Shown here one piece after another: positions 1 through 64,000 of a stretch of 64,000 nucleotides of DNA. Source of the DNA: Erythrobacter litoralis. Lineage in GTDB: Bacteria > Pseudomonadota > Alphaproteobacteria > Sphingomonadales > Sphingomonadaceae. The translations under genes and the position numbers were made by a program. The stretch lies in NCBI RefSeq assembly GCF_001719165.1, contig NZ_CP017057.1, positions 1,798,001 through 1,862,000 on the forward strand. Direction: 5' to 3'. Each line of letters starts with the position of its first letter. The stretch's first letter is position 1. The notes under the pieces were generated by a model. It saw only the letters and a program-made list of their open reading frames with translations, did no database searches and had not been told where the DNA came from.

Positions 1-728
1 CCAAGCGCCTCGTTCATCGCCTGCGGGGTGAGCTTGCCGAAATCGGGCGTGAACAGGAACGCGATCGCCCCGCCCATCTCGCCGACGAAGGCGCCGTAGA
101 CCGTGATCCCGACCAGCAGCACGAAGAACATCGGCATGAGGATGGTGGCGGCCGCCTCGATCCCCGAGCCGATCCCGCGCGCGACGATGAACAACGTGGC
201 GCCCATGAAGACGAGATGCATGGTGAGAAGCAGCATCGGATCGGCGAACAGATTGCCCATTCGGCCCTGGATCATCTCCCGGCTCTCCCCGGCAAGCGCG
301 CCGCGAAACGGCTCGCCAGAAAACACCGCGCCGAGGAAATCCCCGCCCATCACGCCGACGTAATACAGCACCCAGCCCGCGACGACCGAATAGAAGGACA
401 GGATCAGGAAAGCTGCGAGCACGCCGATCACGCCGAAGCCCGACCAACTGCCGGAAGCGCCGGAACGCTGCGCCACCTTGCGGATCGAGCCGACCGCATC
501 GTCCTGACCGGTGCGCCCGATGAATATCTCGGCCAGCACCAGCGGCAGGCCGAGAAGGAAGACGCAGCCGACATAGAACAGGACGAAAGCGCCGCCCCCG
601 TTCTCGCCCGCAAGGGTGGGAAAGCGCCAGACATTGCCCAGCCCGACGGCCGCGCCGATCGCGGCGAGAATGAATGCGCTGCGCGAGGACCAGCCCTCGC
701 GTTCGGTCGAACCGGTGGATGCTACCAT
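1..728 (-). CDS. Sodium-dependent transporter, SNF/NSS family (3' end cut by window edge)
   Basis: Partial gene: 242 codons are visible from the ATG at 728 and the frame runs off the left edge. The N-terminus carries the family hallmark of membrane segment 1 (AIGAAVGLGNVWRFP, about residues 21-35) followed by GENGGGAF, and several hydrophobic segments follow. Members of the neurotransmitter:sodium symporter family import amino acids or related solutes with Na+ across the inner membrane. Bacterial members are normally about 450 residues, so roughly half is missing. The gene is divergent from panB, with a 167-bp gap that holds direct and inverted repeats. The substrate cannot be read from the sequence. 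Confidence 0.9.
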   Translation of the reverse strand, partial: MVASTGSTEREGWSSRSAFILAAIGAAVGLGNVWRFPTLAGENGGGAFVLFYVGCVFLLGLPLVLAEIFIGRTGQDDAVGSIRKVAQRSGASGSWSGFGVIGVLAAFLILSFYSVVAGWVLYYVGVMGGDFLGAVFSGEPFRGALAGESREMIQGRMGNLFADPMLLLTMHLVFMGATLFIVARGIGSGIEAAATILMPMFFVLLVGITVYGAFVGEMGGAIAFLFTPDFGKLTPQAMNEAL

Positions 729-784
729 GGCGTGAAGAAAACCCTCTGATCGCGCGGCCGTGACGGCGCGCGCCCCTTTTCCCT

Positions 785-829
785 GATGGAATGTCCCGAT
801 GGAATGTCCCGTTGCAACCCTACTGCAAC
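785..829. promoter_or_regulatory. Tandem 13-bp direct repeat and adjoining inverted repeat between the SNF transporter and panB
   Basis: GATGGAATGTCCC occurs twice head to tail (785-797 and 798-810). It is followed at once by the dyad GTTGCA-N7-TGCAAC (811-829). The block lies in the divergent promoter gap, 56 bp upstream of the transporter start and 67 bp upstream of the panB start. An operator or overlapping promoter is an inference; no protein is assigned. Confidence 0.35.
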
Positions 830-895
830 GAAAAGCGCTGGCCGCCAAGGGGCAGTCTTTGCCTTTGCCCGGGAGCGGCGCTAAGTGCGCAGGCC

Positions 896-1768
896 ATGTC
901 CACCACCTTTCAGCTCGACACGAGCACCAGCAGGGCCAATCCCACGCCGCAGCCGATGAAGCGGCTGACCGTCCCGCGCATCCGGGCGCGAAAGACCGAC
1001 GGAGTGACCGAAGACCCGCTGGTCATGCTCACCGCCTACACCGCCCGGCAGGCGCAATTGCTCGACGCGCATTGCGACCTGCTGCTGGTGGGCGATTCGC
1101 TCGGTCAGGTGATCTACGGCCTTCCTTCCACCATCCCCGTCACGATGGAGATGATGGCGAACCACGGCGCTGCAGTGGTACGGGGAAGCTATCACTCGGT
1201 CGTCGTGATCGACATGCCGTTCGGCTCCTACGAAGCCTCGCGCGAGCAGGCTTTCGACAGCGCCGCGCGCCTGCTCAAGGAAACCGGCGCCGCCGCGGTC
1301 AAGCTCGAGGGCGGCGCGGCGATGGCGCCGACGGTCGAATTCCTGAACACGCGCGGCATTCCTGTGATGGGTCATGTCGGCCTGACCCCGCAAGCGGTCA
1401 ACGTGCTGGGCGGCTATGCCGCGCGCGGACGCTCGGACGCGGAAGCCGACAAGATCGTCTCGGACGCGAAAGCGCTGGACGAGGCGGGCGCCTTCGCGAT
1501 CGTCGTCGAAGGCGTGGTCGAACCCATCGCCATCGCCGTCACCGAAGCGGTCTCCTGTCCCACGATCGGCATCGGCGCCTCGGCGAAATGCGACGGGCAG
1601 GTGCTCGTCACCGATGACATGCTCGGCATGTTCGAACGCGTCCCGCGTTTCGTGAAGCGCTACGAGAACATCGCCGAGATCATCGAAAAGACCGTCGCAA
1701 CCTACGCCTCGGAAGTGCGCGCGCGCAGCTTCCCGGGCGAGGAACAGACCTACCAGCCCAAGGGTTGA
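896..1768 (+). CDS. panB: 3-methyl-2-oxobutanoate hydroxymethyltransferase (ketopantoate hydroxymethyltransferase)
   Basis: PanB transfers a hydroxymethyl group from 5,10-methylene-tetrahydrofolate to 2-oxoisovalerate, giving ketopantoate for pantothenate and CoA synthesis in the cytosol. The 290-residue protein has the family sequence [20 protein letters not shown] followed by VGDSLGQ, then GHVGLTPQ and AIVVEGV, which holds the catalytic Glu. An in-frame ATG exists at 791, but it would add 35 residues of low similarity to the family (Cys/Pro-rich), so I chose 896; ATG 956 is a further alternative. The next gene starts 51 bp downstream. No other pantothenate gene is in view. Confidence 0.93.
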
Positions 1769-1819
1769 GACCGGGCAAGCCGCCGCCTTCCCCTCCCGCC
1801 TGCCGGAACCCAAGCTGCC

Positions 1820-2890
1820 ATGCAGACCCTGCTTCGCTACTACACCTTCTCGCTGTTCTTCACCGCGGCCTGCCTTGCCGGAGCGGCATATTACGGCTGG
1901 GTCAGCAGCGGCACCGTGGCGGGCATGCTGTCAGTGCTTTGGATCGTGGTCGTGCTGTCCATCCTCGAGGTCTCGCTCAGTTTCGACAATGCAGTCGTCA
2001 ACGCGACCGTCCTGCGCGAGATGGACCCCGTCTGGCAGCAGCGCTTTCTCACCATCGGCATCCTCATCGCGGTGTTCGGGATGCGGATCGTCTTTCCCAT
2101 CGCCATCGTCTCCATCGCGGCGAATATCGGGCCGTGGGCGGCGGTCGAACTGTCGCTCGGTAACCCGCAGGAATACGAGCGCATCGTCTCCGCTGCGCAT
2201 ATCGGGATCGCGGGCTTCGGCGGCGCTTTTCTGGCGATGGTGGGCCTGAGCTTCTTCTTCGACGCGGACAAGGAGGTCCACTGGATCGGCGCGCTCGAAC
2301 GGGGGATCAACCGCTTCTCGACCTTGCCCGCGGTCGAGATAGGGCTTGTTCTTGCACTGCTCTACGGCGTCTCGATGATGCTGTCGCCCGAGGAATCGCT
2401 GACTTTCCTCACTGCCGGCCTGCTCGGCCTGCTCACCTATATCGCGGTCAACGCCCTCGGCGAATGGATCGAGCAGCGCGAGGAGGCCAAAAAAGCGAGC
2501 GGCCAGATGGTGCGCTCGGGGCTTGGCGGGTTCCTCTATCTCGAAGTGCTCGATGCGAGCTTCAGCTTCGACGGGGTGATCGGGGCGTTTGCGTTGTCGA
2601 ACAACATGATCGTGATCGCCATCGGCCTGTCGGTGGGCGCCATGTTCGTGCGTTCGATGACGGTCCATCTCGTGCGCGCAGGCACGCTGGCGCAGTACCG
2701 CTATCTCGAACACGGCGCGTTCTGGGCGATCATCGTGCTGGGCGCGATCATGCTGCTGTCGGCCCGCTGGCATATTCCGGAAACGATCACCGGGCTGATC
2801 GGCGCGGTCCTGATCGGGCTGTCGCTGCTCTGGTCGATCCGCCACAACCGCGCCGAAGCGGCTAGAGAGGCGTCCGCGCAAGCCGGCTAG
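1820..2890 (+). CDS. DUF475 family (TerC-like) integral membrane protein
   Basis: A 356-residue polytopic membrane protein with about eight to nine hydrophobic segments. Two internally related acidic motifs stand out: EVSLSFDNAVVNA in the first half and EVLDASFSFDGVIGAFALSNN in the second. This arrangement is typical of DUF475/TerC-type proteins, which are linked to metal ion handling. It lies 51 bp after panB on the same strand and may be co-transcribed. Its last 29 bp overlap the 3' end of the convergent symporter-like gene. The transported ion is not evident. A manganese role would fit the wider family, but that is inference. Confidence 0.85.
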   Translation: MQTLLRYYTFSLFFTAACLAGAAYYGWVSSGTVAGMLSVLWIVVVLSILEVSLSFDNAVVNATVLREMDPVWQQRFLTIGILIAVFGMRIVFPIAIVSIAANIGPWAAVELSLGNPQEYERIVSAAHIGIAGFGGAFLAMVGLSFFFDADKEVHWIGALERGINRFSTLPAVEIGLVLALLYGVSMMLSPEESLTFLTAGLLGLLTYIAVNALGEWIEQREEAKKASGQMVRSGLGGFLYLEVLDASFSFDGVIGAFALSNNMIVIAIGLSVGAMFVRSMTVHLVRAGTLAQYRYLEHGAFWAIIVLGAIMLLSARWHIPETITGLIGAVLIGLSLLWSIRHNRAEAAREASAQAG

Positions 2891-3827
2891 CGAGCGGGGC
2901 GGCGACCACCAGTTGCAACAGGTGGTAAAGCAGCAGAGGGGCAATCACGAAGCCGGCCATTTCGGGAGCGAACAGGATCGCTGCCATGGGCGCGCCGATG
3001 GCGACGCTTTTCTGCGAACCGGCGAACAGGAACGCGATCCGGTCAGCCCGCGCCAGGCCTAGCGCTCCGCCCGCAAGCCACGCCCCCGCGATCGCGATTG
3101 CGAGAAAGGCGCTGACGAGCCCGATCAGCACGGCCCACTGCACCGCCCCGAACATGCCTGCAAGGCCCTGTTCGACCGCACCCGAAAAGGCGACATAGAC
3201 CGCAATCCCGATCACTCCCCGGTCGAGCCATGCGATCCGGGCCTTGCGTTCCACGATCCAATCGCGCGTCCAGCCCTGCACCGCCTGCCCGATCACGAAT
3301 GGCAGGACCAGGATCACGCCGATCCGTGCAATGGTCTCGTATCCGATCTCGACCGCTTCCCCGCCCCCGAGCAGAGCGAACAGCGGCGCGGTGATGAAGA
3401 CTCCGGCGATGTTGACCAGCGCCGCCCCTACCACCGACAGCGCGACATTGCCGCCGGCAAGGCTGGTATAGCTCGTCGCCGATTGGACGGTCGAGGGAAG
3501 GCAGCCGAAATAGAGAAAGCCGAGCGCGACCAGCGGCGGCAGGGCCAGCTCGGCGAGCTGCATGAAACCGAGCCCGATCATTGCCATGACCCCGAAGATC
3601 CACGCCAATAGCGGCACGAAATAGCGCAGATTGACAAGCCCGCGCGCGATCTCGCCGCGCGCTATGCGCATCCCGTTGACGAGAAACAGCACGAAGATCG
3701 CCGCGTTCGAGACAATCTGCGCCGCGCTGCGGGCGTCTCCGGTTGCGGGAAGGAGCACTGCGAGCGCGGTCGCGACCACGAGAACCGCGATCATCGGGTC
3801 GGCAAGGATGGCGAGGCGCGCAGGCAT
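2862..3827 (-). CDS. Bile acid:sodium symporter-like (BASS/SBF-like) membrane protein
   Basis: The 321-residue protein has about ten hydrophobic segments, and the conserved sequence GCLPSTVQSATSYTSLAGGN sits near its middle. A second conserved helix pair lies near the C-terminus (FLFAGSQKSVAIGAPMA). This matches the SBF-like branch of the bile acid:sodium symporter superfamily, inner-membrane carriers that move organic anions or small solutes with Na+. The substrate is unknown. The gene converges on the DUF475 gene and overlaps it by 29 bp. Its start is 455 bp from that of prsT and it reads in the same direction as the prs operon, 47 bp downstream of it, so readthrough is possible. Confidence 0.85.
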   Translation of the reverse strand: MPARLAILADPMIAVLVVATALAVLLPATGDARSAAQIVSNAAIFVLFLVNGMRIARGEIARGLVNLRYFVPLLAWIFGVMAMIGLGFMQLAELALPPLVALGFLYFGCLPSTVQSATSYTSLAGGNVALSVVGAALVNIAGVFITAPLFALLGGGEAVEIGYETIARIGVILVLPFVIGQAVQGWTRDWIVERKARIAWLDRGVIGIAVYVAFSGAVEQGLAGMFGAVQWAVLIGLVSAFLAIAIAGAWLAGGALGLARADRIAFLFAGSQKSVAIGAPMAAILFAPEMAGFVIAPLLLYHLLQLVVAAPLASRLARTPL

Positions 3828-3874
3828 GGGACGCGCCCCTGCCCGCGCCGGTGCAGAATGTCGAGCGCTTCGCT

Positions 3875-5371
3875 TTACCGCGCTGCGAAACCGCGCGGGG
3901 CAAGCGTATCGGCGCGCGCGGCCAAACGCCCGGCTTTGTCCTGCTGGCCCAGCGCGCCCGCGGCCTCGGCGGCGAGGCGGAGCAGCGCCGGGTCGTTTCC
4001 AGCGCCCAGCGCTATCGCCCGGTCGAGAAGGAGCTTCGCGCGCAGCCAGTCCTCGCTTTGCGCGCTACGAGCGGCGAGCATGACGAGTGCTTCGGCATTG
4101 TTCGGCTCACCCGCGGCATGGCGGGCCAGCAGGCGGTCCGCTGCCGCCTCATCGCCGAGCATGCGATAGGCATGGATCGCCTTCTTCGCTAGGGGCCAGG
4201 GGCGGCGCACGCCGACCGCATCGCGATAGGTTTCGAGCGCGCCTTTTGCATCGCCTGCGGCAAGCGCGACATCGCCCGCCAATGCGGCGATGTCCGAGGA
4301 CGAGGCGAGGCGAGCGCGCAAGGTTTCGGCCGCCCGCCGTGCGCCTTGCCGGTCGCCCGAAGCGAGCAATGCGCGCACCCGCGCCGTAGGCTCCGGCAGG
4401 GCCTCTTCAGACCCCAGCAGCGCGATCTCGCGGGTCGGGCCGGACGCTGCGCGCTCGAGGAATGGCGCCGCCTCACCGCGCTCGCCGAGCCGCTCGAGCG
4501 CGCGTCCAGCCAGCATGGAGAGATAGGGGGATGCATCGGGTCGGCGCGCCCGCCCAGCGTAGAGATCGACCAGTTCACGGTCCCTGCGCCCGAGCCAGAG
4601 CGCGCGCGCGTGCAATTCAGCGACGCGGACATTGCCCGGCTGGCGACGCCCGAGGTCGGCAAGCTTTGCCGCCGCGCTGTCGTGATTGCCCTGTGCGAGA
4701 TCGATCAATGCATCGAGCAACACCGCTGCGGGCACATCCCGTTCAGCAAGCCCGCTGCGCGCAAGCAGGCTGCGCGCAAGCACGTTCTCACGCGCCCGCG
4801 CGGCAAGCACGGCGCGCAGGAAATGCGCCCGGGCGGCTTCGGGTTGCCGCTCGCCAATCCCGTCGAGCGCGGCGAGCATGGCGCGATAGTCACCGTTCTC
4901 GCCCAGCGTCGCCGCATAGTCGATGCGGATTTCCGGATTGCCCGGATCGGCCGCGAGCGCGGCCTCGTACCAGCTGCGTGCGGCGCGAAACCCGTGTGCA
5001 TCGCGCACCAGCTGCGCACGCATCAACAGCGCGGGGCCATCGGCGGGATCGAATTCGAGCGCCCGTTCTACCGCCTCGAGAGCCGCGATCTGTTCTCCGC
5101 CGCGAAAGCGAAGCCTGGCGATGGCGACCCAAACAGCGGGGTTGTCCGGCTCCAGCGCGCGCGCTTCGTCGAGCTTCCGCCCGGCCTCGGCGAGGTCGCC
5201 CGCACGCATCATCTGGCCGGCTTCGGCAAGCAGAGCGAAGGAGGCGCCGCTCCGCACCGATGCGACAGGGCTTGCCTCGGGCGGGGCTTCGGCACATCCC
5301 GCGAGAGCCGTAGCTGCCGCGCCCACAGCCCAGAATGCCGCGCCGAGCGGCCGATCAGGCCGAAAGGTCAT
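3875..5371 (-). CDS. prsT: XrtA/PEP-CTERM system TPR-repeat lipoprotein PrsT
   Basis: The protein is 498 residues if it starts at ATG 5371. That start gives a lipoprotein signal peptide with lipobox ALAGC near residue 25, whereas the in-frame ATG at 5461 would bury it behind 30 extra residues. The rest is a run of Ala/Leu-rich helical pairs with TPR signatures (for example LDEARALEPDNPAVWVAIAR and AVERALEFDPADGPALLMRA). It is the last gene of the sugar transferase-prsK-prsR-prsT operon and overlaps prsR by 17 bp. PrsT proteins accompany exosortase XrtA and exopolysaccharide loci; the exact role is not established. It is probably tethered in the periplasm and used as a scaffold. Confidence 0.85.
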   Translation of the reverse strand: MTFRPDRPLGAAFWAVGAAATALAGCAEAPPEASPVASVRSGASFALLAEAGQMMRAGDLAEAGRKLDEARALEPDNPAVWVAIARLRFRGGEQIAALEAVERALEFDPADGPALLMRAQLVRDAHGFRAARSWYEAALAADPGNPEIRIDYAATLGENGDYRAMLAALDGIGERQPEAARAHFLRAVLAARARENVLARSLLARSGLAERDVPAAVLLDALIDLAQGNHDSAAAKLADLGRRQPGNVRVAELHARALWLGRRDRELVDLYAGRARRPDASPYLSMLAGRALERLGERGEAAPFLERAASGPTREIALLGSEEALPEPTARVRALLASGDRQGARRAAETLRARLASSSDIAALAGDVALAAGDAKGALETYRDAVGVRRPWPLAKKAIHAYRMLGDEAAADRLLARHAAGEPNNAEALVMLAARSAQSEDWLRAKLLLDRAIALGAGNDPALLRLAAEAAGALGQQDKAGRLAARADTLAPRGFAAR

Positions 5372-6722
5372 ATTGCTTGAGCAAGTCGTAGAGCGTGGGC
5401 CGGCTGATCCCGAGCAGCTTTGCCGTGTTCGAAATGTTGCCCTCGCTGCGCGCAAGCGCATGGCGGATCACCCGCCGGTCCGACTGTTCGCGCGCGGCCT
5501 TGAGGTTGAGCGCTTCGGCGTCCTCCTCGTCCTCGTCCGCGAAATCGAGATCCTCCGCGTTCACCAGCTTGCCGTCTGCCATGATGACCGCCCGCTTCAC
5601 CCGGTTTTCGAGCTCGCGCACATTGCCCGGCCATTCGTGGCGGTCGATCGCGGCGAGCGCGTCCGGCGCGAAGCCGGTCACGGCAGGGTTCATCTCCTTG
5701 GCGAAGCGTTTGAGGAAAGCCTTGGCGAGCAGCACCGCGTCGCCGTGGCGTTCGGCAAGTCCGGGGATCCGCACCACGATTTCGGCAAGGCGGTAGAACA
5801 GGTCCTCGCGGAATGTGCCCGCGCCGATCATCGCCTCGAGGTCCTGGTGGGTCGCGCACACGATCCGCGTATCGACCGAAATCGCCTTGCGCCCGCCGAT
5901 CCGCTCGATCGTGCGCTCCTGCAGGAAACGCAGCAGTTTCACCTGGAGCGGCAACGGGATATCGCCGACCTCATCGAGGAAGAGCGTGCCGCCATTGGCG
6001 CTTTCGATCTTGCCCTCGGTGGTCTTGACCGCTCCGGTGAAGGCGCCCTTTTCGTGGCCGAAAAGCTCGCTTTCGAGAAGGTTTTCGGGGATGGCCGCGC
6101 AATTGATCGCGATGAACGGCCCGGCGGCGCGGTCGCTCGCATCGTGGAGGCCCTTCGCCAGCAATTCCTTGCCCGTCCCGCTCGCGCCAAGCAGCATGAC
6201 CGAAACGCTGGTGCGCGCGACGCGTTCTATCGTGCGGGCGACTTTAACCATTTCAGGGGCGCCGGTGATGAGCCGGCCGAGCACGGTCTTCTCCTCGCCC
6301 GAACTCGCGACGAGGCGGCGATTCTCCGCCTCGATCTGGTGGAGGTTGAAGGCGCGCCTGACGATCAGGCCCAATTGTTCGATATCAACGGGCTTCTGGT
6401 AGAAATCATAGGCGCCCCGATCGATCGCCTGCAAGGCGCTTTCGCGCGCGCCATGCCCGCTCGCGACGATCACCTTGGTGTCGGGTTTCAGCGCCATGAT
6501 CGCATCGAGCACGGCAAAGCCTTCGCTGGTCCCGTCAGGATCGGGCGGCAGGCCGAGGTCAAGCGTGACGACGGCGGGCGCCTCGCTCCTCAGCGCGGCG
6601 ATCGCGCTGTCGCGGTCCCCGGCGATGACGACGTTGAAATCGTCATAGGCCCATTTGAGCTGGGCCTGCAGGCCCTCGTCGTCCTCGATGACGAGCAGGT
6701 TGGGTTTCTTGTCGGCCATCAT
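5355..6722 (-). CDS. prsR: PEP-CTERM/XrtA system response regulator PrsR, sigma-54-dependent activator
   Basis: 455 residues in three parts. A receiver domain has phospho-acceptor Asp at about residue 55 (VVTLDLGLP). An AAA+ domain has Walker A GASGTGKE (about 179-186) and the sigma-54 contact loop GAFTGA (about 226-231). A Fis-type helix-turn-helix lies at the C-terminus (NISNTAKLLGISRPTLYDLL). It is the expected partner of PrsK, which directly precedes it with an ATGA overlap. In known XrtA loci this pair activates exopolysaccharide and PEP-CTERM protein genes through RpoN. The first two codons are both ATG, so 6719 is an equally good start. Confidence 0.93.
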   Translation of the reverse strand: MMADKKPNLLVIEDDEGLQAQLKWAYDDFNVVIAGDRDSAIAALRSEAPAVVTLDLGLPPDPDGTSEGFAVLDAIMALKPDTKVIVASGHGARESALQAIDRGAYDFYQKPVDIEQLGLIVRRAFNLHQIEAENRRLVASSGEEKTVLGRLITGAPEMVKVARTIERVARTSVSVMLLGASGTGKELLAKGLHDASDRAAGPFIAINCAAIPENLLESELFGHEKGAFTGAVKTTEGKIESANGGTLFLDEVGDIPLPLQVKLLRFLQERTIERIGGRKAISVDTRIVCATHQDLEAMIGAGTFREDLFYRLAEIVVRIPGLAERHGDAVLLAKAFLKRFAKEMNPAVTGFAPDALAAIDRHEWPGNVRELENRVKRAVIMADGKLVNAEDLDFADEDEEDAEALNLKAAREQSDRRVIRHALARSEGNISNTAKLLGISRPTLYDLLKQYDLSA

Positions 6723-8848
6723 GCGACCTCGTTTTGCTGGGCTGAAGGGGAATCTCCCGCCGTCCCGCCAAGACGCGCGGCCTCCGGCAGGGGCAGGGTG
6801 ATCGAGAAGCGGCTGCCGACGCCCTCGCGGGATTCGACCGCAAGACGCCCGCCCATTGCGCGGACCATCTCGCGCGCCTCGAAGGCGCCGATGCCGAATC
6901 CCCCCCGCTTGGAAGAGACGAACGGCTTGAACAGCGAATTGCGGACGAATTCGGGCGACATGCCGTGGCCGGAATCGACAACGTCGATGCGCCCGGCGAG
7001 CCCATCGCGCACGACGTCGAGATGGACCGGGGTTTTCGCATCGCTCGCATCGAGAGCGTTCTGGACGAGATGGATGAGCGCCTGTTCGAGGGATTCGCGG
7101 TCGGCGACGACCTCGATCGGATCGGCCCGCGTAAGCGCGACCGGATGGACGCCTTCGAAACGTTTCGCGACAGTCCTTGCAAGCCCGGCAAGATCCACCA
7201 GGCCAAGCTCCTGCACCTGCCCTGCCCCGTACCGCCCAAGCCGGGCGAGAAGAGCTGCCAGCTTCTCCGAGGATTTGCGCAGGGTCACCAGCATGTCGGC
7301 GCGGAACGCCGGATTGTCGGCGTGCTTTTCGGCATTGGCGGCCAGCAGCGACATCTGGCTGGCGAGATTCTTGATGTCGTGCATCACGAACGCCATCCGG
7401 CGATTGAATTCGTCGAACCGGCTCGCATCCATCAGGGCCTGCTGCCCGGCCTGTTCCGCAAGGTAGCTCGCCAATTGCTGTCCCGCGACGCGCAGCAGGT
7501 CGAAATCTTCCCAATCGAGCTGCCGCTCAATGCGGGGGCGGGCAAGGATGATCGCGCCGACGAGGCGTTCGAAATGAATGAGCGGGACGAGTGCCCAGGC
7601 ATCTTCCGCCTCGCGAAGCCAGGCGGGCACTTCGGCAAGTTCGCCGTGATAGTCGGTCCCGGCACGGACCTCATCGAGATCGAGGATGTGGTGGTGCTGT
7701 TCGAGCAGGCCCGACAGGGTGTATCCTCCTGCGATCGCGGGGACTTCGATGGTGGGCCAGTTCCAGCGCGCGGTGAGTTCGAGCTGCGCTTCCTCGTTGG
7801 GAACGAGCAGCAGGCCCGCCGGGCTGTCGCTGATGTCGGCGATGGCCTTGACCGCGCGTTCATGGAAGCTGGCCGACCCGCCCGAGCCGCGCCCGATCGT
7901 GCGGGTGAAGCGGAGCCATTCGACGCGGTAATCGTAACGATGCTGGAACAGGTGCTTTGCCGCCATCACCCGGATCCACGAACGCACCCGCTGGGACGGC
8001 AGCCAGATCACCGCGCTGACGATGGCGAGCACGAGAAACGCGACCTGGCCCGTGCGCGCGACATCGCCGCCGATCAGCGCGAGCGAGCGGGTGACCAGGA
8101 CCATGACGAGCAGGTAGCTCGCGATCACCAGCAGCGAGAGCGTCTGGAACGTCACCGCCCGCGAGGGCCGCAATTGCAGGCTCGCTCCGCGCGCATTCGC
8201 ACCGATCGCGAGCAGGCCGATCATCGCGCCTGCAAACAGGCCGCGCAGCGCGACCAGCACCTGCGGGCTTTCCCCACCGAGATAGGCGATGGTGTGGAGG
8301 TTGAGATCGTAAGCGAAGATCCCGGCGAAGGCGATGCCGCTCCAGCGCAGCACCTGGCGCGAAGCAGCGGCAGCGCCCGCATAAAGGTTGTGAAGCAGCA
8401 TGAGCACGCCGATCGCCACCAGCATGGCAAGGACGGCCGAAACCTCGAAGATGACAGCTTCGAACTGCCGCGCGGGATCGACCCGCATTTCGATCGCGAG
8501 GATCAGCGGCTGGAGCAGTTCGACCAGCACCAGCGCAAGGATCACGGGACGGATCGGTCGCAGGCTCTCATCGCGCCCGTCGGCCGAGAAGAGCCGGAAG
8601 ATCACCGCGATGAAGGCGAGGTTGCGGGCGGTCGCGATCATCGCGGTGGCCGGCGCGTCCGGACCGAGTGCTGCACCAAGCACGCACCACAGCGCCGTGA
8701 GCGCGCTCGCCGCCATTGCCGCCTCGCGGTCGGGACGCGCGCGGTCGCCGAAGCGCGCGATCCACACCAGCGCGCCGGATGCAAAAGCCGCACCCGCGAT
8801 CATGCCGGCAAGCCCGAGATAAGGCGCAAGACTGGCCGAGCCGATCAC
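6719..8848 (-). CDS. prsK: XrtA/PEP-CTERM system sensor histidine kinase PrsK
   Basis: 709 residues from a GTG start at 8848 that overlaps the stop of the upstream sugar transferase (GTGA). About nine to ten membrane helices fill residues 1-285. A GAF-like region follows (about 325-465), then the dimerisation/phospho-acceptor helix with His at about 490 (FVMHDIKNLASQMS), and an ATPase domain with NALDAS and DSGHGMS boxes. HDIKN in place of the usual HELR is typical of this subfamily. It should phosphorylate PrsR, encoded next. The longer upstream open frame is an overlap artefact with the transferase. Confidence 0.92.
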   Translation of the reverse strand: MIGSASLAPYLGLAGMIAGAAFASGALVWIARFGDRARPDREAAMAASALTALWCVLGAALGPDAPATAMIATARNLAFIAVIFRLFSADGRDESLRPIRPVILALVLVELLQPLILAIEMRVDPARQFEAVIFEVSAVLAMLVAIGVLMLLHNLYAGAAAASRQVLRWSGIAFAGIFAYDLNLHTIAYLGGESPQVLVALRGLFAGAMIGLLAIGANARGASLQLRPSRAVTFQTLSLLVIASYLLVMVLVTRSLALIGGDVARTGQVAFLVLAIVSAVIWLPSQRVRSWIRVMAAKHLFQHRYDYRVEWLRFTRTIGRGSGGSASFHERAVKAIADISDSPAGLLLVPNEEAQLELTARWNWPTIEVPAIAGGYTLSGLLEQHHHILDLDEVRAGTDYHGELAEVPAWLREAEDAWALVPLIHFERLVGAIILARPRIERQLDWEDFDLLRVAGQQLASYLAEQAGQQALMDASRFDEFNRRMAFVMHDIKNLASQMSLLAANAEKHADNPAFRADMLVTLRKSSEKLAALLARLGRYGAGQVQELGLVDLAGLARTVAKRFEGVHPVALTRADPIEVVADRESLEQALIHLVQNALDASDAKTPVHLDVVRDGLAGRIDVVDSGHGMSPEFVRNSLFKPFVSSKRGGFGIGAFEAREMVRAMGGRLAVESREGVGSRFSITLPLPEAARLGGTAGDSPSAQQNEVA

Positions 8849-10230
8849 CGCGCGCCCTCCGGCCAGAGGATCACCCGCACCGTCTGCAGCAGGATCACGA
8901 GATCGAGAAAGGGTGTGTAGTTCTTGGCGTAATAGAGATCGTATTCGAGCTTCTTGCGGCTGTCCTCGGTCGAGGCGCCGTAGGGATAATTGATCTGCGC
9001 CCACCCGGTGATGCCCGGCTTCACCATGTGGCGTTCGCCGTAGAAGGGGATCTGCTCCTGCAGGTCGTCGACGAATTGCGGGACTTCGGGACGCGGGCCG
9101 ACAAAGCTCATCTGGCCGGTCAGCACACTCCATGCCTGCGGCAGTTCATCGATCCTCACCTTGCGGATGAAGCGCCCCAGGCGAGTGATACGCGGATCGT
9201 TCTCCTCGGCCCATTTCGCGCCGTCCTTTTCCGCATCGGTGCGCATGCTGCGCAGCTTCACGATGCGGAACGTCTGGCCGTAAAGCCCGACCCGTTCCTG
9301 CCGGAAGAAGGCCGGGCCCTTGCTGTCGAGTTTCACCAGCACGGCAAACAGGGCGATGAGGGGGAAAGTGGCAAGGAGCAGGATCAGGCTCGCCACGATG
9401 TCGAACAGGCGCTTGACCGCGCTCGAGAGCAGGCGACCGCTCGAAAACCCGTCGGAGAAGATCAACCAGGACGGGTTCACCGTGTCGAGATCGACCCTGC
9501 CCGTCTCGCGCTCGAGGAAGCTGGAGAAATCGTTGACGTGGACGCCCTTCGTCTTGATCCGCAGCAGGTCGCCAAGCGGCAGCGCGTTGCGTCGTTCCTG
9601 CAGCGCGAGGACGACTTCGGACACGCCGAGATTCTCGACGAAGCGCCCCAGATCGTGAATCGCCTCGCGCGCGATGGCCTCTTCGACGACGCGCTCGGGC
9701 TCGCCCATGGCGATGTAGGAAACGATCGCAAAGCCGCTTTCGGGCCGCTCACCGAGGGCGCGCAGGCGCTGCGCGCGGTCGCCCGCGCCCAGCACCATCA
9801 CACGCCTGCGAAAGGCCGAGGAGCCGAGGAAGCTGTTCAGCAGCAGCCGATCCGCAACCAGCACCAGGATCGCGAAACCCATCGCGTAGAGCAAGGTCGA
9901 ACGCCAGAAAGTGCTTCCCGGCAGGATGAAGTCGATCGTCGCCAGCGCAATGATGCCAAGGCTGATCGCGACCAGCAGCCGCGCACCTGCGAACCGCAGC
10001 GAACGCAGCGCATTGGGCCCGTACACCCCGACCGAGATCATCGCCACCCACACCACGCTCGCAGTGGCGACCAGCGGCAGCCAGCGTTCGGCGAGCGGTC
10101 CCGGCTCCATCGCGATCTGCGCCGCCCGCAGCTGCCAAGCCATTTCGCTCGCCACCACCAGCAGCGCAAGATCCAGCAGGCCGAGCAGGATCACGGCATG
10201 CGGGATATAGTGCTTGAACAGGCGGATCAT
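8845..10230 (-). CDS. XrtA/PEP-CTERM system-associated sugar transferase (undecaprenyl-phosphate glycosyl-1-phosphate transferase type)
   Basis: 461 residues. Four or five N-terminal membrane helices come first, then a nucleotide-binding-like central part ([15 protein letters not shown]), one more membrane segment (about 295-320), and the C-terminal catalytic bacterial sugar transferase domain. That domain shows [33 protein letters not shown] and [15 protein letters not shown]. Such enzymes start exopolysaccharide repeat units by moving a sugar-1-phosphate from a nucleotide sugar to undecaprenyl phosphate at the inner membrane. It matches the family found beside XrtA genes and is the first gene of the prs operon. 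The other exopolysaccharide and xrtA genes are not in this window. Confidence 0.9.
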
Positions 10231-10310
10231 GGGCTTGGCCAGTTTCGGTTGAAGGAGCGATCTCGGGTGGCGGGGTTGTGCGCCCCTCCCCTTCTAGGCC
10301 TCAGAGCTTA

Positions 10311-10331
10311 AGTGTCGGTAAACCTTACACT
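10311..10331. promoter_or_regulatory. Imperfect dyad upstream of the sugar transferase/prs operon
   Basis: AGTGT and ACACT flank a GGT-AA-ACC core, with one arm shifted by a base. It sits about 81 bp before the operon start and beyond the 3' end of the scfR-like gene. I see no sigma-54 type -24/-12 sequence here. A regulatory role is only suggested. Confidence 0.2.
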
Positions 10332-10396
10332 GCCCGCGCAAGCCCGCAGGACGCCTTGGCTGTGGCGGTTAACGAGCCGTCACCGCCCCGGGCCGT

Positions 10397-11734
10397 TCAC
10401 AATTGCTGCGCGCTTGCCAGCCGTGCGGTCGCGGGGGTCAGGCAATCGGCCCTGCCGCACCGTGGGCAGCCTCCGCCCAGCGGCACCGCGTCTTCAGGTG
10501 CGAGCGAGATGCCGCGTGCCTGCGCGAGTTCGCCGGCGAAGCGCGCCTCGACCCCCAGCACGATCGCGCGCCGGGCCGAACAGGCCGCGCCGTCGACCTC
10601 GACCGTGCGGGCGATGGTGAACCAGTGGCGCGGCGCCGCCTCACCCTCGCCGAAGGTGACGGTCTGGGTGAGCATCTGCCCCCGGCTCTCGAATGCGGCA
10701 TAAGGGACCCAGGCCGGCCAGCGCGCACCGGAAAGCGGGTAGACCGCCCCGCTCGCCCCCGCGGTGAAGCCGAGCATCCGTCCGGTGCGCCCGAAACGCG
10801 CGCTGAAGAAGGGCAGTCCGCGCTCGCTCACCCGCTGGAGCGTGGTGAGGCGCTGGGCGAGCTGGTCGAAACTGACGGCAAAGCGGCGCTGGAGCACGGC
10901 GAGGTCGTAGCCGGTCTGCTCGCAGGCGCGCAGGAAACGGCGATAGGGCATCAGGAGTGCGGCGGCGAGGTAATCGAGCACGTGATTGCGGAAGGCATTG
11001 CGCGCCTCGTCGCTCGACAGCTTCGCACCCGCGACCAGTTCCTCGATCCCGTCGCGCAGTTCGAGCGCGCCGACCTGCCGCGCGATCTGGAACCGCCGCG
11101 CTGCGCCGGGAAGCATCTCGGAAAGCTGCAATTGTCGCGCGTGCAGATCGAGCCGGTGGACCATGCCCGGCATCACCTCGGCGGGCAGGATGCGGACCGA
11201 CAGGCGGTGCAGTTCGCGCAGGCGCTCCGTCAGGCCCGCCGCCATGTCCCCCCGCGAGAGGCGCAGAGCGTCGGCGAGATCCTCTGCCGCGTGATCAAGA
11301 TCGGAAAAATGGTTCTGCCAGCGCTCGACCGCCTCGCGAGCGTCCCCTTCCGGGTCCTCGATCCGCGCGCCCGCCTCGCCCGCATTGTCGTACAGCCGCG
11401 CGAAGGCCGCGGCGGCCTGCGGCGCGGCGGCGAGGAATTCCTGCACCTCCTCGCGGTCGATGCCGAGATCGGCGAAACGCTTGTCGGAAAGGCGGCGCAC
11501 CAGTCCGTCGACCCCGCCGATCGCCTCGTCTTCACGCAGGGAACGGGGGTCGAAATCGAAACGTTCGATCACCTGCACCAGCACGCGCGCGGAAAGAGGG
11601 CGCTGGTTGCGCTCGATGAGGTTGAGATAGGAGGGCGAGATACCGAGCGCGGCGGCCATTGCCGCTTGCGTCAGGCCTTCGCGTTTTCGCAAACGACGCA
11701 GGGAGGGTCCGGCGAGGAGGGCACTGTCTGCCAT
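10397..11734 (-). CDS. ScfR-type short-chain acyl-CoA responsive transcriptional regulator (HTH-XRE, DUF2083/IrrE-like)
   Basis: 445 residues. An XRE-type helix-turn-helix covers about residues 12-65 (GLTQAAMAAALGISPSYLNLIERNQR). A long middle part follows, with an IrrE-like region (HRLDLHARQLQLSEML, and AFRNHVLDYLAAALLMPY). The C-terminus has a conserved tail with closely spaced cysteines (CPRCGRADC). This layout is that of the RamB/PccR/ScfR family, which regulates propionate and acetate assimilation in response to acyl-CoA. It is divergent from aceA across 171 bp containing a matching operator-like site, so control of isocitrate lyase, and probably of itself, is the natural inference. Confidence 0.88.
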   Translation of the reverse strand: MADSALLAGPSLRRLRKREGLTQAAMAAALGISPSYLNLIERNQRPLSARVLVQVIERFDFDPRSLREDEAIGGVDGLVRRLSDKRFADLGIDREEVQEFLAAAPQAAAAFARLYDNAGEAGARIEDPEGDAREAVERWQNHFSDLDHAAEDLADALRLSRGDMAAGLTERLRELHRLSVRILPAEVMPGMVHRLDLHARQLQLSEMLPGAARRFQIARQVGALELRDGIEELVAGAKLSSDEARNAFRNHVLDYLAAALLMPYRRFLRACEQTGYDLAVLQRRFAVSFDQLAQRLTTLQRVSERGLPFFSARFGRTGRMLGFTAGASGAVYPLSGARWPAWVPYAAFESRGQMLTQTVTFGEGEAAPRHWFTIARTVEVDGAACSARRAIVLGVEARFAGELAQARGISLAPEDAVPLGGGCPRCGRADCLTPATARLASAQQL

Positions 11735-11757
11735 GAGGAGTTTCCAGATCGGTTAAT

Positions 11758-11777
11758 TTTGTAAATCTCTTTACACT
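11758..11777. promoter_or_regulatory. Candidate ScfR/RamB-type operator between the regulator gene and aceA
   Basis: TTTGTAAA-TCTC-TTTACACT, which also contains the inverted repeat TGTAAA-N4-TTTACA (11760-11775). It is 24 bp from the regulator start and 129 bp from the aceA start. Related regulators are described as binding TTTGCAAA-like boxes with a 4-bp spacing, so the first box differs by one base. The AT-rich island is unusual for this GC-rich window. Confidence 0.5.
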
Positions 11778-11905
11778 ATTACACCGATTTTTCCGCAAAT
11801 CACCCCATACAGACAAGAAATTCTGTAATTTTTCCTGTCATGCTGCATCGCAGCGCGCCACATGCAGCTCATCCACTCCCCAGGACACGAAGGAGATCAA
11901 GAGCC

Positions 11906-13501
11906 ATGACCTATCAGGATACCATCGCCCACATGCGGAACGTGGTCAGCGCGAACGGCAGCTGGACCGGGATCGACCCCGAAAGCGCCGCGCGCATGGT
12001 CATCCAGAACCGCTTCCGCACCGGCCTCGACATCGCGAAATACACCGCGAAGATCATGCGCGAGGACATGGAAGCGTATGACGCCGATCCTTCGCAGTAC
12101 ACCCAGTCGCTCGGCTGCTGGCACGGTTTCATCGGCCAGCAGAAGATGATCTCCATCAAGAAGCATTTCGGTTCGACCAAGCGCCGCTATCTCTACCTTT
12201 CCGGGTGGATGGTCGCCGCACTGCGCAGCGAATTCGGCCCGCTGCCCGACCAGTCGATGCACGAAAAGACCTCGGTCCCCAGCCTCATCGGCGAACTCTA
12301 CACCTTCCTCAAGCAGGCCGATGCGCGCGAACTCGGCATGATGTTCCGCGCTCTCGACGAGGCCCGCGAGGCGGGTGACGAGGTCAAGGCCCGCGAGATC
12401 CAGAAGAGCGTCGACAATTACGAAACCCACGTCGTGCCTATCATCGCCGACATCGATGCGGGGTTCGGCAATGCCGAGGCGACCTATCTCCTCGCCAAGA
12501 AGATGATCGAGGCGGGCGCCTGCGCGCTCCAGATCGAGAACCAGGTGTCCGACGAAAAGCAGTGCGGCCACCAGGACGGCAAGGTGACGGTCCCGCACGA
12601 GGACTTCATCGCCAAGATCCGCGCCTGCCGCCACGCCTTCCTCGAACTCGGCATCGATGACGGCATCATCGTCGCGCGCACCGATTCGCTCGGCGCAGGC
12701 CTGACGAAGCAGATCGCCTATTCGAAGGAGCCGGGCGATCTCGGCGACCAGTACAACAGCTTCCTCGACGCCGAGGAAGTCGATCCGGCCAACATCACCA
12801 ACGGGCAGGTCTTCATCAGCCGCGACGGCAAGCTCATGGCTCCCAAGCGCCTTCCGTCGAACCTTTACCAGTTCCGTTCCGGGACCGGCGTCGACCGCGT
12901 CGTGCTCGACTGCATCACCTCGCTCCAGAACGGCGCGGACCTGCTGTGGATCGAAACCGAAAAGCCGCACGTCGAACAGATCGCGAGCATGGTCGACAAG
13001 ATCCGCGAGACTGTTCCGAACGCAAAGCTGGTCTACAACAATTCGCCCAGCTTCAACTGGACGCTGAACTTCCGCCAGCAAGTCTTTGATGCATGGGTCG
13101 AAGCCGGCAAGGACGTGTCCGCTTATGACCGCACGCGCCTGATGAGCGTCGACTATGACGGCACCGATCTCGCCGCCGAGGCCGATGCGAAGATCCGCAG
13201 CTTCCAGGCCGATGCGGCCAAGCGGGCGGGCATCTTCCACCACCTCATCACGCTTCCGACCTATCACACCGCGGCGCTTTCGACCGACAACCTCGCGCGC
13301 GAATATTTCGGCGAGGAAGCCATGCTCGGCTACGTCAAGAACGTGCAGCGCAAGGAAATTCGCGAAGGCATCGCCTGCGTGAAGCACCAGAACATGGCGG
13401 GTTCCGACATCGGCGACGATCACAAGGAATATTTCGCCGGCGAAGCGGCCCTCAAGGCGGGCGGCAAGGACAACACCATGAACCAGTTCGAGGCTGCATG
13501 A
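11906..13501 (+). CDS. aceA: Isocitrate lyase (531-residue Pseudomonas-like class)
   Basis: Isocitrate lyase splits isocitrate to glyoxylate and succinate, the entry step of the glyoxylate shunt used for growth on acetate and fatty acids. The protein is 531 residues with the active-site loop KQCGH at residues 218-222. The class of about 430 residues has KKCGH at this point, while the longer Pseudomonas type has KQCGH. The chosen ATG at 11906 follows AAGGAG with good spacing; an upstream in-frame ATG at 11840 lacks support. Malate synthase is not in the window. The divergent ScfR-type regulator and its candidate operator suggest induction on short-chain acyl-CoA. Confidence 0.96.
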   Translation: MTYQDTIAHMRNVVSANGSWTGIDPESAARMVIQNRFRTGLDIAKYTAKIMREDMEAYDADPSQYTQSLGCWHGFIGQQKMISIKKHFGSTKRRYLYLSGWMVAALRSEFGPLPDQSMHEKTSVPSLIGELYTFLKQADARELGMMFRALDEAREAGDEVKAREIQKSVDNYETHVVPIIADIDAGFGNAEATYLLAKKMIEAGACALQIENQVSDEKQCGHQDGKVTVPHEDFIAKIRACRHAFLELGIDDGIIVARTDSLGAGLTKQIAYSKEPGDLGDQYNSFLDAEEVDPANITNGQVFISRDGKLMAPKRLPSNLYQFRSGTGVDRVVLDCITSLQNGADLLWIETEKPHVEQIASMVDKIRETVPNAKLVYNNSPSFNWTLNFRQQVFDAWVEAGKDVSAYDRTRLMSVDYDGTDLAAEADAKIRSFQADAAKRAGIFHHLITLPTYHTAALSTDNLAREYFGEEAMLGYVKNVQRKEIREGIACVKHQNMAGSDIGDDHKEYFAGEAALKAGGKDNTMNQFEAA

Positions 13502-13509
13502 ACCGGTCC

Positions 13510-13552
13510 CCGCATCCCGTGAGGCGGTTGCAACTGCCCTTGCGGGATGCGG
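13510..13552 (+). other. Strong stem-loop between aceA and the downstream small gene
   Basis: Perfect 10-bp arms CCGCATCCCG (13510-13519) and CGGGATGCGG (13543-13552). The loop can itself fold around GGTTGCAACT. No T-tract follows, so an mRNA-stabilising or attenuating hairpin is more likely than a simple terminator. Confidence 0.5.
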
Positions 13553-13625
13553 CCTCAGGTTGCATGTGTGTCTGCATGAACGACGCATCCGCCAGTGCGT
13601 CCCATGCCGGACAGGGAGAGATTCG

Positions 13626-13826
13626 ATGAGCGATACCGAAACCACCAACACCGACGCCCCGAAAAGCGAACCGGGCCGTGCCCGCGCGCTCCTTTCGACC
13701 GCCGACATGAAGCTGCTTCGCCGCGCGCTCGAAAGCCACGCCCGCACGACCGAGGACCGCGAGGAACTCGCCAAGATCAACGCGCTGCACCACCGGCTGG
13801 GTACCTACGTGCCCTCCACGCAGTAG
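13626..13826 (+). CDS. Small hypothetical protein downstream of aceA
   Basis: 66 residues starting at ATG 13626, preceded by AGGGAGAG. An upstream ATG at 13560 would add a Cys/Arg-rich stretch that looks non-coding. The protein is polar and helical. A Ser/Thr/Pro-rich start is followed by LSTADMKLLRRALESHARTT and a second helix with KINALHHRLGTY. It has no signal peptide or membrane segment. It lies 124 bp after aceA behind a strong hairpin and just before a terminator, so it probably shares the aceA transcript. I do not recognise a function. The placement suggests a small partner or regulator in glyoxylate metabolism, which is inference only. Confidence 0.75.
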   Translation: MSDTETTNTDAPKSEPGRARALLSTADMKLLRRALESHARTTEDREELAKINALHHRLGTYVPSTQ

Positions 13827-13866
13827 GCGCGGCCCCCTTCACCAGTTCTCCTGGGGAGGAGAAGAC

Positions 13867-13917
13867 GGCCGTCGGATGCGGGGCTCGCCCCAAGTCCGGC
13901 GGCCGTTACGTTTTTTT
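13867..13917 (+). terminator. Rho-independent terminator after the aceA operon
   Basis: The arms GGCCGTCGGA and TCCGGCGGCC pair with one G-U. The loop contains a GGGG-CTC-CCCC mini-hairpin, and GTTACG plus a run of seven Ts follows. Confidence 0.8.
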
Positions 13918-14038
13918 GCCCTACCGCTTCGCTGCTTGAGGGCGTGCTGCCCTACCGCTTCGCTGCCTGAGGGCGTGCTGCCCGACCGCTTCGCTGCCTG
14001 AGGGCGTGCTGCCCGACCGCTTCGCTGCCTTAGGGCGG
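13918..14038. repeat. Four tandem copies of a 31-bp repeat
   Basis: The unit begins GCCCTACCGCTTCGCTGCTT and ends GAGGGCGTGCT. Copies start at 13918, 13949, 13980 and 14011; the last is shortened and diverged. Units 3 and 4 have GCCCGACC for GCCCTACC. Each unit ends in self-complementary GCCC/GGGC blocks, so hairpins can form within a unit (GCCCT-AGGGC) and across unit borders (GGGC-GTGCT-GCCC). The array fills the gap between two convergent genes, directly after a terminator T-tract. A single further copy lies at 32121-32147. Confidence 0.9.
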
Positions 14039-14041
14039 TTC

Positions 14042-15364
14042 TTACCCGCCCTTCTTCCCCAGCAGATCGAGCGTCGCCGCGGTCATCGCCTCGGTCGCGG
14101 TCGCTATGACCACCGGAGCGTCGGGTGCCCAGAAAGGAGAATGGAGGCTGACAAGTTCGACCTCACCGCGCTGGGCGGCCTCGAACCGCTCCTGCGGCAC
14201 GCCTCCGACCCAGAAGATGAGCGATTCGATGTTGTCCGGATCGGCCCTGTAGAACTGGCCGAAATCCTCGCCGCCCATGACGCTCGGCACCTCGAACACG
14301 CGTTCGGGAAAGCGTTCCTTCAGCACCGCCATCACCTCCTCGGTGAATTCGGGCGTGTTGTAGGTCGAAGGCGTATAGGGCTCCTCCACCTCGACCACCG
14401 GTAGCAGTTCCTCTGGCAGGCCCGCCGCGAGCGCTTCGGCCCGGGCGATGCGGCGGATGCCGGCAAGCAGCGCGGCGCGCGTCTCGTCGCCATAGGAGCG
14501 CACCGTCAGCTGCAGCTTGGCGCTGTCGGGGATGATGTTATGCTTGGTCCCGGCAAGGAAGCTTCCCACCGTCACCACCGCAGAATCGAGCGGGTTCGTC
14601 TCGCGGCTCACCAACGTCTGGAGCCGCGTGACGATGTTCGCCGCGATGACGATCGGATCCTTGGTCGTGTGCGGATAGGCCCCGTGCCCGCCCACGCCCT
14701 TCACCGTGATGTCGACGCTGTCCACGTTCGCCAGCGCATAGCCCTTGGAATAGCCGATCATTCCGGCAGGCGCCTGCGCCGCATCGTGGAAGCCGAGAAT
14801 ATAATCGGGCTTGGGAAACCGTTCGAACAGCCCGTCTTCCAGCATGGCGAGCGCGCCGAGGCCCAGTTCTTCGGCGGGCTGAAGGATCATGACGAGCGTG
14901 CCCGACCATTCGTCGCGCCTCTCCGCCATCAGCTGCGCCGTGCCTATCCAGGCGGCCATGTGCGTATCGTGGCCGCAGGCATGCATGATCCCGCTTTCCA
15001 CCCCGCTCGCCGGCGTGCCCCGCGCCTTGGAGGCAAAGGGCAATCCGGTCTGTTCGGTCACGGGCAGCGCGTCCATGTCGGCGCGCAGCATGACGACCGG
15101 CCCCTCCCCGTTCTTCATGACTGCGACGACGCCGGTCTTCCCGACGCCCTCGGTCACCTCGAAGCCGAGTTCGCGGGCACGCGCGGCGAGCTTCTTAGCG
15201 GTCTCGAATTCCTGGAAGGAAAGCTCCGGATTTTCGTGGAGGTCGCGGTACAGCTCGACGAGGCCCGGCATGTCCTCGTTAACCGCATCGCGCAGTTCGT
15301 CGGCCTTGGCAGGTCCCGCCATCGCAACGGCCAGCGCGGCGCCGGCCATCAGGTGCTTCATCAT
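14042..15364 (-). CDS. Exported M20-family amidohydrolase (hippurate/N-acyl-amino-acid hydrolase type)
   Basis: 440 residues with a signal peptide (MMKHLMAGAALAVAMAGPAKA). The di-metal M20 motifs are HACGHDTHMAA, with the metal-binding His/Asp, and PAEELGLGA, with the catalytic Glu. GVGGHGAYPH in the lid/dimerisation domain and VMGGEDFGQF near the C-terminus complete the set. The family cleaves acyl groups from amino acids or related amides; the signal peptide puts this one in the periplasm. Two ATGs stand in tandem (15364 and 15361) behind GGGGAGAG. It is alone on its strand, between the repeat array and the SLC13 permease gene 91 bp upstream. The substrate is not known. Confidence 0.9.
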   Translation of the reverse strand: MMKHLMAGAALAVAMAGPAKADELRDAVNEDMPGLVELYRDLHENPELSFQEFETAKKLAARARELGFEVTEGVGKTGVVAVMKNGEGPVVMLRADMDALPVTEQTGLPFASKARGTPASGVESGIMHACGHDTHMAAWIGTAQLMAERRDEWSGTLVMILQPAEELGLGALAMLEDGLFERFPKPDYILGFHDAAQAPAGMIGYSKGYALANVDSVDITVKGVGGHGAYPHTTKDPIVIAANIVTRLQTLVSRETNPLDSAVVTVGSFLAGTKHNIIPDSAKLQLTVRSYGDETRAALLAGIRRIARAEALAAGLPEELLPVVEVEEPYTPSTYNTPEFTEEVMAVLKERFPERVFEVPSVMGGEDFGQFYRADPDNIESLIFWVGGVPQERFEAAQRGEVELVSLHSPFWAPDAPVVIATATEAMTAATLDLLGKKGG

Positions 15365-15455
15365 CGTCGTCTCTCCCCGTTCGTTTCACCGGCCTGGCGC
15401 CGGATCGTCTGAGCCGCGATCTTACACAGGCCACTGCCTGAGGAAAGCCGCCCTC

Positions 15456-17297
15456 TCATCCGAGCCCGTAGAAGATCACCAGCAGGATCGAGAGCGTCGT
15501 CACCATCAACGCAACCAGCGGAACGCCCGTGCGGATATAGTCCGAAAACTCGTAGGAGCCTTCCGCCATGATTAGCATGTTGGTCTGGTAGGCGATCGGC
15601 GTTGCGTAGCACAGATTGCAGCCGAACAGCACGGCAAGGATCAGCGGCTCGGGCGGCAGGCCAAGCTGCGTCGCGATGGAAAAGGCGATAGGCGTCCCGA
15701 CGGTCGCCGCGGTCGCGTTCGAGGCGAAATTGGTGAGCAAAGTGACGAACACCATGATCGCGGCCAGCACCAGCGCGGGAGGCAGGAAGGCAAGTCCGAG
15801 CGAAAGCGTCTCGCCAAGCCATGCCGCAGCGCCGCTTTCAAGGATGATCCGCCCGATCGCGATGCTGGCCGCAACCAGCACGATGACCTTGGCCGACAGC
15901 GCCCGGCCCACGCGGTCGAACTTGACGCATCCGGTGACGAACATCGCGATCGCCCCCATCAGCGCCGAAATCGCGATCGGCAGCTTGAGCATGGTGAAGC
16001 CACCGGCCCCGATCCACGGTATTCCGATCGACGCGGTCGCGATCGCGGCGCCCATTATCACGCCCGAGAGGACCGCCTTCGATCGGCGCGGCATTTCGCG
16101 TGCGCCTTCGAGCAGGAGCAGGCTGTCATTGCGGGCGAAATTCTGAAGATCGTCTTCAAGCCCCATGACGAGCAGCACGTCGCCTTCGCGCATGCGCAGA
16201 TCACCGCCTTCGGAATACTTGTCCTTCTCGCCCACGCCGAGGCGTTGGGGGCGGTGAATGCCGAGCACCGCGACCGAATAGAGATCGGCGATCCCTGATG
16301 AAGGAAGGGTACGGGTGATGAGCCGCGAATCCGCCGTGACCGTCATCTCGACTGCGATGATGTCCTTGCCTTCGGCCCGGCTGGTGCGGCGGATGCGATC
16401 GAGCACCCAGGACGGCGCAAGTTCCCCCTTGAGCACGCGGGTCGCGTCCTCAAGCGCTTCGTGCGTCCCGGAAATGTGCAGACGCTGTTGTGGCTGCAGC
16501 GTCCCCGTAGGCGGATTGTGGAAGGAGATGCCGTCCGGCAGTTTTTCTCTTACCGTCTCCATGTCGGTGCCCGACAGCACGCTGTCCACACCGACACGCA
16601 AACGGGTGTGAAACATCCGGCGGGTGGCATCCACTTCGACGCTGTTGTCGCCGAGCAGGCGCGGCATGACGAGCCAGAGATAGGGCACGGCGACGAGCGC
16701 TGCGATGAGCACGATCGGTGTGAAGTGGAACACGCCCATCTCGCGCATGCCGAGATCCATCGCGATCGAGGTCACGAGAATGTTGGTCGAAGTGCCGATG
16801 GTCGTCGCCATTCCGCCGATCAGCACCGCCGCGTTGAGCGGGATGAGAGTCTTGGAAGCCGGCATCGCCCCCTTGGCGGCGAGGGAGACGAAGATCGGCA
16901 GCAGAAGAACCAGAACGGGAGTGTCGTTGACCGCCATCGACAGGAAGAGAGCGATCAGCAGCGAAACCAGAAGGCCAATCTGCAGGTTGAACCGGAACAC
17001 CTCTTCGAGCAGGCGCGCGGCAGGATCGAGGGCGCCGGTCACGACAAGCCCGCGCCCCATGATCATCAGCGAACAGATCGTGATCAGCGCGTAATGGCCA
17101 AAGCCGCCGAAAGCGAGTTCGAAGCCGTCGGTCGGCCGTGTCCCCTCGAGCGGGAAGAAATAGAGGCCCACCGCGATGACCGCTATGGTCATCAGACTGA
17201 CGATCTCGACCGACAGTCTTCCGCGCGCGAATGCGACGAACATTGCGACCGTGACCGCCATCGCCGCCATGGCGTGATATGATGGAAGCGAAAGCAT
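15456..17297 (-). CDS. SLC13/DASS family permease with central TrkA-C domains
   Basis: 613 residues. Two membrane halves of about five or six helices flank a soluble centre (about residues 215-405) that looks like two TrkA-C/RCK_C domains. The substrate loops of this family are visible: AVNDTPVLVLLLPI and GGMATTIGTSTNILV in the first half, and TNFASNATAATVGTPIA in the second. Proteins of this type carry sulfate, dicarboxylates or other anions with Na+ across the inner membrane; the substrate cannot be chosen from sequence. The start follows GAGGGG. It is divergent from the aldehyde dehydrogenase gene, separated by 142 bp. Confidence 0.9.
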   Translation of the reverse strand: MLSLPSYHAMAAMAVTVAMFVAFARGRLSVEIVSLMTIAVIAVGLYFFPLEGTRPTDGFELAFGGFGHYALITICSLMIMGRGLVVTGALDPAARLLEEVFRFNLQIGLLVSLLIALFLSMAVNDTPVLVLLLPIFVSLAAKGAMPASKTLIPLNAAVLIGGMATTIGTSTNILVTSIAMDLGMREMGVFHFTPIVLIAALVAVPYLWLVMPRLLGDNSVEVDATRRMFHTRLRVGVDSVLSGTDMETVREKLPDGISFHNPPTGTLQPQQRLHISGTHEALEDATRVLKGELAPSWVLDRIRRTSRAEGKDIIAVEMTVTADSRLITRTLPSSGIADLYSVAVLGIHRPQRLGVGEKDKYSEGGDLRMREGDVLLVMGLEDDLQNFARNDSLLLLEGAREMPRRSKAVLSGVIMGAAIATASIGIPWIGAGGFTMLKLPIAISALMGAIAMFVTGCVKFDRVGRALSAKVIVLVAASIAIGRIILESGAAAWLGETLSLGLAFLPPALVLAAIMVFVTLLTNFASNATAATVGTPIAFSIATQLGLPPEPLILAVLFGCNLCYATPIAYQTNMLIMAEGSYEFSDYIRTGVPLVALMVTTLSILLVIFYGLG

Positions 17298-17439
17298 CGG
17301 ACCCCTCTCAAGCCTCGCGATGTTTCAAACGGGGCAGAGAAGATCAAGCGAAATTGCAGCGCGGCAGGAAGTGGAACGGCGCGGCTTTCCCATCCGTTAA
17401 AGGGGCAAACCCTCAGCAAACACCATCCGGAGTCCCGCC

Positions 17440-18816
17440 ATGACAGACCCCGCCATCACCATCGATCCCGCCACCGGCGAGGAACTCGAACGCTATCCCC
17501 GCCTCGACGAAGCGCAGGCGAAGGCCGCGGTAGAGCGCTGCCACGAGGCCTTCGACCAGTGGCGGCATACCACGCTCGAACACCGCGCGGGAGTTCTGCG
17601 GGCGATCGGAAGACGCCTGCGCGAACGCAAGGACGAGCTGGCCGAACTCATGAGCCGAGAGGTCGGCAAACTGATCGGCGACAGCCGCGACGAGGTCGAA
17701 TTGTGCGCCGCGATCTGCGACTACACCGCCGAAACCGGACCGCAGGAACTTGCGAGCGAGGAGCGCGACCCCGCCAATGCCTCGCGCGGGATCATCACCT
17801 ATGCGCCGATCGGCGTCATCTACGGTATCCAACCCTGGAACTTTCCCGCCTACCAGGTCGCGCGTTACGCCATCGCGAACCTGATGACGGGCAATGGCGT
17901 GCTGCTGAAACATGCCGAAAACTGCACGGGGTCGGGGCTCAAGCTGAAGGAAATCTTCGAGGAAGCGGGCCTGCCGAACGATCTTTTCACCGTGCTCGTC
18001 ATCGACCACGACGTGTCGGACGCGATCATCGCGCACGACAAGGTGCGCGGCGTGACGCTGACCGGGAGCGACAAGGCCGGCAGCATCATTGCCGAACAGG
18101 CGGGCAAGCTGAACAAGAAGACAGTCCTAGAGCTTGGATCGAACGATGCCTATCTCGTGCTCGAGGATGCGGACGTCGACCTTGCTGCGAAGACCTGCGC
18201 GAGCGGTCGGCTCTATAACAACGGCGAGACCTGCATCAACGCCAAGCGCTTCATCGTGACGGATGCGGTGCACGAGGAATTCATGGAGAAATTCGTCGCG
18301 GCAATGGAGCAGGCGACGCCCGGCGATCCGTTCGACGAGGACACCGGCATCGGTCCCATGGCGCGCGAGGACCTGCGCGAAAAGCTTCACGGACAGGTCG
18401 AGGAAAGCATCGAGAAAGGCGCGCGGGTCGTGACGGGATGCGAAATCCCGGACGGCAAGGGCTGGTATTATCCGCCCAGCATCCTTGCCGATGTGGAACC
18501 CGGCCAGCCCGCCTATGACGATGAATTGTTCGGCCCCGTCGCCTCGGTCATCCGCGCAAAGGACGACGAGGACGCGATGAGGCTCGCCAATGACAGCCGC
18601 TATGGCCTTGGCGGAGGGATTTTCTCGAAGGACGAGGAACGGGCGATCAAGCTTGCCGAGCAGCATTTCGACACTGGCATGGTGTTCGTGAACACCTTCG
18701 GCGTGGCAGATCCCTCCATGCCCTTTGGCGGGGTCAAATCTTCCGGTTACGGCCGCGAACACGGCGGCTTCGGCGTCAAGGAATTCGCCAACCCCAAGTC
18801 GATCTTCGTGGGCTGA
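17440..18816 (+). CDS. NAD(P)-dependent succinate-semialdehyde dehydrogenase-type aldehyde dehydrogenase
   Basis: 458 residues of the aldehyde dehydrogenase superfamily. Catalytic Glu lies at about 231 (VLELGSNDAY) and the nucleophile Cys at about 265 (NNGETCINAKRF); PWNFP and the cofactor-loop sequence LTGSDKAGS are also present. Length and sequence fit the short SSADH group (Sad/GabD-like), which oxidises succinate semialdehyde to succinate. Other short aldehydes cannot be excluded. No GABA aminotransferase gene is nearby. It begins behind a CGGAG ribosome-binding site and is divergent from the SLC13 permease, so a joint role in dicarboxylate metabolism is possible but unproven. Confidence 0.87.
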   Translation: MTDPAITIDPATGEELERYPRLDEAQAKAAVERCHEAFDQWRHTTLEHRAGVLRAIGRRLRERKDELAELMSREVGKLIGDSRDEVELCAAICDYTAETGPQELASEERDPANASRGIITYAPIGVIYGIQPWNFPAYQVARYAIANLMTGNGVLLKHAENCTGSGLKLKEIFEEAGLPNDLFTVLVIDHDVSDAIIAHDKVRGVTLTGSDKAGSIIAEQAGKLNKKTVLELGSNDAYLVLEDADVDLAAKTCASGRLYNNGETCINAKRFIVTDAVHEEFMEKFVAAMEQATPGDPFDEDTGIGPMAREDLREKLHGQVEESIEKGARVVTGCEIPDGKGWYYPPSILADVEPGQPAYDDELFGPVASVIRAKDDEDAMRLANDSRYGLGGGIFSKDEERAIKLAEQHFDTGMVFVNTFGVADPSMPFGGVKSSGYGREHGGFGVKEFANPKSIFVG

Positions 18817-18937
18817 GGGAAGAAGTCGAGGAAAAAGGACTGGACCGGGGCGAAGCTCCGCATGCCCGACCGGGCGCCCGCAGCGATGCGACCGTCAGGT
18901 CGCGTGAGCGAGGAAACCGCAGCCCGGATGGGCTGCG

Positions 18938-18971
18938 AAAAACAAAAAACCAGAACCCCCATCCGGGGGTT
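18938..18971 (-). terminator. Terminator of tRNA-Leu
   Basis: On the minus strand the tRNA 3' end runs straight into the hairpin AACCCCC-GGAT-GGGGGTT, followed by CTGG and the T-tract TTTTTTGTTTTT. Confidence 0.8.
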
Positions 18972-18972
18972 T

Positions 18973-19056
18973 TGGTGCCCCTGGCCCGACTCGAACGGGC
19001 ACTTCCGAAGAAAAGCGATTTTGAGTCGCTCGCGTCTACCATTCCGCCACAGGGGC
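18973..19056 (-). tRNA. tRNA-Leu (anticodon CAA)
   Basis: The acceptor GCCCCTG pairs with CAGGGGC; anticodon stem AGCGA/TCGCT encloses loop CTCAAAA with anticodon CAA. A long variable arm, a GTTCGAGTC T-loop and an encoded CCA are present. The length of 84 nt and the variable arm fit a class II tRNA reading UUG. Confidence 0.95.
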
Positions 19057-19113
19057 CTGCCATCGCCTGAACAAGGCGCGGACAAGGCGCAGGCTGTTAC
19101 CGCCTAGGCGCCC

Positions 19114-19932
19114 TTACTTCAAGGAATTCGCCAGCAGCTTGTGCAGCTTTGAATGAAGGCTGTCATTCGCGGCGAGCACCTGGCTGGAATGGATCGGAGC
19201 CGAACGCCCGCGATAATCGGTAACGAAGCCCCCGGCCTCGCGCACCAGCAGGCACCCGGCGGCCGTGTCCCAGTCCTGAAGGTCGCTTTCCCAGAACCCG
19301 TCGAAGCGCCCCTGGGCGACATAGGCCATGTCGAGCGAGGCCACGCCGAAGCGGCGGATCCCCGCCACTTCCGGACCGATCGCGCCGAAAATGCGGCTCC
19401 ATTCGGAAAAGTTGCCGTGCCCCTGGAAAGGAATGCCGGTCGCAATCAGCGCATCCGACAGGCGCGAACGCGCCGAGACGCGTAGCCGTCCGTCATGGAG
19501 CCACGCGCCGCGGCTCTTTTCGGCCCAGTAGGTCGCATCCTCGACCGGGTGATAGACGAGCGCGGCGGTGACATCGCCCCAGCCCTTCCCGTCGAGCCGC
19601 GGCTCCTGCACAGCAATCGAGATCGCGAAGTGCGGGATTCCGTGGAGGAAATTGCTGGTCCCGTCGAGCGGGTCGACGATCCAGCGCGGCTTGCCTTCAT
19701 CGCCTTCGATGGTTCCCGCTTCCTCCATGACGAAGCCCCAGCCCGGACGCGCCTGGCTGAGTTCGTCATAGAGCGTGCGCTCGGAGCGCATGTCGGCCTT
19801 GGAGACGAAATCGGCCGGCCCCTTGCGGCTGACCTGGAGGTGCTCGACCTCGCCGAAATCGCGGCGCAATCGCCCGCCCGCCTTGCGCGCGGCGCGTTCC
19901 ATCACGCGAATGAGGCCTGAAAATGTCGCCAT
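19114..19932 (-). CDS. suhB: Inositol monophosphatase family protein (SuhB-like)
   Basis: 272 residues with the Mg2+/Li+-dependent phosphatase signature: EE near 70-71, VDPLDGTSNFLHG at about 86-98, and a C-terminal WDTAAGCLLVREAGG motif with the third metal Asp. The family dephosphorylates inositol phosphates or related sugar phosphates; SuhB can also act in rRNA transcription complexes. It is third in a minus-strand group efp - small exported protein - IMPase. Efp next to suhB is a familiar arrangement in this group of bacteria. A second paralogue lies at 45740-46546, closer to the histidinol-phosphatase branch, which supports SuhB for this one. Confidence 0.85.
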   Translation of the reverse strand: MATFSGLIRVMERAARKAGGRLRRDFGEVEHLQVSRKGPADFVSKADMRSERTLYDELSQARPGWGFVMEEAGTIEGDEGKPRWIVDPLDGTSNFLHGIPHFAISIAVQEPRLDGKGWGDVTAALVYHPVEDATYWAEKSRGAWLHDGRLRVSARSRLSDALIATGIPFQGHGNFSEWSRIFGAIGPEVAGIRRFGVASLDMAYVAQGRFDGFWESDLQDWDTAAGCLLVREAGGFVTDYRGRSAPIHSSQVLAANDSLHSKLHKLLANSLK

Positions 19933-19966
19933 GTTCTCTTCCGTAAGGGGCCGGGAGGCCGAAGCC

Positions 19967-20347
19967 TCAGCGCGGCTGGGCGGGCTGTTCGCCCGGGGCG
20001 CCCTGAGGCTGCGCCTGGAGACCGCAGACGCCCGCCATCACGCCAAGCATCACGCCGTTGTCTGCGCGGTCGAAGCGCGCCGGGTCGGCGGCGATCGCCT
20101 TGTCCATCGCGACCGTAATCTGGCGCATGGAATTGTTGTAGATGCAGCCCATCAGCACGTTCTTGACCTGCTCGTCGACCTGCTCGGAACTCAGCGCGGA
20201 GATCAGCAGGCTCATGTTCTGGACCGCATGCTGGCGGGTCTGCTCGGTATCGGCGGGCGCGGCGGCGTCCTGTGCGAACGCCGGGGCACCGGCGCAGGCA
20301 GCGATCGCGAGCAGCGGGGCGAATTTCTTGGTAAGTCTTTGTTTCAA
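19967..20347 (-). CDS. Small exported hypothetical protein between efp and suhB
   Basis: About 126 residues if it starts at TTG 20347. That gives a clean signal peptide (KQRLTKKFAPLLAIAACAGAPAFA), a GGAAAGG ribosome-binding site and no overlap with efp. ATG 20371 and ATG 20389 are in-frame alternatives, but both would begin inside efp. The mature part is polar, with a helical stretch (NMSLLISALSSEQVDEQVKNVL) and two later cysteines (LMGCIYNN and AGVCGLQ) that could pair in the periplasm. The tail is Pro/Gln-rich. I do not recognise the family. Confidence 0.7.
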   Translation of the reverse strand: MKQRLTKKFAPLLAIAACAGAPAFAQDAAAPADTEQTRQHAVQNMSLLISALSSEQVDEQVKNVLMGCIYNNSMRQITVAMDKAIAADPARFDRADNGVMLGVMAGVCGLQAQPQGAPGEQPAQPR

Positions 20348-20351
20348 AGGA

Positions 20352-20915
20352 TTAACTGGCCTTTCCAACATAGCTCTGTTCGTAGACATCGACCACGATC
20401 CGCGTGCCCGCCTCGATATGCGGGGGGACCATGATCCTGACGCCGTTGTCGAGCACGGCGGGCTTGTAGCTCGAAGAGGCGGTCTGCCCCTTCACCACCG
20501 CGTCGGCTTCGACGATCTCGGCTTCGATCTGGCTCGGCAATTCGACGCTGATGGGCTTTTCCTCCCACAGCTCGAGGCTCACCTGCATCCCGTCCTGCAG
20601 GAACGGGCGAGCATCGCCGAGCAGGTCCGAAGGTAGCGAAATCTGTTCGTAGGTTCCCTGGTCCATGAAAACCAGCATGTCACCGTCTTCGTAGAGGAAC
20701 TGGTATTCACGCGTGTCGAGCCGAACCCGTTCCACCGTATCGGCGCTGCGGAAGCGGACATTCGTCTTGCGCCCGTCCTGCAGATTCTTCATCTCGACCT
20801 GCATGTACGCCCCGCCTTTGCCCGGCTGGGTGTGCTGGATCTTGGCGACCTTCCAGATGCCGCCTTCATATTCGAGGATATTGCCGGGGCGAATATCGAC
20901 GCCGCTGATCTTCAT
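20352..20915 (-). CDS. efp: Elongation factor P
   Basis: 187 residues, the usual EF-P length, with an N-terminal KOW-like domain and two OB domains. EF-P binds the ribosome between P and E sites and relieves stalling at polyproline stretches. The tip loop is [10 protein letters not shown] with Lys33 at the modified position, so this is the lysine type rather than the rhamnosylated arginine type. The C-terminal end [18 protein letters not shown] is typical. It is the first gene of a minus-strand group with the small exported protein and suhB. No epmA/epmB gene is nearby. Confidence 0.97.
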
Positions 20916-21175
20916 GGGGGCTGCTTGCCTTACTCAAGGGGTGGATGAAACGACAGGATACGAAAGGGCGTGCGCGAGAAGCCGTAGGGGCCCCGATCGC
21001 CGCGCTCGGCCCGGGCATTGCGCGAGCGCCAATAGCCGAGCCCGCCCGCCGGGGCAAGCGCAGCGCAGGTTGCGCGTCCCGCCACGCCCCCTCATGCAGC
21101 GCGCATTCATGGTTAACCGCGTAGCAACCACCCATCACCGGTGCTAATCGCCCTGTCGCACCACGGAAAACAATC

Positions 21176-21586
21176 ATGCGAACCCGCACCATCCTTCTCC
21201 TGACCATGCTCGCTGCCGCCATAGCCGCCGCGAGCCCCATGTCGGCGCGTCAACAACAGGGTGCCGGGCCGGATGCGCACCCCGATACCGGCGGCATGCT
21301 GCGCACCCTCGAACACGGCGATTGGAGCTGCGCCCTGCCCGGCGATGCCGCGGGTGCGGCATGGCAGCCGGTCCCGGAGGCCGATTTCACCATCGGGCCG
21401 TCTTCCAGCTATGAAAGCGAGGCGGGACGCGGGACCTATATCCTGCGCGGGCGCATCCTCACCTTCACGCGCGGTCCTAAGAAGGGCGAGCGCTACGAAC
21501 AGGTCGGGCGCAACACGGTGCAGGTGCTCGAGGCGGACGGGACCACCGGGCGGCTAACCTGCACCCGCATCGGCGCACCGGGCTAG
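21176..21586 (+). CDS. Small exported hypothetical protein
   Basis: 136 residues with an N-terminal signal peptide (MRTRTILLLTMLAAAIAAASPMSA). The mature part has two cysteines, in DWSCALPG and RLTCTRIG, that may form a disulfide, and a beta-rich middle (RGTYILRGRILTFTRGPKKG). It lies in its own plus-strand position, 3 bp before the 3' end of the convergent M23 peptidase gene. I do not recognise the family. The 260 bp before it (20916-21175) show nothing I can name. Confidence 0.75.
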   Translation: MRTRTILLLTMLAAAIAAASPMSARQQQGAGPDAHPDTGGMLRTLEHGDWSCALPGDAAGAAWQPVPEADFTIGPSSSYESEAGRGTYILRGRILTFTRGPKKGERYEQVGRNTVQVLEADGTTGRLTCTRIGAPG

Positions 21587-21589
21587 GGC

Positions 21590-22333
21590 TTACTCCTCCC
21601 GGCCGGCAATCAGCAGCGGGTAGGGATTGATCGCATTGGCCGGCTCCCACCAAGCGGCATCGGCGGTGGTCTCGAGAATTGCGAAATGGAGATGCGGCGC
21701 CTCAGGCGAGGCGTTCCCGCTCGATCCCACCGTGCCGAGCCGCTGGCCCGCGCGAATGCGCTGACCCTCGCGCAGACCGTCGGCGTAATCGGCGAGATGG
21801 GCGTAGTAGTAGATCCTCTCCAGGTCGGTCGATCGCACATAGATCGCATTGCCGCCCGCTTTCGAACGATGCAGCTTCGCGACCGTGCCCGGTGCGGCGG
21901 CGAGAACGCTGGTGCCTTCGGGCGCCATGATGTCGATCGCCTCGTGGAGGCGCACATCCGCCTCGCCGCGCCGGTCGGAAAAGGTGTCGGTGAGCTCGCT
22001 CGCGGCGACATTCATCACCGGGATGCGCAGCGTGGCGGGGCCGGGCTCATTATCCGGCGTCGCACTCGCGGGTGGAGGCGTATCGGCGCGCGGGACCATG
22101 GTGGTCTCGGCAGGATCGCCTGCGCTTTGCGCCGCTGGGGCGAGATCGCCTCCGGCTCCCGTTTCCTCGTTCGTCGGGCTGGGCGCAGCCTCGGCCGGGC
22201 GTACCGATTGCGCGCCCTGCCGGCTCTCAGCGAGTTCGATCAGGGTACCGCCAAAAACGATCCAGACGACCGAAGTCAGAGTGGCGGTGACGAGAATGGT
22301 GGTGAGGCGGTCGAGCAGGTTCATCACGGGCAT
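21590..22333 (-). CDS. M23 family metallopeptidase (LytM-type), membrane anchored
   Basis: 247 residues. A membrane anchor (about residues 10-32) and a Pro/Ala/Glu-rich linker come first, then a LytM-type zinc peptidase domain at about 115-240. Its metal ligands are visible in LHEAIDI and in HLHF. The family cuts peptide bonds in peptidoglycan or acts as a divisome regulator when ligands are missing; here the ligands seem intact. ATG 22333 and ATG 22324 are both possible. The protein should sit in the periplasm, attached to the inner membrane. Confidence 0.85.
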   Translation of the reverse strand: MPVMNLLDRLTTILVTATLTSVVWIVFGGTLIELAESRQGAQSVRPAEAAPSPTNEETGAGGDLAPAAQSAGDPAETTMVPRADTPPPASATPDNEPGPATLRIPVMNVAASELTDTFSDRRGEADVRLHEAIDIMAPEGTSVLAAAPGTVAKLHRSKAGGNAIYVRSTDLERIYYYAHLADYADGLREGQRIRAGQRLGTVGSSGNASPEAPHLHFAILETTADAAWWEPANAINPYPLLIAGREE

Positions 22334-22565
22334 AGCCTAGCGCGAAGCGCTCGGCTCGTCACGGCCGGCGTGCCTTGTCGCCTGATCGCGCCGCAAGGAT
22401 CAGCCCGTTCGGTAGGGAGCCGGAATCCTCCGCCCCGAACGCTGAGCGCCTCTGCGGACGTCCCTGTCGACCTTGCGGCAAGGCCCGGCCCGGACAGTCT
22501 CGGAACAAGCCTCCGCAGGGCTTTGTTGACCTATGTAAATAACCGGAGAAACAGGAGAATTTCTC

Positions 22566-22811
22566 ATTCTTGCACGAAACCTGATCGCTGCCTCGCTTGC
22601 CCTTCCGCTGATCGCGGGCTGCACCACGGCGAACCCGCGCGTCCTTTCCGCCGACGATTACAGCATTGCTCTGAGAGTGAAGGAGGACAACCAGAGCGCT
22701 GCTCGCAAGGAAGCGCGCAGCTATTGCGGCGACCGCAACCGCGACGCACGCCTGCGCAGCGTGACGCCGACCGGGGAAAACCGCACGGTCCTCACTTTCG
22801 GCTGCGTCTGA
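22566..22811 (+). CDS. Small predicted lipoprotein with an apparent ATT start codon
   Basis: An open frame of 81 codons encoding LARNLIAASLALPLIAGC at its N-terminus, a complete lipoprotein signal peptide ending in lipobox LIAGC. A polar mature part with two more cysteines (RSYCGDRN and TFGCV) follows. The frame is closed by a stop at 22536-22538, and no ATG, GTG or TTG lies between that stop and the signal sequence. The only start that keeps the signal peptide is ATT 22566, placed 8 nt after AGGAG (22553-22557). It is either a rare ATT start or an ATG lost by mutation or sequencing error. mntP starts 48 bp downstream. The 233 bp before it hold nothing else I can name. Confidence 0.65.
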   Translation: MLARNLIAASLALPLIAGCTTANPRVLSADDYSIALRVKEDNQSAARKEARSYCGDRNRDARLRSVTPTGENRTVLTFGCV

Positions 22812-22859
22812 AGCAGATCAGCCCTCCCCTGACGCTGCATGAGAGGATAGGAGCGGCGC

Positions 22860-23414
22860 ATGTTTGCCGTCATCATCCTCGCTCTCGGGCTCGCCATGGA
22901 TGCTGTCGCCGTCGCCCTCGTGCGCGGCGCGGCGGGTGAGCACCGGATTACGCGCGCACTGGAGGTCGGCGCGGCCTTCGGCATCGCGCAGGGAATCCTG
23001 CCGATCGCCGGATGGGCGCTTGGCCTCGCCTTTGCCGACTGGATCGCGCCGTTCGACCACTGGATTGCCTTCGCACTGCTCGGCTTTCTGGGCCTGCGCA
23101 TGATTCGCGAGGCGTTCTCCCAGGACGGGCCCGAAGCGCTGCCGCGCGCCCGCTCGCATTATGCAGGGCTGGCACTGGCTGCCCTCGCCACCAGCCTCGA
23201 TGCAGGCGCGGCGGGGCTTACCCTGCCGCTGTTCGGCCCGCCGGTCTTCGTTTCATGTCTAGTGATCGCCGGAGTGACGGCGGCGCTGTGCATTCCTGCC
23301 TACTGGCTCGGCACGAAGCTGTCCGCGCGCTTTGGCAAGGCTGCGGAAATCGCAGGAGGCTGCGCGCTGATCGGGATTGGCGCGCACATACTGATCGATC
23401 ACCTCTCCGCCTAG
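22860..23414 (+). CDS. mntP: Manganese efflux pump MntP
   Basis: 184 residues with six hydrophobic segments in two related halves. Each half has a buried Asp motif: ALGLAMDAVAVALVRG near the N-terminus and ALATSLDAGAAGLTLP in the second half. MntP exports excess Mn2+ across the inner membrane. I see no yybP-ykoY-like leader before it, only about 48 bp after the small lipoprotein gene. Its 3' end overlaps the convergent thiE by 4 bp. Confidence 0.9.
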   Translation: MFAVIILALGLAMDAVAVALVRGAAGEHRITRALEVGAAFGIAQGILPIAGWALGLAFADWIAPFDHWIAFALLGFLGLRMIREAFSQDGPEALPRARSHYAGLALAALATSLDAGAAGLTLPLFGPPVFVSCLVIAGVTAALCIPAYWLGTKLSARFGKAAEIAGGCALIGIGAHILIDHLSA

Positions 23415-24061
23415 GAGCTTCGCAGCCCGAGCGCCTCGCGGAAGGCCTTGATCGCCTTCACCTCGTCCCCGGACCAGACCGCGCCCGAAACGGCGAGAAA
23501 ATCCGCCCCCGCTTGGGCGAGAGGCCGGCAATTCGCGGGGGTAATGCCGCCGATCGCGACGCAGGGGATTTCGAACAGGCGCGACCACCATTCCAGCAGT
23601 TCGGGCTCGGGCCGTTCGGCATCGGGCCCTTTGTCCTTGGTCGTGGAGGGATGGAATGCCCCGAAGGCGACGTAATCCGCCCCCGCCTCACCCGCTTCCA
23701 TCGCGAAATGCCGGGAGGCATGGCAGGTCACCCCGATCTGCGCTTCGCGCCCCAGCTCATCGCGTGCCTCCTTGGGCGAACCGTCTTCCTGCCCAAGATG
23801 CACGCCGTCCGCCTTGAGCCGTTTGGCAAGCGCGATGCTGTCATTGACGATGAAGGCGACCTCGCGCGCGGCGCATATCTCCTGCAGGGGCACGGCGAGC
23901 CGGGCGGCCTCGTGCTGGTCGATCCCCTTCACCCGGAACTGGAAAGCGGCCACCAGCCCCTGCCCCGCGTCAAGCGCGCGTTCGAGCCGCTGCGGAAATG
24001 CGCCGCCGACTTCGAGCGGGGAGATGAGGTAAAGCTGGGTTTCGGGCACGATTTCGCTCAT
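23411..24061 (-). CDS. thiE: Thiamine phosphate synthase
   Basis: 216 residues from ATG 24061; an in-frame ATG at 24073 would add four residues. It is a TIM-barrel enzyme that joins HMP diphosphate and thiazole phosphate to give thiamine phosphate. Visible family elements are QFRVKG, FIVNDSIALAKRLKADGVHLGQED, GVTCHAS, VAFGAFHPSTTKDKG, AIGGI and AVSGAVW. It is the last gene of the long minus-strand run starting with tkt, 52 bp after fba. Transketolase, the first gene of this run, needs thiamine diphosphate, which makes the linkage sensible. No TPP riboswitch is evident. Confidence 0.9.
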   Translation of the reverse strand: MSEIVPETQLYLISPLEVGGAFPQRLERALDAGQGLVAAFQFRVKGIDQHEAARLAVPLQEICAAREVAFIVNDSIALAKRLKADGVHLGQEDGSPKEARDELGREAQIGVTCHASRHFAMEAGEAGADYVAFGAFHPSTTKDKGPDAERPEPELLEWWSRLFEIPCVAIGGITPANCRPLAQAGADFLAVSGAVWSGDEVKAIKAFREALGLRSS

Positions 24062-24113
24062 GGCCCGTCTCATAACGCCGCGTGCCCGGAACGCCAGAGT
24101 GCGCGGCCGCCGG

Positions 24114-24998
24114 CTAGGCGCTCGCCGCGGCGATCTTTTCGATCGCGTCCGAAAGCGCCTTGTTGAAATCGGCGTCCGACTGGTCCTTGCGCAGGTCCTG
24201 CAGCAGGCCGCGGCTGAAGCTGGCGATCATGCCGGGATTCTTCGCCAGGTGCTCGCACGCCTCGTCGGTCGAATAGCCACCCGACAGCGCGACCACGCGC
24301 AGCACCTTGGGATGGTCGATCAAGGCCGAGTAAAGCCCGGCTTTCGCAGGGATCGAGAGCTTGAGCATGACCTGCCTGCCTTCTGGCAGCGCATCCAGCT
24401 GCTTGGTGATGTCGGCCAGAAGGATGTCCTCGCCCGCCTCGCGGTCGGCGGCGTGGATGTCGTATTCAGGTTCGATGATCGGCATCAGCCCGGCATCGAG
24501 GATCTGCCCTGCGACTTCGAATTGCTGCGCGACCACGGCGGCGATGCCGGTCGGGCTTGCCGATTTGATGACCGAGCGCATCTTGGTTCCGAACATGCCC
24601 TTGGCGACTGACTTTTCCAGCAGGCCGGGGAGCTTGTCGAGCGGCTTCATCAGCTGGACCCCGTCCGCCTCGTCGGCGAGGCCCTGATCGACCTTGATGA
24701 ACGGGACGATCCCGCGCGCCTTGAGCGCATCGCCGGTCGGCTTGCCCTCGACTTCTCCATCCATCGTCTTTTCGAACAGGATCGCGCCCAGCACCTTGCC
24801 CTCGCCGAAGCAGGGGGCGGTGATGACGCGCGCGCGCATCGCGTGGATCGCGGCGAACATCTCGTCCTCGCCCGACCATTCGCTGTCCTCGACTCCATAG
24901 CCGCGCAGTGCCTTGGGCGTGGAGCCGCCCGATTGGTCGAGCGCTGCGATGAAGCCTTCGCCATTGGCGATACGGGCGGTCATTTCCTCGGTGTTCAT
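24114..24998 (-). CDS. Fructose-bisphosphate aldolase, class I
   Basis: 294 residues of the Schiff-base aldolase type found in many bacteria: ARIANGEGFIAALDQSGGST, then LFEKTMDG, and the C-terminal barrel part VMLKLSIPAKAGLY with its active-site lysines followed by VALSGGYS. It splits or forms fructose 1,6-bisphosphate in glycolysis and gluconeogenesis. It follows tkt, gap and pgk on the same strand, separated from them by three small genes, and lies 87 bp after the thioesterase gene. No class II aldolase is in the window. Confidence 0.93.
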   Translation of the reverse strand: MNTEEMTARIANGEGFIAALDQSGGSTPKALRGYGVEDSEWSGEDEMFAAIHAMRARVITAPCFGEGKVLGAILFEKTMDGEVEGKPTGDALKARGIVPFIKVDQGLADEADGVQLMKPLDKLPGLLEKSVAKGMFGTKMRSVIKSASPTGIAAVVAQQFEVAGQILDAGLMPIIEPEYDIHAADREAGEDILLADITKQLDALPEGRQVMLKLSIPAKAGLYSALIDHPKVLRVVALSGGYSTDEACEHLAKNPGMIASFSRGLLQDLRKDQSDADFNKALSDAIEKIAAASA

Positions 24999-25085
24999 GA
25001 TGTGATCGAAAGCCCCTCTTTGGCCGTCTCTTAATCGAATGTCGTGCCTTAGCCAGCGCCCCGCAATGCTGCAATGCCGCGCATA

Positions 25086-25538
25086 TCAGCGCGCGGCGAG
25101 GCGCCGGATGATTCCGGTGAAGGAAAGGGCCGGCTTGCCGTTTCCGGTGACGAGGCCGCGTACGAAAATCGTCTTGCCGCCACCGCGTGTCACCTCGCCG
25201 CGCGCCTCGACCAGCGCGCCCGGCGGTACCGCCCCGAGAAAATCGCCCGACAGGTTCATCGTCACCGCATTGTCCTCGCCCAACTCGTCCGAGGCTATCG
25301 CGAAGAGCGCGAAATCGGCGAAAGTCAGAAGGCACCCGCCATGCATGAAGCCAGCCCCGTTCATGTGGCGCGGCTCTGCCCGGAAGGCGCAGACCTGCTC
25401 GCCGTTCTTCTCGCGCTTGCGGTAGAACGGGCCGGAACGCCGTTCGTAAGGATCGCCCGGCCAGTAGGCCCAGCCCGCGAACTCGCCTTCGGTCTCGATC
25501 TCGCTGTGCGCGTAACCGTCGCTCGATATGTCGTTCAT
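25086..25538 (-). CDS. PaaI-type hotdog thioesterase
   Basis: 150 residues with a single hotdog fold. The helix-strand core HMNGAGFMHGGCLLTFADFALFA holds the active-site region usual for the PaaI group. AVTMNLSGDFLGAVPPGALVEARGEV and a final GKPALSFTGIIRRL follow. Such enzymes hydrolyse acyl-CoA thioesters, often aromatic or short chain; the substrate is unknown. Its start overlaps the stop of the upstream oxygenase gene by 4 bp, so the two are translationally coupled. Why it sits within a glycolytic operon is not clear. Confidence 0.87.
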   Translation of the reverse strand: MNDISSDGYAHSEIETEGEFAGWAYWPGDPYERRSGPFYRKREKNGEQVCAFRAEPRHMNGAGFMHGGCLLTFADFALFAIASDELGEDNAVTMNLSGDFLGAVPPGALVEARGEVTRGGGKTIFVRGLVTGNGKPALSFTGIIRRLAAR

Positions 25539-26188
25539 CGCTTCGCTGCCGTTGGGGGTTTCAGGGCGGGCACGAGGTTTATCGCGACCGAGATGCGGGT
25601 TCCGGGTCCGTAAAAGCCGCGCACGGAATGCTGCAGCCAGCTCGGGAACATCACGATCAGGCCGGTCTGGGGGCGGATCATCGGCTCGTTGTTCTGCACG
25701 CGCCCGTCAGTGTCCTTGAACCTCAGGTCGAGCGATCCCATCCGCACCATGGGCATGCGCGGGTCGAGCAGCTGCAATTCCCCACCGAGCGCGGGATCGT
25801 CCGAACCATCATAGCCATCATCGATATAGGCGACCGCCAACCACAGGCTCCCCGGGTGGGTGTGATACTGGTTGGCATGCCGCTTTTCCGAGACATTGGC
25901 CCACATTTCCGGGACCCAGCCATAATCGCGACCCTGATCGCGGGCGATGTTGACCGCGCCTTCCTCGGCCATGGTGAAGGCCTTGAACGCGAGCGCGCGC
26001 GCCGCTTCACCGCCCCACTCGATCATGCGCGTGTCGGAATGCCATCCGCCGATATTGGAGATCTGCACGCCGTCTGGATCGTGCGCCCTGCGAGCGATGA
26101 TCGATTCGCGCAGGGCGGCAATGCCTTCCGGGCTCTGCAGGCGATCGATAAGGAAGGGGGTAGCGAAGAGGAACCGGGTCTGGGCCAC
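25535..26188 (-). CDS. Putative 2OG-Fe(II) oxygenase family protein
   Basis: 217 residues from GTG 26188, 4 bp after the stop of the upstream gene. A longer frame up to 26452 exists but only runs antisense-like through that gene. The jelly-roll core shows YHTHPGSLWLAVAYIDDGYD, ELQLLDPR and FPSWLQHSVRGFYGPGTRISVAINL. This pattern fits a little-studied 2-oxoglutarate/Fe(II) oxygenase family in which an N-terminal His pair and the later His and Arg would bind iron and 2-oxoglutarate. The substrate is unknown. It is tightly coupled to the NTF2-like and PaaI-type genes. Confidence 0.8.
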   Translation of the reverse strand: MAQTRFLFATPFLIDRLQSPEGIAALRESIIARRAHDPDGVQISNIGGWHSDTRMIEWGGEAARALAFKAFTMAEEGAVNIARDQGRDYGWVPEMWANVSEKRHANQYHTHPGSLWLAVAYIDDGYDGSDDPALGGELQLLDPRMPMVRMGSLDLRFKDTDGRVQNNEPMIRPQTGLIVMFPSWLQHSVRGFYGPGTRISVAINLVPALKPPTAAKR

Positions 26189-26192
26189 GGGA

Positions 26193-26621
26193 TCAGCGCC
26201 ACAATTGCAGGCGGCGGATCCCGTCCGACAGCGCCTCGTTCGCCTCGACCGGCGCGAGGCTGCGCTCGACGAGTTTCCAGCGGCGGCGGACCTTCCCCCG
26301 CACAAACAGGTCGGTGAGGAGAAAGCCGCCATTCCAGCGGTGACGGCCCAGTTCGAGTTCGAGCTCCACATGGCCGGTAAACCACGCGCCCCCACCATGG
26401 CGGCGGGCCGTGACTTCGCGGAAGCGGAAACCCGTGAGCACCAGCCCCCCATCCATCGCGGCGAGGAAGCTCGCCCGGTCGAGTAGAACCGGCGGAGCGG
26501 TGCCGAACATCATCACGCAATCGGATGCGACTAGGCCCTTCACCGCCGCCCGGTCGCGCTCCAGCCAGGCCTGCATCAGGCGCGTCTCGGCAGCATCGAG
26601 AACGGGCGTAATGTCTGCCAT
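26193..26621 (-). CDS. NTF2-like/SnoaL-type domain protein
   Basis: 142 residues from ATG 26621, one base after the pgk stop; longer frames only overlap pgk. Predicted order is an N-terminal helix (LMQAWLERDRAAVKGLVASDCVMMFG), a helix with LLDRASFLAAMDGG, then strands (AWFTGHVELELELG, RWNGGFLLTDLFVRG and RRRWKLVERSLA). This is the cone-shaped NTF2-like fold with no obvious catalytic set. Members bind or convert small molecules, so no function is assigned. It sits between pgk and the oxygenase gene with almost no gaps, which implies co-expression. Confidence 0.8.
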   Translation of the reverse strand: MADITPVLDAAETRLMQAWLERDRAAVKGLVASDCVMMFGTAPPVLLDRASFLAAMDGGLVLTGFRFREVTARRHGGGAWFTGHVELELELGRHRWNGGFLLTDLFVRGKVRRRWKLVERSLAPVEANEALSDGIRRLQLWR

Positions 26622-26622
26622 T

Positions 26623-27825
26623 TCAGGCCGAAAGCGCCGCGACCCCGGGCAGCTGTTTGCCTTCCATCCATTCGAGGAAAGCGCCGCCGGCGGTTGAAAT
26701 ATAGCTGAAATCTTCGACAACGCCCGCCTGGGCGAGAGCCGCGACCGTATCGCCTCCCCCCGCCACGCTGATGAGCGAGCCTTCCTTGGTCAGCGCCGCC
26801 GCCGTCCGGGCAAGGGTCATGGTGGCGGCATCGAAAGGCTCGGTCTCGAACGCGCCAAGCGGCCCGTTCCAGACGACAGTGCGGCAGGTCTTGAGCACGT
26901 CGGCAAGCGCTTCGGTCGCCTGCGGGCCGAGATCGAGGATCATCTCGTTCTCGCCCACCTCGTGGACGTTGCAGGTGCGCATGCTCGCAGGGTTGGGGGC
27001 GAATTCCTCGGCCACGACCACGTCATAGGGAAGGTGCACGGTGCAGCCGGCATGATCGGCCTCGTCCATGATGCGCGAAGCGGTATCGGCGAGATCGTGC
27101 TCGCACAGTGACTTGCCAACATCGACCCCGCGCGCAGCGAGGAACGTGTTCGCCATGCCGCCGCCGATGATGAGATGCTGGACACGGGTCACGAGATGCT
27201 CGAGCACGGCGAGCTTGGTTGAGACCTTCGCCCCGCCGACGATCGCCGCGACCGGCGTTTCGGGATTGCCGAGTGCTGCATCCAGTGCCTTTAGCTCCGC
27301 CTCCATCGAGCGGCCCGCATAGGCCGGAAGGTGGTGCGCGATCCCCTCGGTCGAGGCATGCGCGCGGTGCGAGACGGAGAAAGCGTCGTTGACGAAGAAA
27401 TCGCCTGCCGCCGCCATGCCCTGCGCGAAATTCGGGTCGTTCGCCGCCTCGCCCGGCCAGAAGCGGGTGTTTTCGAGCAGGCCGATGTCTCCGGCGCGCA
27501 GAATGCCGACGGATTGTTCGACGACCGGCCCCATGACCTCGGGGATGAACATGATTTCCCGGTCCAGCACCTTCTCGACATCACCCACGACATAGCTCGT
27601 CGACAGGGTCGAGGAGCGCTGGCCCTTGGGACGACCGAAATGGGCCAGCAGCAGGACCTTCGCCCCGCGTCCGGCGAGTTCGAGGATCGTCGGCTTCACC
27701 GCCTCTACCCGGGTCACGTCGCTCGCCGAACCTTCCTTCATCGGCAGGTTCAGATCGACCCGCACCAGCGCGACCTGGCCGGTGAGGTCATCGGTGAGGT
27801 CGTCCAGTGTCCTGAAAGTGCTCAT
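26623..27825 (-). CDS. pgk: Phosphoglycerate kinase
   Basis: 400 residues. It transfers phosphate between 1,3-bisphosphoglycerate and ADP in glycolysis/gluconeogenesis. Visible signatures are VALVRVDLNLPMKEG, LLLAHFGRPKG, ENTRFWPGE, the hinge-region GGAKVSTKL, and GGGDTVAAL near the nucleotide site. ATG 27831 also reads in frame, but GGGAGGG abuts it; the second ATG at 27825 has the better spacing of six bases, so I used it. It follows gap after 22 bp and is followed at once by the NTF2-like gene. Confidence 0.96.
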   Translation of the reverse strand: MSTFRTLDDLTDDLTGQVALVRVDLNLPMKEGSASDVTRVEAVKPTILELAGRGAKVLLLAHFGRPKGQRSSTLSTSYVVGDVEKVLDREIMFIPEVMGPVVEQSVGILRAGDIGLLENTRFWPGEAANDPNFAQGMAAAGDFFVNDAFSVSHRAHASTEGIAHHLPAYAGRSMEAELKALDAALGNPETPVAAIVGGAKVSTKLAVLEHLVTRVQHLIIGGGMANTFLAARGVDVGKSLCEHDLADTASRIMDEADHAGCTVHLPYDVVVAEEFAPNPASMRTCNVHEVGENEMILDLGPQATEALADVLKTCRTVVWNGPLGAFETEPFDAATMTLARTAAALTKEGSLISVAGGGDTVAALAQAGVVEDFSYISTAGGAFLEWMEGKQLPGVAALSA

Positions 27826-27847
27826 GCTCATCCCTCCCGGGCTACGG

Positions 27848-28855
27848 TCAGAGGAACTTCGCCATCACTCCGGCGGTGTCGATCATGCGGTTCGAGAAGC
27901 CCCATTCGTTGTCGTACCAGCTGACGACGCGGGCGAGCTGGCCTTCCATGACCGAGGTTTCGAGACTGTCGACGGTCGAACTCGCAGGGTAATGGTTGAA
28001 GTCCGAGGATACGAGCGGGTCGTCGGTGTAATCGAGGACACCCTTCATCGCGCCTTCGGCCGCGGCTTTCAGCGCAGCGTTGAGTTCCTCGGCGCTCGTT
28101 TCGCGGCCCGGCACGAAGACCAGGTCGACAAGGCTCACATTGGGCGTCGGCACCCGCACGGAGGAGCCATCCAGCTTTCCGTTGAGTTCCGGCAGGACGA
28201 GCCCAACCGCGCGCGCGGCGCCGGTGGTCGTCGGGATCATGTTCGCAGCACCGGCGCGCGCCCGGCGCAGATCCTTGTGGATCTGGTCGAGCATGCGCTG
28301 GTCGTTGGTGTAGGAATGGATCGTGGTCATGAAGCCGCGCGTGATGCCGACCGTGTCGTTCAGCACCTTGGCGACCGGGGCGAGGCAATTGGTGGTGCAG
28401 CTCGCATTGGAGACGATGTCGTCCTCGGCCGTCAGGCTATCGTGGTTGACGCCGTAGACGATCGTCTTGGAGACGCCCGAGGCGGGCGCGGAGATCAGCA
28501 CGCGCTTGGCGCCGGCAGCGATATGCGGCCGCGCGGCTTCGTCGGACTGGAAGAAGCCGGTGCATTCGAGGGCGATGTCGACGCCCATCTCGCCATGCGG
28601 CAGCTTGCCCGGATCACGCTCGGCGGTGACGGCGATCCGCTTGCCATTGACCGTGATCGAACCCTCGTCCGACGAGACTTCGCCGTCGAAGCGGCCATGG
28701 ACGCTATCATAGGCGAAAAGCAGCGCGTTGGACTTGGCATCGGCAAGATCGTTGATCGAGACGAGTTCGAGATCGTGATCGCCCCGCTCAAGGATCGCAC
28801 GCGCCACAAGCCGCCCGATGCGGCCAAAACCGTTGATCGCAACTTTCGTCGCCAT
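27848..28855 (-). CDS. gap: Glyceraldehyde-3-phosphate dehydrogenase, type I
   Basis: 335 residues. The NAD-binding start INGFGRIGRLVARA and the catalytic NASCTTNC with Cys at about 153 are present, followed by RAAR-like and STVDSLETSV elements and a C-terminal WYDNEWGFSNRM. It converts glyceraldehyde 3-phosphate to 1,3-bisphosphoglycerate. Asp follows the Asn in the second strand (SINDLADA), which usually goes with NAD preference. It lies 16 bp after tkt and 22 bp before pgk, forming a compact tkt-gap-pgk core. AGGAG precedes the start. Confidence 0.96.
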   Translation of the reverse strand: MATKVAINGFGRIGRLVARAILERGDHDLELVSINDLADAKSNALLFAYDSVHGRFDGEVSSDEGSITVNGKRIAVTAERDPGKLPHGEMGVDIALECTGFFQSDEAARPHIAAGAKRVLISAPASGVSKTIVYGVNHDSLTAEDDIVSNASCTTNCLAPVAKVLNDTVGITRGFMTTIHSYTNDQRMLDQIHKDLRRARAGAANMIPTTTGAARAVGLVLPELNGKLDGSSVRVPTPNVSLVDLVFVPGRETSAEELNAALKAAAEGAMKGVLDYTDDPLVSSDFNHYPASSTVDSLETSVMEGQLARVVSWYDNEWGFSNRMIDTAGVMAKFL

Positions 28856-28871
28856 GATGTGAAACTCCTGC

Positions 28872-30863
28872 TTATCCGTTCAGTTTTTCTTTTATCTGCG
28901 AAACGACCTTGTCGGGGGTGAAACCGAAACGCTCGAACAGGTCGCGCGCCGGCGCCGAAGCGCCGAAGCGGTCGAGGCCGATCGTCAGGCCTCGCGGAAA
29001 GGCGCGGTTCGAGGTGTAGCGTTCCCAGCCGTAAGTGCTCGCCGCCTCGAGGCTGACGATCAGGCCGTCATCGGGAAGGAGATCGGCGCGGTAATCGTCC
29101 GGCTGTTCATCGAACAGGTCGGTCGAGACCATCGAGACGACGTCGACGCCGACCCCCTCGGCCTCGAGCGCATCGGCCGCGTCCACGGCGAGCGCGACTT
29201 CGGAGCCGCTAGCGAGGATCACGACCTTGCGCGCGTTCGTCGCCTCGCGCACACGGTATCCTCCGCGCGCGCAAGGATTGTCCTCGCGCTCCTCGAGCCG
29301 CAATTGCCGCAGCCCCTGGCGCGAGAGCGCCAGCACGCTGGGGCGGCTCTCCTGTTCAAGCGCGACCTGCCAGCATTCGGCGGTTTCGACCGCATCGGCC
29401 GGTCGCAGGACAAGCAGGTTCGGGATCGCGCGCAGGCTCGCGAGATGTTCGATCGGCTGGTGCGTCGGCCCGTCTTCGCCAAGCCCGATGCTGTCATGGG
29501 TCATGACATAGATCACGCGGGCCTGCTGGAGCGCGGACAGGCGGATCGCACCGCGCGCGTAATCGGTAAAGACGAGAAAGGTCCCGCCATAGGGGATGAC
29601 GCCGCCATGCAGCGCCATGCCGTTCATCGCAGCGGCCATGCCGAATTCGCGGATGCCGTAATAAATGTAGCGCCCCGAATAATCGTCGGCGGTGAAGGCC
29701 TTGATGTCGCCCGCCTTGGTGTTGTTCGATCCGGTGAGGTCGGCGCTGCCGCCCATCATTTCGGGCACGGCCGGGTTGAGCACTGCGAGCGCCATCTCGC
29801 TCGCCTTGCGGGTCGCAACGCCTTGCGGATCGGCGACAAGCTTGGCGATGTGCTGGCCGAGAACGTTGCTATCGGGCAGTTCGCCGGCCATGCGGCGCTC
29901 GAACTCGGTCTTCTGCGCGCTGTCATTGAGGCGCACTTCCCAGTCACCGAGCGCGTTGCGCCCCGCATCGGCAGTGCTGCGCCAATCTTCAAGCACGTCA
30001 TCGGGAATGACGAAAGGCTCGTGATCCCAGCCCAGCATCTCGCGGGTCGCAGCAATTTCCTCGGCACCGAGCGGAGCGCCATGCGTCGCCGCCGTGCCCT
30101 GCTTGCCCGGCGAACCCTTGCCGATCACGGTCCGGCAGGCGACGAGCGAGGGGCGGTTCGTCTCCTTCGCCTCTGTGATTGCGCGCTCGATATCGCCGAA
30201 ATCGTGTCCGTCGCATTCGACCACGTGCCACCCGGTCGCTTCGTAGCGGGCCTTGATGTCCTCTGAGGTCGACAGGTCGGTCGCGCCGTCGATCGTGATG
30301 CGGTTATCGTCCCACAGCACGACCAGCTTGCCAAGATGGAGGTGCCCGGCAAGGCCGATCGCCTCGTGGTTGATGCCTTCCATCAGGCAGCCGTCGCCCG
30401 CGATCACCCAGGTCCGGTGATCGACCAGGTCGTCGCCGAAGACCGCATTGAGATGCCGTTCCGCGATTGCCATGCCGACAGCCATCGCAAGCCCCTGACC
30501 CAATGGTCCGGTGGTGCATTCGACGCCTTCGAGCAGGAAGTTCTCGGGATGCCCCGCACAGGGGCTTCCGAGCTGGCGAAAATTGCGGATGTCCTCGATC
30601 GTGGGCCGGGCATAGCCGGTGAGATGGAGCAGCGAATAGATCAGCATCGAGCCGTGCCCCGCCGACAGCACGAAGCGGTCGCGGTCGGGCCAGTCGGGGC
30701 GTGCGGGATCGAACTTGACGTGCCCATCGAACAGCACGGTCGCGACATCCGCCATACCCATCGGCATGCCCGGATGGCCCGAATTGGCGGCCTGGACGGC
30801 ATCCATGGAAAGAGCCCGAATGGCGTTGGCCATTCTCTGAAGCCGGGCAGTGTCTTTCGTCAT
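28872..30863 (-). CDS. tkt: Transketolase
   Basis: 663 residues, the normal length. ThDP and substrate elements are visible: NSGHPGMPMGMAD, GPLGQGLAMAVG, the ThDP-motif region GDGCLMEGINHEAIGLAGHL, then LDRFG and THDSIGLGEDGPTHQPIEHL in the pyrimidine domain. It moves two-carbon units between sugar phosphates in the pentose phosphate pathway. It is the first gene of a minus-strand run tkt-gap-pgk-NTF2-oxygenase-thioesterase-fba-thiE and starts behind AGGAGG. Confidence 0.96.
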   Translation of the reverse strand: MTKDTARLQRMANAIRALSMDAVQAANSGHPGMPMGMADVATVLFDGHVKFDPARPDWPDRDRFVLSAGHGSMLIYSLLHLTGYARPTIEDIRNFRQLGSPCAGHPENFLLEGVECTTGPLGQGLAMAVGMAIAERHLNAVFGDDLVDHRTWVIAGDGCLMEGINHEAIGLAGHLHLGKLVVLWDDNRITIDGATDLSTSEDIKARYEATGWHVVECDGHDFGDIERAITEAKETNRPSLVACRTVIGKGSPGKQGTAATHGAPLGAEEIAATREMLGWDHEPFVIPDDVLEDWRSTADAGRNALGDWEVRLNDSAQKTEFERRMAGELPDSNVLGQHIAKLVADPQGVATRKASEMALAVLNPAVPEMMGGSADLTGSNNTKAGDIKAFTADDYSGRYIYYGIREFGMAAAMNGMALHGGVIPYGGTFLVFTDYARGAIRLSALQQARVIYVMTHDSIGLGEDGPTHQPIEHLASLRAIPNLLVLRPADAVETAECWQVALEQESRPSVLALSRQGLRQLRLEEREDNPCARGGYRVREATNARKVVILASGSEVALAVDAADALEAEGVGVDVVSMVSTDLFDEQPDDYRADLLPDDGLIVSLEAASTYGWERYTSNRAFPRGLTIGLDRFGASAPARDLFERFGFTPDKVVSQIKEKLNG

Positions 30864-31129
30864 CGCGGGGTGTGCCTCCTGCTGGCGCCGCTGGATCGGG
30901 TGAATCGCGGGTGAGCCTCCACCCTACTCGCCCGCCCCTGCCCCGTATCGAGCCGGGCGATTCGATCCCTCCTGGCGATTGCGCGCTGCCATTGCCGAGC
31001 CTTCGGGGAAGGTCAAGCGCGGGTCTGGCGACACCCCACGCGCACACCAGTCGGACAGGGCCCGGACGGGACCCGCACGCGGCCTCAGGCTTCCATCCGC
31101 CTGGTCCTGCGCACCTTTCCCCCGAACAC

Positions 31130-31179
31130 TTATCAACAGGCGCGGCCAAGGCTTTGCACAGCTTCGCCTTTGTTGATAA
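31130..31179. promoter_or_regulatory. Inverted pair of DnaA-box-like sites before zauP-zapA
   Basis: TTATCAACA (31130-31138) and its exact inverse TGTTGATAA (31171-31179), the second only 9 bp before the zauP start. Both differ by one base from the TTATCCACA consensus. The AGGCG/CGCCT next to the arms would extend the pairing. The rest of the gene-free stretch 30864-31188, between divergent tkt and zauP, shows nothing else I can name. Confidence 0.4.
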
Positions 31180-31188
31180 TTCGAGTGT

Positions 31189-31422
31189 ATGGCGACAGGC
31201 CGGATCGATCAGGCGATCACGCGCATCGAGGCCGCGTTGTCTCGGCTCGAGAGCGTACGCCCGCTTGCTCCTCCTTCCGCCGACCCGGGCGAAGAAACCT
31301 CCCAGGGCCATGAAAATTCCGCGCGCGTCACCGCTCTTGTCGACAGCCACGAGAAGCTGCGCGAGGAAGTGGCCGACACGCTGCGCGATCTCGATGCGCT
31401 GATCGCGGATCTCGAGCAATGA
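31189..31422 (+). CDS. zauP: ZauP-like coiled-coil protein (ZapA upstream protein)
   Basis: 77 residues, without signal or membrane segment. The N-terminal helix (GRIDQAITRIEAALSRLESV) and C-terminal helix (VDSHEKLREEVADTLRDLDA) show heptad-like hydrophobic spacing around a Pro/Ser/Glu-rich middle, as expected of a short coiled coil. It overlaps the zapA start by 4 bp (ATGA). In Caulobacter a small coiled-coil protein encoded just upstream of zapA, ZauP, forms a pair with ZapA that focuses the Z-ring; position and character fit, but I have not aligned it. Confidence 0.72.
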   Translation: MATGRIDQAITRIEAALSRLESVRPLAPPSADPGEETSQGHENSARVTALVDSHEKLREEVADTLRDLDALIADLEQ

Positions 31423-31928
31423 GCACAGTCACTCTCACCATAGGCCCGCGCAGCTATCAGGTCGCCTGCGCCCCCGGAGAGGAATCGGCGGTCGAGAAGC
31501 TCGGCGCGATCGTAGCCGAGAAATACGCACAGCTCGGCGCGGCACGCGGACCTCTCGAAGCGCAGAACATGCTTTTCGCCGCGCTCTTCATGGCCGACGA
31601 ACTGGCCGAAGCGCGCGCGACCGCGGCGAAGGCCGAACACCAGAGCGAACGCGTCGGCGGCACGCGAGAGGCGCTCGAGGCCGAAATCGAAACCCTGCGC
31701 AAGGCCGAAGCCCGGGCGCGCACCGAAATCCGCAACCTCAAGGCAGAACTCGCGACACTGCGCGAAGCCGCCAATCACCAGCACGACCTGTTCGGTTCGC
31801 AGGATAAAGGCGAAGCCGAGCGCGTGGCCGCCGCGCTCGAAGGACTTGCCGGCCGCCTGGAACACGCTGTCCATGCGCTTGCGGGTCCTGCTGCAGACGC
31901 TCTTGAAGCGGACCCTGCGGAAGCCTAG
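31419..31928 (+). CDS. zapA: Cell division protein ZapA
   Basis: 169 residues. The N-terminal ZapA domain reads MSTVTLTIGPRSYQVACAPG, then VEKLGAIVAEKYAQLG and EAQNMLFAALFMADEL. A long coiled coil (about 70-115) follows, and then an Ala/Glu-rich C-terminal extension beyond the E. coli length of about 109. ZapA binds and bundles FtsZ filaments in the cytosol. It is translationally coupled to zauP and followed by the 6S RNA gene and 5-FCL, a conserved alphaproteobacterial order. Confidence 0.92.
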   Translation: MSTVTLTIGPRSYQVACAPGEESAVEKLGAIVAEKYAQLGAARGPLEAQNMLFAALFMADELAEARATAAKAEHQSERVGGTREALEAEIETLRKAEARARTEIRNLKAELATLREAANHQHDLFGSQDKGEAERVAAALEGLAGRLEHAVHALAGPAADALEADPAEA

Positions 31929-31930
31929 AT

Positions 31931-32105
31931 AATTGCTTGGCGGGACTGCCCGGCACGAGCCGATCGAATATCCCTGAGGCTATAAGCAATCCAAGGGAGC
32001 TGTCCCTGCCTGGGTTCACGGGTTCGTCCCGGGGTCCCGGGTAAACGGCGCCCACCTGACGTTGAGGCGTCAGAGGATTTCCCGGCAACGACCCATGGTG
32101 GTTCC
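31931..32105 (+). ncRNA. ssrS: 6S RNA (ssrS); boundaries approximate
   Basis: The gap between zapA and 5-FCL is the standard place of 6S RNA. The sequence holds CCCTGAGGCTATAAGCAATC near 31972 (compare CCCTGAGCCGATATTT in the E. coli RNA) and the stretch AAACGGCGCCCACCTGACG near 32043. Complementary GC-rich blocks at both ends could form the long interrupted helix. A T-rich stretch (GTTGTTTTCT, 32111-32120) follows. 6S RNA mimics an open promoter and holds RNA polymerase in stationary phase. Ends were set by analogy, not by folding. Confidence 0.72.
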
Positions 32106-32120
32106 GTCACGTTGTTTTCT

Positions 32121-32147
32121 GCCCTACCGCTTCGCTGCTTGAGGGCG
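32121..32147. repeat. Solitary copy of the 31-bp repeat after 6S RNA
   Basis: GCCCTACCGCTTCGCTGCTT-GAGGGCG, identical over 27 bases to the first unit of the array at 13918. As in the array, a T-rich stretch comes directly before it. Between it and the 5-FCL start (32148-32268) lies GC-rich sequence with no feature I can name. Confidence 0.88.
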
Positions 32148-32268
32148 GATTGTCCGGGTTTTCTCGCTCATGCGGCCTTGCGGCCGTGCCGCTGCAGGCG
32201 GGCGATCGCCCCGCGGCCCTTCGGGCCGGTTATGCCTTTGTGTCACGAGCGGAGCGCAAGAGGGTCCC

Positions 32269-32856
32269 ATGTCCACCAAGTCCGAACTTCGCGAGCAGCT
32301 TCGGGCGCTGCGCAGGGTGCATGTGGAGGCGCAGCCGGATCGCATCCGCGCGCTGCTGTTTCATCGCCCTCCCGCCACGACGCTCGAGATGATCGCCGAA
32401 GACGCGGTGATCGGCCTTTACCATGCCAGCCGCTACGAAGCCCCGGCGAGCGCCTATGCGGGTTTCTTCGCCGAGCGCGGGCATACCATCGCGCTTCCCC
32501 ATTTCACCGCGCGCGACGCGTCGATGACTTTTCGCGCGCACAGCGACCCTTTCGGCGCCAGCGACCTTGCGCCCGGCCCTTTCGGATTGCTCCAGCCCGC
32601 AGGCGAACCCGATGAGCTGGTCCCCGAAGTGCTGTTCGTGCCGCTCGTGGGCTTCACCGAGGATTGCGAGCGGCTCGGCCAGGGCGGCGGGCATTATGAT
32701 CGCTGGCTCGCGGAACATCCGGGGCGCCTGGCGATTGGGCTCGCATGGGACGCGCAGCTGATCGAACCGGCCTCGGCTTTGCCACTGGAACCGCACGACC
32801 AGCGGCTCGCTGCAGTGGTCACTCCGACCCGGATCTATCGCCCTTCAAACGAGTAA
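32269..32856 (+). CDS. 5-formyltetrahydrofolate cyclo-ligase
   Basis: 195 residues from ATG 32269, which follows AGAGGG; an upstream in-frame ATG at 32170 would add an unlikely Gly/Arg/Cys-rich stretch. The signature GQGGGHYDRWLAEHPG with the ATP-binding glycine run lies at about residues 139-154, and FVPLVGFTEDCERLG directly before it. The enzyme turns 5-formyl-THF into methenyl-THF using ATP, returning folate to the active pool. The order zapA - 6S RNA - 5-FCL is widely conserved in proteobacteria and supports the call. Confidence 0.93.
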   Translation: MSTKSELREQLRALRRVHVEAQPDRIRALLFHRPPATTLEMIAEDAVIGLYHASRYEAPASAYAGFFAERGHTIALPHFTARDASMTFRAHSDPFGASDLAPGPFGLLQPAGEPDELVPEVLFVPLVGFTEDCERLGQGGGHYDRWLAEHPGRLAIGLAWDAQLIEPASALPLEPHDQRLAAVVTPTRIYRPSNE

Positions 32857-32880
32857 CAGGCCGCCAATGAGCAATCCCCG

Positions 32881-33147
32881 ATGACAAACCCGATGCGCGA
32901 GACACCGACCTGGCGGATCCCGATCGGGATCATCACCCTGTTCGTCGTTCTCATGGCCTATGCCATTGCCATTGCCCGCTATGCCCCCGACCTGATCGGA
33001 CGCTGGCCCGGCTGGGCGCAGACGATCGTGTACCTCGTGCTGGGCGTGATCTGGCTCTTGCCGCTCAAGCGTTTCCTGATCTGGATGGAAACCGGCCGCT
33101 GGAGCACGCCCTCGCTGCTGCCCGGTCCCGACGACGAAGCGCGCTGA
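32881..33147 (+). CDS. DUF2842 family membrane protein
   Basis: 88 residues with two membrane helices: WRIPIGIITLFVVLMAYAIA and AQTIVYLVLGVIWLLPLKRF. A conserved-looking end follows (WMETGRW). The pattern matches the small alphaproteobacterial DUF2842 family. It lies 24 bp after 5-FCL and may belong to the same transcript. Function is unknown. ATG 32893 is an alternative start. Confidence 0.8.
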   Translation: MTNPMRETPTWRIPIGIITLFVVLMAYAIAIARYAPDLIGRWPGWAQTIVYLVLGVIWLLPLKRFLIWMETGRWSTPSLLPGPDDEAR

Positions 33148-33192
33148 TCCCTCGCAAGGGGACCGCGCCGACTTTACCGATCATGGGGAAAG

Positions 33193-33269
<77 letters not shown>

Positions 33270-33387
33270 GCATGGGTGGGTTTTCCGTCCCCGGGCAGGG
33301 TCCCTGCCGGTGGGGGAGCAGCGCCATTAGGCCCGGCGCGGAAGGCTGTCAACGCTCTCCCGCCGCACCTAAGCGCTTTTTTTCGTT

Positions 33388-34686
33388 TCAGTCCTGAAGC
33401 AGCAGGACAGGCGTCTCGATCAGCGTCTTGACCTCCTGAATGAAGCGCGCTGCATCATAGCCATCGACGACGCGGTGATCGCAGGAAATCGAAATGTTCA
33501 TGAGCTTGCGCTTCTCGATTCTTTCGCCGCTCCCTGCTCCATTGGGCCCGTCGGAGACGAACATGGGACGCTCGACGATGCGGTTCGGACCGATGATAGC
33601 GACTTCCGGCCGATTGATGACCGGAGTGGTCGCAACGCCGCCCAACGGGCCGAGCGAGGTCACGGTGATCGTCGAGCCCGACAGTTCCTCCGATTTGGCC
33701 GATCCGCTGCGCGCCGCTTCGGCGAGGCGGGCAATTTCACTTGCGAGCTGCCACAGGTTTCGCGCCTGCGCATCGCGAATGACCGGGACCATCAGGCCAT
33801 TATCGGTCTGGGTCGCCATGCCCATGTGGACCGATCCGTGCCGCGTCACCACGCCCGCCTCGTCATCATAGCGGGCGTTTATCATGGGAAATTGCGGGAT
33901 CAGCTTGCAAAAGGCCGTGATGAGCAGGGGCAGCAGCGTGAGCTTGGACCGGCTGCCGCGATTGGCGTTGAGATCGCTGCGCATGGCCTCGAGCGCGGTC
34001 ACGTCGCATTCCTCGACATAGGTGAAATGGGGGATGTTGCGCTTGGCAGCGGCCATGTTCTGCGCAATCCGCTTCCTGAGGCCGATGACCTTGATCTCCT
34101 CGTCCGCGCGCGTCGCGCCCGCGGGCGAAAAGCCACCGCCCGAATTGTACGCGATGAACTGGTCGAGATCGCCGTGTCGCACGCGCCCGTCCTCTGCAGG
34201 CTTCACCTCGGCGAGGTCGATGCCGAGATCCCTCGCACGCTTGCGCACGGCGGGGCTCGCGAGCACCTTGCGGTCAGGCTCGGGTTCCCGAGCCGGAGCA
34301 GGCGCCGGGGCAGCTGAAGGCTTGGGCTCAGGCTCAGGCTCAGGCTCAGGTTCAGGTTCGGGTGCGGTTTCAGGCTCGGGCTCGGGTTCGGGCTGATGAG
34401 CCGGTTCGCTCGCGCTCTCATCCTGCGCGTCGTCGGGCACTTCGCCCTCCACCTCGATCACCAGCAGCATCGCGCCGACCGCGATCGTGTCGCCAAGCTC
34501 GCCCGCGACCTCGATCACCTTGCCCGCGACTGGGCTTTCGATGTCGATCGTCGCCTTGTCGGTCATCACGTCGACTAGGTGCTGGTCCTCCTCGACGCGG
34601 TCGCCGACCTTCACGTGCCATTCGACGATTTCCGCCTCGGCCACGCCTTCGCCCACGTCGGGCATGTTGAAAGTGAACTTCGCCAT
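33388..34686 (-). CDS. bkdB: Branched-chain 2-oxoacid dehydrogenase E2, dihydrolipoamide acyltransferase
   Basis: 432 residues. A lipoyl domain comes first, with the lipoylated Lys at 44 in MTDKATIDIE. A striking Glu-Pro linker (about 99-123) is followed by the E1/E3-binding domain (SPAVRKRARDLGIDLAEVKP). The C-terminal acyltransferase core has the catalytic SCDHRVVDGYDAARF. One lipoyl domain and close pairing with split E1alpha/E1beta genes favour the branched-chain or acetoin-type complex over pyruvate dehydrogenase. It lies 7 bp after the E1beta gene. No E3 gene is in the window. Confidence 0.9.
   Translation of the reverse strand: MAKFTFNMPDVGEGVAEAEIVEWHVKVGDRVEEDQHLVDVMTDKATIDIESPVAGKVIEVAGELGDTIAVGAMLLVIEVEGEVPDDAQDESASEPAHQPEPEPEPETAPEPEPEPEPEPEPKPSAAPAPAPAREPEPDRKVLASPAVRKRARDLGIDLAEVKPAEDGRVRHGDLDQFIAYNSGGGFSPAGATRADEEIKVIGLRKRIAQNMAAAKRNIPHFTYVEECDVTALEAMRSDLNANRGSRSKLTLLPLLITAFCKLIPQFPMINARYDDEAGVVTRHGSVHMGMATQTDNGLMVPVIRDAQARNLWQLASEIARLAEAARSGSAKSEELSGSTITVTSLGPLGGVATTPVINRPEVAIIGPNRIVERPMFVSDGPNGAGSGERIEKRKLMNISISCDHRVVDGYDAARFIQEVKTLIETPVLLLQD
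34319..34393 (-). repeat. Hexanucleotide repeat encoding the Glu-Pro linker of E2
   Basis: Near-perfect runs of the hexamer GGCTCA/GGTTCG (plus-strand reading) code for alternating Glu-Pro between the lipoyl and binding domains, broken once by Thr-Ala. Runs of this kind tend to change length by slippage without a frameshift. Confidence 0.85.
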
Positions 34687-34693
34687 GGTCGCG

Positions 34694-35749
34694 TCAGTCC
34701 TTCAGGATCTTGTCGATGGCCTCGCCGATGCGGACGGGACCGGGGAAATAGGCCCATTCGAGGCTGTGGGGATAGGGCGTGTCGAACCCGGTGACCCGCG
34801 TGACGGGTGCTTCGAGGTGATAGAAGCAGCGTTCGGTAACGAGCGCCGACAATTCCGCGCCGAAGCCGGAGGTGCGGGTCGCCTCGTGGACGATCAGGCA
34901 TTTTCCCGTCTTCTCCACAGACTTTTCCACAGCCTCGATGTCGAGCGGAACGAGCGTCCTGAGGTCAAGGATGTCGGCATCAACACCCTTCTCCTTCGCC
35001 ACGGCTTCCGCAACATGGACCATCGTACCGTAGGCAAGGATGGTGAGCTCCTCGCCCTCGGCCACAAGACGCGCCTTACCCAGCGGGATGCGGTAATACC
35101 CTTCGGGAACGACGCTTTGCGGGTGCTTCTTCCAGGGTTCGACCGGGCGATCGTAGAAGCCCGAGAACGGCCCGTTGTAGATCCGCTTGGGCTCGAAGAA
35201 GATCACCGGGTCGTTATCCTCGATCGCCGCGATCAGGAGGCCCTTTGCGTCATAGGGCGTGGACGGGATCACCGTCTTCAACCCGGAGACATGGGTGAAC
35301 AGGCTTTCAGGCGACTGCGAATGGGTCTGCCCGCCGAAGATCCCCCCGCCAAAGGGCGATCGCACCGTCATTGGGGCAATGAATTCCGCCGCCGATCGAT
35401 AACGCAGCCGCGCTGCCTCCGAAATGAGCTGGTCGAGGCCGGGATAGATGTAATCGGCGAACTGGATTTCCGGCACGGGGCGCAGGCCATATGCGCCCAT
35501 CCCCACCGCGACGCCGATGATCCCGCATTCGGAGATCGGCGTGTCGAACACCCGGGTTCGCCCGTGCTTTTCCTGGAGGCCCGCAGTGCAGCGGAAGACG
35601 CCGCCGAAATAGCCGACATCCTCGCCCATCACGATCACGTCCGGATCGCGTTCGAGCATGATGTCGAGCGCCTCGTTGATCGCCTCGATCATGTTGATGC
35701 GGCGTTCGGTTGTCTCTGCGGCCACGTCCTGCTTCGCTTCGGCGCTCAT
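34694..35749 (-). CDS. bkdA2: Branched-chain 2-oxoacid dehydrogenase E1 component, beta subunit
   Basis: 351 residues from ATG 35749, which overlaps the E1alpha stop (ATGA); longer frames merely run through E1alpha. Pyrimidine-domain features are VMGEDVGYFGGVFRCTAGLQ, FDTPISECGIIGVAVGMGAYG, EIQFADYIYPGLDQL and SPFGGGIFGGQTHSQSPE. E1alpha and E1beta form the ThDP-dependent tetramer that decarboxylates branched-chain 2-oxoacids and acylates the E2 lipoyl group. It is the middle gene of the three-gene operon. Confidence 0.92.
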   Translation of the reverse strand: MSAEAKQDVAAETTERRINMIEAINEALDIMLERDPDVIVMGEDVGYFGGVFRCTAGLQEKHGRTRVFDTPISECGIIGVAVGMGAYGLRPVPEIQFADYIYPGLDQLISEAARLRYRSAAEFIAPMTVRSPFGGGIFGGQTHSQSPESLFTHVSGLKTVIPSTPYDAKGLLIAAIEDNDPVIFFEPKRIYNGPFSGFYDRPVEPWKKHPQSVVPEGYYRIPLGKARLVAEGEELTILAYGTMVHVAEAVAKEKGVDADILDLRTLVPLDIEAVEKSVEKTGKCLIVHEATRTSGFGAELSALVTERCFYHLEAPVTRVTGFDTPYPHSLEWAYFPGPVRIGEAIDKILKD

Positions 35750-37050
35750 CGATTGGGCCCCTTCTCGCCGAACTTCTTGATCCGCTCGCGCGTGGCCTGC
35801 TCGGCCTGTTCCTTGAGATGCCAGGGCAGTTCCTCGAACACGTCCTCGAACATGGTGCGGAACGGCTGGTGGAGGCCGTGGCCGAGAATGCCGTTTTTCT
35901 CGGCCTCCTTGGTCACTTCCTTGACCTGTTCGGCGCATTCCTTGTCCATCGCTGCCTGGCGATCTTCGTCCCATTCGCCGATCGCGATGAGATGGTCCCT
36001 GAGCCGCTTCACGGGATCGCCCAAAGGCCAGTCCTCCCGCTCCTGCGCGGAGCGGTAGCCCGACGGATCGTCCGAGGTCGAATGGCCCTCGGCACGGTAG
36101 GTGAAATATTCGATCAGGGTCGGCCCCTTGTTCGCCCGCGCCCGGTTCGCCGCCCACAACTGGCTGGCATAGCAGGCGAGCGGGTCGTTCCCGTCCACCC
36201 TCAGCCCCGCAAGTCCATAGCCGAGCGCGCGCGCGGCGAAGGTCGTCCGCTCCGCCCCGGCAAAGCCCGAGAAGCTCGAAATCGCCCACTGGTTGTTGAT
36301 GACATTGAGGATAACCGGTGCATTGTAGACCGTCGCGAATGTGCAGGCGCTGTGGAAATCGCCTTCTGCGGTGGATCCCTCGCCCACCCAGGTCGCAGCG
36401 ATCCGGCTGTCGCCCTTGATCGCGCTCGCCATCGCCCAGCCGACCGCCTGCGGGGTCTGGGTCGCGAGATTGCCGGAGATGCTGAAGAAGCTGTGTTCGC
36501 GGCTCGAATACATGATCGGCAGCTGGCGGCCCTTCAGCTTGTCGCCCTTGTTCGAATAGATCTGGTTGATCATCTCGATCAGGGGATAACCGCGCGCGAT
36601 CAGGATGCCCTGCTGGCGGTAACTGGGGAAAACCATGTCGTCAGAGGCGAGCGCCATCGAGGTCGCGATGCTGGTCGCCTCCTCGCCGGTGCACTTCATG
36701 TAGAAACTGGTCTTGCCCTGCCTCTGCCCGCGAAACATGCGTTCATCGAATGCCCGGGTCATCGCCATGTGGCGCAGCATGGTGCGCAGGGTTTCGGGAT
36801 CGAGCTTCGGATCCCAGGGGCCATGCGCCCTGTCGTCATCGCCCAGCACGCGGATCAGGTCGTAGGCGAGTCCGGTCATTTCGGACGGATGCGCGCCCTC
36901 GTCCGGCCGGGGCTGCGAGCCCGCCTCGCCGATATCGAGATCGGAGAAATCGACCGGATCGCCCGGGCGGGATTTCGGCTCGGGCACGTGCAGTGCGAGC
37001 GCGGGGCGGTTGTCCCCGCCCCGGGGCGGTTTGTCGGCCGGATCGGCCAT
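35746..37050 (-). CDS. bkdA1: Branched-chain 2-oxoacid dehydrogenase E1 component, alpha subunit
   Basis: 434 residues from ATG 37050; an in-frame ATG at 37104 adds an Arg-rich start of doubtful value. Family elements are RAFDERMFRGQRQGKTSFYM, FPSYRQQGILIARGYP, the ThDP-motif region WVGEGSTAEGDFHSACTFAT followed by NVINNQWAIS, and the regulatory-loop sequence RAEGHSTSDDPSGYR. An N-terminal polar extension of about 60 residues precedes the catalytic part. First gene of bkdA1-bkdA2-bkdB. The complex degrades Val, Leu and Ile oxo-acids and supplies branched acyl-CoA. Confidence 0.92.
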   Translation of the reverse strand: MADPADKPPRGGDNRPALALHVPEPKSRPGDPVDFSDLDIGEAGSQPRPDEGAHPSEMTGLAYDLIRVLGDDDRAHGPWDPKLDPETLRTMLRHMAMTRAFDERMFRGQRQGKTSFYMKCTGEEATSIATSMALASDDMVFPSYRQQGILIARGYPLIEMINQIYSNKGDKLKGRQLPIMYSSREHSFFSISGNLATQTPQAVGWAMASAIKGDSRIAATWVGEGSTAEGDFHSACTFATVYNAPVILNVINNQWAISSFSGFAGAERTTFAARALGYGLAGLRVDGNDPLACYASQLWAANRARANKGPTLIEYFTYRAEGHSTSDDPSGYRSAQEREDWPLGDPVKRLRDHLIAIGEWDEDRQAAMDKECAEQVKEVTKEAEKNGILGHGLHQPFRTMFEDVFEELPWHLKEQAEQATRERIKKFGEKGPNR

Positions 37051-37167
37051 AGAGGCGCTCTCCCAAAAGAGTGAAGCGGGTCGCCGCACGCACGCAGCGA
37101 TCATTGCTTGCGCGTGAAAGTTTATTTCAGCGTCGGAAGGCGGTCAAGCTCGGGACGAGCCAGCGGC

Positions 37168-38139
37168 TCACACCGCAACAGGTGCCTTGATCGGCGGCTG
37201 CGGGGCGTAATCATGGACCACGAAATCCTCGATTCCATAGTCGAAAATTGTCGGAGGCCGTCGCACGATCTCCAGCCTCGGATGCCCGTTCGGCTCGCGC
37301 GAGAGCTGTTCGGTGATCAGATGCGCGTGGTTCAGATAGAGATGGACGTCCCCGCCCATCCACACAAGCTCGCCCGGGTCCATGTCGACCTGTTGTGCGA
37401 TCATCCGGGTGAGCAGAGCCGCCGACCACAGGTTGAACGGCAGGCCGAGCGCGACGTCGCAGCTGCGCTGGTAGAGAACGCAGTTGAGCCGCGCAGCTTT
37501 CCCCTCGCCCCCGCGATCTTCGGCGACATGGAACTGATAGGTCTTGTGGCAGGGCGGGAGTGCCATCCGATCGAGTTCGGCGACGTTCCAGCCTTCGATG
37601 ATGTGGCGGCGACTGGCAGGGTTCGTGCGCAGGCTTTCCACCACGTCGGCGACCTGGTTGATCCCCGGCCCCTGTTCATACAGCCCGTCCTTTCGATAGC
37701 GGAAGGTGGGCCAGTCGACCCATTGCTTGCCATAGACGGGCCCGAGGTCGCCCCAGCGCTTAGCGAAAGCTTCGTCTTCGGCGATCCTCTCGACAAACGC
37801 GTCGAGCGCGATGTCATCGCCCGTTTCGCGGACATAGCGCGCGTGAGGCCATTCGTTCCAGATCTTCACGCCCTGCAGGACGAGCGGGCGGATATTGGTG
37901 TCGCCGGTGAGGAACCACAGCATCTCGCGCGTGGCAGTCTTCCAATAGACCCGCTTGGTGGTGAGCAGCGGCATCGCCCCGCCCTCGAGGTCGAAGCGCA
38001 GTTGCGCCCCGCAGATCGAGCGCGTGCCCACGCCCGTGCGATCGGCCCGTTCGCTGCCGCCGTCCCAGATGCGGCGCATCAGATCGAGATATTGTCGTTC
38101 GTAATGGGGCGAAGAATCGGGATGCGGGACGCTTTCCAT
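37168..38139 (-). CDS. thyA: Thymidylate synthase
   Basis: 323 residues from ATG 38139. It methylates dUMP to dTMP using 5,10-methylene-THF. The nucleophile is Cys197 in MALPPCHKTYQF; DRTGVGTRSICG, the QRSCD-like VLYQRSCDVALGLPFN and GDVHLYLNHAHLI are also clear. It is longer than the 264-residue E. coli enzyme because of an insertion at about 105-160 (DDIALDAFVERIAEDEAFAK and beyond), as in some other bacterial ThyA. It lies 117 bp beyond the start of bkdA1. Dihydrofolate reductase is not present here. Confidence 0.95.
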   Translation of the reverse strand: MESVPHPDSSPHYERQYLDLMRRIWDGGSERADRTGVGTRSICGAQLRFDLEGGAMPLLTTKRVYWKTATREMLWFLTGDTNIRPLVLQGVKIWNEWPHARYVRETGDDIALDAFVERIAEDEAFAKRWGDLGPVYGKQWVDWPTFRYRKDGLYEQGPGINQVADVVESLRTNPASRRHIIEGWNVAELDRMALPPCHKTYQFHVAEDRGGEGKAARLNCVLYQRSCDVALGLPFNLWSAALLTRMIAQQVDMDPGELVWMGGDVHLYLNHAHLITEQLSREPNGHPRLEIVRRPPTIFDYGIEDFVVHDYAPQPPIKAPVAV

Positions 38140-38249
38140 GACAAAAAGCCATAGCGGCCAATTGCCCGCTTGCCACCCCGCCCTGTCCCACCTATAGCGC
38201 GCGCCTTGCCTCGACCCGCGGGTGAGCGAATCCGCGGGGCCGACACGGT

Positions 38250-38326
38250 CGGGGAGTAGCTCAGCCTGGTAGAGCACTGTCTTCGGGAGGCAGGGGCCGG
38301 AGGTTCGAATCCTCTCTCCCCGACCA
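38250..38326 (+). tRNA. tRNA-Pro (anticodon CGG)
   Basis: 77 nt. The acceptor CGGGGAG pairs with CTCCCCG; the anticodon stem CTGTC/GGCAG encloses loop TTCGGGA with CGG. A normal T-arm (GGAGGTTCGAATCCTC) and an encoded CCA are present. It is divergent from thyA, 110 bp away. Confidence 0.96.
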
Positions 38327-38384
38327 GTTTCCGCCGCTTGCGCATGCAATCCGTCCGCATCGATCCGGTCGCATGCCGGAATTC

Positions 38385-39503
38385 CTATCCGATCGCCGCG
38401 GCAAGGTGCTCGAAGCCCTCCGCGAATTCGCTCTTGAAGTCCTGCACCACGCCGCCCGCGCTCCTGATTTCGGTGACGAGACCCACGCCCTGTCCAACGA
38501 AATAGGAGCACAGCTCCCTTGCTTTGGGATTGCCGTTCACCGCGGCCTTGTCGATCGCCCGCAGGACCGGTTCGCTCAGCAGCATCATCAGCGGCATCGG
38601 CAGGGCTGGCAGCCCTGCTTCCTCCCAACGTGCATGCCAGCCCGAGCGCAGCTGGCGGGAATATTTTCCGGTCCGGTATTTGGAACGGATCGTGTCGCGG
38701 CTCGATGCGGCGATCATCTTCTCGCGAAAGACTTCGTGAGTCTCGGCCTCGGTGGTGGCGAGCCAGACGCTGCCGCACCACGCGCCGGCCGCGCCCATCG
38801 CCATCATGCCGGCCATCTGCCGCCCGTTCATGATGCCCCCCGCCGCGAGCACCGGTATGTCGGCGCGCGCGCGTTCGACCGCGTCCAGCACTTCGGGGAC
38901 GAGTACAATCGTGCTTACCTCGCCGCAATGTCCTCCGCCTTCCCCGCCCTGCGCGATAAGGATGTCGACCCCGGCCTCGATCTGCTTGATAGCGTGCTCC
39001 TTGGCCCCCACCAGCGCCGCCACCGGGATGCCGTGCCTGCGGCCCGCCTCGATCATTTCCGGGGGCGCGGTGCCGAGCGCATTGGCGATGAGCCTTACCG
39101 GGTGGTTGAAGCTGACCTCGAGCAATTCCTGCCCGAGCGAGGTGTTGGGCCGCGCCGAGCCAGGCACGGGACCGGCCTCCTCCAGTTCGACCCCGGCATC
39201 GGCCAGCAGCCTTGCGGTCATGTCGCGATATTCCGACGGGATGGCCGCAAGGATCTCCTGCGTGGTTATCGACTGGTCGACGGCCTGCACTTCGGGAATG
39301 AGGACATCGACGCCATAGGGCTTGCCCTCGACATGGTCGTCGATCCAGCGCAGTTCCGTCTCGAGCTGCTCGGGCGTGTAGCTGACCGCGCCGAGCACTC
39401 CGAAACCGCCCGCGCGGCTGACCGCGGCGACCACGTCGCGGCAATGCGAAAACGCGAAGAGCGGGAATTCGCATCCCACCATTTCCGTCATTCTGAACGG
39501 CAT
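38385..39503 (-). CDS. Nitronate monooxygenase family flavoprotein
   Basis: 372 residues from ATG 39503, which follows GGGAGGG at ideal spacing; the in-frame ATG 39521 is less likely. It is a TIM-barrel FMN protein of the nitronate monooxygenase/2-nitropropane dioxygenase family: VVAAVSRAGGFGVLGAVSY, DILIAQGGEGGGHCGEVST with the family His, then VLAAGGIMNGRQMAGMMAMGA and a GAWCGSVWLATTE strand. Such enzymes oxidise nitronates such as propionate 3-nitronate to aldehydes or oxo-acids; other oxidations are possible. The ATG codes for MPFRMTEMVGCEFPLF, a normal family start. Confidence 0.88.
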   Translation of the reverse strand: MPFRMTEMVGCEFPLFAFSHCRDVVAAVSRAGGFGVLGAVSYTPEQLETELRWIDDHVEGKPYGVDVLIPEVQAVDQSITTQEILAAIPSEYRDMTARLLADAGVELEEAGPVPGSARPNTSLGQELLEVSFNHPVRLIANALGTAPPEMIEAGRRHGIPVAALVGAKEHAIKQIEAGVDILIAQGGEGGGHCGEVSTIVLVPEVLDAVERARADIPVLAAGGIMNGRQMAGMMAMGAAGAWCGSVWLATTEAETHEVFREKMIAASSRDTIRSKYRTGKYSRQLRSGWHARWEEAGLPALPMPLMMLLSEPVLRAIDKAAVNGNPKARELCSYFVGQGVGLVTEIRSAGGVVQDFKSEFAEGFEHLAAAIG

Positions 39504-39666
39504 ATTTTCCCTCCCGAACATACTCCCCGATCAAGCCTGAACTAGGACAGGTCTGCGATCTTTTCCAGCAGCCCCGCCGCCAACCGCGCCGCAAGCCATG
39601 GCGCACCACGCGAGGCCGATGCTACCGGGCGATCATACGCCAAACAGCCAGCGAGGTATCGCAGCC

Positions 39667-40437
39667 ATGACGCATCCCGTTCTGGTCGAGGACGAAGGCC
39701 CGGTCCGCATCGTGACCATCAATCGCCCTGAGCGGCGCAATCCTGTCGATCGCGACACGGCCGCAGCGCTCGCAGAGGCATTTCGCACCTTCGACAAGGA
39801 TCCGGCGGCTCTCGTCGCGGTCCTTCAAGGTGCCGGAGGCACGTTCTGCGCCGGCGCCGATCTGAAAAGCTTCGCCGAGGGCGCCGGCAACCGGGTCAGC
39901 CCTGATGGCGACGGGCCCATGGGACCGACGCGCCTTGCGCTGTCGAAACCCGTCATCGCTGCGGTATCCGGCCATGCGGTCGCAGGCGGGCTTGAACTCG
40001 CCTGCTGGTGCGATCTGCGGGTGGTCGAAGAAGACGCCGTGTTCGGCGTGTTCTGTCGCCGATGGGGCGTGCCGCTGATCGACGGGGGCACTGTCCGGCT
40101 GCCGCGCATCGTCGGACGCGGGCGAGCGCTCGACATGATCCTCACCGGACGACCGGTTGGCGCCGAAGAGGCTCGAGACATCGGGCTCGCCACCCGCGTT
40201 GTCGCGAAGGGGAGCGCGCTTGAGGAGGCAGTCGCGCTGGCCCGGGAAATCGCCCGCTTTCCCCAGGCGACGATGCGATCCGACCGGCAGTCGCTTTATC
40301 TCGGCGAAGCTCTGGAGGTCGAGGCGGCGATGGCGATCGAGCTCGAACTCGGCATCGGCAACCTCGAGGAAGGCCGTGCGGGCGCCGGGCGATTTTCCGC
40401 CGGGCGCGGCCGGGCGGGAGATTTCGAGGACATCTAG
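39667..40437 (+). CDS. Crotonase-fold (enoyl-CoA hydratase family) protein
   Basis: 256 residues from ATG 39667. The oxyanion-hole regions are intact: GAGGTFCAGADLKSF and AAVSGHAVAGGLELACWCD. However the segment that normally carries the two catalytic glutamates reads VFCRRWGVPLIDGGTVRLPR followed by RALDMILTG, with no Glu at the first position and Asp at the second. So it is unlikely to be a classical hydratase and may act on another CoA ester, for example as isomerase, decarboxylase or hydrolase. It is divergent from the nitronate monooxygenase gene. The C-terminus is Gly/Arg-rich. Confidence 0.83.
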   Translation: MTHPVLVEDEGPVRIVTINRPERRNPVDRDTAAALAEAFRTFDKDPAALVAVLQGAGGTFCAGADLKSFAEGAGNRVSPDGDGPMGPTRLALSKPVIAAVSGHAVAGGLELACWCDLRVVEEDAVFGVFCRRWGVPLIDGGTVRLPRIVGRGRALDMILTGRPVGAEEARDIGLATRVVAKGSALEEAVALAREIARFPQATMRSDRQSLYLGEALEVEAAMAIELELGIGNLEEGRAGAGRFSAGRGRAGDFEDI

Positions 40438-40452
40438 CGCGAAGGGATCGCG

Positions 40453-41208
40453 CTAAAGCCCGGCGAGAAGCCGCAGGCCAACGATCATGACGAGCAGTGC
40501 GGTGAGCCACCTGATCCAGCGGCCCGGCAGGAATCGCAGCGCGAGCAGGCTTCCCGCCTGCCCCCCGATCACCACCGCGAGCAGCAGGGGAAGTCCCGCA
40601 CCGATGGCAGTGCCGAACGCTTCGGGACCGCGCTTGACCAGCTGGCCGGCGAGGCCGAAGAGCGAATTGACAAGGATGAAAAAGCTCGCAGTCGCGGCAA
40701 TCGCCCGCGCCTCGCGCCAGCGGGTCAGGTGCAGCAGCGGGGCGAGGAAGATACCGCCACCGATCCCGACCAGCCCGGCAAGATAGCCTAGCGGCGCGGC
40801 AAGGACCGGCATTGCCCGGGCCCCGCGAGAAGGTTCCTCGGCGCGCACCTCGCTCAGCGGAAGCAGCATAGTGATACCGGTGAGGACGAGGCTCCCCCCA
40901 AGCAAGGCAAGGAACGTCGTCCGGTCGATCGGGGTCAAGCCGCCGAAAAACGCCGCGGGGGCCGCCAGAGCGGTGACGAGCGCCGCCCCGCGCCATGGCA
41001 ACACGCCCGCCCGGGCAAAGCGCAGGGTCGATCCCGCCACGACCAGGATGTTGCAGGCAAGCACAAGCAGCGGAAGCAGGCGGTAATCGAGCCCCGACAG
41101 CGCAAGCAGCGCCGCATAGGTCGATCCGCCGCCGAACCCGACGCTCGCATAAAGCAGCGCGGTCGCGGCGAAGGCGAGGACGAGCAGGATCGGAACCGCG
41201 CCGATCAC
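40453..41208 (-). CDS. Sulfite exporter TauE/SafE family membrane protein
   Basis: 251 residues with about eight hydrophobic segments. The paired family motifs are visible: VGFGGGSTYAALLALSGLDYR in the first half and LVGIGGGIFLAPLLHLTRWR in the second. TauE/SafE proteins move sulfur-containing anions such as sulfite or sulfoacetate, or other organic anions, across the inner membrane. The 3' ends of this gene and the crotonase-like gene face each other, 15 bp apart. It lies 35 bp after secA on the same strand. The substrate is unknown. Confidence 0.87.
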   Translation of the reverse strand: MIGAVPILLVLAFAATALLYASVGFGGGSTYAALLALSGLDYRLLPLLVLACNILVVAGSTLRFARAGVLPWRGAALVTALAAPAAFFGGLTPIDRTTFLALLGGSLVLTGITMLLPLSEVRAEEPSRGARAMPVLAAPLGYLAGLVGIGGGIFLAPLLHLTRWREARAIAATASFFILVNSLFGLAGQLVKRGPEAFGTAIGAGLPLLLAVVIGGQAGSLLALRFLPGRWIRWLTALLVMIVGLRLLAGL

Positions 41209-41243
41209 ATCCCCCGCCCGCTACCGGTTACGCTTCCGCCGCC

Positions 41244-44006
<2,763 letters not shown>

Positions 44007-44029
44007 GGATCGAAACCTGCGTTTGGCAT

Positions 44030-44113
44030 CGGTCCCATGGCGCGGGACCGGAGAATATCGGGGAAGGGTTCGCGCCATCTACGGACGCGCGGGTGCCTGC
44101 CGCGCGGGCAGGC
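44030..44113 (-). promoter_or_regulatory. Two hairpins in the leader between the small secreted-protein gene and secA
   Basis: Hairpin near secA: CGGTCCC/GGGACCG at 44030-44050, 7-bp stem and 7-nt loop, ending 23 bases before the secA start. Distal hairpin: GCCTGCC/GGCAGGC at 44095-44113, 7-bp stem and 5-nt loop. The secA ribosome-binding sequence GCAGG could pair instead with the CCTGC of the distal hairpin, giving mutually exclusive folds. Confidence 0.5.
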
Positions 44114-44131
44114 GTAACTGTGGCCGGAAGC

Positions 44132-44437
44132 CTATTCGAGCGCGCGCTCGACCCCCATCAGGACCGGCATGCGCAGCACGCGCGGGCGCGGCACGGGCGA
44201 GGTCCGCCGGGTCTCACGGCAGCGCCGTGCGGCCTTGTCGGGCGCATCGAGGCGCTTCGCCGGAAGATGGGCGCGGCTTTCTGCCGCCTCGGCGGAAGCG
44301 CCGATATTGCAGGCCGCAAGCGGGCCGGCCGACGACGCATGCGCCGTGCCGCTGAGCGCGGCAAGGCCCGAAAGCAGGGCCAGGAGGGCGAGAATATGAC
44401 GCGTCATCGCCCGCGCAAATAGGCACTTTTGCCGCAT
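44132..44437 (-). CDS. Small secreted protein upstream of secA; candidate SecM-like secretion monitor
   Basis: 101 residues from ATG 44437, which has GAGG seven bases upstream; ATG 44407 is the alternative. A 14-residue polar N-region (MRQKCLFARAMTRH) leads into a strong signal sequence ILALLALLSGLAALSGTAHA. The short mature part has two cysteines and an Arg/Pro-rich end containing PVPRPRVLRMPVLMGVERAL. It reads in the secA direction, 125 bp before it. E. coli SecM is likewise a small secreted protein with a long signal sequence, encoded directly before secA, whose C-terminal arrest peptide tunes secA translation. No E. coli-type arrest sequence is seen, so the role is inferred from position and shape. 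Confidence 0.7.
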   Translation of the reverse strand: MRQKCLFARAMTRHILALLALLSGLAALSGTAHASSAGPLAACNIGASAEAAESRAHLPAKRLDAPDKAARRCRETRRTSPVPRPRVLRMPVLMGVERALE

Positions 44438-44516
44438 ACGTCCACCTCGCAAGCTCAATCGCAGCGCAATATTGCGCCGTTTACTCGCGTGCTGGCGGGG
44501 GTTAAGCGCGCCTCTC

Positions 44517-45743
44517 ATGGACCTCGATTCCTCGCCCCTCGCCCTTCCCTTCCCCGACATGCCCGCGATTTCCGGGGTGCGTCTGCGCGCCGTACAAGCG
44601 CGATACAAGGACTGGGACCGGGCCGATCTCACCTTTGCCGAATTCGCCCCGGGAACCAGCCTCGCGGGTGTCTTCACGAAAAGCGCCTGCGCCTCGAGCG
44701 AGGTGGAACTCGGCCGGACGCAGGTCAAGGCGGGCGCGGCACGGGCGTTGATCGTCAATGCAGGCAATTCCAATGCCTTCACCGGATATCGAGGGCGCGA
44801 GGCGGTCGAGGCGATCCAGTCCCAGGTCGCAGAGGCGCTGGGCTGCACGCCATCGCAGGTGCTTGTCTCATCCACCGGTGTGATCGGCGTGCCGCTGCCC
44901 AAGGAGAAGGCGCGTGCCGGGATCGAAGCGGCGCTGGAGGCGAAGGAATGCGGTTGGGAGGACGCGGCGCAGGCGATCTCCACCACCGACACTTTTCTCA
45001 AGGGTGCACATGCAAGTGCTATGCTCGGCGAAACCCGTGTCGATCTATGCGGCATCGTCAAGGGGTCGGGGATGATCGCGCCCGACATGGCGACCATGCT
45101 CGGCTATGTCTTCACTGATGCGGACGTTGCGCCCGGTTTCCTGCAGGAGGCGCTGGAACGCGCCAATGCCGAGACGTTTTCCTGCATCACCGTCGACGGC
45201 GACACCTCGACCAGCGACACGGTCCTGGTCTTCGCAACGGGCAAGGCCGGCAACCGCCGGATCGAGGACTGGAACAGCCCCGGCGCAGATGCCTTCGCCG
45301 CGGCACTGGCAGATGTCTGCCGCCGCCTCGCCCATCTCGTCGTGCGGGACGGGGAAGGCGCGTCGAAATTCATCACCGTGCGCGTGGCGGGCGCTGCCAG
45401 CAACGAAAGCGCGCGCCGCATCGGGCTCGCCATCGCCAATTCGCCGCTGGTCAAGACCGCGATCGCAGGCGAGGACGCGAACTGGGGCCGGGTGGTGATG
45501 GCGGTCGGCAAGGCGGGCGAACCGGCGGACCGCGACCGGCTCTCGATCGCGTTCGGTGGCATCTGGACCGCGCGCGAGGGCAATCCGGCCGAGGATTACG
45601 ACGAGGCCCCGGTGGCCGAACATCTCAAGGGACGCGACATCGATCTCGCCGTCGACCTCGGCATCGGCGAAGGCCGCGCCACGGTTTGGACCTGCGACCT
45701 CACCCACGGCTACATCTCGATCAATGCGGATTACCGTTCATGA
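44517..45743 (+). CDS. argJ: Bifunctional glutamate N-acetyltransferase/ornithine acetyltransferase
   Basis: 408 residues from ATG 44517. ArgJ moves the acetyl group from N-acetylornithine to glutamate in the cyclic arginine pathway, and some members also use acetyl-CoA. The self-cleavage site that makes alpha and beta chains is in KGSGMIAPDMATMLGYVFTD, with Thr193 the expected nucleophile. VNAGNSNAFTG, SSTGVIG and the end THGYISINADYRS are typical. Its stop overlaps the next gene start (ATGA). It is divergent from the small gene before secA, separated by 79 bp. Confidence 0.95.
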   Translation: MDLDSSPLALPFPDMPAISGVRLRAVQARYKDWDRADLTFAEFAPGTSLAGVFTKSACASSEVELGRTQVKAGAARALIVNAGNSNAFTGYRGREAVEAIQSQVAEALGCTPSQVLVSSTGVIGVPLPKEKARAGIEAALEAKECGWEDAAQAISTTDTFLKGAHASAMLGETRVDLCGIVKGSGMIAPDMATMLGYVFTDADVAPGFLQEALERANAETFSCITVDGDTSTSDTVLVFATGKAGNRRIEDWNSPGADAFAAALADVCRRLAHLVVRDGEGASKFITVRVAGAASNESARRIGLAIANSPLVKTAIAGEDANWGRVVMAVGKAGEPADRDRLSIAFGGIWTAREGNPAEDYDEAPVAEHLKGRDIDLAVDLGIGEGRATVWTCDLTHGYISINADYRS

Positions 45744-46546
45744 GTGAATTGACCGCTCTCGACGCCGAGATCCGCGACCTGCTGCGCTTTGCTGCGGAAC
45801 GGTCAATGCTGCCCCGCTTCCGCGCATTGGCGGAGGGCGACGTCGAGATGAAGGGCGAGGACGATCCCGTCACCGTGGTCGACCGCGAAGTGGAGGACTT
45901 CCTTACCGAAGCGCTCACCCGTCTCGCCCCCGGGGTCGCGGTGGTGGGAGAGGAGGCGGTCCACGCGGATGCGGGCGTGCTAGACAACCTTTCGGACCAG
46001 TGCTGGATCATCGATCCGCTCGATGGGACAGCGAACTTCACCGAAGGCAAGGAACCCTTCGGCATCATCGTCGCGCTGGCTGATGCCGGGCGCGCGGTCG
46101 CGGGGTGGATCTACGACCCCAATCTCGACCGCCTGTGCCATGTCCGTGCCGGGGAAGGCGCGAAGATCAACGGAGAGACAGTGAGCGCGCGAACAACCGG
46201 GGAGAACCCGCCGGTGACCGCGGTCAGCCGCATGTTCCTGACCCCCGAAGAGGCCGCGGTTCTCGATGCGAAGCTCGTCGCCCATTATACCCTTGTCGAC
46301 ATCCCGCGCTGCGCGGCCGAGCAATATCCGCGCCTCGTGCTGGGGCAAAACGACGTTTCGACCTTCAAGCGCACCTATCCGTGGGACCATGCCGCGGGCG
46401 TGCTCTGGCTGAACGAAGCTGGTGGAAGGGCTGCTCGGCTCGACGGAAGCGAATACCGGGTCGACGACGGCGCTGGAAAGCCCGGCCTTGTCGGCGCGTC
46501 GAGCCCTACGATCTGGAACGAATTCATCGCCCACGTCACGGGCTGA
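45740..46546 (+). CDS. Inositol monophosphatase family protein, probably histidinol-phosphatase-like (HisN type)
   Basis: 268 residues. Metal-binding motifs are GEEAVH (about 70-75) and IIDPLDGTANFTEG (about 90-103), with KRTYPWDHAAGVLWLNEAGG holding the third Asp. Translation is coupled to argJ by an ATGA overlap. That link with amino acid synthesis, and closer likeness to the HisN branch in the FTEGKEPFG stretch, suggest histidinol phosphate as substrate, but inositol or other sugar phosphates remain possible. The paralogue at 19114-19932 looks more SuhB-like. Confidence 0.85.
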   Translation: MSELTALDAEIRDLLRFAAERSMLPRFRALAEGDVEMKGEDDPVTVVDREVEDFLTEALTRLAPGVAVVGEEAVHADAGVLDNLSDQCWIIDPLDGTANFTEGKEPFGIIVALADAGRAVAGWIYDPNLDRLCHVRAGEGAKINGETVSARTTGENPPVTAVSRMFLTPEEAAVLDAKLVAHYTLVDIPRCAAEQYPRLVLGQNDVSTFKRTYPWDHAAGVLWLNEAGGRAARLDGSEYRVDDGAGKPGLVGASSPTIWNEFIAHVTG

Positions 46547-46549
46547 GGA

Positions 46550-46584
46550 CGCGCGAGCTTCCGCCTATGCGGAAAGCTCGCGCG
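46550..46584. terminator. Hairpin between the convergent HisN-like gene and trxA
   Basis: CGCGCGAGCTTCCGC and GCGGAAAGCTCGCGCG form a 15-bp stem with one bulged A around a CTAT loop. It has no T-tract, but its place between two gene 3' ends suggests two-way termination or mRNA end protection. Confidence 0.55.
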
Positions 46585-46589
46585 GGATA

Positions 46590-46910
46590 TCAGAGTTCGC
46601 CCTCAAGCCACTGCTTGAGCTGGCTTTTCGGACGCGCGCCCTGAAGATGCGCGGCGGGCTTGCCGTCCTTGAACAGGACGAGGAAGGGAATGCCCTGCAC
46701 GCCCATCTCGGTTGGCACGCCGGTATTGGCCATGATGTCCATCTTGGCGATCGTCACCTTTTCGCCGAGTTCATCGCTGATTTCCTCGAGCGCCGGGGCG
46801 ATCATCTTGCACGGACCGCACCAATCGGCCCAGAAATCGACCAGAACGGGCTTGTCGCTTTCGAGCACGTCGGATTTCCAGCTTTCATCGGTCACATTGA
46901 CGGTGGCCAT
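46590..46910 (-). CDS. trxA: Thioredoxin
   Basis: 106 residues with the redox site WCGPCK at residues 30-35, the cis-proline segment VQGIPFLVLF and the normal thioredoxin length. It reduces protein disulfides in the cytosol with NADPH via thioredoxin reductase. Start ATG 46910 follows AAGGAG. It is the last gene of the divL-tsaE-amgK-murU-addB-addA-trxA run, 58 bp after addA. Confidence 0.97.
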   Translation of the reverse strand: MATVNVTDESWKSDVLESDKPVLVDFWADWCGPCKMIAPALEEISDELGEKVTIAKMDIMANTGVPTEMGVQGIPFLVLFKDGKPAAHLQGARPKSQLKQWLEGEL

Positions 46911-46968
46911 AATTCGTCTCCTTCGAGGGGGGCTGTATCTTCTCAACCAAACTAGGGTCAATCGGCGC

Positions 46969-49900
46969 TCACTCAATATGCATCGGGCCTTCGCGCGGAT
47001 AGCTTTCCTGCGCCTCGCCCAATCCCCGCTTGTGGATGGGGAGCGTTTCGCCTGGCACTTTGATCAGGACCGGGGCGTGAGTGTAGAGCAACGCGGCGCG
47101 CACCTCGCGGCCCGGATAGATCGCCTCGAGCGCGGCCGCATAGGCGGCCATCTGGTGCAGGGCGGCGGCAGGCACTTCTTCAAACCGCGCGGGCGGGCGG
47201 CGGGTCGTCTTGAAATCGACCACGGTCACGCAGTCCTGCTCGACCAGTAGCCGGTCGGCGGTCCCGGCGACGACGATCCCTCCGATCGTCGCTGCAAGCG
47301 GGACCTCGGCAAGCGCGCCGGGCGCGAAGATCGCGGCGAATTCGGGTTCGGCGAGAACCGCGAGCGCCTGCGCCGCCATTTCCTCACGCGCGGCTCCGTG
47401 CAGGTCGTGCGCCTGCCTCTCGAGCCAGCGTGCGGCCACCGCCTCGCGGGCGTCGGGCGCGACATCGGGCAGGCGTTCGAGCAGTCGATGGATCAGGATG
47501 CCGCGCCGCGCAGCGTGCGCGGCCCCGTCGCCCGATCCGGCCGAAAGCGGCGGGTCGGCGCCCCGTTCCTCGCCCGCACCGCTGGGCGCGAGCGGGCGCG
47601 GCGGGCGTGGTTCGGGACCGACCGGTGTCGTCGCCCATTCAGGCAGCGGCTCCGATGTCCCGCCGAAAGCGACGTCGCCGTCCGGCACCAGCGGTTCGGC
47701 CCGGTAGCCGATCTCGCGCCGGGCGCCCCAGATATCGTCCGGCTGATCGTCGCGGGTGAAAAGCGGGGCGAGCCGGAAATACCAGCTGTCCTCGGGCGGT
47801 CCCTTCTCGATCTGTTTCGGCCCCAGCGACCCGCCGATGAAAAGCGCCTCTTCCGCTCGCGTCATTGCCACGTAAAGCAGCCGCCAGTGCTCCTGCATCT
47901 CGGCGCTCCGGCTGTTCTCGGCCGCCTCGGCAACACGTCCGCACAGCTGGTCCTTGCTCAGACCGGGCACCGGCACCATTCGCCCGGTCGGCTCGCCGAG
48001 CGGCATGTCCTCCAGTTCGATCTCGCCGCCCTTACCGGGCTCGCCGGTCGCATCGGCCAGGATCACGATCGGCGCCTGCAGGCCCTTGGAGCCATGGACC
48101 GTCATCACTCGCACCTGGCCGGTCCCTTCGCCTGAATCCCTTTTAAGATCGGTCGCTCCCGCGTCGAACCATTCGAGAAAGCCTGCAAGGCTCGGCACAT
48201 GCGCGCTCTCATAGGCGAAGGCGGCGTTGAGCAGTTCGTCAATCGGATCATTCGCCTCACGCCCTAGCCGCGCAACCAGCTTTTCGCGCCCCCGCCACGG
48301 GCCGGTCAGCAGCCAGGACATGAGCGCCTGCGGAGTCTGGTAATCGGCCAGCGCAAGGAGATCGCGCAGCCGCTCGGCGCTCTCCGCGACGAACGGGTCG
48401 CCATGTCTGCGCAGATGGTCCCACAGCCGCACGCCCCGTTCACGCACCGCGAAAGCGAGAAGGTCGTCCTGGCTCCACCCGATCAGCGGCGAGACGAGCA
48501 TGCAGGCGAGCGACAGGTCGTCGCGCGGCTGCGCGGCAAAACGCAGCGCAGCGAGGAGGTCTCGCACCGCCAGCGGCTCGCCCAGACGCAACCGGTCGAC
48601 GCCAGCCACCGGCACGCCGCAGGCATAAAGCTTGGCGACGATCTGCGCGGCGAGATCCTTGCGCTTGCGCACCAGCACCATGACATCGCCCGGCCCCGCA
48701 TGGCGCGGCGCGTCCCCCTTCGCGAGCACAAAGGGCTCCCCACCCTTGACCCAGCGTTCGACCTGGAGCGCGATCTTCTCGGCCAGCAGCGTGTCGTGGC
48801 GCGGGAGCCAGTTCTTGTCCTCGGCCCCTTCATCCTCGCTCGCATCCTCCGGCGTCTCGTCCGCCGCATCGACCGCACGCACCGGATGCCACAGTGTCAC
48901 GAGCCCCGGCCGATCCGCGCCCACATGATCCCCCGGCGCGGTGTCGAGCCCGAAGGCTCCATGCCCAAGCGTGAGGATCGCGGAATTGACGAAATCGAGC
49001 ACCGGGCGTGACGTGCGATAGGACTGGCCGAGATCGAGATCGCGAAAGCGCGGCGCGCGGCGATTGGTCCGCATGCCCTCGATATTCGTTCTCGCCGCCT
49101 CGATCCTCGCGCGAACCCGTTCCTTGGCGCGCGCGAAATTCTCCGGGCTCGTGCCCTGGAACCCGAAGATCGCCTGCTTGTAATCGCCCACCGTGAAGAT
49201 CGTGCGCAGCCGGTCGCCATGCGCGCCTTCGCCCGAGAAGAAATCGTCGATCAGCGCATCGATGATGTCCCATTGCGCCTTGTTCGTGTCCTGCGCCTCG
49301 TCGATCAGGATGTGGTCGAAGCGCCGGTCGAGCTTGTAGCGGATCCAGTCGGCCGAAAGCGAACCCGACAGCAGCGCGGCGGCCTTGCGGATGAGGTCGT
49401 CGAATTCGAGCAGGCCCTCGCGTTCCTTGGCTTTGCTCCATTTAAGCGCGAAGGCCCGCCCGATTGTCAGCGCATCCTCAAGCAGCGCGGCAAGACCGAG
49501 CAGCGCGCACCGTTCGGTGTAGAGCGAGAGAGCTGCGGCGATCTCCTGCTGGCGCTCGGGGATCAGCGGGTCCTGCTTGGTGGGCACTTTCATCAGGCGC
49601 GGCTCACCGTCCTTCTTAAGGACCGTGTCGTAGAAGCAGGAAACCAGCTCCGCGCGCGCGGCGGGCGGACAGGACAGCCAGCGTTGGATGAACTCGGCGC
49701 AATCGCGCCCGTTCTTCGCATTCCATTGCTGCATGACCGGCAGCATCGCCGATAGATGATGGTCCGGGAAGGTATCGGGATGCAGCACCTCGCTCGCCCA
49801 TGCCTCATCCGCATCGGCCGGGATCTCGAGCAGGCTGCGGATCCGTTCGGCAAAGGGAGGCTGCCAGCTTCCCGGCCCTTCCCACAATTCGGCCGCTCCG

Positions 49901-50502
49901 GCGCAGCGCAGCAGCCATCCCCGCAGCGCAGTGGGGTCCTTGCGGGTGACGAAATCTGCGATCGCGCCGGTCAGGCGATCATCCCGGCTGCTTCGCGCTT
50001 CCTCGATCATGTCGGTCAGCACGTCGCGGGCGAGCAGTTCGCGGGTGCGATCGTCCATCGGCTGTGCGCCCGGCTGGAGGCCGGCTTCCTGAGGGAAATT
50101 CGCGATCAGCCATTGCGAGAAGGCGTGAATCGTGTCGATCCTCAGCCCCCCGCCCGGGCAATCGAGCACGCTCGCGAACAGGGTCCGCGCACGGGCCTGC
50201 GTCTCCGGGTCGATGTCCGCGCCGAGATGCCCGAGTTCCTTCCCGAGAGCGGTCGGTTCGAGGCGCACCCAGCGCGCGAGCACGGAATTGATCCGGTTCG
50301 CCATTTCCGCCGCACCCGCCTTGGTGAAGGTGAGACACAGGATCTGTCCCGGATCGACCTCCTCGCGCAGCAGCAGGCGCAGCACGCGCGCGGACAGGAC
50401 CTGGGTCTTGCCTGTCCCCGCCGATGCGGAAAGCCAGACATTGTCCTCGGGATCGACCGCCTCGCGCTGGTTTCCCCTGAGCGCAAAGACCTTGCCGCTC
50501 AT
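46969..50502 (-). CDS. addA: Double-strand break repair helicase-nuclease AddA (alphaproteobacterial type)
   Basis: 1177 residues from ATG 50502, overlapping the addB stop (ATGA). UvrD-like motor motifs: Walker A SASAGTGKT (about 25-33), ILIDEAQDTNKAQWDIIDAL, VGDYKQAIFGFQG, RVMTVHGSKGLQAPIVIL and LLYVAMTRAEEALFIGG. The C-terminal nuclease region shows VVDFKTTRRPPARF. AddA works with AddB to resect broken ends up to a regulatory recombination hotspot, like RecBCD. Both genes are complete and adjacent. Confidence 0.95.
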   Translation of the reverse strand: MSGKVFALRGNQREAVDPEDNVWLSASAGTGKTQVLSARVLRLLLREEVDPGQILCLTFTKAGAAEMANRINSVLARWVRLEPTALGKELGHLGADIDPETQARARTLFASVLDCPGGGLRIDTIHAFSQWLIANFPQEAGLQPGAQPMDDRTRELLARDVLTDMIEEARSSRDDRLTGAIADFVTRKDPTALRGWLLRCAGAAELWEGPGSWQPPFAERIRSLLEIPADADEAWASEVLHPDTFPDHHLSAMLPVMQQWNAKNGRDCAEFIQRWLSCPPAARAELVSCFYDTVLKKDGEPRLMKVPTKQDPLIPERQQEIAAALSLYTERCALLGLAALLEDALTIGRAFALKWSKAKEREGLLEFDDLIRKAAALLSGSLSADWIRYKLDRRFDHILIDEAQDTNKAQWDIIDALIDDFFSGEGAHGDRLRTIFTVGDYKQAIFGFQGTSPENFARAKERVRARIEAARTNIEGMRTNRRAPRFRDLDLGQSYRTSRPVLDFVNSAILTLGHGAFGLDTAPGDHVGADRPGLVTLWHPVRAVDAADETPEDASEDEGAEDKNWLPRHDTLLAEKIALQVERWVKGGEPFVLAKGDAPRHAGPGDVMVLVRKRKDLAAQIVAKLYACGVPVAGVDRLRLGEPLAVRDLLAALRFAAQPRDDLSLACMLVSPLIGWSQDDLLAFAVRERGVRLWDHLRRHGDPFVAESAERLRDLLALADYQTPQALMSWLLTGPWRGREKLVARLGREANDPIDELLNAAFAYESAHVPSLAGFLEWFDAGATDLKRDSGEGTGQVRVMTVHGSKGLQAPIVILADATGEPGKGGEIELEDMPLGEPTGRMVPVPGLSKDQLCGRVAEAAENSRSAEMQEHWRLLYVAMTRAEEALFIGGSLGPKQIEKGPPEDSWYFRLAPLFTRDDQPDDIWGARREIGYRAEPLVPDGDVAFGGTSEPLPEWATTPVGPEPRPPRPLAPSGAGEERGADPPLSAGSGDGAAHAARRGILIHRLLERLPDVAPDAREAVAARWLERQAHDLHGAAREEMAAQALAVLAEPEFAAIFAPGALAEVPLAATIGGIVVAGTADRLLVEQDCVTVVDFKTTRRPPARFEEVPAAALHQMAAYAAALEAIYPGREVRAALLYTHAPVLIKVPGETLPIHKRGLGEAQESYPREGPMHIE

Positions 50503-53500
50503 GCAGCGTCTCCCGTCTTGCCGGGCCCGAGCGTCACGATCCATTCCTGCAGTCGCATCAGCTGGTCGAATTCGTCATAGCCGGGATAATCGGGGTTCTC
50601 GCGCGCCCGGAAGGGCTCGTTTCCCCGGATATAGCTGCCGATCGCTTCGGCGAGCCTGTCCTCATGATGCGGCAGGAAGTTCTCTGGCAATAGGCCGCTG
50701 CGCTTGCCTTCGGTCTTCATCGGCTGGACGACATAGCCGAAGGCGGGAGTTCCGTCCTTGCCACGGCCCGAATCCCGGCCGAGCGACCAGTATTCGAACC
50801 GGCTAGCCTCACCGTGGATGAGCCGGTCGCCGATCGTGAATTCGCCATCGCGCGCGATCAGGCCGAGGACGCCCATCTGCAGCGCGAACCCCTTCTCGAC
50901 CTGCTTGGCGCTGGGCGGCGTTCCGGTCTTGTAGTCGATGATGGCCAAAGTCCCGTCCGGCATCCGGTCGATGCGGTCGACCCGCCCGCGCACCTCGACG
51001 CCGCTCAAGTTCATGCTGCCCTTCGCCTCCCAGGCGACGATCTCGCGCCCCTCGGCCGAGTCCTGCGCGATGCGTTGCTCGAACCAGGCGAGAGCTTCAA
51101 GGATGCGCGGTTGCCAAAGCCCCCGGAAAAGCGGGTGGACCGCTTCCCTCTCAAGCCGCGCCTTGGCGAAGGGCACGAGCGGGAGGTCCGGGCGCGCCGC
51201 GTGCTCGCCATGCCACGCCTCGAGAATGGCGTGGACCAGCGTGCCGCGCAGCGCCGGGTCGTCGAACGGATCGGCGCTGAGCGCATCGAGCCGCGACAGG
51301 CGCAGGATCTCCTTGGCATAGAACTGGTACGGGTCGCCCAGCAGCCGGTCGAGCGAGGTCGCGCTGATCGCCACCTTGCGCTGTTCGGGCGTCGGACGCG
51401 GTTCGGGCCTTGCCGCAGGCGGAACAGGCTCCGGCGCGCGGTCGAACCGGCTGAGCAGCGCAGGGATGCGCGTCTCGCGGTGGCGCTCGGCCAGTTTCTC
51501 GCCCAGCAGCGCCTCAGCTCTCAGCCAGAAACGGGAGGGCAGCGTCGGCCCTTCGGAATCGCGCTGCGCCCGGCTCAGCACGACCTGCGGCGCTCCCATG
51601 GCGCCTGCCAGGTCATGCGCGGCAAGGCCGATGCGAAACTCGGCCCCAGGCACACCCAGCGCACGCAGCACACCGGGGGCAAGCAGCGGATCGGGCGCAG
51701 GCGGCTGCGGCCACGTGCCTTCGTTGAGGCCCGCGCAGATGACCAGATCGGCGCGGGCCATGCGCGCTTCGAGCAGGCCGTAGATGGAAATGCGCGGATG
51801 GCCTCCATAGGGCGGGCGCACGGCGATTTCGTCCATGCAGTCGCGCACGACCTTTGCCATGTCGCGCGGAGGCAGGAACGTGCCGCAGGCGCGCGCATCG
51901 AGCCGCAATTGCTCGACCATGTCGGCAAGCGCCCGCCCGTCCTCGTTCGCCCATACCCTGAGCCCGCACAGGCTCTCGGCAACCTCGGCAAGACGATCGA
52001 GCATGTCGGCGAGGGGGCGCGCCTCATCACCGCTTTCGAGCGGTTCGAACAGCGGCGCGACAAGGCGTGCGGCCTCGTCCCACCATTCGCCCTCGTCCGC
52101 CCTGTGCGCCAGGCTCCCCAGCGCGGCAAGTTTCGGCGACGGCGATTTTCCCCGCAGGCGGTGGTCGAAACGGCGCAGCGAGCCGAGCCATGCCGCGCGC
52201 ATTTCAGGGGTATCGGCACGCACGAGCGGATGGGCGAACGCCGCGATCAGCGCGAGCGGGGCGGGTCCCTCACTCATCAGCACCGCGAGAAGGCCGAACA
52301 TGCGTCCCGCAGCGGTCAGCGCAAGTGGGCGGCCCGCGCTGTCATCGGCGGCGATTTTCCAGCGTGCGAGATGCTGAACGACGCGCCTTGCAAGCGCCCG
52401 GTCGGCGGCGACCACGGCGATCCGCCGCTCCGGCTCCTCCAGCGCCTCGCGCACCAGCAGCGCGACCGCCTGTGCCTCCTCCTCGCTCGTGGCGAGTGTC
52501 ATCAGCCGCACGCCGGACAGGCGCCGTTGCTCGGGCGCAAGCCCGATCCACGCCCTGCTCGCCCTGGGCGGAAGGAAAAGCGAGCTGATCGCGCGGCTGC
52601 GCTCGGGCTCGGCAGCAGCCATTCCGCGCCGGTGCCACGGTCGAACCTCGGCCCTGGCTATGCCCATCCGTTCAAGCAGCAGCTTGAGGTGATATTGCGG
52701 ATGGGTCAGCGCATCGCCATGCGCGAAGACCTCGCCGCCGGGCTCTGGCGCGGCCCCGGCACGGCCGAGTTCTTCCCATGCTGCCTCATCCATGGCGAGG
52801 TCGAGATCGGGCAGGACAACCGCCCCATTGGGCAGGTCCGCAATTGTCCGCAGCATCCGCGCGAGCGCCGGCGACGCGCTGGTGACACCGGCGGCGACGA
52901 TCGGCGTCGCGGGCGGCTCGTCGCGCCACCGCCGCGCAGCGCGTTCGAACAGGAGATTGCGCCGCGTCGCCGCATCGACCGCCCCCAGTTCGTCAAGCCG
53001 GATGCGCCAGCGCGCCTGAACCCGCGCGAAGAGCCGCAGCGAAGCCTGCCAGTGCACCGCGAGGTCGCCGAGGAGGTCTCTTACCGGTTCGCCCAGCAGA
53101 TCCTCCGGCTCCTTCGCCTCGACCAGCAAGCGGTCCATCGTCCGCGCCATGTCCTGCGCCAGCCGGAGCCGCGCCACTCCGGGGAGCGGCGACTCGCTCA
53201 TGGCGGCGCGCTCCTCATCGATCAGCGCGGCGAGTTCGAGCCAACGGCGGCCCGGCTCGACCGCGGGAGGTATGTCGGCCGCCCCAAGCGGGTCGAGCAG
53301 CGCGCCGAGCGCCTCGTCGAGGTCGAGATCGCCCACGGTCACCATGCGCGGCATCAGCAGGCCCGCTTCGCCGGATTGGCCGGCATGGCGGATGAAGGCC
53401 TCGGAAATGGTGCGTGCAGCGCGGCTCGAAGGGACTAGCAGGGTCAGTCGGGCCAGGCCGACATCCGGCTCGCGATAACGCGGCACCAGTCCCGCGACGA

Positions 53501-53564
53501 GCGCGTCCGCGAAACCGCGATGCGCGGCGATCGAATAGACCGCAGGACCGGGTCTCTCTCCCAT
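50499..53564 (-). CDS. addB: Double-strand break repair protein AddB (alphaproteobacterial type)
   Basis: 1021 residues from ATG 53564; the open frame continues upstream through murU but is not meaningful there. The N-terminal part is an inactivated-helicase-like region beginning GPAVYSIAAHRGFADALVAG and LTLLVPSSRAARTISEAFI. The middle has DLVICAGLNEGTWPQPPAPDP. The C-terminal PD-(D/E)XK nuclease shows GRVDRIDRMPDGTLAIIDYKTG. It lies 7 bp after murU and overlaps addA by 4 bp. The four iron-sulfur cysteines of the Bacillus AddB type are not evident. Confidence 0.93.
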   Translation of the reverse strand: MGERPGPAVYSIAAHRGFADALVAGLVPRYREPDVGLARLTLLVPSSRAARTISEAFIRHAGQSGEAGLLMPRMVTVGDLDLDEALGALLDPLGAADIPPAVEPGRRWLELAALIDEERAAMSESPLPGVARLRLAQDMARTMDRLLVEAKEPEDLLGEPVRDLLGDLAVHWQASLRLFARVQARWRIRLDELGAVDAATRRNLLFERAARRWRDEPPATPIVAAGVTSASPALARMLRTIADLPNGAVVLPDLDLAMDEAAWEELGRAGAAPEPGGEVFAHGDALTHPQYHLKLLLERMGIARAEVRPWHRRGMAAAEPERSRAISSLFLPPRASRAWIGLAPEQRRLSGVRLMTLATSEEEAQAVALLVREALEEPERRIAVVAADRALARRVVQHLARWKIAADDSAGRPLALTAAGRMFGLLAVLMSEGPAPLALIAAFAHPLVRADTPEMRAAWLGSLRRFDHRLRGKSPSPKLAALGSLAHRADEGEWWDEAARLVAPLFEPLESGDEARPLADMLDRLAEVAESLCGLRVWANEDGRALADMVEQLRLDARACGTFLPPRDMAKVVRDCMDEIAVRPPYGGHPRISIYGLLEARMARADLVICAGLNEGTWPQPPAPDPLLAPGVLRALGVPGAEFRIGLAAHDLAGAMGAPQVVLSRAQRDSEGPTLPSRFWLRAEALLGEKLAERHRETRIPALLSRFDRAPEPVPPAARPEPRPTPEQRKVAISATSLDRLLGDPYQFYAKEILRLSRLDALSADPFDDPALRGTLVHAILEAWHGEHAARPDLPLVPFAKARLEREAVHPLFRGLWQPRILEALAWFEQRIAQDSAEGREIVAWEAKGSMNLSGVEVRGRVDRIDRMPDGTLAIIDYKTGTPPSAKQVEKGFALQMGVLGLIARDGEFTIGDRLIHGEASRFEYWSLGRDSGRGKDGTPAFGYVVQPMKTEGKRSGLLPENFLPHHEDRLAEAIGSYIRGNEPFRARENPDYPGYDEFDQLMRLQEWIVTLGPGKTGDAA

Positions 53565-53571
53565 CCCGCGC

Positions 53572-54300
53572 TCAGACCCCCGAAAGCGCGGCTTCGGTCG
53601 GCGCGATCGCCTGCGGCGTGCCGACCTCGAACCACTGGCCGGTAAAGGAGATGCCGAACAGCCGCCCCTCCTCAATCGCGCGGTTCCAGAGGATATTGGT
53701 CGAGAACGGCCCCTCCGGCGCCTCGCGAAGCAGGCGGTGGGAGACGAGCTGGATGCCGGTATAGATGAAGGGTGCGATGCGGCCCGTCCGGCGGCGCGAG
53801 AGGAGGCCGCCCGCGTCCATGTAGAAATCACCCGGCCCGCTGAAATTGGCCGCCCGGACATGCGGGACGAGAAGGAGCACCGCATCCATCGCATCCGGGT
53901 CCCAGCGCGCCGACAGGTCGGCAAAGGCGTTCTTCGGCCCGTCGAGCCAGATATTGTCCGCGTTGAGGCAAAAGAACGGGTCCGGCAGGTTACCCTGCGC
54001 CCGCACCAGCCCGCCGCCCGTTTCCAGAAGCAGGTCGCGCTCGTCCGAGATCGTCACTTTGGGTGACCCGCGTTCGAGAACATGCGCCTCGAGCGCATCG
54101 GCAAGGTAATGGACATTGACCACCGCGCGCGCGATGCCCGCATCGTCAAGCCGGTCGAGCGCGTGGTCGATCAGTGCCTTGCCCGCGACCCGCACCAGCG
54201 GTTTGGGCTGCGAGGCGGTGAGCGGGCGCATCCTCTTGCCCAGCCCGGCGGCAAGGACCATCGCGGTGTCGCTGGCGAGCGGGCCTCCCGAAAGGCTCAA
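53572..54300 (-). CDS. murU: N-acetylmuramate-1-phosphate uridylyltransferase-type nucleotidyltransferase
   Basis: 242 residues. The nucleotidyltransferase start MVLAAGLGKRMRPLT is followed by KPLVRVAGKALIDHALDRL and the metal-binding LNADNIW. It directly follows, with a 4-bp overlap, a kinase of the AmgK type. Together AmgK and MurU turn recovered MurNAc into UDP-MurNAc, a peptidoglycan recycling route known from Pseudomonas and found in alphaproteobacteria. A mannose-1-phosphate guanylyltransferase is the family alternative, but the amgK pairing favours MurU. Confidence 0.85.
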   Translation of the reverse strand: MSLSGGPLASDTAMVLAAGLGKRMRPLTASQPKPLVRVAGKALIDHALDRLDDAGIARAVVNVHYLADALEAHVLERGSPKVTISDERDLLLETGGGLVRAQGNLPDPFFCLNADNIWLDGPKNAFADLSARWDPDAMDAVLLLVPHVRAANFSGPGDFYMDAGGLLSRRRTGRIAPFIYTGIQLVSHRLLREAPEGPFSTNILWNRAIEEGRLFGISFTGQWFEVGTPQAIAPTEAALSGV

Positions 54301-55283
54301 GCGATCTCTCCCCCATGCGCGCGGCGTAGCGGCTCGGGTACATTGGCATCGAACCAGCTCGCAACCGGGGCGAGCGCCGGATGGGCGAGATCGCGCTCCA
54401 TCGCTTCCCAGACGCGCGGGATCATGGAGAGGTAGCGCGGCTTGCCATCGCGCTTGTGAAGCCGGGTGAAGATGCCGACGATCTTGGCATTGCGCTGCGC
54501 CCCGAGACGGGCGTAATCGGCGCGGAAATCGTCGCCGGCCCCGGTGGCCTCGGCGTAACGGTCGAGCATTGCGGCCTCGAGCGCGGTCGGGACTTCGCGG
54601 CGCGCATCCTGCAGCAGCGACACGAGATCGTAGGCCGGGTGGCCGACAAGGGCGTCCTGGAAATCGATCAGCCCCTGCGGTGCACGCTCCGCCGGATGGC
54701 CGAGCAGCATGATGTTCTCCGCGTGGTAATCGCGCAGCACCGTCACGCCAGGCTCCTGCCGCTCAAGCAACGGTGCGAGCGCCTCGCGCCAGGCAGCGTC
54801 GTGCCCGGCAAAGTCCACATCGAGACCGACGGCCGGCGCATACCATTCGGTGAAAAGCCGCACCTCACGCAGATAGGCTTCCATGTCATAGGGCGCAAAA
54901 GGACCCGGCGGCAGGCGATGGAGTTCCACCAGCGCATCGACCGCACTCTCATAGGCCGCACGTTCATCGTCGGGTCGGACGTCGAGCCAGTCACGCATCC
55001 GGTCATCGCCGAAATCCTCGAGCAGGACCCAGCCCGCCTGCGCGTCGGCATGGTGGATCGCGGGCGCGCGAAGCCCGTTCGCAGTGAGCCAGCCCGCGAC
55101 ATCGAGGAACGGCACCGGATCCTCGTGCGGGGGCGGCGCGTGCATCAGCATCGCCCCACGATCTCCCGCGCGCAGGCGGAAATAGCGCCGGAATGACGCA
55201 TCGCCGGGAAGAGGGTCGATCGCCGCATCGCTCCAGCCTGCCTCGCGCAGGAAGTCGTGCAGCCCGTCGGGAAGCGTCGTCAT
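54297..55283 (-). CDS. amgK: N-acetylmuramate/N-acetylglucosamine kinase (AmgK-type phosphotransferase)
   Basis: 328 residues from ATG 55283. Kinase features of the aminoglycoside phosphotransferase fold: GDASFRRYFRLR as the nucleotide loop, GWVLLEDFGDDRMRDWL, the catalytic VLRDYHAENIMLLG and the Mg2+-binding IDFQDALVGHPAYDL. It phosphorylates MurNAc (or GlcNAc) at the anomeric position, feeding MurU. Both its ends overlap neighbours by 4 bp: tsaE before and murU after. An in-frame ATG at 55301 would enter tsaE. Confidence 0.88.
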   Translation of the reverse strand: MTTLPDGLHDFLREAGWSDAAIDPLPGDASFRRYFRLRAGDRGAMLMHAPPPHEDPVPFLDVAGWLTANGLRAPAIHHADAQAGWVLLEDFGDDRMRDWLDVRPDDERAAYESAVDALVELHRLPPGPFAPYDMEAYLREVRLFTEWYAPAVGLDVDFAGHDAAWREALAPLLERQEPGVTVLRDYHAENIMLLGHPAERAPQGLIDFQDALVGHPAYDLVSLLQDARREVPTALEAAMLDRYAEATGAGDDFRADYARLGAQRNAKIVGIFTRLHKRDGKPRYLSMIPRVWEAMERDLAHPALAPVASWFDANVPEPLRRAHGGEIA

Positions 55284-55750
55284 GGCATGCGTCCTAGCCA
55301 ATCAGGCCCAGCTTTCACAATCGCGATCCGCCCCTCTTCCGCATCTTTCGTGCGCGCGGCGAGCCTTATCTCGATGCAGGCCGGCTCATGTCCGAAGCCG
55401 CCGGCGTGATCGGGCCATTCGGCGATCAGCGCGGCGCCGTCGCGATAGTCGTCGAGGCCGATCTCGGCGAGCTCGCAGGGGTCGTCGAGCCGGTAGAAAT
55501 CGGCGTGCGCGACCGGCACCGACAGCGGCGGTGCGTCATAGGTTTCGACGATGGTGAAGGTCGGCGAAGGCACCTCGCCCTGGTGGCCGAGCGCCGCCAG
55601 GATCGCGCGCGCCAGCGTCGTCTTGCCCGCACCGAGCCCCCCCGACAGCGCGACCACGTCGCCCGGCCGCAGCCTTCGCGCGATGCGTTGCCCGAACGCC
55701 TCCATCGCGGCAAGGTCGGGCAGGTCGATGCGCTGCTCCTCGGCGCTCAT
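55280..55750 (-). CDS. tsaE: tRNA threonylcarbamoyladenosine biosynthesis ATPase TsaE
   Basis: 156 residues. Walker A GGLGAGKTTLAR (about 37-48), then PSPTFTIVETYDAP, HADFYRLDDPCELAEIGLDDY and LIAEWPDHAG. TsaE supports the TsaB-TsaD complex in making t6A37 on tRNAs that read ANN codons. It is encoded between divL and amgK with 4-bp overlaps at both ends. Confidence 0.95.
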   Translation of the reverse strand: MSAEEQRIDLPDLAAMEAFGQRIARRLRPGDVVALSGGLGAGKTTLARAILAALGHQGEVPSPTFTIVETYDAPPLSVPVAHADFYRLDDPCELAEIGLDDYRDGAALIAEWPDHAGGFGHEPACIEIRLAARTKDAEEGRIAIVKAGPDWLGRMP

Positions 55751-58116
55751 GGCAGGCGGATCGTCGCGGTCGTTCCCGCGCCCTCCCTGCTCTCGATCAC
55801 GAGCGTGCCGCCATGCGCCTCGACCAATTGCCGGGCGAGCGGCAGACCCAGTCCGCTGCGCTTCTCGATCGCGCCGTCCCCGCCTTTCTTTAGGCCTTCC
55901 ATGGCGCGGTCCAGATCGGCCTTGCTCATGCCGCTGCCGGTGTCCTTGAGCACGATCGCTGCGGTCCAGTCATCGCCTTCGCCTGGCTTTGGTATCTCGA
56001 TCAGGATCCGCCCGCCTGCGGGCGTGGCGGCGATGGAATTGTCGAGCAGGTTGCCCACTGCCCGCGCGAGCTGGCGGCGGTCCGCCATAACCTCGCGTCC
56101 GCGCCGTCCCTTTAGATCGAGGCTCAGCCCGGCGCCGATGATCGCCTGCTCGCGCTCGCGCACGACTTCCGTCAGGAGCGCCAGCAGGTCGACCTCTTCC
56201 TTCGTGATCGGCAACAGACCGGCTTCCGATTGCGACAGGTCGAGCACGTTCTCGACCTGCTCGGTCAGGCGTTCGACCGCGGCGAGGATGGCATCGACAT
56301 ATTCGCCCGCCGTCCCGCTCAGCTCCTCGCCCGCCGCACCGCTCTTCAGCATTTCGGCATAGCCGCCGATCGTCGTCAGAGGAGTGCGGAATTCGTAGCT
56401 CATATTGGCGAGGAAGCGGGCCTTGACCGCATCCGCTTCCTCGAGCGCGCTCGCGCGTTCGCGCAGCGCCTGTTCGGCCTTCTGCGAATCGGTGATGTCG
56501 AGCACGGTCAGAAGCCCGTTCCCGTCGGGCAGCGGAACCCCGGCAAAGCGCAGCGTGCGTCCGTCCTTCAGCTCGGTTCGTCCACCCTGCCCACGCCGGT
56601 CGAGCGTGGCCGCGCGCACCACCGCGCCGATCTGCTTCGCCTCGGAAGGACGCACGAGATTCTCGGCGATCGCATCGAGCAGTTCCTGCGCGCCGGGATG
56701 GGTGTCGAGAAATTCGCTCGTCAGGCCCCATGTTCCTGCAAAGCTGCGGTTCCACAGCTGCACCGAACCATCGGGGGCGAAGATCGCCAGCGCCTCGAAC
56801 AGGCTGTCGAGCGTCGCGGTGCGGGTGCGCAGCAGCGTATCGCGCGTGGCCGACAGGGCGAGCTGTTCGGTGCGGTCCTCGGCGATGAAGACGAGCCCGC
56901 CATCGGGCATGGGCTGGCCGACGATGCGAAGATGGGTCCCGCCGGGAAGCGGCCATGCCTCCTCCTGCGCTTCGGACAGGCCGAACCAGGCGACGTGTTC
57001 GCGTCGCCATTCGGGAAAGTCGCGCACTTCGGGCGTGCGCCCGCGTTCGCGCGCATCGGCGAGGAAGCGCTCGAAGGCGATCCGTTCCGAAATCGCCTCC
57101 GCGCCGAGCCCGAACAACCGTGCAAACGGAAGGTTGGCTGAAACGAGCCGTTCTTCGCCGTCGAACTGCGCGACCCCGACCGAAAGCTGGTCGAGCATCG
57201 CGCGCTGGGCCTCGCGATAGGCCCGGAAACCGCGCTCGACCTGCTGCTGTTCCTCGATGTCGATGGCATAGCCCGCGACGCCTTCCTGGCCGAGCGGCAG
57301 GTCGCTCACTTTCAGCGAGCGGCGCTCGCCATGGATCGTAGCGGTGACGATGCGTTCGTTCTTTTCCTGCTTTTCGAGCGCGAAGCGGGCGAGGTCGGCC
57401 GGGCTGCGTCCGCTGTCGTCCGGCTCGAGCAGTTCGGCCTGGCCGGAGACCACCTGTTCCGCGCCTTGCGCGCCGACCGCCTCGACATAGGCGTGGTTTA
57501 CGAGCCGCAGCTTCATGTCGCTCGCGCGGAACCACATCGGCATGGGCGCGGCCTCGATCAGGCCGACCAGCGCGGCAAAATCGGCCTCGGCTCGGTTCGC
57601 CGCCGCGCGCAGGCGGGCGAGTTCGGCATCGCTCTCGGTGAAATCGAATACCCACACCAGCGCCGCTCCGCCCGGCGATACCTGCGGATCGGCTAGCGCA
57701 CCCTGAAATGCGAGGCTGCGACCCGATCCCGGGGGGTTCAGCGCAAGCTGGAACGGCGTCGCGCTCTTCTGGGTGATGCGGATCTTCTCCGTCAGCGCAT
57801 CGAGCTGTCTGGACGCAAGGCCGCGCGTTTCGCCCGCATCGGTGATCGCTGCCAGTTCGCTCAGATAGCCCGGCATCTTTTCGAGACCCAGCCATCGCGC
57901 TAGCCGTTCGGGCGCCTCGATCCGCCCATCGACCCGCACCAGGAGCGGCATCGCCGGCGCCACGTCGAGCAGGTGCTGCATCCGCCTGAGCGATTTCTGG
58001 AGCGCCGCAGTGCGCTTCGTCTTCGCGCTCGCGCGGAGTACCACGACCGCCGCGCCCACCGTCCATGCGGCGAGCAGCAATCCGATCAGCACCAGGGCAA
58101 GCGGAGTGAGTTCCAT
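55747..58116 (-). CDS. divL: DivL-type cell-cycle histidine-kinase-like protein with Tyr in place of His
   Basis: 789 residues. An N-terminal membrane helix (about 5-27) is followed by several PAS-like domains (about 40-160, 180-290, 300-420 and 430-545). The dimerisation helix reads FLANMSYEFRTPLTTIGGYA, with Tyr574 where kinases have His. The ATPase domain has NLLDNS (689-694), DTGSGM (725-730) and GLGLPLARQLVEAHGG. Caulobacter DivL (769 residues) has the same His-to-Tyr change at Tyr550 and controls CckA and so CtrA. It heads a seven-gene minus-strand operon. Length, PAS layout and the Tyr support DivL. Confidence 0.9.
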   Translation of the reverse strand: MELTPLALVLIGLLLAAWTVGAAVVVLRASAKTKRTAALQKSLRRMQHLLDVAPAMPLLVRVDGRIEAPERLARWLGLEKMPGYLSELAAITDAGETRGLASRQLDALTEKIRITQKSATPFQLALNPPGSGRSLAFQGALADPQVSPGGAALVWVFDFTESDAELARLRAAANRAEADFAALVGLIEAAPMPMWFRASDMKLRLVNHAYVEAVGAQGAEQVVSGQAELLEPDDSGRSPADLARFALEKQEKNERIVTATIHGERRSLKVSDLPLGQEGVAGYAIDIEEQQQVERGFRAYREAQRAMLDQLSVGVAQFDGEERLVSANLPFARLFGLGAEAISERIAFERFLADARERGRTPEVRDFPEWRREHVAWFGLSEAQEEAWPLPGGTHLRIVGQPMPDGGLVFIAEDRTEQLALSATRDTLLRTRTATLDSLFEALAIFAPDGSVQLWNRSFAGTWGLTSEFLDTHPGAQELLDAIAENLVRPSEAKQIGAVVRAATLDRRGQGGRTELKDGRTLRFAGVPLPDGNGLLTVLDITDSQKAEQALRERASALEEADAVKARFLANMSYEFRTPLTTIGGYAEMLKSGAAGEELSGTAGEYVDAILAAVERLTEQVENVLDLSQSEAGLLPITKEEVDLLALLTEVVREREQAIIGAGLSLDLKGRRGREVMADRRQLARAVGNLLDNSIAATPAGGRILIEIPKPGEGDDWTAAIVLKDTGSGMSKADLDRAMEGLKKGGDGAIEKRSGLGLPLARQLVEAHGGTLVIESREGAGTTATIRLP

Positions 58117-58175
58117 TGCTGCCAGCTATGCGGGGGCAGCGCACGATGCAACTGGCACGGCACGCAGCAGGCACG

Positions 58176-58211
58176 AAAAAGCCCCCGGGCATCGCTGCTC
58201 GGAGGCTTTTC
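58176..58211 (-). terminator. Terminator after ahcY
   Basis: Minus-strand hairpin AAAGCCTCCGAGC/GCCCGGGGGCTTT with one mismatch and one G-U, followed by T residues. It lies between the ahcY stop and divL. Confidence 0.7.
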
Positions 58212-58234
58212 GTATCGGATTCGCAATAGCGCGA

Positions 58235-59659
58235 TCAGTAGCGGTAGTGGTCCGGCTTGAACGGGCCTTCGGCCGGCACGCCGATATAGTCGGCTTGCTT
58301 CTGCGAAAGCTTGGTCAGTTCGACGCCCAGCTTTTCGAGATGCAGCGCGGCGACCTTCTCGTCGAGATGCTTGGGCAGGACGTAGACGTCGTTCTCGTAT
58401 TCGTCGGACTTCGTGAACAGCTCGATCTGGGCGAGCGTCTGGTTGGTGAAGCTCGCGCTCATCACGAAGCTCGGGTGGCCGGTGGCGCAGCCGAGATTGA
58501 CGAGGCGGCCCTTGGCGAGGACAAGCAGGCTCTTGCCGTCGGGCTTGGTCACCATGTCGGTGCCTTCCTTGATCTCCTTCCACTCGTAATTGTCGAGCGC
58601 GGAAATCTGGATCTCGCTGTCGAAGTGGCCAATATTGCACACGATCGCCATGTGCTTCATCGCCTTCATGTGCTCGCCGGTGATGACGTCTTCATTGCCG
58701 GTGGCGGTGACGAAGATGTCGGCCCGCTTGGTCGCCTCTTCCATCGAGACCACTTCGAAACCGTCCATCGCCGCCTGCAGGGCGCAGATCGGGTCAATCT
58801 CGGTCACCATCACGCGCGCGCCGCCGTCGCGCAGCGACGCTGCCGAACCCTTGCCGACATCGCCGTAGCCAGCGACGCAGGCGACCTTGCCCGCAAGCAT
58901 GACATCGGTCGCGCGGCGGATCGCGTCGACCAGCGATTCCTTGCAGCCATAAAGGTTGTCGAACTTCGACTTGGTGACGCTGTCATTCACGTTGATCGCC
59001 GGGAAGGGAAGCTTGCCCTGCTTGGCGATCTGGTAGAGCCGCATAACGCCCGTCGTCGTCTCTTCGGAGACGCCCTTCACGGTCTTGACGGTCTTGGTGA
59101 GATAGCCCGGCTTCGCCTTGACGAAGGCCTTGAGCGCACGCTGCATCTCGATTTCCTCGGCATTGGCGGGCGACGGCATCTCCTCGCCCGCTTCGAGCCG
59201 CGCGCCCCAAAGCGCGAACATGGTGGCATCGCCGCCATCGTCGAGGATCATGTTGGCGGTAAGGTCGGGATCGCCTTCGCTCGCCCAGTCGAAGATCCGG
59301 CCGACATAGTCCCAGTAATCGGCCAGGCTCTCGCCCTTGATGGCGAAGACCGGAATGCCGCGATCGGCCATGGCGGCAGCGGCGTGGTCCTGGGTCGAAA
59401 AGATGTTGCAGGTCGCCCAGCGCACTTCGGCACCGAGTTCGATCAGGGTCTCGATCAGCACCGCGGTCTGGATCGTCATGTGCAGGCTGCCGGTGATGCG
59501 CGCACCCTTGAGCGGCTTGGCGCTGCCATATTCCTCGCGCAGGGCCATGAGGCCGGGCATTTCGGTTTCGGCAATCGCGATCTCGTCGCGGCCATACTGG
59601 GCGAGGGCGATATCCTTGATCTTGTATTCGGTGGTCGGCGTTGCGGTGGCGGTGGCCAT
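58235..59659 (-). CDS. ahcY: Adenosylhomocysteinase (S-adenosylhomocysteine hydrolase)
   Basis: 474 residues from ATG 59659, which follows AAGGAGA; a longer in-frame ATG at 59815 runs through the promoter. It reversibly splits S-adenosylhomocysteine into adenosine and homocysteine, relieving inhibition of methyltransferases. Features: [50 protein letters not shown], the NAD-binding [12 protein letters not shown] and the C-terminal [10 protein letters not shown] perfect AT-rich palindrome lies 92 bp upstream. No SAH riboswitch is evident. Confidence 0.97.
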
Positions 59660-59751
59660 GAAGCGGTCTCCTTGGGACAGACGTAAGTTGACGAAGTGCA
59701 TGCACCCCGCTGTCTTGCCTGCGCCCATAGCGACCGACGCGCGCGGGGGCA

Positions 59752-59771
59752 ATATAAAGTTATCTTTATAT
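59752..59771. promoter_or_regulatory. Perfect AT-rich palindrome in the ahcY/peroxiredoxin intergenic region
   Basis: ATATAAAG-TTAT-CTTTATAT: 8-bp perfect arms around 4 bp in an otherwise GC-rich gap. It lies 92 bp before ahcY and 134 bp before the peroxiredoxin start. ArsR-family SAM/SAH-responsive regulators of methionine-cycle genes in proteobacteria bind AT-rich palindromes of this kind before ahcY; the assignment here is inference. Confidence 0.5.
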
Positions 59772-59905
59772 GTGAAAATGCGCGAATGGGCGATGACGGA
59801 CCGACCGCCCGCCAACAGCCTTTCGCGCGATTGCGGTGGTTGGCAGCGTTGCCCAAGCCGCTATACCACTCGCGCAATCCATCCATGAGGAAAGGGAGTA
59901 CTTCC

Positions 59906-60385
59906 ATGACGATTTCGGTAGGCGACAAGGTTCCCGACGTGACGCTGGTCAAGGCGACCGCCGACGGCCCGCAGCAGGTCCAGGCTGGCGAATATTTCGC
60001 GGGCAAGAAGGTCGCGCTGTTCTCCGTCCCCGGCGCCTTCACCCCGACCTGTTCGGCCAAGCACCTGCCTGGCTTCGTCGACAAGGCCGGCGACCTCAAG
60101 GCCAAGGGCATCGAAGAAATCGTCGGCACCGCGGTCAACGATGCCTTCGTCATGGAAGCCTGGAACAAGTCGGGCGGTTCGGACGACATCACTATGCTCG
60201 CCGACGGCAATGCCGATTTCGTCGAGGCGCTGGGCCTCACCATGGACGGTTCGGGCTACGGCATGGGCAAGCGCGGGCAGCGCTTCTCGATGGTCATCAA
60301 TGACGGCGTCGTCGAACAGCTCAACATCGAGGCTCCGGGCGATTTCAAGGTCTCGAGCGCGGAATACATGCTCGGCCAGCTCTGA
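59906..60385 (+). CDS. Peroxiredoxin, Prx5-like, with a single cysteine
   Basis: 159 residues from ATG 59906 behind AAAGGGAG; ATG 59885 is a weaker alternative. The peroxidatic cysteine is Cys49 in SVPGAFTPTCSAKHLPGF, and it is the only cysteine, so reduction needs an outside thiol such as glutathione/glutaredoxin or thioredoxin. MDGSGYGMGKRGQRFSMVIN is typical of the Prx5/AhpC-TSA branch. It reduces peroxides in the cytosol. Divergent from ahcY. Confidence 0.93.
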   Translation: MTISVGDKVPDVTLVKATADGPQQVQAGEYFAGKKVALFSVPGAFTPTCSAKHLPGFVDKAGDLKAKGIEEIVGTAVNDAFVMEAWNKSGGSDDITMLADGNADFVEALGLTMDGSGYGMGKRGQRFSMVINDGVVEQLNIEAPGDFKVSSAEYMLGQL

Positions 60386-60402
60386 TCGCGGCTCCAGGAA
60401 TA

Positions 60403-60441
60403 CGAAAGGGGCGCTTCCCGGCCGGGAAAGCGCACCTTTTC
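60403..60441. terminator. Two-way terminator between the peroxiredoxin gene and the cytochrome b561 gene
   Basis: Arms GAAAGGGGCGCTT and AAGCGCACCTTTTC pair with one mismatch around a CCCGGCCGGG-like loop. A-rich and T-rich ends on either side allow use in both directions. Confidence 0.7.
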
Positions 60442-60446
60442 GCATG

Positions 60447-61142
60447 TCACGTCAGCGGGGGCGCGCCCTGCGCGATCCAGTAGGCGAATCCTCCCGCGAA
60501 CAGTAAGGCTGCAAGCGCCCTTCCCCACGGCAATGCCCCGATCCCCTCGGCCCCGGCGGGAACGGCGCGCCGACCCGTGACCATCGCACCGACAAGGCGG
60601 TCCTTCTTCACCGCCTCGTAAAAGACGATCGCGGCGATATGGAGCACGACGAAGGCAAGGACGACGTAAAAAAACGTCTCGTGCGTCTCTGTGATCGTAT
60701 CGGCGGTCATCACGCCTACCAGCGGGCGCAGCGGCCCGGTCATCCCGTCGAAGGGATCGCCCGCGAACAGCCCCATCGAAACCTGCGCCAGCATCGCCAG
60801 CAGCAGCGCGAGCGTGCTGTATCCGCCGGCCGGATTGTGCCCGACCCACTGCCCCTCGCCGCCCAGCTTTCCGCGAAAATAGGCGAGCACCGTGCCGGGC
60901 GCGCGCAGGAAATCCCCGAAACGTGCGGTGCGCGGGCCGACAAAGCCCCACAAGAGACGCAGCGTGAGGATGCCGAGCAGGACGAGGCCGAGCCGCCTGT
61001 GCCAGCCCCATTCGGAATTCTCCGCCGTCCACCACATCGCCGGGATCAGCACGACGAAGCTCCAGTGCGACAGGCGCACGACCGGATCCCACACCTTCGC
61101 CCGGTGCGTGCCTCCCGCTCCCGCGTCAGCGGGCTCGCTCAT
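60447..61142 (-). CDS. Cytochrome b561-type membrane protein
   Basis: 231 residues. Four main membrane helices carry likely haem-ligand histidines: VWDPVVRLSHWSFVVLIPAM, WHRRLGLVLLGILTLRLLWGF, and HETFFYVVLAFVVLHIAAIVFYE. The final C-terminal helix (ALAALLFAGGFAYWIAQ) lies beyond the haem core. It fits the bacterial dihaem cytochrome b561 group, which passes electrons between the quinone pool and periplasmic haem proteins. It lies 4 bp after the cytochrome c lipoprotein gene, so the two very likely work together. Confidence 0.88.
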   Translation of the reverse strand: MSEPADAGAGGTHRAKVWDPVVRLSHWSFVVLIPAMWWTAENSEWGWHRRLGLVLLGILTLRLLWGFVGPRTARFGDFLRAPGTVLAYFRGKLGGEGQWVGHNPAGGYSTLALLLAMLAQVSMGLFAGDPFDGMTGPLRPLVGVMTADTITETHETFFYVVLAFVVLHIAAIVFYEAVKKDRLVGAMVTGRRAVPAGAEGIGALPWGRALAALLFAGGFAYWIAQGAPPLT

Positions 61143-61146
61143 CGGA

Positions 61147-61635
61147 TCAGGCTTCGTCGTCGTAGCGGAACTGGTCGTGGCAGTTTTTGCACGACCCGCC
61201 CATTTCCTTGACCGCAGCTCCGACAGCGGCCGGATCGCCGCCGCCCGCCGCCTCGACGAGAGCGGCGCTGGTATCGATCAGCTTCTGCGTAGCCGATGCG
61301 AATTCCTCCGGCTTCTGCCAGATCGCGGCAAGCGCCTCGGTGTCGTAGCCGGCCTCGCGCGCGGTTTCCTCGACGAAATGCTGCTCGATGTTGCCGGCGC
61401 GCTGGTTGATGTCCTCGGCATTCGCCTGGATCACCGAGAAATCGGGACTTTCCTGTTCGAGCTGACCGCGGATTGCCTTGAAGGCATCGCCGATCCCCTC
61501 GAAATTGTCGTGCCGCTCTTCGATCACCGGGTTGGTCAGGCCGGCTTCGGCTCCGGGCGCTTCGCCACCGCACCCTGCAAGAGCAACGGCAAAGGCGGCG
61601 ACGGCGATGCCGCGGAAAGTCACGTCTCGAACCAT
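61147..61635 (-). CDS. Cytochrome c (c556/c-prime type) lipoprotein
   Basis: 162 residues from ATG 61635. The N-terminus is a lipoprotein signal (FRGIAVAAFAVALAGC; lipobox ALAGC) instead of the plain signal usual for this family. The remainder is a four-helix-bundle-like sequence ending in the haem-binding CKNCHDQFRYDD near the C-terminus, as in cytochrome c556/c-prime. It should sit membrane-tethered in the periplasm. It is coupled with cytochrome b561 (4-bp gap), forming a small electron-transfer unit. Confidence 0.88.
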   Translation of the reverse strand: MVRDVTFRGIAVAAFAVALAGCGGEAPGAEAGLTNPVIEERHDNFEGIGDAFKAIRGQLEQESPDFSVIQANAEDINQRAGNIEQHFVEETAREAGYDTEALAAIWQKPEEFASATQKLIDTSAALVEAAGGGDPAAVGAAVKEMGGSCKNCHDQFRYDDEA

Positions 61636-61950
61636 ATGGCAAACTCCCTCAGTGCAATTGCGGATCGAACCCGACACCTTGCTAGGACGGTTTTGAGTCC
61701 ATCGCAAATCCTCTTGTTAATGCACCGCCTGCATCGTCTTGCCGCAAGTGCGGCCCGCATCGCCCCACGCCGAGGGGCGGGAAGGCAGGGGATTCATCTG
61801 CCAGCAAGCTTGCTGCGACCAACGGGGCGAGCCATTGTCGAACGCGGCGCAAGAGGCCGCATGTCTTGAAAGGCGCGAGAAACCCCGCCCCCTTTTCCTT
61901 TCGCGGGGAAAGTGGCAGGGGAAAGGCGCGCCGAACGAAGGAGGAAATTC
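61636..61950. other. Gene-free divergent region between cytochrome c and the OmpA-family gene
   Basis: 315 bp that must hold both promoters. I see only a weak CCCCG...CGGGG pairing near 61885-61910 and the AAGGAGGAA ribosome-binding site of the OmpA-family gene at 61938-61946. Confidence 0.5.
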
Positions 61951-62859
61951 ATGAGTGTCATTTCGAAGCGGGCCAGGCTCGCGCTCTTTGCAGGGGCGGC
62001 CGCGCTGGTGCCCGCATCGGGTGCATTCGCCCAGGAGGAAATGCCCCAGCGAAACGAAGAGGGCACGCTCGCCACCGTATACGGCTCGCCGCCGAGCGAT
62101 CTCGAGGGCCTGCCCGAAGGACCGCAGATCGAAGGCGTCATCACTGCCCGCAACGGTTCCGCGATCCAGGTGACGAGCACCAACGGCAGCGAGACGATCA
62201 TTTCGGTCGGCGCGGGCACGACGATCAAGTCCTCGGGCGGGTTTCTCGGACTCGACAAGGACCGGCTCGGGCCGGACGCGCTGCTGCGCGGCCTGCCGGT
62301 CAAGGTCGACACGGTCCAGTGGGGCCAGCGCCTGCTTGCCAGCGACATCGACCTGAAATCGCGCGACCTGCGCACGGCCTCCATGATCGATGCCGGCACG
62401 CGCCAGCAATTCGCCGAACAGGGCGCCGCGATCGAGGAGAACGCTGCCGTCGCCGAGGCTTTGCGCGGGCGGGTCGCGAACATCGACCAGTACAACGTCA
62501 AGGGCACGACCAACGTCTATTTCGACACCGGCAAGTACAACCTGTCCGGAACCGCCCGCAACGATCTGTGCCAGTTCGCACAGCAGGCGCAGGAAATGGA
62601 CAACGCCCTGCTGCTCGTCGTCGGCTACACCGATACGACCGGCTCCTATGAGATCAACCAGGAGCTGAGCGAGAAGCGGGCGGGCCGCGTGACCAACTTC
62701 CTTCAGCAGCAGTGCAAGTGGGAACCGTGGCGGATGCTGACCCCGACCGGGATGGCGACCGCCGATCCGGCCGCCGACAACAGCACCGAAGAAGGCCGCG
62801 CGCAGAACCGCCGCGTTGCGGTCAACATCCTCGTCTCGAAGAGCGTCGACGGGATGTAA
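61951..62859 (+). CDS. OmpA-family outer membrane/peptidoglycan-associated protein
   Basis: 302 residues from ATG 61951 behind AAGGAGG. A signal peptide (RARLALFAGAAALVPASGAFA) is followed by a beta-rich domain (IEGVITARNGSAIQVTSTNG) and then a C-terminal OmpA domain at about 185-300. The peptidoglycan-contact sequence appears as TNVYFDTGKYNLS, GYTDTTGSYEINQELSEKRA and AQNRRVAVNI. There is no N-terminal eight-strand barrel of the classical OmpA size, so it may be a periplasmic wall-binding protein. Alone on its strand, ended by a strong terminator. Confidence 0.88.
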   Translation: MSVISKRARLALFAGAAALVPASGAFAQEEMPQRNEEGTLATVYGSPPSDLEGLPEGPQIEGVITARNGSAIQVTSTNGSETIISVGAGTTIKSSGGFLGLDKDRLGPDALLRGLPVKVDTVQWGQRLLASDIDLKSRDLRTASMIDAGTRQQFAEQGAAIEENAAVAEALRGRVANIDQYNVKGTTNVYFDTGKYNLSGTARNDLCQFAQQAQEMDNALLLVVGYTDTTGSYEINQELSEKRAGRVTNFLQQQCKWEPWRMLTPTGMATADPAADNSTEEGRAQNRRVAVNILVSKSVDGM

Positions 62860-62888
62860 TCCGACCTTCGGAATCGCAAGAAACGGAA

Positions 62889-62924
62889 CGGGGCGGACCG
62901 CCAGTGGCGGCCCGCCCCGATTTC
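62889..62924. terminator. Two-way terminator between the OmpA-family gene and folE
   Basis: CGGGGCGGACCGCC-AGT-GGCGGCCCGCCCCG forms a long GC stem with one internal mismatch. T-rich sequence (ATTTCGTTT) follows on the plus strand and a matching A-rich stretch precedes it. Confidence 0.7.
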
Positions 62925-62942
62925 GTTTGGACCTGCGCCCGG

Positions 62943-63563
62943 TCAGTAGCCCATCAGGCTCATCACTTCCTTGCGGCTGCGCGGGTCTTCGAGGAAGCAT
63001 CCGAGCATCCGGCTCGTCACCATCTCGACCCCGTGGGTCTTTACCCCGCGCCCTGTCATGCAGCCGTGCTGCGCCTCGATCACCACGGCAACGCCCTGCG
63101 GTTCGAGATTGTCCCAGATGCACTGCGCAACCTCTGCAGTGAGGCGTTCCTGGACCTGCAGGCGGCTCGCAAAGCCGTGCAGCACGCGGGCGAGCTTGGA
63201 AATGCCCACCACCCGCCTGTCCGGCAGGTAGGCGATATGCGCCTTGCCGGTGATAGGGGCCATATGATGTTCGCAGGCCGACTGAAAAGGAATATCCTTG
63301 AGCAGCACGATTTCGTCATAACCGCCCACTTCTTCGAACACGCGGGAAAGGTGGATCGCCGGGTCCTCGCCATAGCCGCGGCAATATTCAAGCCAGGCCC
63401 GGCCCACGCGCTTGGGCGTGTCGAGCAGGCCCTCTCGTTCCGGATCGTCGCCAGCCCAGCGGATCAGCGTGCGGATCGCGTCCTGAACGTCTTCGGGCAC
63501 GTCGGGCTTGTTCAGCGGGTTGTCGGGATCGAAATCGTCGGAGTCGTGATCGAGACAGTTCAT
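62943..63563 (-). CDS. folE: GTP cyclohydrolase I
   Basis: 206 residues. It converts GTP to dihydroneopterin triphosphate, the first step of folate synthesis. The zinc/active-site segment is FQSACEHHMAPITGKAHIAYLPD with VVGISKLARVLHGFA after it; EAQHGCMTGRGVKTHG with the second Cys ligand and the C-terminal SRKEVMSLMGY are present. The N-terminus is acidic (CLDHDSDDFDPDN). The metal ligands of the zinc-dependent FolE type are complete. The 250 bp upstream, to the metallopeptidase start, contain no feature I can name. Confidence 0.96.
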   Translation of the reverse strand: MNCLDHDSDDFDPDNPLNKPDVPEDVQDAIRTLIRWAGDDPEREGLLDTPKRVGRAWLEYCRGYGEDPAIHLSRVFEEVGGYDEIVLLKDIPFQSACEHHMAPITGKAHIAYLPDRRVVGISKLARVLHGFASRLQVQERLTAEVAQCIWDNLEPQGVAVVIEAQHGCMTGRGVKTHGVEMVTSRMLGCFLEDPRSRKEVMSLMGY

Positions 63564-63813
63564 GGGTGGACGTCTTTCCAGTGCAAGAAACCAAGGTGAT
63601 TACGGTTGCCGGCTCGATGCGGATGCAGTTCGGCCGGCTGGCTGGGCCTGTGCGGTAACAGGACGGGCGAGCCCCCGCGAGGGGCCGAGGGAGCCCGGCG
63701 GGGCTCGAAAAAATTTCCGGCGCTGCGGCTTAATCCCCATCCCGGGTCCATATATAGGCAGGATAGGACGGAATGCACCGCCCAATATTGACACAGGTTG
63801 GTAAGAACACCCT

Positions 63814-64000
63814 TTGGCCCCGACAGTTCCCTCACCCGCCGAATTCGAGCGCGCCGCGATCAGAACCATCGCGCGCCTGCCGGACGAATTCCGCACGCAT
63901 CTTGCCGAGGTGGTGCTGCGAATCGAGGAATTCGCCAGCGCCGAACAGCTCGCCTCGGTCGGGATCGCAAGTCGCTGGGAGCTGACCGGGCTCTACGAAG
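63814..64000 (+). CDS. Metallopeptidase family protein (zincin-like, DUF1025 type), 3' end cut by window edge
   Basis: The 62 codons visible start at TTG 63814, the only start after an in-frame stop at 63802-63804. The sequence FERAAIRTIARLPDEFRTHL followed by VVLRIEEFASAEQLASVGIA and WELTGLYE matches the N-terminal part of the small zincin-like family whose HExxH lies further on, beyond the window. Complete members are about 130 residues. The function of the family is not established. Confidence 0.7.
   Translation, partial: MAPTVPSPAEFERAAIRTIARLPDEFRTHLAEVVLRIEEFASAEQLASVGIASRWELTGLYE

Follow-up and report, generated by a model that had tools for sequence, protein, structure and literature searches.

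A signal-bearing reading frame with a conserved C-terminus and UAG stop before secA in Erythrobacter and its relatives, a candidate secretion monitor

Described arrest peptides and the secA locus of Erythrobacter litoralis

In Escherichia coli and its relatives, SecM, a signal-bearing small protein with a conserved C-terminal end, is encoded just before secA. Further upstream open reading frames (uORFs) are grouped in the main text of PMC10987492 as uA_LPPP, uA_NSP-stop (Sphingobacteriaceae of the Bacteroidota) and RQH; according to the same text, uA_NSP-stop and others arrest at the stop codon. Arrest peptides of the RQH or RAPP type, among them the alphaproteobacterial ApdP, are encoded by uORFs of sec genes, carry a signal and have a conserved R-A pair in their C-terminal part (passages of PMC10987492 and PMC7897499). 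Passages of PMC13183943 describe termination arrest for CliM of C. difficile, which precedes yidC. In three of the peptides reported to arrest at the stop, as in the uORF studied here, conservation extends as far as the stop codon. Those of PMC8429421 place the arrest of TnaC at its stop codon, affecting Rho downstream, and those of PMC7815308 describe inhibition of RF1-mediated release by SpeFL.

The secA uORF of Erythrobacter litoralis resembles SecM in its signal, in its place just before secA and in its conserved end, and the RQH type in the features given above. It lies in the window, i.e., the whole 64,000-nucleotide stretch of DNA analysed here, which is part of a single-contig genome of 3,251,353 bases (Table 1). 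The four features by which the main text of PMC10987492 recognizes Sec-monitoring substrates were all found: a uORF of secA without known function, a signal, a conserved C-terminus and a spacer above 30 residues, the distance from the AxA motif to the stop being 59–71 residues (median 67, 112 sequences).

The uORF was compared with the described motifs over 121 unique members selected by a [DE]R[AP] ending, a set whose filters dropped the true members L002, L037, L141 and L130. The SecM pattern FxxxxWIxxxxGIRAGP, LPPP within the last 15 residues and a terminal NSP each occur in 0 of 121, and a RAPP-like motif (RAPP, RAGP, RGPP, HAPP or QAPP) is found in the last 25 residues of one member, not at its end. 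Unlike SecM, the uORF protein ends with its motif followed by UAG, measures about 91 residues, is probably translated from a leaderless mRNA and precedes a secA start for which a Shine–Dalgarno (SD) hairpin is unsupported. ApdP differs in preceding secDF2 (passages of PMC7897499 and PMC10951233); uA_NSP-stop and CliM have other residues and belong to other groups, and none of them ends in DRAxE-UAG. TnaC, with 24 residues and a UGA stop, and SpeFL are metabolite sensors, whereas export would be the signal for the secA uORF. The terms "sphingomona" and "erythrobacter" do not occur in the main text of PMC10987492, whose supplement may still list such loci. Among the papers listed by a literature search, no title or start of an abstract described this uORF family, and SecM, secA and Sphingomonadales combined gave 0 papers.

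Both Pfam and NCBIfam were searched, and the uORF protein matched neither. The Rfam scan of the whole window gave no match at the uORF–secA leader; relaxing the E limit to 5 yielded a single match, which falls below its gathering score. Elsewhere in the window, a 6S RNA lies at 31940–32108 (+) (RF00013, 53.3 bits, above the gathering score of 46.4).

Table 1. Features of the uORF–secA region (window positions)
Feature	Position	Strand	Basis or remark
uORF as conserved	44132..44407	-	91 codons, ATG 44407 to TAG 44132-44134, MTRHILAL...GVERALE*
N-terminal extension of the first reading	44408..44437	-	overlaps predicted promoter
-35 box TGGACG, predicted uORF-secA promoter	44439..44444	-	conservation
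-10 box TATTTG, predicted	44416..44421	-	starts 14 bp before ATG 44407
Sec-type signal peptide MTRHILALLALLSGLAALSGTAHA	44336..44407	-	predicted from hydropathy and motif only
Variable middle (spacer)	44168..44335	-	column entropy
Conserved C-terminal motif PVLMGVERALE and stop TAG	44132..44167	-	alignment
Stop-codon-spanning hairpin region (H1)	44118..44152	-	folding, base covariation; atypical version in the window
125-nt leader gap, uORF stop to secA	44007..44131	-	of the C-rich kind found in relatives
Hairpin H2 (GCCTGCC / GGCAGGC)	44095..44113	-	sequence and fold of the window's leader
Hairpin H3 (CGGTCCC / GGGACCG)	44030..44050	-	sequence and fold of the window's leader
SD-like GCAGG of secA	44016..44020	-	sequence
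secA	41244..44006	-	ATG 44006; residues 1-150 find a match in 118 of 119 family genomes

Part of what the first-pass annotation had read from the window was recovered. The 101-codon frame (44437 to 44132, stop TAG) is on the strand of secA, whose ATG begins 125 bp past its end; the strong signal sequence corresponds to a hydrophobic stretch with AHA at residues 32–34 of the 101-residue reading; the quoted C-terminal sequence is there; the two hairpins with 7-bp stems in the gap both appear in the computed fold, and GCAGG precedes the secA ATG. The proposed start, ribosome-binding site and output are not supported, as described below.

Occurrence before secA and the C-terminal end

A single-sequence search found the uORF protein in 34 of 61 genomes: it is present in 34 of 37 congeneric genomes, the window's own among them, and in 0 of the 24 genomes from the order's other families. 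One of the three genus misses (G006) does carry the gene, ending IDRAYE-TAG; the other two are genomes 74% and 89% complete. All 30 fetched loci directly precede secA, and a profile built on them placed the gene in 163 of 397 family genomes and 44 of 96 genera, as well as in 396 proteins of a large collection (7993 candidates scored; 120 of the proteins listed). The gene-bearing records include Erythrobacter, Porphyrobacter, Altererythrobacter and Tsuneonella (46 loci, with some metagenome-assembled genomes classified only to order or class).

The 121-member set is selected by its ending and incomplete; therefore, what we say on stop codon, linkage and motif rests on a sample anchored on secA. 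In that sample, SecA was matched in 118 of the 119 family genomes searched, and the upstream region was examined at 117 loci (G129, with secA split over contigs, was left out), the uORFs being filtered by signal-sequence hydropathy alone and regardless of their C-terminus. A signal-bearing uORF stands before secA in 69 of the 117. No such uORF passed the filter at the other 48, a number that is an upper bound, as the filter overlooked two leader-like frames (G081 ending SEKRQE, G087 ending HERRRE); it also let through a few unlikely frames, the TTG-start ORFs of G077, G085 and G143. Among 15 genomes from the order's other families, secA was matched in 13 and 11 loci were read (L147, L163, L165, L167–L169, L171–L175), 0 of which have a [DE]R[AP]-type ending. 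Because of these 48 loci and 11 loci, the uORF is to be regarded as dispensable, a point that counts against reading it as a secretion monitor.

Fifty-five of the 69 signal-bearing uORFs end in [D/E]-R-[A/P]-x-x, with Glu last in 52; they are 86–97 residues long, stand 81–141 bases from secA and stop with TAG (51) or TAA (4), never TGA. By comparison, 171 long genes from the window and twelve 20-kb stretches use TGA 108, TAG 38 and TAA 25 times, and the ending [DE]R[AP]xE occurs in 0 of 317 background ORFs. The linkage of the uORF to secA, its C-terminus and its stop codon exceed chance. The family core can be written P-x(0,1)-V-x-x-G-x-[DE]-R-A-x-E-UAG, whose strict form fits 81 of the 121 members; the same set has 114 TAG and 7 TAA stops, and on the secA tree the stop changed between TAG and TAA 7 times vs 20 C/not-C changes at the wobble base of the Ala codon. 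A nucleotide element, GANCGCGCNNNCGAATAG, occurs at 41 places in 40 of 99 genomes, once in the window's genome; 30 of the 41 are at the secA uORF (coordinates compared by eye), and a reversed control pattern gave 6 matches.

Among the 14 remaining uORFs, several look decayed or divergent (DRLLQ, DERRIE, GERRRE, ADRLRV, DLALE) and a few are unlikely ORFs. Signal-bearing or leader-like uORFs with divergent ends are seen before secA at G061, G154, G140, G149, G169, G114, G167, G081 and G087, the ends being DRLLQ, DERRIE, ADRLRV, GERRRE, APRRE, HDLSRE, SEKRQE and HERRRE. They are possibly decayed or re-evolved versions of the motif.

Start codon, promoter-like sequence and the hairpin over the stop

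The Met that is invariant in 30 aligned sequences is residue 11 of the 101-residue reading, 30 bp downstream of ATG 44437, which leaves 91 codons, and the relatives' lengths agree with this start (91 in 48 and 90 in 40 of 119). Upstream of the conserved ATG, 98 of 119 relatives have TGGAC at -50..-28, where shuffles give a mean of 2.5, and 0 have it at -80..-52; TA[TC] is present at -19..-8 in 108 of 119, the -10 box starting 13–15 bases before the ATG in 100 of these 108. The boxes are 17 bases apart in 87 of 101 scored cases, the general form being TGGACG-17-TATNNN and that of the window TGGACG-17-TATTTG. A scan with the sigma-70 consensus returned no promoter at the uORF upstream region; conservation leads us to predict a promoter-like sequence here, placed as for a leaderless mRNA. 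With the boxes so located, ATG 44437 sits in the promoter spacer, and the GAGGTGG that the first-pass annotation took for a good ribosome-binding site overlaps the -35 box. The long N-region that it had described therefore falls away. Conserved boxes next to the ATG, together with weak SD-like sites (mean energy -1.2 kcal/mol for the uORF vs -3.9 for secA), suggest that the mRNA begins at or next to the uORF ATG, i.e., that the uORF is probably leaderless. A divergent ORF (44472–45743, +, 423 residues), a putative argJ, shares the upstream region with the predicted promoter.

Selection acts unevenly along the frame. Within the Erythrobacter clade, dN/dS is 0.24 in the signal, 0.47 in the middle, 0.29 at -15..-6 and 0.25 at -5..-1 (0.22, 0.73, 0.46 and 0.21 in other genera), and mean column entropy in the clade falls from 2.2 bits in the middle to 0.8 and then 0.5 in the two C-terminal segments. 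The conservation asked for by the first-pass annotation is thus present, both as linkage to secA within the family and as a C-terminus more conserved than the middle. P-11, V-10, G-7 and R-13 are each spread over four codons in the clade, and this synonymous drift argues for selection at the level of the peptide. The last codons behave differently: Arg -4 is CGC in 117 of 121 vs 44% in background, Tyr at -2 is TAC in 51 and TAT in 0 of the 121 members, and Glu at -1 is GAA in 104 and GAG in 11. With this bias at -4, -2 and -1, RNA structure may account for some of the motif and of the TAG. These comparisons indicate that signal and C-terminus are conserved as amino acids and that the last codons carry an additional constraint on nucleotides.

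In many relatives, the R-A codons are able to pair with the G of UAG plus the bases after the stop. The register of this predicted hairpin follows the wobble position of the Ala codon, a C there being accompanied by G after the stop in 47 of 55 and any other base by C in 47 of 59. The association (47/8/12/47, Fisher 1e-12, n = 114; 2e-10 within the clade, 0.025 outside) leaves out 7 sequences with A after the stop and is inflated by relatedness. When the covariation was counted as independent pairs on the secA tree it was not significant (median p 0.375; of 9 pairs on supported branches, 3.8 went the same way, 1.1 the other way and 4.1 showed no difference, on average). Compared with shuffles of itself, the segment -15..+15 folds more stably (mean z -2.63 in 58 Erythrobacter-clade sequences, -1.08 in 63 others), with a control region at -45..-15 giving +0.40 and -0.32, and real 3′ arms reach -15.5 vs -14.1 kcal/mol for randomly dealt ones (sd 0.24); these numbers, too, are inflated by relatedness. 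Fewer than two flanking pairs are found in 20 of 121 members, where TAG is slightly rarer (17/20 vs 97/101 of the rest). The window itself is an exception, since its GCG followed by G breaks the rule and its fold is atypical.

We considered a DNA operator in place of RNA structure and set it aside: the arm spacing differs by one base from one wobble class to the other, which we infer to be unlike a dimer site. A switch between the stop hairpin and H2 was likewise set aside: judged by eye, the H2 arms vary (e.g., L025, L054) while the stop hairpin is constant, and we therefore claim no conserved mutual pairing. The lineage L136–L138, with ADRPLE or VDRPLT endings and other Arg codons, offers a natural separation of constraint on the peptide from constraint on the RNA: its D-R pair is retained with CGG or AGG, and the hairpin is absent.

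How the uORF may act on secA

We hypothesize that the uORF monitors secretion through a nascent chain that arrests its ribosome at UAG or directly beside it, a reading we favor with moderate confidence on comparative grounds. Within the ribosome, the C-terminal residues would slow or halt translation while UAG or the last codon occupies the A-site. Active export would pull the chain by its signal peptide and so end the arrest; upon export failure, the ribosome would stay parked where the uORF ends, and expression of secA would rise. The fact that conservation extends to the final residue and to the stop codon itself speaks for a stop-proximal stall. An alternative register, R-A-x with Glu in the A-site, would match that of RAGP and is speculation. 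We retain from the first-pass annotation a SecM-like monitor with an unrelated arrest sequence, as far as the linkage to secA and an arrest-like conserved C-terminus go; its start, its ribosome-binding site and its SD switch are unsupported.

That switch was the output by which SecM is understood, an arrested ribosome opening a hairpin that hides the secA SD, and for this family we find it very improbable. The window does offer material for it, as GCAGG can pair with the CCTGC of H2 and the SD is mostly paired by prediction (0.12 unpaired), with early secA and the gap as its chief partners. The window's leader, however, folds no better than shuffles (z +0.41), and placing a ribosome at the uORF stop left the predicted SD exposure of 121 leaders unchanged (mean 0.40 vs 0.42); shifts above 0.1 numbered 8 up and 3 down, compared with 17 up and 12 down for an upstream control block. 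Of the predicted SD pairing, more than half involves gap bases beyond the ribosome's footprint, and the uORF accounts for roughly a quarter to a third. Around the secA start, predicted structure falls short of that of shuffles (mean z +0.52 and +0.45), H2 (-0.58 and -0.24) and H3 (-0.64 and -0.37) are weakly supported over the family, and the RNAalifold consensus of 40 of the 58 clade leaders is nearly empty (5 pairs, -0.74 kcal/mol, no pair changed on both sides). With an open secA start region and an unchanged predicted exposure, the SecM output logic is thus unsupported. A different output may suit the gap better. It is C-rich and G-poor (C–G skew 0.20 vs 0.009 in 35 co-directional gaps), but 48 secA leaders without a uORF are skewed as well, at 0.096 vs 0.18 in those with a motif uORF (p 1.4e-5, without tree correction). 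By preventing the stop-codon hairpin from closing and by occupying the first part of this C-rich leader, a parked ribosome would fit attenuation of the TnaC kind, through Rho, better than unmasking of the secA SD, a preference we hold tentatively. Spelled out in full, a leaderless sphingomonad monitor would arrest RF1 termination at a nearly invariant UAG via a new motif, [DE]-R-A-x-E-stop, and the parked ribosome, holding open the hairpin into which the stop codon is built, would block premature Rho-type termination before secA; this complete scheme is tentative and, taken whole, unlikely. To describe it as SecM's sensor joined to TnaC's output is a similarly doubtful proposition.

It is conceivable, at about the low likelihood of that scheme, that the 3′ end is conserved chiefly as RNA, in the form of a transcription-pause, processing or attenuation hairpin, with the peptide carried along and no arrest. 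The folding excess over shuffles that the control region lacks, the covariation of wobble and stop+3 bases and the codon bias at R, x and E are what such an element would leave. Yet the covariation loses significance on the tree, the window breaks the pairing rule, and several observations are of a peptide: synonymous drift affects P, V, G and R, which are conserved and lie upstream of the hairpin; members that have lost the hairpin retain D-R and, for the most part, TAG; and reading frame, signal peptide and length are conserved. A peptide could also be conserved for a reason outside the ribosome, as an ordinary exported envelope peptide whose C-terminus is a binding or protease tag and whose linkage to secA is plain co-transcription. 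An AxA signal in 112 of 119 relatives (by motif count) and the conserved C-terminus would both suit that explanation, which we hold to be improbable given the variable mature middle, the lack of a Pfam or NCBIfam family, the constraint on stop identity and codons, and the position before secA.

If the secretion-monitor reading is true, a large family of alphaproteobacteria would have evolved feedback on secA by nascent-chain arrest, using a new motif that probably acts at termination. Blocking of release factor 1 by a peptide could then be approached from a new side, and the uORF would be a case of joint selection on the identity of the stop codon, the peptide and the RNA structure. For Erythrobacter and its relatives, the uORF is a candidate secretion sensor that is both concrete and testable.
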